Part shown: piece after piece, positions 1 through 20,023 of the stretch
How the letters are laid out: every line of letters begins with the position of its first letter
Numbering within the stretch: the stretch's first letter is position 1
Source: a virus
IMG/VR virus record: IMGVR_UViG_3300001533_002178
Coordinates: 1 to 20,023 of that record
Strand: one strand, 5' to 3'
DNA length: 20,023 bases
The notes under the pieces: model-generated
Told to the model about the DNA's origin: nothing
Databases searched by the model: none
What the model saw: only the letters and a program-made list of their open reading frames with translations
Translations under genes and position numbers: made by a program

Positions 1-140
1 AACCCGCCTAAATGCCCGCAGGAGCAAGCAAGGATGTGAGACGGGTAAAATATCGCAGCGCAACGCCGATTGCGCTCAGCGTGGCAGGAATGGTCCGCAT
101 GGGGGGGGTCGTCGGATAGGCAGGGGATCAAGGAGGAGAA

Positions 141-596
141 ATGCAGGCACTTTGCCGGTGCATGGGGGGGAGATATATATACAATACCATAGTTTTTAAC
201 ACCGGTGGTCCCCCCACCCCCTCCGCCTATACACACATAACGCGCAGGGGCCCCCGACGATCCGATCGCCCGTCGACACACGCACACGCACAGCCACACG
301 CACAGGCAGCGCACAGGCAGCGCACACGGCAGCGCAGCGAGTCGACGGCACGGCATGGCATAGCGCACAGCAACGACACGCATCGCACACGGCATCGCAC
401 ACGACATCGCACTCGGCATCGCACTCGGCATCGCACACGAGCGAGTCCGAGTCCGATCGATAGGGCCTCACGTCGTGCAGGCTACGCGCGCGCGGACGGC
501 ATTGCTGCGTGCGGTGTGGCCCTCCGATCGATCCAGTCAATCCAATCGCTCCAATCCCTCCCATCGCCAGTCAAGCCGGCGCACGTCCCACGTTAA
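141..596 (+). CDS. Doubtful small ORF with strong ribosome binding site
   Basis: A near-perfect Shine-Dalgarno sequence (AAGGAGG at 130-136) sits just before this ATG, which is the only reason to list it. The 151-residue product is low complexity: a His/Arg/Thr-repeat middle is produced by the tandem 12-bp DNA repeats, and a Ser/Gln/Ile repeat is produced by the 9-bp repeats. No domain is recognised, and composition does not resemble the neighbouring genes. It may be a short genuine gene start whose downstream part has been replaced by expanding simple repeats, or pure chance. The N-terminal 20 or so residues before the repeats are the only part that could be ordinary protein. Confidence 0.2.
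   Translation: MQALCRCMGGRYIYNTIVFNTGGPPTPSAYTHITRRGPRRSDRPSTHAHAQPHAQAAHRQRTRQRSESTARHGIAHSNDTHRTRHRTRHRTRHRTRHRTRASPSPIDRASRRAGYARADGIAACGVALRSIQSIQSLQSLPSPVKPAHVPR
381..440. repeat. Five tandem 12-bp repeats
   Basis: Units begin at 381, 393, 405, 417 and 429. Each reads CATCGCAC followed by A or T, then CG and G or A. There are no spacers, so this is not a CRISPR array. The array could be an iteron-like protein binding site or an unstable minisatellite; the sequence alone does not say which. Confidence 0.8.
531..566. repeat. Four degenerate tandem 9-bp repeats
   Basis: Units ATCCAGTCA, ATCCAATCG, CTCCAATCC and CTCCCATCG follow each other without gaps. They are imperfect but share the core TCC followed by A or C and then A or G. 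Confidence 0.5.
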
Positions 597-660
597 GCCA
601 CTGCCTGCATGCCCATCCGGCTCTGACGCACAGGCCTCCCCGACAATGCATGCCTAAACA

Positions 661-981
661 TCCGTCTTCAAAGGCTGGCCCTCATGAGTGACGCCCATTG
701 CTTTTCATCTTCTTCCTCTTTCGCCGTGCGGGTACGCACGTCGGCATCCCGTCGCAGTCGTTGCCCTTGCGGATACACGCGTTCAACGCCTGCTAGGTAT
801 GCGTTTGTTTGCGGATTCTTCGCCTGCGTATCGCAGCCAGGGCGCTATTCGTCTCGACGCGTTCGCGTCTCGGTCTTCGTTAGCGACGAACGCGAATACG
901 CGTTCGCGGTCATCTTGCCCTTGCTGTTATCGATACTTGGCGAAGAATGACTTCGCCGCAAACCAAACAAGGAGGAAGAAG
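661..981. other. Gene-free hairpin cluster upstream of the OB-fold gene
   Basis: Open frames cross this stretch, but they read as nonsense-like Ser/Arg/Cys-rich protein and have no good start signal, so it is treated as noncoding. Several hairpins occur close together. GACGCG/CGCGTC is at 856-869. TTCGT/ACGAA is at 876-890. CGAACGCG/CGCGTTCG, an 8-bp stem with an AATA loop, is at 887-906 and is mutually exclusive with the previous one. GGCGAAG/CTTCGCC is at 939-957. The last lies just ahead of the Shine-Dalgarno of the next gene and could influence its translation. No clear promoter is seen. Confidence 0.45.
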
Positions 982-1260
982 ATGGAAAAGCTCAAACTGC
1001 AAGGCATAGTCAACAACGTTCGCGCTGAAGGAAACTATCCAACGGCCTTTGTGCTCTTCGGCCCATCCGACGGATCAACGCAAGCGGCACACCGGCTGGG
1101 TGCGACGGTCTTTCTGTCAGCCGCTCAGGCCAAGACGCTGAAGAAGGGCGACCGCATCGAAACCGCCGGCTATATCAGAAGCCGGAAAAGTAAAAACGGG
1201 TCGTACAACACGATCCTGTCTGTGCCGAAAGGCGAAGAGCAGGAAATCACCGTGCTCTAG
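982..1260 (+). CDS. Small predicted OB-fold (SSB-like) protein
   Basis: The product is 92 residues. The ATG at 982 is chosen because AAGGAGGAAG lies directly upstream (969-978); a longer open frame starting at 688 reads through the noncoding hairpin cluster and is rejected. The protein has alternating short beta-type segments: KLQGIVNNV near the start, AFVLFGP at about 21-27, and GDRIETAGYI and YNTILSV toward the end. A basic stretch RSRKSKNG lies between the last two. This pattern is typical of a single OB-fold as in small SSB/PriB-like nucleic-acid-binding proteins, but no signature is decisive. It stands alone, closed by the terminator at 1272-1304, so it is probably its own transcription unit. 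Confidence 0.7.
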   Translation: MEKLKLQGIVNNVRAEGNYPTAFVLFGPSDGSTQAAHRLGATVFLSAAQAKTLKKGDRIETAGYIRSRKSKNGSYNTILSVPKGEEQEITVL

Positions 1261-1271
1261 GCGCAATCACG

Positions 1272-1304
1272 ACGGAGGGTCCGAAAGGGCTCTCCGTGTT
1301 TTTT
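1272..1304 (+). terminator. Strong intrinsic terminator after the OB-fold gene
   Basis: An 11-bp stem (1272-1282 with 1287-1297, including two G-T pairs) is closed by a GAAA tetraloop and followed by GTTTTTT. It begins 11 bases after the stop codon at 1258-1260. This is a textbook rho-independent terminator. Confidence 0.9.
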
Positions 1305-1330
1305 GGACTCGAACGCAAATGAGTGCCAGA

Positions 1331-1718
1331 GACCAAATTTACCCGCGAAGCCAGCGGGTCCGGTCGGTTGCCATTAAGACCTTAAGCAACCATCGTGTCT
1401 GCCCTGACTCTGTCGGGGCAGGCCGAAAATTTTTTGGAGCTTTCGCCTGGCGTTCCGCCATTCGGAAGCTCGAAATTTTCGACCTGTCAGGAAGACTGCG
1501 GGTCAATGCCCGCCCGTGCTACGTGCTGCGGGCTTAAAATCCTCGATTACTTCGAGGCAGCGGTTAGCCGGAGACGTGCGCGGACGGGGAAGCCGGCGTG
1601 CGGTGCGGCGATCCATACGACCGGTGAGATGGAACAAAACGTATGGCATGTCGGGCCTTCATTGGCCCGGCTTAGTTGAGTGGGTAGCAGGGATGGAGTT
1701 TTTTCCACCTCCTGTGGA
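1331..1718 (+). ncRNA. Candidate large structured noncoding RNA
   Basis: A chain of stable hairpins fills this region. GACC/GGTC enclosing ACCCGC/GCGGGT is at 1331-1365. GGTTGC/GCAACC with an inner TTAA/TTAA is at 1366-1391. A 10-bp stem with a TCT loop is at 1399-1421. A long composite stem is at 1425-1480 (9 bp, bulge, 9 bp, then TGGCG/CGCCA). GCGGG/CCCGC at 1498-1513 competes with GCCCGC/GCGGGC at 1508-1533. CCTCGA/TCGAGG is at 1541-1557, CCATACG/CGTATGG at 1613-1646, an 8-bp stem at 1650-1671, and TCCAC/GTGGA at 1704-1718. I find no RNase P, tmRNA, group I or group II intron signature. The strand is assumed from the flanking genes. Confidence 0.45.
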
Positions 1719-1758
1719 TGATGGTTATTCTGGGCCATAACAGTAAAAACAGAACAGT

Positions 1759-1786
1759 GCGGGTGGGAAGCCCGCCGCTAATTTTT
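1759..1786 (+). terminator. Possible terminator at end of structured region
   Basis: Stem GCGGGT/GCCCGC (1759-1764 with 1770-1775, one G-T pair) has a GGGAA loop and is followed, after a short spacer, by five T residues at 1782-1786. It would end a transcript covering the hairpin chain upstream. Confidence 0.4.
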
Positions 1787-1878
1787 ATTTGGAACGCGGA
1801 AACACTTTCCTGACGAACTTCACAAATCGGCTCCTGAACCGTACAAAAAGTTTGTCATTCGCGGCCCGGCTGGCTGCG

Positions 1879-1897
1879 AGGCGCCCCGCCTTTTTTT
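1879..1897 (+). terminator. Probable intrinsic terminator before gene 1932
   Basis: Stem AGGCG/CGCCT (1879-1883 with 1887-1891) has a three-base loop and runs directly into seven T residues (1891-1897). The stem is short but GC-rich. Confidence 0.5.
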
Positions 1898-1931
1898 CGC
1901 ACGAAATACACACAACCAACAGGAGGAACAC

Positions 1932-2201
1932 ATGGGCAAGTTTTACATCGACTCGATAATGTGCAAATGCACTGAGATCTATACGCCGGAGCATTTATAT
2001 TGCTTTACGGGACCCTGCGCTGTCACAGGCAAAAACGTAACCGTAAAAATACCGGCCACCGCCCTGTTTGAGCTTCGCCAAGGCGGGCACATTCAGGATG
2101 CGCTTCACATGATGACGGCAGAAGAACGCGAGTTTGTTCTGTCGGGTACGAGCGCAGAAGGCTGGGATAAGCTGTTTCCGCAAGAAGAGGAGGGACCGTG
2201 A
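1932..2201 (+). CDS. Small conserved phage protein of unknown function
   Basis: The product is 89 residues, starting at an ATG preceded by ACAGGAGGAACAC. No domain with known function is recognised. The C-terminal half carries a motif (IQDALHMMTAEEREF, then SGTSAEGWDKLF) that I associate with small uncharacterised phage proteins; this is memory of the family, not a search result. The N-terminal part has three cysteines (residues 11, 13 and 24), too few and too loosely spaced to claim metal binding. It opens an overlapping gene string: its TGA overlaps the GTG of the next gene. It follows a terminator-like hairpin, so a promoter is expected nearby but is not evident. Confidence 0.8.
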   Translation: MGKFYIDSIMCKCTEIYTPEHLYCFTGPCAVTGKNVTVKIPATALFELRQGGHIQDALHMMTAEEREFVLSGTSAEGWDKLFPQEEEGP

Positions 2202-2383
2202 ATAATAAGCAAAGCCTGATCCTTCCCTGCGAATGGCAAAAAATATACAGGGCGCAAAAAATAAGACAGACAGTGACCGCTGTTGTCACCCTTATCCTGA
2301 TGATGATTGCTCTGCTGATTGCTGCGGAGATCGGATTCAGAACAGAAGAAGCAAACCAACCGCCCGAAAGGAGTACAGAATGA
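2198..2383 (+). CDS. Small single-span membrane protein
   Basis: The product is 61 residues. The GTG start at 2198 overlaps the previous stop (GTGA), with GAGGAGGGA just upstream. One hydrophobic segment spans about residues 25-43, flanked by a basic N-terminal side (RAQKIRQ) and an acidic, polar C-terminal tail (TEEANQ), so a cytoplasmic N-terminus is likely by the positive-inside rule. No cleavable signal site is obvious. Such small one-span proteins in phages include holin/spanin-like and superinfection-exclusion proteins, but nothing identifies this one. A similar one-span protein is encoded at 5266. Confidence 0.7.
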   Translation: MNNKQSLILPCEWQKIYRAQKIRQTVTAVVTLILMMIALLIAAEIGFRTEEANQPPERSTE

Positions 2384-2544
2384 ACAGCAGGAAACTTACG
2401 CTCTCACAGTGGATTGCAAAAAACCGAAAAAAGCTTCGCCTGTCCTACCGGGCAGCGCGAAGACAACATCAGCTCAACAATCAGGCGTTTAACGACTGGT
2501 GTCGCGAGCTCTATTGTGCGTATGTTGAATATGGCGACGCATAA
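2380..2544 (+). CDS. Small basic hypothetical protein
   Basis: The product is 54 residues. The ATG at 2380 overlaps the previous stop (ATGA), and GAAAGGAG lies upstream at about 2367-2373. The protein is rich in Arg, Lys and Gln in its first 40 residues (SQWIAKNRKKLRLSYRAARR), then ends in an aromatic, acidic tail. It is probably helical and could bind nucleic acid, but that rests on composition only. It is the last member of the 1932-2544 trio; a gene-free hairpin region follows. Confidence 0.65.
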   Translation: MNSRKLTLSQWIAKNRKKLRLSYRAARRQHQLNNQAFNDWCRELYCAYVEYGDA

Positions 2545-2785
2545 CTCAAAGCCTTATGGCTGAGACACGGCTTCTTTTCCCGTGAGCCGGACAATCACGG
2601 GGACTATTTTACCTCAACGGGCTGCGCACACTCAACGCGAGTGGCCAGCTCCACCAACTTCGATGACAGTCGAAGCATCGAGCCGTCGAACCGCCAGACC
2701 TCCTGTCTGAGCAAGACGGACAAAAGCTCTCCGGAGTAAAGTCGTCCCATCGGGGCGCATTTAATTTTTAAGCAAGGAGATTACT
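2545..2785. other. Gene-free hairpin-rich spacer
   Basis: About 240 bases without a gene. Hairpins are CTC-AGCC/GGCT-GAG (2545-2564, immediately after the stop codon), CCCGTGA/TCACGGG (2579-2601), GTGG/CCAC (2641-2654) and CTTCGA/TCGAAG (2658-2675). The first or second may end the upstream transcript, although neither is followed by a clean T-run. The stretch ends in an AT-rich patch and the Shine-Dalgarno AAGGAG (2775-2780) of the next gene. Confidence 0.45.
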
Positions 2786-3310
2786 ATGCCAGAGGCTCCG
2801 GTTATTACAGAATTTCTAAACCTTATGAAACTGGCCATTGAAAGCTTCAATCAGAGTGTGCCACTATCAAAAGATGTGTTTCTACTCAAAAACGGCATGG
2901 CGTTCAATCCGCCAACTTCGAAAGAAAACAAATACGGAATTGCTCGTGGAAAGCTTGGCGAATGCTATTCAACACATACGATTGCGTTGTTCTCAAATCA
3001 CGAAAGCTTAATCTACTGCGAAGGATATACCGTTTCCAAAAAATTGCCGATACCTATTGCACATGCGTGGCTTTGCGATCATTCAGGCAACGTAGTCGAT
3101 CTGACATCGAGTCCTTGCGACGAGTATTTCGGCATTCCATTCAATCACAAATACGTCAGGCAATCGTGCGTTGAGATAAAATACTATGGAATTCTGGAAA
3201 ACGACTATCGCCGAAAGAGATCGATACTCAAAACGACGCCGAGCGAATTTATTCACCAAATCAAACAGGAGAGCTGCGATGAACTATCCAAAACCAGGAC
3301 CCCGCGTTAA
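2786..3310 (+). CDS. Putative Cys-His-Asp (transglutaminase/papain-like) phage protein
   Basis: The product is 174 residues; the start is supported by AAGGAG six bases upstream. It shows three spaced polar residues in conserved-looking contexts: GECY (Cys60), IAHAW (His93) and GNVVD (Asp105). They are followed by a YFGIPF segment. A nucleophilic Cys, then His in a beta strand, then Asp is the order used by papain/transglutaminase-fold enzymes, and similar 'HAW...DG.v.D.T' proteins occur in phages. Enzymatic activity is inference. There is no signal peptide, so a cytoplasmic target is expected. The 3' end overlaps the next gene by 32 bases. The product of 5988-6575 has the same order of residues. 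Confidence 0.75.
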   Translation: MPEAPVITEFLNLMKLAIESFNQSVPLSKDVFLLKNGMAFNPPTSKENKYGIARGKLGECYSTHTIALFSNHESLIYCEGYTVSKKLPIPIAHAWLCDHSGNVVDLTSSPCDEYFGIPFNHKYVRQSCVEIKYYGILENDYRRKRSILKTTPSEFIHQIKQESCDELSKTRTPR

Positions 3311-3839
3311 TGTTTTAACGCATCCGAACATTCCAAAGCCACTGCACGGCATTTCACCGCGAACGGTCTACGGGCAAGCGTGGTGGGATGCGCATCGCAA
3401 AGAAGCCTATGCACATGCCAGCCAAACCTGCGAGGCTTGTCTGACACCCCGTAACGCGGCTTGGCCCCAGCGATGGCTTGAGGCGCATGAGATGTATGAA
3501 TACCGATCGAACGGTACACTTGTTTTTAAGGATCTCGTGGCATTATGCCCGGCCTGCCATAAATTTATTCATTCCGGACTGCGCGGCATTATGCTGCAGC
3601 AGGGAACCCTGTCTAAAAGACAGAATCAGCAAATCGAAACGCATGGGTATTACCTGTTAAAAAAGGCCGGGTTGTTAGAAAAATGGAAAAATCGCCACGA
3701 ATGGTGCTCCGATAAAATCGGATGGCCTGAGTTCAGAATGATCATCGGCGGCAAGTCATACGGACCGTCCACGCGATGCATGAGCGACTGGGCTCGCGAT
3801 GAATGGCGTAATTGGAAACCAAGTCAGGGAGAAAATTAA
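3279..3839 (+). CDS. HNH-endonuclease-like zinc-binding protein
   Basis: The product is 186 residues. The ATG at 3279 is chosen because ACAGGAG precedes it, although the frame stays open further upstream. A zinc-ribbon-like frame is visible: Cys51-x2-Cys54, then His70-Glu71 in EAHEMYEY, then Cys90-x2-Cys93-His94 and His98. This is the arrangement of HNH/McrA-like phage nucleases, where one Cys pair on each side holds zinc and the central His is catalytic. The second half has no recognised domain. Whether it cuts DNA, acts as a homing nuclease or is only a zinc protein cannot be told here. It overlaps both neighbours (32 bases upstream, 1 base downstream), so translation is coupled. Confidence 0.75.
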   Translation: MNYPKPGPRVNVLTHPNIPKPLHGISPRTVYGQAWWDAHRKEAYAHASQTCEACLTPRNAAWPQRWLEAHEMYEYRSNGTLVFKDLVALCPACHKFIHSGLRGIMLQQGTLSKRQNQQIETHGYYLLKKAGLLEKWKNRHEWCSDKIGWPEFRMIIGGKSYGPSTRCMSDWARDEWRNWKPSQGEN

Positions 3840-4120
3840 TGGCTAAAATACTTACAGATAAAGAGCTGCTGGATATCGTTCGACGCGTAATCGAAGACAG
3901 CGAGCTCGATGAAACAGACGAATATAATGTGTTCATTCGTGATGTTGCAGAAGTCATCACCGACTGGTTTGGCGGATCGGTTGGCTGTGTCTCATATGAG
4001 CCGGACGACGGACTCGGAATAGCCATAGCAATTCACCGGGACAGCCGGGTTCCTTCGGACGGCGGCATCTATGCCAAATACGACACGGAAGCCGACTTCG
4101 AAACGGAGGATAAGCCATGA
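3839..4120 (+). CDS. Acidic hypothetical protein
   Basis: The product is 93 residues. The ATG at 3839 overlaps the TAA of the HNH-like gene, and CAGGGAGA is upstream. The protein is acidic, with a helical N-terminal half (DKELLDIVRRVIED) and a likely beta-rich C-terminal half holding VGCVSYEPDDGLGIAIAI. No signature is recognised. The stop overlaps the next start (ATGA), which places it in a coupled string running from 2786 to 4804. Confidence 0.7.
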   Translation: MAKILTDKELLDIVRRVIEDSELDETDEYNVFIRDVAEVITDWFGGSVGCVSYEPDDGLGIAIAIHRDSRVPSDGGIYAKYDTEADFETEDKP

Positions 4121-4266
4121 CCAAATTGCTGAAAAAAATCAACGCCACCGCAAAGAGATCCGACACGCCGAGGCTTTTTGAGCTGGCTAAAATTGATTAT
4201 TCAATCCGAGGCCGGCACTTGCTGGTAAGCGAAAAACGAATTGTTCACAGGGGAAAACAACGATGA
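4117..4266 (+). CDS. Small basic hypothetical protein
   Basis: The product is 49 residues. It begins at an ATG overlapping the previous stop, preceded by ACGGAGGA (4104-4111). The sequence is strongly basic (KLLKKINATAKR near the start, HRGKQR at the end) and has no recognised motif. Its stop codon overlaps another ATG (4263), continuing the chain of overlaps. It is real by position, start signal and lack of gaps rather than by similarity. Confidence 0.6.
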   Translation: MTKLLKKINATAKRSDTPRLFELAKIDYSIRGRHLLVSEKRIVHRGKQR

Positions 4267-4307
4267 CAAAATTCGAAAAAGCAACGGTCTCGAAAAGCTT
4301 GCGGTGA
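4263..4307 (+). other. 14-codon minigene, likely detached N-terminus of the next gene
   Basis: The ATG at 4263 has the best ribosome binding site in this area (CAGGGGAAAACAACG) but meets TGA at 4305 after 14 codons. That stop overlaps GTG 4304, which opens the frame of the DUF7694-like gene. One additional G in the GG at 4303-4304 would fuse the two frames smoothly (ending KSLR, then VTGPNL). Either this is a single-base deletion or sequencing error in the full-length gene, or a genuine leader minigene coupled through GTGA. Confidence 0.5.
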
Positions 4308-4804
4308 CAGGGCCCAATTTAACAGCTTCGCAGGCGCTGAAAGCACTCATAGAGTTCTTGGAGCATAGTTTACATGGGCAGGTCTATCTCAATGATACGT
4401 ACCAAGTCATTCGCAATGAAATCGATAATGGCATGGTGCACCTGAGCATTAGGCGTTTGGACCGATCGCATGAGCATGACTGGCGTGAATACCAGGAAAT
4501 CAAAAACCAGTTGCTCGGCGAAGAGTGCGAAGCTTTCGAGATTTACCCGGCAGAGTCACGCTGTGTAGATTTGGCGAATCAGTTCCATGGACCGGCCACC
4601 ATCGTATGGTGGACAAAGGCATCGAAAACAGTCGTTAAACTCGCCAAAGGCGATAAGCACGACCCGGTCAAGGCGTTCTTAATCGCGTTCTTCCTGTTTA
4701 GATCCGGAATGACGCGAGTATCAGACAGGAAGCGAAGGATCAGCTATCCTAGCCTCGCGCGCGTAAGAGTCCGAGCGAAGCAAGCGACAGATTTTTTATC
4801 CTAG
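4304..4804 (+). CDS. DUF7694-like phage protein, N-terminus uncertain
   Basis: The product is 166 residues from GTG 4304; the frame is also open back to TTG 4241. The central part reads SHEHDWREYQEIKNQL, then EIYPAESRCVD and ANQFHGPATIVWW. I associate this pattern of a His-Asp-Trp, an IKN, and YPAESR followed by a tryptophan pair with the uncharacterised phage family DUF7694; its function is unknown. The strong start signal at 4263 belongs to a short frame that stops at 4305, so the gene probably carries a one-base frameshift near 4304. The last 30 or so residues read into the repetitive element starting near 4740 and are unlike family proteins, suggesting the 3' end has been replaced. Confidence 0.6.
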   Translation: MTGPNLTASQALKALIEFLEHSLHGQVYLNDTYQVIRNEIDNGMVHLSIRRLDRSHEHDWREYQEIKNQLLGEECEAFEIYPAESRCVDLANQFHGPATIVWWTKASKTVVKLAKGDKHDPVKAFLIAFFLFRSGMTRVSDRKRRISYPSLARVRVRAKQATDFLS

Positions 4805-5265
4805 GATAAAAAAGATGCGACGCCACTGCGTCGAGCTTGCTTTGCGTTTGGTGAAGCCAAGCGAGAAACGTGAGGAAAGCAAGCAAGCGAAGGCCACTGC
4901 CGGAGCTTTTGCTTTCTAAGCGTTTCGAAGCTTTGCGAGCCAACGGACTCTGTGCGAGCCTGCTTGCGCTTTGGCCGCACACGCCCGTTTAGGAGAATGG
5001 CTATGCGGAGCTTCGAATGCATCCAGCGCCTTTGCGCGGATGCCTGCAGGCCGCAATCGCGAGAGCCTGCAATTCGAAGCGAAGCGGAAACGGGGGGAGA
5101 ATCGCCAAGCGCAGTTAAAGAGGGGGGTATTTGTAAACCTCAGTCAAGAAGAAAATGTGGAACCCGACACGATACACAAGCGGGCATTGCAAAAAAAGAT
5201 TTACAGATGACCTGTTTACCCTATCGGAAAACCATTATAGCTTACAAAGAAACAGGAGAATGAGA
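4740..5265. repeat. Repeat-rich gene-poor element with a 22-bp palindrome
   Basis: The stretch repeats short words such as GCAAGC, GCGAAG and GCTTTGCG on both strands. Imperfect arms GCGAAGCAAGC (4775-4785) and GCTTGCTTTGC (4835-4845) bracket a perfect palindrome at 4792-4813. A further inverted pair, built on TTCGAA words, occurs near 5010 and 5075. An ATG at 4997 has AGGAGA in front, giving an 88-codon frame to 5263, but its Cys/Arg-rich product looks noncoding. A second frame ends at 5210 with more ordinary-looking residues (VFVNLSQEENVEPDTIHK) and could be a gene remnant. The 3' end of the preceding gene seems to run into this element. Confidence 0.5.
4792..4813. promoter_or_regulatory. 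Perfect 22-bp palindrome, possible operator
   Basis: The half site TTTTTTATCCT is followed at once by its exact reverse complement AGGATAAAAAA. A partial copy, TATCCTAG, lies upstream at 4745-4752. A perfect palindrome of this size in an otherwise gene-poor stretch could be an operator for a dimeric regulator or a bidirectional terminator (A-run, stem, T-run on both strands). No regulator gene is visible nearby. Confidence 0.45.
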
Positions 5266-5511
5266 GTGAACGGGCAAATCAAAAACAAGCAGAACAGAAA
5301 CGAACACGACATTGACGGGGCGGGCACAAACGAGGTCAGCCTGATCGAATACGGCGACTGCGCCGAGGGCGGGGGCGGAAAGTTCCTTGGCTACGACATA
5401 GAAGGAAATCCTATGTACACCCTCCCTCGCTGGCAGGAGCTGCTGATGTATGCCGCCCCTGCGGCGTGCGCTGTTCTGTTGGTTGTAGCGGTCTGGAGGT
5501 GGCTTAAATGA
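5266..5511 (+). CDS. Small membrane-anchored protein
   Basis: The product is 81 residues from GTG 5266. This start is preferred over ATG 5260 because AGGAG (5254-5258) is only one base from the ATG but seven from the GTG. The N-terminal 50 residues are polar with a Gly-rich run (GGGGKFLGYD). One hydrophobic segment (about 59-77, with AAPAACAVLLVVAV) lies at the C-terminus and ends in WRWLK, giving a tail-anchored topology. No family is recognised. It follows the repeat element, and its stop overlaps the next start (ATGA). Confidence 0.65.
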   Translation: MNGQIKNKQNRNEHDIDGAGTNEVSLIEYGDCAEGGGGKFLGYDIEGNPMYTLPRWQELLMYAAPAACAVLLVVAVWRWLK

Positions 5512-5840
5512 GATGCAGCAAATGCAGAAAAGATGTGCTGGCTTTGATGCCCGGCGGCGTGTGTCCAAAATGCTACGTGCCAAATCACAGGCCGGCACCA
5601 GCAGAACAACCGACGTCACAGCGCCGTAAGTGCGTTGTAGAGCACAATGGATTGTTCCGGCAAGCCGGTGATCACCGGCCTAAATGGGGGCCGAGGTCTA
5701 CTGCCAAGGTTTACACGTCCGAGGCACGAGCCAGAGCGTCTATCAGGCAAACGGGTAAAGGCAAAGTTGAAAACGCTGAAACAACGAAAGGGAAAAATCA
5801 TGAACTTTCAAGTCATATGGAAAATCGACCTCGAAGCTGA
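5508..5840 (+). CDS. Small zinc-ribbon protein
   Basis: The product is 110 residues; the ATG overlaps the previous stop and follows TCTGGAGGTG. The N-terminus holds two Cys pairs, Cys3-x2-Cys6 and Cys19-x2-Cys22, in a compact zinc-ribbon spacing. The rest is basic and polar (GDHRPKWGPR; SEARARASIRQTGKGK) with no second domain. Such short zinc-ribbon proteins often bind nucleic acid or partner proteins; the exact role is not visible. The last 41 bases overlap the next gene in another frame, an unusually long overlap, so the C-terminal tail may be fortuitous. Confidence 0.6.
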   Translation: MRCSKCRKDVLALMPGGVCPKCYVPNHRPAPAEQPTSQRRKCVVEHNGLFRQAGDHRPKWGPRSTAKVYTSEARARASIRQTGKGKVENAETTKGKNHELSSHMENRPRS

Positions 5841-5991
5841 CAGCGCCGAAGAGGCAGCCGCCAAGGCGCTTATTATTCAGAGAGACAATGACCCGAATAA
5901 TATGGCAACAGTCTTTGAGGTGCAATGCACAGAGCCGCCTTACTACTCGGAAACAGTCGATCTAAGCTCGCAAGGCGGTGAAGGCGCATGA
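5800..5991 (+). CDS. Small conserved phage protein
   Basis: The product is 63 residues; its ATG at 5800 has AAAGGGAAAA upstream. The pattern is a beta strand (NFQVIWKIDLEA), an Ala-rich helix (SAEEAAAKALIIQRD) and another strand (ATVFEVQC). It matches my memory of a common short phage protein with a beta-alpha-beta layout and no known function. The stop overlaps the start of the next gene, so the two are probably coupled. Confidence 0.75.
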   Translation: MNFQVIWKIDLEADSAEEAAAKALIIQRDNDPNNMATVFEVQCTEPPYYSETVDLSSQGGEGA

Positions 5992-6575
5992 GACCGCTAA
6001 GCAACCTGCAAGACCTTCTCTGGGGCCATCTCATTCCGAACATGCGCATGCTGTTTATGATAGCGGCCCCGGAGAAATATTACCATTGGCAGGGCAACTG
6101 CTGCCGACAGGCGGCAACGCTCAGCTATATGGCAGCCGTGCAATGGTACGGCTTTGATAAGCGTGGAGGAGCAGTCGTTGATCGCGAGTTTACAGGCAGG
6201 ATTCGGATAAAACCGAACACAATTCAGAAAATAAAGCATAGGCACGCTTATCTCTGGCTTCTGCAGGATAATGGACGAATACTTACTGTAGACATGGCGC
6301 TTCGTCAACCGGAACCAGTCTTCCTTGATTGGACGCCAGACCACCCTTACGATTACCCGTGGACTGAGAATCAATTTATGGCTGAAAAACAACAGTTTTA
6401 TTTCGGCGACGACATTGTTGTTCGTTATGGCCCGGATATCTGCAATGCGATTGAATACTACACCGGCATGACCGGCCAGCAAATTTACGATCTCTGTATG
6501 AGATCCAAACCACCAACACAGGAGCAACTCAATGAACTCAGAAACCCGCATCACTTTATCAAATGCGCTGGATGA
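5988..6575 (+). CDS. Putative Cys-His-Asp papain-like phage protein
   Basis: The product is 195 residues; the ATG overlaps the preceding TGA, with AAGGCGGTGAAGG upstream. GNCCRQAA (Cys38/Cys39) is followed by KHRHAYLWL (His84/His86) and ILTVDMA (Asp102). This order and spacing is the same kind of Cys, His, Asp arrangement as in the 2786-3310 product, and it fits a papain/transglutaminase-like fold. The remainder is rich in Trp/Tyr/Pro (PDHPYDYPWTENQF). There is no signal peptide. The substrate is unknown, and the triad assignment is inference from motif context. A pseudo-open frame on the other strand across the whole gene is a shadow. It overlaps the YkgJ-like gene by 44 bases. Confidence 0.7.
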   Translation: MRPLSNLQDLLWGHLIPNMRMLFMIAAPEKYYHWQGNCCRQAATLSYMAAVQWYGFDKRGGAVVDREFTGRIRIKPNTIQKIKHRHAYLWLLQDNGRILTVDMALRQPEPVFLDWTPDHPYDYPWTENQFMAEKQQFYFGDDIVVRYGPDICNAIEYYTGMTGQQIYDLCMRSKPPTQEQLNELRNPHHFIKCAG

Positions 6576-7017
6576 GCTTAACAAACAAATCCCGACGGGC
6601 GCATGCCCGAACGGATGCTGCAAATGCTGCGGCCCGGTTCCAATGAGCCGTATCGAAGCCGATCGTATTGGAATAGACAGGCTCTATACGCGCGGTAAAG
6701 GTTTATATGGCGACACTTGCGAGTTTGTCGATGACGAGACAGGCAAATGCCGCATCTACCCCATACGACCCTTTGTCTGCCGATTCTTCAACACTCCGTA
6801 TGCCGGCGTGTTCAAGTGCAATGAAACACCGGAAAGCGGTCGCGTTCACCCGAATCATGCTGAGAAATTATTGGATGCTTATTTCGAAATCATTTGCAAC
6901 CAAGGCTGTGTAGATGAATTTATAGCAGCCAACAACAAAACGTTTAATCCAATGAAACGTCGTGAAAAACGTAATGGATGGGGGTCACGATTCTTTGGAA
7001 TAAAGAAAGGCGATTAA
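6532..7017 (+). CDS. YkgJ-family cysteine-cluster protein
   Basis: The product is 161 residues; ACAGGAGCAACTCA precedes the ATG. The family hallmark is visible: Cys25-x3-Cys29-Cys30-x-Cys32-Cys33, then Cys63, Cys73 (GKCRIYPIRP) and FVCRFF (Cys83). The 'C.iYp.RP..CR.f' segment is the most typical part of the zinc- or iron-chelating YkgJ/Fli-B-type domain. Metal binding by a multi-cysteine cluster is expected; the biochemical role of the family is not established. Only the C-terminal 40 residues, basic and ending in a Gly/Arg-rich tail, fall outside the domain. Its neighbours are also Cys-rich, which hints at a shared metal theme. Confidence 0.85.
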   Translation: MNSETRITLSNALDELNKQIPTGACPNGCCKCCGPVPMSRIEADRIGIDRLYTRGKGLYGDTCEFVDDETGKCRIYPIRPFVCRFFNTPYAGVFKCNETPESGRVHPNHAEKLLDAYFEIICNQGCVDEFIAANNKTFNPMKRREKRNGWGSRFFGIKKGD

Positions 7018-7018
7018 T

Positions 7019-7450
7019 ATGTGTAAGCATAAAACATGCAAAAGCATGGGCGATTATCGCAGGGAGAAGATACTTAAAGGAAACGTGCTGGGTGAAGAAT
7101 TCGAGTTTTTGAATCCGGAAACTATGGAAATCGTTACCCTTAAGCCGGTTGTTTGCATTCAACATGGTTATCAGTGCAATGAAAGCTGCTATTTCAGAAA
7201 AGTCCAAAAGTTTTCTGATGAGCTGGATAAAGAATCAAAACTGAATCCAAACTCAAGGAATCGCAACATATCATTTACTGCCTGTAATGAAAAAATATGG
7301 CCATGCTATTTGCACGCATGTTCGCCCCGTGATGTTAAATTTAAAATTGACAAAGCCGGAAATAAAACTCAATGCGGGAAAGGTTCGATTTATTATATCG
7401 AAGTCAAAAAGGAATCAATTAAACAGGAGGAAAATGATGGTGAAAAATGA
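7019..7450 (+). CDS. Cysteine-rich hypothetical protein
   Basis: The product is 143 residues, starting two bases after the YkgJ-like gene with AAAGAAAGGCG upstream. Cysteines occur at residues 2 and 7, then in a cluster VVCIQHGYQCNESCYF (46, 53, 57). Later ones are in ACNEKIWPCYLHACS, with one more near the C-terminus. The number and spacing suggest metal binding, possibly two zinc sites, but no named domain is recognised. The reading frame is AT-richer than the genes before it. It overlaps the following gene by 14 bases. Confidence 0.65.
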   Translation: MCKHKTCKSMGDYRREKILKGNVLGEEFEFLNPETMEIVTLKPVVCIQHGYQCNESCYFRKVQKFSDELDKESKLNPNSRNRNISFTACNEKIWPCYLHACSPRDVKFKIDKAGNKTQCGKGSIYYIEVKKESIKQEENDGEK

Positions 7451-7772
7451 ATTAATCAAACTGCTGCTGGAAGACAAAAGCTCGATAAAAAACATAAGCG
7501 ACAAGCTGTCTAACTGCGTAAAACTTTTGTTTGAATATCAAGACGTAACGGATCGACTTGTTTCAACAATAAACAACGACCCTGATGGGCGGAGAAAAAA
7601 AGAAGCTTTTGAAACGGTTAATGAGCTAAACAAGCTTGAATTAAAATATTCACGCATGGTTCAGGAAGCGGTATCTTGCAGGCGTAAATTTATTTGTGAA
7701 AAACAAAAAATGTCGATGAATGATGCCTTAAAGCTGTTAGAGGCTCTTCGGCAAAAAATCGATAACGGCTAA
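7437..7772 (+). CDS. Helical hypothetical protein
   Basis: The product is 111 residues. ATG 7437 is preferred over ATG 7434 because ACAGGAGG ends six bases before it. The sequence is almost entirely helix-forming with heptad-like leucines (KLLLEDKSSIKNISDKL; NELNKLELKYSRM), suggesting a coiled coil. Its N-terminal pattern, with conserved-looking Leu/Ile spacing and a CxRxF segment, resembles small phage proteins of unknown role. It ends convergently with the minus-strand gene; the two stop codons overlap by two bases, and no terminator is evident between them. Confidence 0.65.
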   Translation: MVKNELIKLLLEDKSSIKNISDKLSNCVKLLFEYQDVTDRLVSTINNDPDGRRKKEAFETVNELNKLELKYSRMVQEAVSCRRKFICEKQKMSMNDALKLLEALRQKIDNG

Positions 7773-8470
7773 ACGTCAATCACCTCAGCCTCAACGGGCT
7801 CGTGGTGGCCGGAGTCCGGCGGGGCTTCAGTTCCGTCTCGAAGTCCCATATTAACGCTTAACACCATGCCGGTTACCTGATGGTTGTGACGCTCTGAGTA
7901 TTTCTCGGGGTTGAGCGCCTTCAAATGCACCTCAAGCAGCTTGTCGCTGTAGCGGGTGCGGTAGCCGGCCAATTTGCCGGACTGCGTATAGACTTCTTCT
8001 TTAACGCCGTCTATGGCCCGCTTTTCAAGCGCCTGTTCAGCTCGCTCAAGCCTGAACTCATCTCGAAGTTTTAGTGCGATATTAAACATTGACTTAAGTC
8101 CGGGACACACATACTCGGTCATCGACCTGAAAGTGCCCCACGAGACAAATCCGTGATCTTTAAACAGTGTTCGATAAGGAACCCCTTCTACGACACCGGT
8201 AATAACCGCCTCGTAATCTTTGCCCTCGGAAGCATACGTCTTGAGCAGCGGATGCGATTTACAGCATCGTTCGAGATCCATAATGCTTACATCTTCACCC
8301 TCCAGGAAACGCTTCAAAAACTCCTGATCGGATTCCGGCTGCCAGACCTGACCGCCGCGATAAACTTTACGAAGGCCTTTGTCTGTGTAGTAGCACGACT
8401 TATGAACAACCAATTTTGTAGAGCTTGCAGGTGTAAGTTCTTGCTTGCTGCTATTTTTGTCATCATTCAT
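7769..8470 (-). CDS. Terminase small-subunit-like protein
   Basis: The product is 233 residues from the ATG at 8470; a longer version from TTG 8506 would overlap the divergent gene and adds a poor N-terminus. The middle (about 86-130) looks like a helix-turn-helix unit. The C-terminal part reads AIDGVKEEVY, then RYSDKLLEVHLKALNPEKY at 173-191. The 'YSD.LL...LKA..PEKY.eR' signature is common in phage terminase small subunits and related DNA-binding proteins that recognise packaging sites. It is the only minus-strand gene, with no large subunit beside it, so it could instead be a repurposed DNA-binding protein. The short gap to the divergent gene at 8506 may hold promoters for both, but none is clear. 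Confidence 0.7.
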   Translation of the reverse strand: MNDDKNSSKQELTPASSTKLVVHKSCYYTDKGLRKVYRGGQVWQPESDQEFLKRFLEGEDVSIMDLERCCKSHPLLKTYASEGKDYEAVITGVVEGVPYRTLFKDHGFVSWGTFRSMTEYVCPGLKSMFNIALKLRDEFRLERAEQALEKRAIDGVKEEVYTQSGKLAGYRTRYSDKLLEVHLKALNPEKYSERHNHQVTGMVLSVNMGLRDGTEAPPDSGHHEPVEAEVIDV

Positions 8471-8505
8471 GACCAAGCATTTAACAAACAATAAGGAGAA
8501 AAGCA

Positions 8506-8673
8506 ATGAATATAATTACACCAGATGAATTTGAAGCTAAAATGGAAAGCTTCATTGGAGATCCACATGACGCACACGTTCAAATGGACGATTTAATGGA
8601 AAAAACTTTAATTAGTCTTGGATATGAAAAAGGCGTTGAGGTTTTTCAAAAACAAGACAAATGGTACGAATAA
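8506..8673 (+). CDS. Small acidic phage protein
   Basis: The product is 55 residues; ATAAGGAGAAAAGCA precedes the ATG. The sequence is acidic and helical, with HDAHVQMDDLMEKTL, LGYEKGVEVF and a KWYE ending. The 'D.LM...L..LGY..GV..F....KWY' pattern resembles short uncharacterised phage proteins; this is recognition, not a search. It is divergent from the terminase-like gene, with only 35 bases between the start codons. It is short but well supported by its start signal. Confidence 0.65.
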   Translation: MNIITPDEFEAKMESFIGDPHDAHVQMDDLMEKTLISLGYEKGVEVFQKQDKWYE

Positions 8674-8721
8674 AACAACCGAGCGCCAATCAAGTGCTCA
8701 AACAAACAAAAGGAGAAAAAC

Positions 8722-9243
8722 ATGGCCCGAATGACCAAAACCCAAATCGATTACCTTCGCAAAAAGCTGGCAACGAAAGTCGAAGAGCTTAAGGCGAATA
8801 TCAAAAGCTCTATGATCGACTACACAATGAAAGATCTTGTAAAGGATGCTTCAGAAAAAAAGTTTATTGAGTGGCTGAAAGAAAACGCAACTCGACAACA
8901 GATGGTTGCCTGTATTGACAAAGACGGCATTGCTTACAAAAATCCGGCTGAGCATAAGAGTCGTTTGGTATCAAAAAACGGACATCAATATTATGTCACC
9001 GACGTTCTTATAACCATTGAAGCAATCAATAGTGGTAATTATAATGCCACACATCACGCATTCTTTGCGCGTATCAAGCTGCTGTCAAGGCTTGCGGCGC
9101 TGGAAAAAGCTCAGGAAAAAATCGATGCCAAGATTGCATCTCTGGAAGCCGAAGCCGAGGCGGTTCTCGATAAAGCCGTATTCGCCGGATCAAGTGAAGA
9201 GGTGCAGAAAGCCATCGACGCTTTTCTGAAACGCAAGTCATGA
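8722..9243 (+). CDS. Hypothetical protein with C-terminal coiled coil
   Basis: The product is 173 residues; AAAGGAGAAAAAC lies upstream, itself preceded by an A/C-rich leader shared with other genes. The N-terminal 60 residues are basic helices and the middle carries a beta-type segment (HQYYVTDVLITIEAI). The C-terminus (about 122-150) is an Ala/Glu/Lys-rich coiled coil (KAQEKIDAKIASLEAEAEA). No family is recognised. It sits upstream of the ATPase/VWA cassette, but a 130-base gap and a short gene follow it, so membership in that cassette is not shown. Confidence 0.7.
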   Translation: MARMTKTQIDYLRKKLATKVEELKANIKSSMIDYTMKDLVKDASEKKFIEWLKENATRQQMVACIDKDGIAYKNPAEHKSRLVSKNGHQYYVTDVLITIEAINSGNYNATHHAFFARIKLLSRLAALEKAQEKIDAKIASLEAEAEAVLDKAVFAGSSEEVQKAIDAFLKRKS

Positions 9244-9373
9244 GTTTGGGATGCCCGAAGATCCCGCTGAGAGTTCCCGTATGGGATGAAGCAGCACGCA
9301 GCCGAACCCCCTGCGACCGGACTATGGGGTTCACAAAGTTTATTAAAAACAATCAACACAACAGGAGAGCAAA

Positions 9374-9580
9374 ATGCCAGAAAACAAAACCAGTATGGAA
9401 ACGTTAAAAAACGCCAACTGGAACGATGTGATTCAAGAAGTAACAACAAAACTTCGCTACATGCAAGCATGTGCTGAAAAACTTCCACCCGGCATCGAGG
9501 CGAATCGAATTGCCAATGATCTGTTTCTGCCAAACTTGGCTTTGATAGCCGAATTCTGCGACAATATCATTGTTGAGTAA
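9374..9580 (+). CDS. Small hypothetical protein
   Basis: The product is 68 residues. CACAACAGGAGAGCAAA upstream is a clear Shine-Dalgarno within the A/C-rich leader also used by the genes at 9620, 11842 and 13366. The protein is mostly helical, with MQACAEKLPPGIEANRIAND in the middle and an acidic hydrophobic end. No domain is recognised. It stands 39 bases before the ATPase gene in the same orientation, so it is probably co-transcribed with the ATPase/DUF3150/VWA set. Confidence 0.65.
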   Translation: MPENKTSMETLKNANWNDVIQEVTTKLRYMQACAEKLPPGIEANRIANDLFLPNLALIAEFCDNIIVE

Positions 9581-9619
9581 GCACCCAACATTAAACAAAC
9601 AACCAACCAGGAGAACAAA

Positions 9620-10681
9620 ATGCCAGTAAAATATGTGAATCACAATCAGCTTCAGCGCTCTATGCTGCTGTGCTACAACGCCAAGGTTCCCGTCTGCATC
9701 ATCGGGGGCGTAGGCTGCGGTAAAACAACCGCCGTTCGCGACTTCGTTGCAAATATTAACCAAAAAGTCGGCTTCGACTTCCATCTCTGGACGGTCTTCC
9801 TTGGCCTCGTGGACTCAACCGACATCGGCGGGGTTCCTGTTCGTACGGACAATAATGAGATCATTTATGCGCCTCCAAAATGCCTTCCGTTTAACACGGA
9901 TAAAGCGGGTGTTATTTTGGGAGACGAGTACGATCGATCTGACCCGGAGGTACAGAACGCCTTCAATCAAATTCTGCTGGGCGGAGAAATCCATGGAAAC
10001 AAAATCTCAGAAGAGGCGTTCGTTATCTTAACGATGAACGGCGATTCTGACCGCTACACCACGCAGCTGTCCGAGGCGGCGCGCAACCGTGTTTGCACGC
10101 TCTTCCTGAGTTCCAAGGCTACGTCAACGCTGTCTCAGTGGGATGAATGGGCAGCCAAGCAGGGAATCAACGAAACGATCCGCGCCTTTGCTCACTTCCG
10201 TCCGGATTTGATCAAAACGCATGAGAACTTCGAGGAGATGGCTATCATTACTCCGCGTTCGCGGGATATGGCCGGTCGCATTCTGGATGCTGCTGAAGCT
10301 GCCCAGGGCGTATTCAAAACGGACGATATTCTGCTTCCGATTCTTGCCGGAATCATCGGTCACGGACCGGCAACAGAGTTGATTAGCTTTGAGCGCATGC
10401 GTCATGAACTGCCGGATTTGACCAAAATGCTGAAAAATCCAAACAAGTATGAGACGGATGAGTGCTGGACAAAGAGCTCTCTGTGTTACGCAATCGGCAT
10501 CGGCATTGGCGGCTTAATCGAGGGTAACATTGACCTTGCGGAAAATGCCATAACGCTCGTTCGGTTTATGCCGGATGAAATCGCTGCCTGGGCTATTCGT
10601 CATGTTACGAACGCCTGCCCGGAAGTCTCTACAACCGATGCATACCGTGAGTTTTTCGATGAAATGAAAGACCTGCTGTAA
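9620..10681 (+). CDS. MoxR/CobS-like AAA+ ATPase
   Basis: The product is 353 residues; ACCAACCAGGAGAACAAA precedes the start. The Walker A motif GGVGCGKTT is at 29-37. A 'STDIGGVP' segment at 66-73 is typical of MoxR-type AAA proteins. Walker B is VILGDEYD at 98-105, followed by a 'QN.fnqiLl.G' segment and the sensor-1-like ILTMNGD. The likely arginine finger lies in SEAARNRV. These features place it in the MoxR/CobS clade, whose members form hexameric rings and usually work with a VWA-domain partner. Such a partner is encoded at 11842. The ATPase probably remodels or loads metal into an unknown target protein; the phage target cannot be inferred from sequence. Confidence 0.9.
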   Translation: MPVKYVNHNQLQRSMLLCYNAKVPVCIIGGVGCGKTTAVRDFVANINQKVGFDFHLWTVFLGLVDSTDIGGVPVRTDNNEIIYAPPKCLPFNTDKAGVILGDEYDRSDPEVQNAFNQILLGGEIHGNKISEEAFVILTMNGDSDRYTTQLSEAARNRVCTLFLSSKATSTLSQWDEWAAKQGINETIRAFAHFRPDLIKTHENFEEMAIITPRSRDMAGRILDAAEAAQGVFKTDDILLPILAGIIGHGPATELISFERMRHELPDLTKMLKNPNKYETDECWTKSSLCYAIGIGIGGLIEGNIDLAENAITLVRFMPDEIAAWAIRHVTNACPEVSTTDAYREFFDEMKDLL

Positions 10682-10773
10682 AATCAAGATGGAGTTTGAC
10701 GGTCTCCAAAGCGTAAGCGTACGACTGCGTGGAAACAAAACCGTCTTTAATTCAAAAACCCAAAGGAGGCCAT

Positions 10774-11664
10774 ATGGCAAAAGCAAAATCAAAAGCGGTC
10801 ATCACTAAGCTAGTGCTGATTAATCTTCACATCTCATATGACACCGGCCGCAGGACAATGAAGGCGCTTTCGAAAAAAGTTGCTTCTGATAATCAAGCCG
10901 ATGCTAACATGATCACCACAAGCGTTAAGCTCATTCCGAACGATAAAATTGGTTCGTTTACAACCGCAATTTCCAAAGCACGCGATTACTACAAAAGCAA
11001 GTCGCTGCCATGGGAAGACGGCAATTGGCGGGTAGTCCCCGTCAATCGTCTACAGCAGTTTAAAGACGATCTGGATGCGCTTATCTCGGAAGTGAAGGAT
11101 GAGTTCCGTAAATGTTTCGAAAACAATTACGACACACTCAAAGAAAGCGCCGAAAAAAAGCGCGGCGCAATCAAAATCGAATTCCCAACGAAAAAGGAAC
11201 TGAAAGAAAGCTTCAACATTGAGTATAATCTCGGTGCGATAGCCTCTTCGGACGACATTCGGATCGTTGGAATCGATACGGCGATGCGTGACAAAATCAA
11301 AAAGGAAACCGAATCCAGGTATAATGCCCAGATCGAAAAGGGTCTGCAGGAGCTTGCCCAAAACCTTCTAAGTGCCGTTGAAGATATCTCAAATCGCGTC
11401 TCTGAAGACGATCAGACCGGCAAGAAGTATACACGCTTCATGAACAACCTTAAGGGCATGGCCGAGACGGCTGAAAACCTGAACGTTACAGGCAACGAAA
11501 CGCTCGTAGATTCATGCAAAATGATTCGCGAGAATATCGCCAACTGGTCTCCAGAAGCGATTAAAACGCAGCCGGAAGTCCGGGAATCAATCAAAAAGGC
11601 AGCCGGAGGAATCCGCGAGTCTCTCGCCAAGGTCAGCATTGCGGCCGAAGAAGACGACGATTAA
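10774..11664 (+). CDS. DUF3150-like protein
   Basis: The product is 296 residues from ATG 10774, chosen for AAAGGAGG directly upstream; a longer frame from 10729 lacks a start signal. An N-terminal strand-rich segment (VLINLHISYDTGRR) is followed by long charged helices (FKDDLDALISEVKDEF; ESRYNAQIEKGLQELAQNLL). A G-x-W-x-VP element occurs near residue 85. Its content, and its position between a MoxR-type ATPase and a VWA protein, match DUF3150, a family known mainly from phages and plasmids beside these partners. The function is unknown; it may be an adaptor between ATPase and VWA protein (inference). The C-terminus is acidic (AAEEDDD). The gene is followed by a weak terminator and the tRNA-like element. 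Confidence 0.75.
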   Translation: MAKAKSKAVITKLVLINLHISYDTGRRTMKALSKKVASDNQADANMITTSVKLIPNDKIGSFTTAISKARDYYKSKSLPWEDGNWRVVPVNRLQQFKDDLDALISEVKDEFRKCFENNYDTLKESAEKKRGAIKIEFPTKKELKESFNIEYNLGAIASSDDIRIVGIDTAMRDKIKKETESRYNAQIEKGLQELAQNLLSAVEDISNRVSEDDQTGKKYTRFMNNLKGMAETAENLNVTGNETLVDSCKMIRENIANWSPEAIKTQPEVRESIKKAAGGIRESLAKVSIAAEEDDD

Positions 11665-11674
11665 AATAATGCAT

Positions 11675-11702
11675 GCGGGGAGAAAGCCCCCGCCCAATTT
11701 TC
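11675..11702 (+). terminator. Weak terminator-like hairpin before the tRNA-like gene
   Basis: Stem GCGGGG/CCCCGC (11675-11680 with 11688-11693) is followed by CCAATTTT. The T-run is short, so partial termination or an RNA-processing role is equally possible. Confidence 0.4.
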
Positions 11703-11815
11703 GAGAGTGTAGCTCAGTGGCAGAGCATCAGGAGACCTCATGGCTAGAACATGGGGATACGCAAAAGCGTAATTGGCTTGAAGGTCGTCGGTTCAAATCC
11801 CTCCACTCTCCACCA
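11703..11815 (+). tRNA. tRNA-like gene with an expanded anticodon arm
   Basis: The ends and elbow are tRNA-like. The acceptor arm is GAGAGTG (11703-11709) with CACTCTC (11804-11810), followed by CACCA. T8-A9 and a D arm GCTC/GAGC with an AGTGGCA loop follow. The variable segment AGGTC precedes GGTTCAAATCC of the T arm. The anticodon stem can form TCAGG/CTTGA (one G-T pair), but 44 bases lie between its halves instead of 7. They fold into CCTCATG/CATGGGG with a 7-base loop GCTAGAA, and TACGC/GCGTA with an AAAA loop. No position gives a normal U33 plus anticodon after removing a 37-base insert. The T stem has two mismatches, and an extra A precedes CCA. It could be an intron-bearing tRNA, a chimeric decayed tRNA or a tRNA mimic; amino-acid identity is unassigned. 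Confidence 0.55.
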
Positions 11816-11841
11816 GTTTACAAACCAACAGGAGAAAAACA

Positions 11842-13260
11842 ATGAGCAATATCAAGGCAAGAAAGCATCTAAGCAGAGGCATGATGCGCGTTATGCGCAC
11901 GAGTCCGTTCTACACAACTATTTTGCTAAAACATCAAATGGTCGAAGATCCGAACGTGAACGGAATGGTCATCAATGGCGAGTCCATTCGTTATCATCCC
12001 GACGCAATCATGACGCAAACGCCGGAAGAGCTGGGCGAGTACCTCAAAAGCATGGCCATGCATATCGCGTTCAAGCATCACGTTCGCGCCGCAGAGATGA
12101 GGCCGCGTGCGGAGCGCCTCCTGAAAGAGAGCGGGCTTAGGTTTGAGCAGGTTTTTAATCAGGCTGCCGATCTCAGCATTCACTCGTTGCTGTACAACGA
12201 AAACTGGAAAATTTGGCAGTCCGACGCGTTCAAAGACGCGCCTATGCCGGGCAGAGGAAAGTTCGAAGAGTTCGAGAGCGGAGAATCAACAGAAAGCTAT
12301 TTTCCAAAAGTGCTCAAAGTCATGGAGGAAGAGGCACAGGAACAGCAAAACCAATCGGGTGCAAACCCGCCGCCATGCAATGGCGGGCAAGGCGGAGCCG
12401 GAGAGGGCGATAGCAGCGACGATGAGCAGGAGCAAAACGACGAAAGCGATCAGCAAGACGACTCCAACAATCAAAGCTCTCAAAGCGAAAAGCAGGAAGA
12501 AGAAAAGCCGCAGCCGATGGACTTCGGTCAAGTCGAACAGGCACCAAAGGGAGCGCCGCAGCAAGCCGAAGACAAGGCTGATGAAATGATTGCGCAAGCA
12601 ATCATGGCAGCTAAGGAAGCTGGCGAAAAAGCGGGGTCTGTGCAGTCGATTATCGCCGAAAACGAAAAGCCCGTAAAGGTTGACTGGCGCTCAGAGGTGT
12701 CACAGTTCTTCACGCGCAACTGCCGTGGCAAAAAGAACTATCGGCACCTGAATCGTCGCCGTTGGGGCACAAAAATTGTGTTTCCTACGAACAAAGACAA
12801 ATCACCAAAGCGCATGCTTCTCTTGGTTGACGTCTCCGGTAGTATGTCGGACGAATGCGTTGGTGCGGTTTACAACCACATCGAGGCAATCATTCAGGCA
12901 AAGCCGCGTCTCGTAGTCGAACTTGTACCGTTTGATGATGGCGTATTCGAGGATTCGAAAGTCGAGTTTACACCCGAAAACATTCCGATCAAGGTCGAAA
13001 AGAGAAGTCGAATCGGATATGGCGGAACCCGCTTTATGCCAACCGCCGAGTACGCCGAAAAGCGCACAAAGGAAGATGACATATCGGGCGTGGTCATGCT
13101 GACCGACAGGCTGCCGTGTGATAAACATCAGTTCGACGAGTATCGCGGCGCTACCGTGCCCTGGCTCATCTTGTCTGTGCTTGAGCATCAGTTCGGCAAA
13201 TCGTCTGAGAGCCATGCATCAACGCCCAGATGGGCAAAAATACTGGAGATTGAACCGTAA
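11842..13260 (+). CDS. VWA-domain protein with DUF2201-like N-terminus (CobT-like)
   Basis: The product is 472 residues; ACCAACAGGAGAAAAAC precedes the ATG. Residues about 1-160 resemble the DUF2201 metallopeptidase-like domain (HIAFKHHVRA at 74-83; NQAADLSIHSLL at 106-117). However, the family's HExxH position reads S-M-A-M-H (70-74), so the catalytic His and Glu appear lost. A Gln/Glu/Asp/Ser-rich disordered linker spans about 163-228. The C-terminal VWA domain keeps its metal site: DVSGS (330-334), the Thr of GGTRF (396) and Asp422 in LTDR. Paired with the MoxR-type ATPase at 9620, this recalls CobS/CobT cobaltochelatase-like and RavA/ViaA-like chaperone pairs. The target is unknown. The gene follows the tRNA-like element by 26 bases. 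Confidence 0.85.
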   Translation: MSNIKARKHLSRGMMRVMRTSPFYTTILLKHQMVEDPNVNGMVINGESIRYHPDAIMTQTPEELGEYLKSMAMHIAFKHHVRAAEMRPRAERLLKESGLRFEQVFNQAADLSIHSLLYNENWKIWQSDAFKDAPMPGRGKFEEFESGESTESYFPKVLKVMEEEAQEQQNQSGANPPPCNGGQGGAGEGDSSDDEQEQNDESDQQDDSNNQSSQSEKQEEEKPQPMDFGQVEQAPKGAPQQAEDKADEMIAQAIMAAKEAGEKAGSVQSIIAENEKPVKVDWRSEVSQFFTRNCRGKKNYRHLNRRRWGTKIVFPTNKDKSPKRMLLLVDVSGSMSDECVGAVYNHIEAIIQAKPRLVVELVPFDDGVFEDSKVEFTPENIPIKVEKRSRIGYGGTRFMPTAEYAEKRTKEDDISGVVMLTDRLPCDKHQFDEYRGATVPWLILSVLEHQFGKSSESHASTPRWAKILEIEP

Positions 13261-13262
13261 TG

Positions 13263-13292
13263 TTGACGAGCTTTAACCGGCTCTGATATAAA
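13263..13292 (+). promoter_or_regulatory. Possible sigma70-type promoter for the replication operon
   Basis: TTGACG (13263-13268) and TATAAA (13287-13292) are 18 bases apart, close to the bacterial housekeeping consensus. The site lies between the VWA gene and the RecB-like gene, where a new transcript is plausible. Transcription would start in the strong hairpin that follows. Confidence 0.4.
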
Positions 13293-13295
13293 GAA

Positions 13296-13325
13296 CCCCG
13301 CCTCCGGAACTTGCCGGAGGCGGGG
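13296..13325 (+). terminator. Strong 12-bp hairpin without a T-run
   Basis: CCCCGCCTCCGG pairs perfectly with CCGGAGGCGGGG around the loop AACTTG. No T-run follows, so classical intrinsic termination is doubtful. It may stabilise the 3' end of the VWA mRNA or mark the 5' end of the next transcript. Confidence 0.4.
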
Positions 13326-13365
13326 CGGGTGCTACAAACCAACCAGGAAGAAAGGTTTATAATCT

Positions 13366-14379
13366 ATGAGATACACAAATAATCGCGGGCTGTCAAACGC
13401 TATCGCAAAGGCAATTGTTGCTTTCAATGAGGATTACGACAAAGTTGGATGGAAAAGCGTTACGACGCTAATCGATTCACCGCGAGCACAACTGCTTCGC
13501 GAGCGTCACAATGACGAAATTACCGAAGACGTATCCGATTTGATCTGGTCGTTTTTCGGAAACATGGGCCACCTCATTGCCGAACGGCATCCGGGCCGAG
13601 ACGTGCTGGCAGAGCAGCGCTTTATCCATAAAGTGTTAGGCAAAGAAATTTCACTTAAACCTGATCGTCTTGAAAAGGACATCGGCTCTGTTCCAATCAC
13701 ATGGACTCTGCGAGACTTCAAGATTACATCCGTATGGGTGTTAAAAGCCTGCATGGAAGGTCGCATCAAAGAAGAGTGGGAAAAGCAGATGAATCTTTAT
13801 GTTTACCTGCTTGAACAGCTCGGCTTTCCGATTTCATCGATTAAACTCGAAGTCATCGGGCGCGACTGGCGCGAGTCGGAGCGCCGGCAATCGCCTTGGA
13901 ATTATCCGCCAACTCAGGCTGATGTCTTTGACGTGCCAATCTGGTCGCGCAAACATCAAGAAACATACATTAACGAGCGCATAAAGCTTTACGAGCAGTG
14001 CGAAGCGCTGGCGGATGACGACCTGCCCAAATGCTCTATGAGCGAGCGCTGGGCTGATCCTGACACATGGGCTGTCGTAAAGAAAAGCACGACCCCAAGC
14101 AAACAGACAGGCTACAGAAAGGCCCTTCCGAAAGCCGGATACTTCAAGAGCAACACAGAGGCAATGAATTTTATCAAAGCCAAACGTCGCCCGAAAGTTA
14201 ACCCGAAGGTTAAATCGAAGTATTCAACGGTCAAGAAGGCCGTTCTTAAGGCGAGAGCTGACGCGGATGATCTGATGGTTGAGTTTCGCAAGGCGGAAAG
14301 CCGTCGTTGCGAGCGCGGCTATTGCAAGGCGGCTCCGTTTTGCAATCAGTTTAAAACCGAAATTAAGCCGGTATTCTAG
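13366..14379 (+). CDS. RecB/Cas4-like PD-(D/E)XK nuclease
   Basis: The product is 337 residues; CCAGGAAGAAAGG lies 10 bases before the ATG. The PD-(D/E)XK core is visible: NMGHLIAERH (66-75), Glu83 in AEQRF, Asp100 in KPDR, and DFK (117-119, the D-x-K end of the motif). A helix follows with WEKQMNLYVYLL, the usual 'QL..Y' element of RecB-family nucleases. Four cysteines, Cys223 (LPKCSMSERW) and Cys315/320/326 (CERGYCKAAPFC), have the one-plus-three layout of iron-sulfur-bound Cas4/AddB-type nucleases. It likely degrades DNA ends to give single strands for the ERF protein downstream. It opens the replication/recombination operon. Confidence 0.85.
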   Translation: MRYTNNRGLSNAIAKAIVAFNEDYDKVGWKSVTTLIDSPRAQLLRERHNDEITEDVSDLIWSFFGNMGHLIAERHPGRDVLAEQRFIHKVLGKEISLKPDRLEKDIGSVPITWTLRDFKITSVWVLKACMEGRIKEEWEKQMNLYVYLLEQLGFPISSIKLEVIGRDWRESERRQSPWNYPPTQADVFDVPIWSRKHQETYINERIKLYEQCEALADDDLPKCSMSERWADPDTWAVVKKSTTPSKQTGYRKALPKAGYFKSNTEAMNFIKAKRRPKVNPKVKSKYSTVKKAVLKARADADDLMVEFRKAESRRCERGYCKAAPFCNQFKTEIKPVF

Positions 14380-14389
14380 GAGGAAGCAA

Positions 14390-14653
14390 ATGAGAAGCCC
14401 AATCCTTGGGGAAATTGTTGAGATTTGGGAAACAATCCCTGATTCAAATGGCGCATTGGAAATGCATCTAGTAGTATGCACATCACCACGCGAGCCGAAT
14501 GGCGAATATTTTAGAGCGATTCATTATCCACATGGAAAGCTTTGCTGTATTCCCATAGATCACATTAATCGAATTCTCGAAGGCGAGGCAGAGGGTCTCG
14601 CTCGGAAAGAATTCACATCAAAAACAGAGAAGGAGAAAAGACATGGCTATTGA
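14390..14653 (+). CDS. Small hypothetical protein
   Basis: The product is 87 residues from ATG 14390, ten bases after the nuclease stop, with TAGGAGGAAGCAA upstream. A beta-rich N-terminal half (GEIVEIWETI; LEMHLVVCTS) leads to YFRAIHYPHGKLCCIPIDHI, like a small barrel, and the C-terminus is basic and charged. No family is recognised. Its last 11 bases overlap the next gene. Its position between nuclease and ERF suggests a recombination accessory role, by context only. Confidence 0.65.
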   Translation: MRSPILGEIVEIWETIPDSNGALEMHLVVCTSPREPNGEYFRAIHYPHGKLCCIPIDHINRILEGEAEGLARKEFTSKTEKEKRHGY

Positions 14654-15083
14654 GCAAAACTACCTGAAAAAACTTCAGGAAATCGAACAGGCACGCGAAT
14701 CGCTGACGGACTTCGAGGTAAAGTTCATTTTCGGCGACGAGCAAGGTCGGCCAATGAAGGAGCGCGAAGGTCTCAGCGATAAGCAAAAGGCAATGATTGA
14801 CCGCATTTACAAAGAGCGCGTTCAGGAGCTTGATCGCGAAGCTGCATCAGTTATCGAGTTCGGAAACAACCGCATTGCCGCCGTTCAGACGGATGGAAGC
14901 AAAGCGTATCGCGTGACCATCGATAACGTGCAGGTCGGGCCGATCATCAACTTCGGTGAAGCCACAAACGTCGTATCGTGGATCAGCACGTCGCTGAATG
15001 AAGCTCACGTCGAAGTTACGGTTCCGGCAGCTAAAGGAGGCGGTGACAATGAGCCTGCTTCGTTTCCGGGCGAAGAAGACTAA
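14643..15083 (+). CDS. Hypothetical protein of recombination operon
   Basis: The product is 146 residues; AGAAGGAGAAAAGAC precedes the ATG. A helical N-terminal half contains GLSDKQKAMIDRIYKERV (about 43-60), a motif seen in several phage proteins of unknown role. A more strand-like second half (AAVQTDGSKAYRVTIDNVQV) and an acidic tail follow. Nothing identifies an enzyme. The 3' end overlaps the next gene by 35 bases, indicating tight coupling with the ERF region. Confidence 0.65.
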   Translation: MAIEQNYLKKLQEIEQARESLTDFEVKFIFGDEQGRPMKEREGLSDKQKAMIDRIYKERVQELDREAASVIEFGNNRIAAVQTDGSKAYRVTIDNVQVGPIINFGEATNVVSWISTSLNEAHVEVTVPAAKGGGDNEPASFPGEED

Positions 15084-15351
15084 AGAAGAAATCCTCTACG
15101 TCGAAACGATATCAGGCGAAGCGTATAACGTCATTGAAAACCTCACAAAGGTTGATGCTGCGCGACGCCTGATACGCGGTGTTGGCTTCCTCGATTACGA
15201 GGAAGTCGCACCGGCTCTTCGGGCGCTTGACGAACTCGCTCGCAAGCTTAGAAAGGTTATGCGGGAAGAGCATCTTGAGCCAACGCCCAAGCAAATTGAA
15301 ACCAAGCTTATCGATCTCATTGAAACAAGAATAAGGAGAGAATATGAATAA
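15049..15351 (+). CDS. Small helical hypothetical protein
   Basis: The product is 100 residues from ATG 15049, with AAAGGAGG (15034-15041) upstream; GTG 15043 is too close to that site. The sequence starts basic (RFRAKKTKEE) and continues with charged helices (APALRALDELARKLRKVMRE). No signature is recognised. Its last bases contain a duplicated ribosome binding site and start codon for the ERF gene, so translation is likely coupled. Confidence 0.65.
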   Translation: MSLLRFRAKKTKEEILYVETISGEAYNVIENLTKVDAARRLIRGVGFLDYEEVAPALRALDELARKLRKVMREEHLEPTPKQIETKLIDLIETRIRREYE

Positions 15352-15370
15352 GGAGAGAATATGAATAAGG
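15330..15370 (+). repeat. Tandem duplication of a ribosome binding site and start codon
   Basis: The 17-base unit AATAAGGAGAGAATATG occurs at 15330-15346 and again at 15347-15363, plus seven bases of a third copy. Each copy carries AAGGAGAG and an ATG. The first ATG opens a six-codon frame (MNKERI, then TGA) that overlaps the second ATG, which starts the ERF gene. Confidence 0.95.
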
Positions 15371-16098
15371 CACATTTTGGACTCATGGCTATACAGAGAA
15401 ATCTGCATGCGCCAAAAAGCCAAAGAAATACTTTCGGGAATTACAATTACCGAAGTTGCGAGGATATCCTTGAGGCGGTTAAGCCGTTGCTTGCAAAAAA
15501 CGAATGCACAATAATCATAAAGGACGAACTTGTGATGGTTGGGGAGCGGGTTTATGTCAAGGCAACGGCCATATTTACAGACGTGGTTAGCGGAGACTCT
15601 GTTGAGGCTTCCGCATACGCCCGTGAGGAGCTTAGCAAGAAGGGGATGGACGCCGCACAGCTTACGGGGGCAACGTCGTCATATGCTCGGAAATACGCCT
15701 TAAACGCGTTGCTCTTGATTGACGACAACAAGGATGCAGATTCAACCAACAAACACGAAAAAGATGATCTTAATTACGAGATTAACTCCGGAAGCGTTGG
15801 GATGGGAAAACCGGCTTCGATAAAGTCGCCGGCTCCGATACCGGCTCCGGCGCCGACTCCGGCTCCTGCTCGAACAGCGCCTGACAAAAACGGCGACACA
15901 TTGCTTGAGGAAAAAACACGCAATGTGATTATCTCAAATTTCGACAACATTGGTGTTGAGATTTGGGATCTAACAAAGCACTGGGGCGATGAAGAGACGT
16001 GGACGAAGGCAAAAAAGCGCGAAATGTTTGACGTTTACAACAAGATCACCAATGAAAAAATCAACTACTCAGTGAAAGATTTCCTTGAAGGGAAGTAA
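15361..16098 (+). CDS. erf: ERF-family single-strand annealing protein
   Basis: The product is 245 residues from ATG 15361. Family marks are the N-terminal NTFGNYNYRSCEDIL (23-37) with VKPLL, and the signature AREELSKKGMDAAQLTGAT followed by SSYARKYALNALLLIDD (about 87-122). A Pro/Ala-rich linker (about 154-173) joins it to a variable C-terminal domain. ERF proteins bind single-stranded DNA as rings and anneal complementary strands during phage recombination and circularisation. With the RecB-like nuclease at 13366 and RusA at 18665 it completes a recombination set. Translation starts from the second copy of a duplicated ribosome binding site, and the gene ends before an attenuator-like terminator. 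Confidence 0.93.
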   Translation: MNKAHFGLMAIQRNLHAPKSQRNTFGNYNYRSCEDILEAVKPLLAKNECTIIIKDELVMVGERVYVKATAIFTDVVSGDSVEASAYAREELSKKGMDAAQLTGATSSYARKYALNALLLIDDNKDADSTNKHEKDDLNYEINSGSVGMGKPASIKSPAPIPAPAPTPAPARTAPDKNGDTLLEEKTRNVIISNFDNIGVEIWDLTKHWGDEETWTKAKKREMFDVYNKITNEKINYSVKDFLEGK

Positions 16099-16113
16099 CC
16101 TGCTGTAGTAGTA

Positions 16114-16170
16114 CCGTCTTGGTGCTAAAGCAACCCGGGAAGACGGCACCTTAATCGGTGTCGTCTTTTT
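16114..16170 (+). promoter_or_regulatory. Attenuator-like terminator with competing upstream hairpin
   Basis: The terminator stem is AAGACGGCACC with GGTGTCGTCTT (16140-16150 with 16157-16167), 11 bp with one G-T pair and a TTAATC loop, running into T residues. Upstream, CCGTCTT (16114-16120) is complementary to AAGACGG (16140-16146), which would block the terminator's 5' arm; a small GGTGC/GC-ACC hairpin sits between. The two folds cannot coexist, as in an attenuator. The site lies between ERF and DnaB. Confidence 0.6.
16140..16170 (+). terminator. Intrinsic terminator between ERF and DnaB
   Basis: An 11-bp stem has a six-base loop and is followed by T residues (16166-16170). It is 41 bases after the ERF stop and 27 before the DnaB start, so read-through would set helicase expression. 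Confidence 0.75.
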
Positions 16171-16197
16171 CATTAATCAGGAAAGGAGCAGTCGTTT

Positions 16198-17610
16198 ATG
16201 CCAGAGAAATCATTGTCCGAAATATCGTCTGAAACATATTTTATCGGATGCGCCATTAAGGATTATTCATTTACACTAAACCTCTGTGATTCAATTGGAT
16301 TTAAGGTGGAATATCTTGAATCACCAACGGCAAAGGCTATCTGGCAGAGCGCAGAGCTTCTCTTTTCGAAAGGCGTGTCGGTCGATATTGCAAGCCTTGT
16401 CGAGCATATTGATGCGGAAGTCGGGCATATCAATGTGGACGCAGCATCATCTTATATGATGAAGGCAATGAGTTTAGTCACCGAACACCACAATTTAACA
16501 CACCACATTTCAATCATTAAGCATAAGTATCGCAGGCGAAACGCCGCTGATGTTTTTGAGTTAGCCATCAAGCGGTTGATCGATAACGAAGACGTAGAGG
16601 ATGTTACATCTCTGGTAATGCACAACCTGGCGAAAATCAAAAGCGAGCTCAATCACTCAAGCGAATCAAAAGCCGATAAGCGCGAGCGAATCAAAGAGCG
16701 TTACACAAACGTTCGCAACAAGGGGGCATCCGGGATTCTGTCAAGATACACGCAACTTCAACAACACCTCACCTCATATCGCTACGGAAAAGTTACCGTC
16801 CTTGCAGCCAGACCAAAGATGGGCAAATCGACGCTGGCGCTTAACGAAGCAGTTTTTACTGCATACACCAATCGAATCCCGACAGCAATATTCTCTATCG
16901 AAATGGATTACGACGAACTGATAGAAAAAGCGGCGTCTGATTTAACTGAAATGGATAATAAAAAACTCAACCTTGGAGAATATAGCACAGAGCAGATCGA
17001 TAAGTTTATGACGAACGGAGTGGACGAGGCGATGTCTGCCCCTCTTTACGTTATAGATGACCCATCGATTACTGTCGAAAGAATATGCTCGAAGACGAGA
17101 GAGCTTGTTGCAGAGCATGGTGTTAAGCTGGTCATCGTTGATTATCTTCAAATCATAAGTTCTACTCCGGGCAGTCGTTTTCAAAGTCGAACATACGAGA
17201 TTGGACATATGACTAACGAGCTGCGAAAACTTGCTAAGGATACCGGCGTTGCGCTTATTCTGCTGTCGCAAATTACGAGGCCACCAAAAGGCAACGGCTA
17301 CGAAACAGATCCGAAAAAGATGCCAATGCCGACAATGAACGATATGCGTGACTCCGGCTCAATCGAGCAAGATGCCTATGCAATCATTATTATTGGGCCG
17401 ACTCAATGTGGGTCTACATCGCCGCCATCATGGCAATTCATAGAACCGTGCTGCGTTCGCGTTGAGGCAAATCGGGGCGGCTCTACAGGTGATTTTGAGT
17501 GCATGTTTAATAAACCGAACAATAAGTTTATGACATATCTCGATTACGAAAATTACCGGCAGACATATTTTGCCAAGCAGACCGCGCAACAAAAGAAAAG
17601 CACGCCATGA
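16198..17610 (+). CDS. dnaB: DnaB-type replicative helicase
   Basis: The product is 470 residues; GAAAGGAGCAG precedes the ATG. The N-terminal helical domain (about 1-105) and a linker lead to the RecA-like ATPase core. Walker A is ARPKMGKST (204-212), and FSIEM (232-236) is typical of DnaB. Walker B is LVIVDYLQ (311-318), and LLSQITR (355-361) plus MRDSGSIEQDA complete the family motifs. It should form the hexameric ring that unwinds the phage replication fork. No primase or helicase loader is recognised in the window, so host factors or genes outside may supply them. Length is normal for the family. The stop overlaps the next gene by four bases. Confidence 0.93.
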   Translation: MPEKSLSEISSETYFIGCAIKDYSFTLNLCDSIGFKVEYLESPTAKAIWQSAELLFSKGVSVDIASLVEHIDAEVGHINVDAASSYMMKAMSLVTEHHNLTHHISIIKHKYRRRNAADVFELAIKRLIDNEDVEDVTSLVMHNLAKIKSELNHSSESKADKRERIKERYTNVRNKGASGILSRYTQLQQHLTSYRYGKVTVLAARPKMGKSTLALNEAVFTAYTNRIPTAIFSIEMDYDELIEKAASDLTEMDNKKLNLGEYSTEQIDKFMTNGVDEAMSAPLYVIDDPSITVERICSKTRELVAEHGVKLVIVDYLQIISSTPGSRFQSRTYEIGHMTNELRKLAKDTGVALILLSQITRPPKGNGYETDPKKMPMPTMNDMRDSGSIEQDAYAIIIIGPTQCGSTSPPSWQFIEPCCVRVEANRGGSTGDFECMFNKPNNKFMTYLDYENYRQTYFAKQTAQQKKSTP

Positions 17611-17927
17611 CAAAAGAGCAGGAACGACAAAGACTCGCGTCAAGAAGGCGCCTTAATAAGCGCTCGACAAGCGAGTGGCTCCAACTGCTTGAGGAAATCA
17701 ACCCGTATACGCTTCGATTAAAAGTAGCATCAATCGTGTGGTGGGATTTTATATCGAATAATCCAGAGGCTGCTGAATTTCGCAAAATTCTTAGACTATG
17801 GAAGGAGGTTTATCATTATCCGAATATGGAAATCGATATATTTAATGCTTTAGTAAAGCTTGGATATCATAAACCTATAGCAAAAAAACGAAGTGTTATT
17901 CCGTCATGGAAAACAAGCCGACAGTAA
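17607..17927 (+). CDS. Hypothetical protein coupled to DnaB
   Basis: The product is 106 residues; the ATG overlaps the last codons of the helicase gene. It begins very basic (KEQERQRLASRRRLNKR), then reads INPYTLRLKVASIVWWDFIS. The 'P.tlR..vA.iVWWDf' segment I associate with uncharacterised phage proteins. A helical rest follows (FRKILRLWKEVYHY) with a basic tail. Overlap with the helicase suggests co-translation and perhaps a helicase- or primase-related role, but no loader motif is visible, so the function stays open. Confidence 0.65.
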   Translation: MTKEQERQRLASRRRLNKRSTSEWLQLLEEINPYTLRLKVASIVWWDFISNNPEAAEFRKILRLWKEVYHYPNMEIDIFNALVKLGYHKPIAKKRSVIPSWKTSRQ

Positions 17928-17943
17928 ACCCAGGAAAATTATT

Positions 17944-18408
17944 ATGAAATCAAAATTCCCAGTAGAAGCCCGCTGTAAAATCGAAGGCATACCAATTCGC
18001 GTGGTACGCCACGAAACAAACGAGGCAATGCGCAAAGAAATTCTCGATTGGTATTCACAGGAAATCAATACGTTCAACAGCAAGGATAAACTTGAAGATG
18101 TTGCTGCAATGACCGTTGGGCAATACGTAGATCATCACCCCGAACTTGTTGTGTTTTTAGGCGATGGAGATCCGAAAAACATCGATGAGCTTATTGGGCA
18201 CGAATCTGTCCATGCAGCACTTGGCGTAATACGACAGCGGCAAATGAACACATTCGATCAGCAAGTGCCGGTGCATATCAATGCGAAATCAAGCAAAGAT
18301 CATCATGGCGTTATCGAAGAAGACCTGTGCGTTTTGGTGGGTCATTTTGTTCAGCTGTTTAAGAAAATGGCTAAAGCGATTAGTGACCATTTGAAAGGAG
18401 AACAATGA
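17944..18408 (+). CDS. HExxH metallopeptidase-like phage protein
   Basis: The product is 154 residues from ATG 17944, after CCAGGAAAATT. A zinc-peptidase motif HESVH is at 86-90 within ELIGHESVHAALG. A Glu-Glu-Asp (125-127) about 35 residues later, in GVIEEDLCVLVGHFVQL, could supply the third zinc ligand. A helix following the second Glu fits short phage HExxH proteins ('HE.vH....  EE..ayl.g.l'). Peptidase activity is inference; many such proteins are uncharacterised and the substrate is unknown. There is no signal peptide. The stop overlaps the next start (ATGA), keeping it in the replication operon. Confidence 0.75.
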   Translation: MKSKFPVEARCKIEGIPIRVVRHETNEAMRKEILDWYSQEINTFNSKDKLEDVAAMTVGQYVDHHPELVVFLGDGDPKNIDELIGHESVHAALGVIRQRQMNTFDQQVPVHINAKSSKDHHGVIEEDLCVLVGHFVQLFKKMAKAISDHLKGEQ

Positions 18409-18668
18409 GAGAAGAAATAACAGATGTTGATCTTGCTATGAGATTCTCTTTCGGAATGATTAAAAAGCTTCGGATGAACGCTGACAAAAAGCACTGGTCA
18501 GTTGTCCCAATCAAAGATCTCGTATTCATGCTTAAGGCAGAAGTTGAAGAATTAGAATCCGCACTTGCCGGCGATGGCGAATGTCCGATTGCTGAATGTT
18601 GGGACATTGGCAACTTTGCTGCGATGATTGCAGATAACCTGAAGCGAAAACAAATGGAGAGCCCGTGA
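18405..18668 (+). CDS. MazG-like NTP pyrophosphohydrolase
   Basis: The product is 87 residues; the ATG overlaps the previous stop, with GAAAGGAGAAC upstream. The helical EVEELESAL segment and ECWDIGNFAAM give Glu46-x2-Glu49 and Glu64-x2-Asp67. This is the ExxE and ExxD metal-binding pattern of all-alpha NTP pyrophosphatases (MazG/dUTPase-2 group). The short length is typical of phage MazG-like proteins, which dimerise or tetramerise. It would hydrolyse a nucleoside triphosphate to monophosphate and pyrophosphate, cleaning or biasing the nucleotide pool. The exact substrate cannot be read from sequence. Its TGA overlaps the GTG of the next gene. Confidence 0.75.
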   Translation: MREEITDVDLAMRFSFGMIKKLRMNADKKHWSVVPIKDLVFMLKAEVEELESALAGDGECPIAECWDIGNFAAMIADNLKRKQMESP

Positions 18669-19084
18669 GCAAAATATCATTTTTCATATCATGTGTTCCG
18701 CCAAAAGCAACGAGTCAGCAAAAAGGCGTAATGGTAATCAACGGAACACCTCGCTACTTCAAGAAGAAGCGCGTCAAGGAGGCCGAAGAATCCATGCTAT
18801 CACTTCTCATGCCCCATCGGCCAGAAATGGCTTTAGAGGGTCCTTTGCGGCTGTTGGTTATATGGACCTACCCGTGGCGCAAATCGGAGTCGAAGAAGCG
18901 TAAAGCGGCTGGCTGGCTGCCCTGCGACACGCGGCCTGACTGCTCGAACCTTGTGAAAATGTTTGAGGACTGCATGACGCGGCTGAATTTCTTCGGAGAT
19001 GACAGTCAAATAACAGATCTTAGATTTGTAAAAGGCTGGGGTGACAAGCCAGGAATTAAAGTTGAGCTAGAGAAATATAATTAG
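18665..19084 (+). CDS. rusA: RusA-family Holliday junction resolvase
   Basis: The product is 139 residues. GTG 18665 overlaps the previous stop, after AATGGAGAGCCC. The RusA layout is clear: basic N-terminal part (RYFKKKRVKEAEE), LRLLVIWTYPWRKSESKKRK, then RPDCSNLVKMFEDCMTRL (90-107) and GDDSQI (111-116). In E. coli RusA the motif is D-x-D-N; here it reads Asp92-Cys-Ser94-Asn, so the second aspartate is Ser, while Lys98, Asp102 and Asp112/113 remain. I recall similar 'PD.sN..K' forms in other phage RusA proteins, so activity is not excluded. It would cut four-way junctions late in recombination. The stop is TAG, and the frame continues open after it. Confidence 0.85.
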   Translation: MSKISFFISCVPPKATSQQKGVMVINGTPRYFKKKRVKEAEESMLSLLMPHRPEMALEGPLRLLVIWTYPWRKSESKKRKAAGWLPCDTRPDCSNLVKMFEDCMTRLNFFGDDSQITDLRFVKGWGDKPGIKVELEKYN

Positions 19085-19297
19085 CAAAAGACAAAGAAGC
19101 GATACTGCTGCTGGAACCAGCGTGATCCGCACCGGATACGGTATGCATCGAAAGAGTGTCTCGACATTGCTCTAGCCTGCCTCAAAGGCTTGATCACTGA
19201 CAGGAGCTTCAACCATTATTATAACCCGAAGCTGTGCAGTCCTGAATGGGCTGAGGGCGTGGAGGATTACGTAGACACTGGAGACTATCGGTTTCTG
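19085..19297 (+). pseudogene. 5'-truncated SleB/CwlJ-like cell-wall hydrolase fragment
   Basis: In frame with the RusA TAG, 70 codons run to a TAA at 19295 with no ATG. The product contains RYCCWNQRDPHR, ALACLKGLITD, NHYYNPKLCSPEW and GDYRFLKL. This series (SCWN.NDPNR, then AL.a..G...D, thYy.p...P.W, G.h.F) is the C-terminal part of SleB/CwlJ-type cell-wall hydrolases. The N-terminal half with the catalytic Glu is missing, replaced by the RusA gene. It is best seen as a remnant of a lysis or endolysin-like gene lost by deletion. Amber readthrough giving a RusA fusion is formally possible but not expected. Confidence 0.65.
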
Positions 19298-19318
19298 AAA
19301 CTGTAAAGGAGAAACAAA

Positions 19319-19957
19319 ATGAACATAACGAACGAATGGCTACAGAAAAACAGAGCGTGTAAGGAGGGAGCTGTTTGGTTCAACGCTCAAGCTGAAATAG
19401 ATGCAAAAACGGTCTTGATGTCGCTTCTTGAACAAGACCATTTCGATTGGGCGAACTGGGCTGTTGTCCGGTTGATGGCACGGAAACAGAGAGTTAAGTA
19501 CGCCATCTATGCGGCTAAAAAAGCGCTTAAAATCTACGAGAGCACGTGTCCAAAAAACAAAGCCCCCCGGGAGGCTATTAAAGCGGCGAAGGCATGTTTT
19601 AAAAATCCGTCAGAGAAAAATAAGACCACCGCCTATGACGCCGCTTATGCCGCCTATGCCGCCGCCTATACTGCTGATACCACCTGTGCCGCCTGTGCCA
19701 CACATGCCGCCGCCTACGCCACCTATACCGCCGCCTATGCTGCTGATACCACCTGCCTGATTACACCTCCCGTTTGCGATGAGGTTGACAATATCCCGCT
19801 GCATGAAGTTGATTCAATTGTCGGCTTTGCGGGCTACACGTTCAGACTGTCAGACGGCACGGAAACAGAGTGGCTTGAGGACTGCCCGTGTCTGATCGAA
19901 GACAAACCTGCCGAGCTGGTTAAGGCGCGGTTTTATGTGGGAGGTGTAGTAGAATGA
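19319..19957 (+). CDS. Ala/Tyr-repeat phage protein
   Basis: The product is 212 residues; AAAGGAGAAAC precedes the ATG. The N-terminal 100 residues are helical, with DWANWAVVRLM, YAIYAAKKALKIYE and PREAIKAAK. This order I know from phage proteins of unknown function related to putative immunity-like repeats. Residues about 105-146 are low-complexity Ala/Tyr/Thr (AAYAAYAAAY type) made by GCCGCCTAT-like DNA repeats and may vary in length between strains. The C-terminal 60 residues form a separate, strand-rich acidic domain (GYTFRLSDGTETEWLED). The repeats produce long false frames on both strands. The stop overlaps the next start. Confidence 0.75.
   Translation: MNITNEWLQKNRACKEGAVWFNAQAEIDAKTVLMSLLEQDHFDWANWAVVRLMARKQRVKYAIYAAKKALKIYESTCPKNKAPREAIKAAKACFKNPSEKNKTTAYDAAYAAYAAAYTADTTCAACATHAAAYATYTAAYAADTTCLITPPVCDEVDNIPLHEVDSIVGFAGYTFRLSDGTETEWLEDCPCLIEDKPAELVKARFYVGGVVE
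19630..19750. repeat. GCC/TAT-rich imperfect trinucleotide/nonanucleotide repeat
   Basis: Imperfect copies of GCCGCCTAT and GCTGATACCACC run through the Ala/Tyr-rich part of the gene at 19319. Repeated blocks such as GCTGATACCACCTG (about 19673 and 19741) suggest internal duplication, so slippage could change the coding length. Confidence 0.75.
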
Positions 19958-20023
19958 AGCCGGAAAAACTTGAACTATCAAACCTCCATGATTATCCAGA
20001 TAACGTAGGAGGCATTGCCCGGG
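19954..20023 (+). CDS. Start of a gene cut by the window end
   Basis: The ATG overlaps the preceding TGA (ATGA), with GGGAGGTGTAG upstream. The 23 visible residues start MKPEKLELSNLHDYPDNVGG. The frame is open at the end of the window. Too little is seen to name it. Confidence 0.6.
   Translation, partial: MKPEKLELSNLHDYPDNVGGIAR

What the first reader, a model, noticed from the sequence alone, without database searches (positions are those of the whole stretch)
11703..11815. tRNA-like gene whose anticodon loop is replaced by two hairpins
Acceptor, D arm, variable loop, T loop and encoded CACCA look like a real tRNA. The anticodon stem halves TCAGG and CTTGA are separated by 44 bases that form a 7-bp hairpin with a 7-base loop and a 5-bp AAAA hairpin. 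No clean removal of 37 bases restores U33 and an anticodon, and two T-stem pairs are broken. It could be a tRNA mimic, an anticodon-less decoy (for example against anticodon nucleases), a new small intron, or a decayed chimera. Its place inside the ATPase/VWA cassette adds interest.
Basis: partly seen in the sequence, partly recalled or inferred. Interest (0 to 1): 0.72.

Follow-up and report, generated by a model that had tools for sequence, protein, structure and literature searches.

The report
Phage tRNA-shaped RNA without an anticodon
A small phage carries one gene for an RNA that has the outer shape of a transfer RNA, but two small hairpins sit where the codon-reading loop should be, so it probably does something other than translate and may be a rare example of a phage using the tRNA shape as a scaffold, although a dead tRNA gene is not ruled out.

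Summary
At 11703-11815 there is a tRNA frame (Rfam tRNA 41.6 bits, E 6e-6). Its acceptor, D arm and T loop are intact. A 44-nt block replaces the anticodon loop and folds into a 7-bp/7-nt and a 5-bp/AAAA hairpin, far more stably than shuffled sequence (0 of 2000). Two T-stem pairs are broken. A detail missed: the encoded CCA is one base out of register (C73-ACCA).

No single deletion restores a decoding arm; ARAGORN's intron mode gives a loop with A33. This matters because many jumbo-phage tRNAs carry 40-60-nt inserts, and in 35 of 68 one deletion does restore a canonical arm (at most 13 of 68 after shuffling). The window element lacks their features.

The same broken T stem (GTCGG/CCCTC) is rare and linked to missing anticodons: 6 of 13 complete frames, against 1 of 92 with a paired stem. 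One such element (L169/L176) is a conserved, covarying, anticodon-less tRNA-like RNA.

Best reading: an anticodon-less tRNA-shaped RNA, excised by tRNA-processing enzymes from an early operon and not used for decoding. A decayed tRNA is the main rival. No close relative of the window element was found, so function is inferred.

The parts
11703..11709 (+). acceptor stem, 5' strand GAGAGTG
   Evidence: sequence; Rfam tRNA alignment
11712..11726 (+). D arm GCTC-AGTGGCA-GAGC
11728..11732 (+). anticodon-stem 5' strand TCAGG
11733..11776 (+). 44-nt block in place of the 7-nt anticodon loop
   Evidence: 44-nt insert; fold -15.3 against -6.2 for shuffles
11736..11756 (+). hairpin 1: CCTCATG-GCTAGAA-CATGGGG, 7 bp, 7-nt loop
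   Evidence: pair probability about 0.94; unique in the window
11758..11771 (+). hairpin 2: TACGC-AAAA-GCGTA, 5 bp
   Evidence: pair probability 0.84-1.0
11777..11781 (+). anticodon-stem 3' strand CTTGA
11787..11803 (+). T arm GTCGG-TTCAAAT-CCCTC with mismatches T50.T64 and C51.C63
11804..11815 (+). acceptor 3' strand CACTCTC, then C-ACCA (CCA one base out of register)
11675..11693 (+). hairpin GCGGGG...CCCCGC between the upstream stop codon and the tRNA-like RNA
   Evidence: direct reading; not called as a terminator by the scan
9620..10681 (+). MoxR-like AAA ATPase gene, same strand
   Evidence: phrog_1297 E 5e-49; PF07728
10774..11664 (+). DUF3150 gene, ends 38 bases before the element
   Evidence: PF11348 E 6e-5, below Pfam cut-off
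11842..13260 (+). DUF2201/VWA gene, starts 26 bases after the element
   Evidence: PF13203 E 5e-22, VWA domains; phrog_1314

Best explanation
The element is a tRNA gene that has become, or is kept as, an anticodon-less tRNA-shaped RNA. It is transcribed with the ATPase-DUF3150-VWA operon (inferred from same-strand, closely spaced genes). RNase P and the host 3' tRNA maturation enzymes, which read the acceptor/T domain, would cut it out (inferred). The product is a compact RNA of about 110 nt that shows two hairpins where the anticodon loop should be. It cannot decode, because it has no U33-anticodon-R37 loop (shown). Its two T-stem mismatches lie in pairs known to set EF-Tu affinity, and its CCA is out of register, so it is probably kept out of translation (inferred). 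Its role would then be as a scaffolded small RNA or decoy, or as a cutting signal that separates the DUF3150 and VWA messages. The evidence does not choose between these.
For: All tertiary-core tRNA positions are kept (T8, A14, G15-C48, G18G19, T54T55C56R57A58; sequence), while only the decoding part is replaced. The inserted hairpins are far more stable than chance. It is the only tRNA-like gene in the window. Other small phages have the same plan as a single tRNA-like gene: the only tRNA-model hit in the records of L067, L129, L164 and L171 lacks a normal anticodon loop. The same broken T-stem block goes with a missing anticodon in 6 of 13 complete frames, against 1 of 92 when the stem pairs (Fisher p 7e-6; p 1e-4 counting families once). 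One such element, L169/L176, is a 206-nt island, 77.7% identical, between loci that otherwise do not align; four helix pairs of its extra hairpins change on both sides.
Against: No relative of the window element itself was found, so conservation of its hairpins is untested. The lone-strand fold does not favour the anticodon stem or T stem. The comparison families differ in the sequence and place of their extra hairpins, so they are analogues, not shown homologues. There is no expression evidence.
Confidence: 0.45

Rival explanations
1. A dead tRNA gene: a foreign 37-44-nt piece entered the anticodon loop and the T arm was swapped with that of another tRNA gene. Nothing selects for it now.
For: Three independent faults in one gene: no anticodon, two T-stem mismatches, CCA out of register. 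GTCGG and CCCTC each look like half of a normal T stem, as a single exchange within GGTTCAAATCC would give. No relative keeps it.
Against: Acceptor, D stem, tertiary contacts and both inserted hairpins are intact, and an inserted random piece would not be expected to fold this well (0 of 2000 shuffles). Comparable anticodon-less elements are conserved with covariation.
Confidence: 0.33
2. A tRNA (ARAGORN: Asn AUU) with a small, removable intron, of the kind carried by many jumbo-phage tRNAs; splicing would give a 76-nt tRNA.
For: Phage tRNAs with 40-60-nt inserts in the anticodon arm are common, and in 35 of 68 a single deletion restores a canonical arm, against means of 0.8-6.6 and at most 13 for shuffled inserts. 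In KVP40/D479 the rejoined stem and the insert hairpin both change compensatorily. ARAGORN intron mode returns a 37-nt intron here.
Against: The rejoined loop TAATTGG has A33 and G38. No position of the cut gives U33 with five pairs. The hairpin-CNGC core is absent. The T stem stays broken after removal.
Confidence: 0.14
3. A decoy for an anticodon-loop nuclease or a similar tRNA-targeting host defence: hairpin 1 (7-nt loop GCUAGAA) imitates an anticodon arm, such as that of tRNA-Leu(UAG), whose loop shares UAGAA.
For: The loop has 7 nt and ends UAGAA, and the tRNA body is kept. Phage tRNAs are known to counter retron-Eco7 and PrrC (PMC11555353).
Against: In that study the effect came from intact tRNAs and was lost when the anticodon or stem-loops were changed. 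Hairpin 1 has C33 and a 7-bp stem. No link to a defence system was seen. The likeness to tRNA-Leu(UAG) is from memory, not tested.
Confidence: 0.06

Closest known systems
KVP40 'tRNA-Pseudo-3/4/5' and similar insert-bearing tRNAs of jumbo phages
   Same: Phage tRNA frame with perfect acceptor, D and T arms and an extra 40-60 nt in the anticodon arm
   Different: There one deletion often restores a decoding arm and the insert often has a hairpin-CNGC core; neither is true here. They sit in large tRNA arrays; this one is alone.
Phage T4 RNA C and RNA D (species 1 and 2 stable RNAs)
   Same: Small stable phage RNAs of unknown function; RNA C ends in a TTCGAAT T arm
   Different: RNA C lacks a recognisable D arm and matches no tRNA model; no sequence similarity was shown
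L169/L176 tRNA-like RNA
   Same: No anticodon, two extra hairpins, same GTCGG/CCCTC T stem, small phage genomes
   Different: The extra hairpins are in the D loop and the anticodon arm is a 4-bp tetraloop; not found by the tRNA model
Engineered tRNA scaffold for recombinant RNA (PMC3753655)
   Same: Foreign RNA put in place of the anticodon loop of a tRNA body, which carries it stably in E. coli
   Different: Man-made, with an intact T stem; cited for how the natural element may work, not as kin
Bacterial Y RNA YrlA (Rfam RF02553)
   Same: Non-decoding RNA that imitates tRNA
   Different: No YrlA match in the window and no Ro60/TROVE domain in the neighbouring VWA protein

Membership tests
functional canonical tRNA | acceptor, D and T arms with conserved tertiary-core bases | tested here: met
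   Rfam RF00005 41.6 bits; core bases present by reading, apart from the T-stem pairs
functional canonical tRNA | 7-nt anticodon loop with U33 and purine 37, directly or after one deletion | tested here: not met
   44-nt loop; best rejoined loop TAATTGG has A33
functional canonical tRNA | paired T stem | tested here: not met
   3 of 5 pairs
functional canonical tRNA | CCA at 74-76 if encoded | tested here: not met
   tail is C73-A-C-C-A, one base out of register
small-insert tRNAs of jumbo phages (KVP40 type) | removal of one block restores a canonical arm | tested here: not met
small-insert tRNAs of jumbo phages (KVP40 type) | insert hairpin followed 1-5 nt later by CNGC (22 of 68; 5% of shuffles) | tested here: not met
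   the window has ATACGCAA, lacking the N
tmRNA | tRNA-like ends plus tag reading frame; ARAGORN tmRNA model | tested here: not met
   no tmRNA at lowered threshold; no RF00023 match; pair 3-70 is G-C by reading
group I intron in a tRNA | match to a group I intron model | tested here: not met
   no such match in the window; insert far too short
bacterial Y RNA (YrlA) | RF02553 match and nearby Ro60 (TROVE+VWA) | tested here: not met
   the VWA protein is DUF2201, not TROVE
T4 RNA C/D | sequence or structure homology | tested here: inconclusive
   T4 RNA C has the T arm but not the D arm; no model exists
archaeal bulge-helix-bulge tRNA intron | BHB motif at splice sites and a splicing endonuclease | not tested
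   host unknown

The most novel reading that the evidence does not exclude
Small phages carry a class of single-copy, anticodon-less tRNA-shaped RNAs: natural tRNA scaffolds, barred from translation by loss of the anticodon and by the broken EF-Tu-binding part of the T stem, that display structured inserts (in the anticodon or D loop) to a host target. The window element would be the two-hairpin, anticodon-loop form.
Probability: 0.22. Interest if true: 0.8.

Novelty: new variant of a known kind. Interest (0 to 1): 0.5.

Why it matters
If it is real and expressed, it adds a phage RNA that uses the tRNA fold for something other than decoding. Phage tRNAs are usually explained by codon usage or by replacing cleaved host tRNAs, and neither applies to an RNA without an anticodon. 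The comparison also gives a test for separating spliceable tRNAs from tRNA mimics among the entries that annotators call pseudo-tRNAs, such as those of KVP40.

Tried and rejected
Close relatives of the VWA and DnaB proteins in IMG/VR: none. DNA relatives of the cassette or element among phages and plasmids: none beyond short tRNA matches. tmRNA, YrlA, group I intron: no match. Mate of the tRNA-like gene in cognate ATPase/VWA cassettes of Vibrio SBP1 and Thermus phiFa: none annotated; in Vibrio pVa5 the annotated tRNA-TERM next to the ATPase is a 2.6-kb joined prediction on the other strand. Hairpins 1 and 2 as repeats elsewhere in the window: none. A covariance model of the jumbo-phage inserts failed to find base pairs because the hairpins misalign; replaced by a direct motif test. 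An amber-suppressor reading (CUA in the loops of window, L067 and L164): dropped, since U33 is present only in L067 and the window's genes read normally under code 11.

Full report
What is there. The window is a 20,023-bp virus record. Between a DUF3150 gene and a DUF2201/VWA gene, downstream of a MoxR-like ATPase gene on the same strand, lies a 113-base tRNA frame. Rfam's tRNA model matches it at 41.6 bits, well over the curated cut-off, with 44 bases where the anticodon loop should be. The acceptor (7/7) and D stem (4/4) are intact. By reading, the tertiary-core bases of tRNA are present: T8, A14, G15 with C48, G18 G19, T54 T55 C56 A57 A58. The anticodon stem TCAGG/CTTGA can pair. The T stem GTCGG/CCCTC has two mismatches, T50.T64 and C51.C63. 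The 3' tail is C-ACCA, so the encoded CCA is one base out of register.

Is the insert structured? Yes. It folds into hairpin 1 (11736-11756, 7 bp, loop GCTAGAA) and hairpin 2 (11758-11771, 5 bp, loop AAAA) at -15.3 kcal/mol. Dinucleotide shuffles average -6.2 +/- 2.1, and none of 2000 is as stable. The complete molecule is not unusually stable (z -0.96). In the lone-strand ensemble the inserted hairpins dominate, while the anticodon and T stems are weak.

Can it be a tRNA with an intron? Default ARAGORN finds nothing. In intron mode it proposes tRNA-Asn(att) with a 37-nt intron, loop TAATTGG, which has A33 instead of the invariant U33. To calibrate this I collected tRNA frames with inserts from viral contigs. 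Many are jumbo-phage tRNAs. Of 68 frames, 35 regain a 5-bp stem with T33 and a purine at 37 when one block is deleted. Shuffled inserts give means of 0.8 to 6.6 depending on how many stem bases are held fixed, and never more than 13. A hairpin followed by CNGC occurs in 22 of 68, against 5% of shuffles. These look like real small introns. The window element fails both tests.

Is it a mimic or a corpse? The broken T-stem block GTCGG-TTCRAAT-CCCTC is rare: 17 stretches in 2.9 million viral contigs. With the GGTC of the variable loop in front, it occurs 7 times in viruses and in 2 of 84,980 bacterial and archaeal genomes. Among complete tRNA frames with the broken block (window excluded), 6 of 13 have no normal anticodon arm: L067, L162 (a whole tRNA nested in another), L164 and L171, L169 and L176. 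In the records of L067, L129, L163, L164 and L171 the tRNA-like gene is the only tRNA-model hit. The pair L169/L176 is the strongest comparison: a 206-base island, 77.7% identical, between otherwise non-alignable loci, with an identical anticodon-less arm, the same broken T stem, and D-loop hairpins in which four pairs change on both sides. So phages do keep anticodon-less tRNA-shaped RNAs. This supports, but does not prove, the same for the window. The linkage alone also fits decay, since both faults are tolerated once a tRNA is out of use.

Mechanism (inferred). RNase P and 3' tRNA maturation recognise the acceptor/T domain and do not need the anticodon, so the RNA would be cut out of the operon transcript. 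That EF-Tu affinity is set largely by T-stem pairs 49-65, 50-64 and 51-63 is recalled from the literature, not tested here; two of these are the mismatched pairs. Engineered tRNA scaffolds show that a tRNA body carries inserted RNA in place of the anticodon loop in E. coli (PMC3753655). What the hairpins bind is unknown. Phage tRNAs are known to counter tRNA-cutting defences, but in the cited case intact anticodons were needed (PMC11555353).

Place in the cassette. Two other phages with the related ATPase/VWA genes have no annotated tRNA gene between them, so the position is probably incidental or serves message cutting in this phage only.

Limits. The calibration set was gathered with exact patterns and is biased towards well-kept D and T arms. 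Counts of families are small.

Noticed in passing
L133/L180 (KVP40), L183 (Vibrio phage D479), L115, L141, L146, L055, L040, L004, L125, L157 and others: Jumbo-phage tRNAs with 40-60-nt inserts, often inside the 5' strand of the anticodon stem (e.g. CG|insert|TGC CTGTTAA GCACG, tRNA-Asn GUU); KVP40's are annotated tRNA-Pseudo. Deleting the insert restores canonical arms in 35 of 68. KVP40 versus D479 shows compensatory change in the rejoined stem (T-A to A-T) and in the insert hairpin; the KVP40 element is 100% and 97% identical in two phages whose surroundings are 88% identical. Looks like an undescribed class of small introns.
   Followed up: partly
L169:162-260 (-), L176:5790-5900 (-): Conserved anticodon-less tRNA-like RNA with two covarying extra hairpins in the D loop and a broken T stem.
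   Followed up: partly
L162:7335-7490, L165; also L030:448-568 and L127: A whole tRNA-Ile nested in the anticodon loop of another tRNA (L162/L165), and acceptor/T-arm-like minihelices inside the anticodon arm of others; tRNA-end enzymes might excise them.
   Followed up: no
L187:595-844 (phage N4, EF056009.1, about 32451-32700): Three ARAGORN tRNAs (Asn GTT, Ser TGA, Thr TGT) with no annotation in this N4 record.
   Followed up: no
L161:1409-1547 (-), T4 rnaC: T4 stable RNA C ends in a canonical T arm (CCGGG-TTCGAAT-CCCGG) and imperfect acceptor; it may be a relic or relative of tRNA-like RNAs.
   Followed up: no
window 141-600: GC-rich start of the contig (60% GC) with degenerate 12- and 24-base tandem repeats, unlike the rest; possible assembly chimera.
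   Followed up: no
window 13294-13330: Strong GC-rich hairpin just after the VWA gene, perhaps the end of the ATPase-VWA transcript (seen in the chance Rfam alignment).
   Followed up: no
window 19319-19957: ORF with 21-base tandem repeats coding for runs of AAYA-like residues.
   Followed up: no
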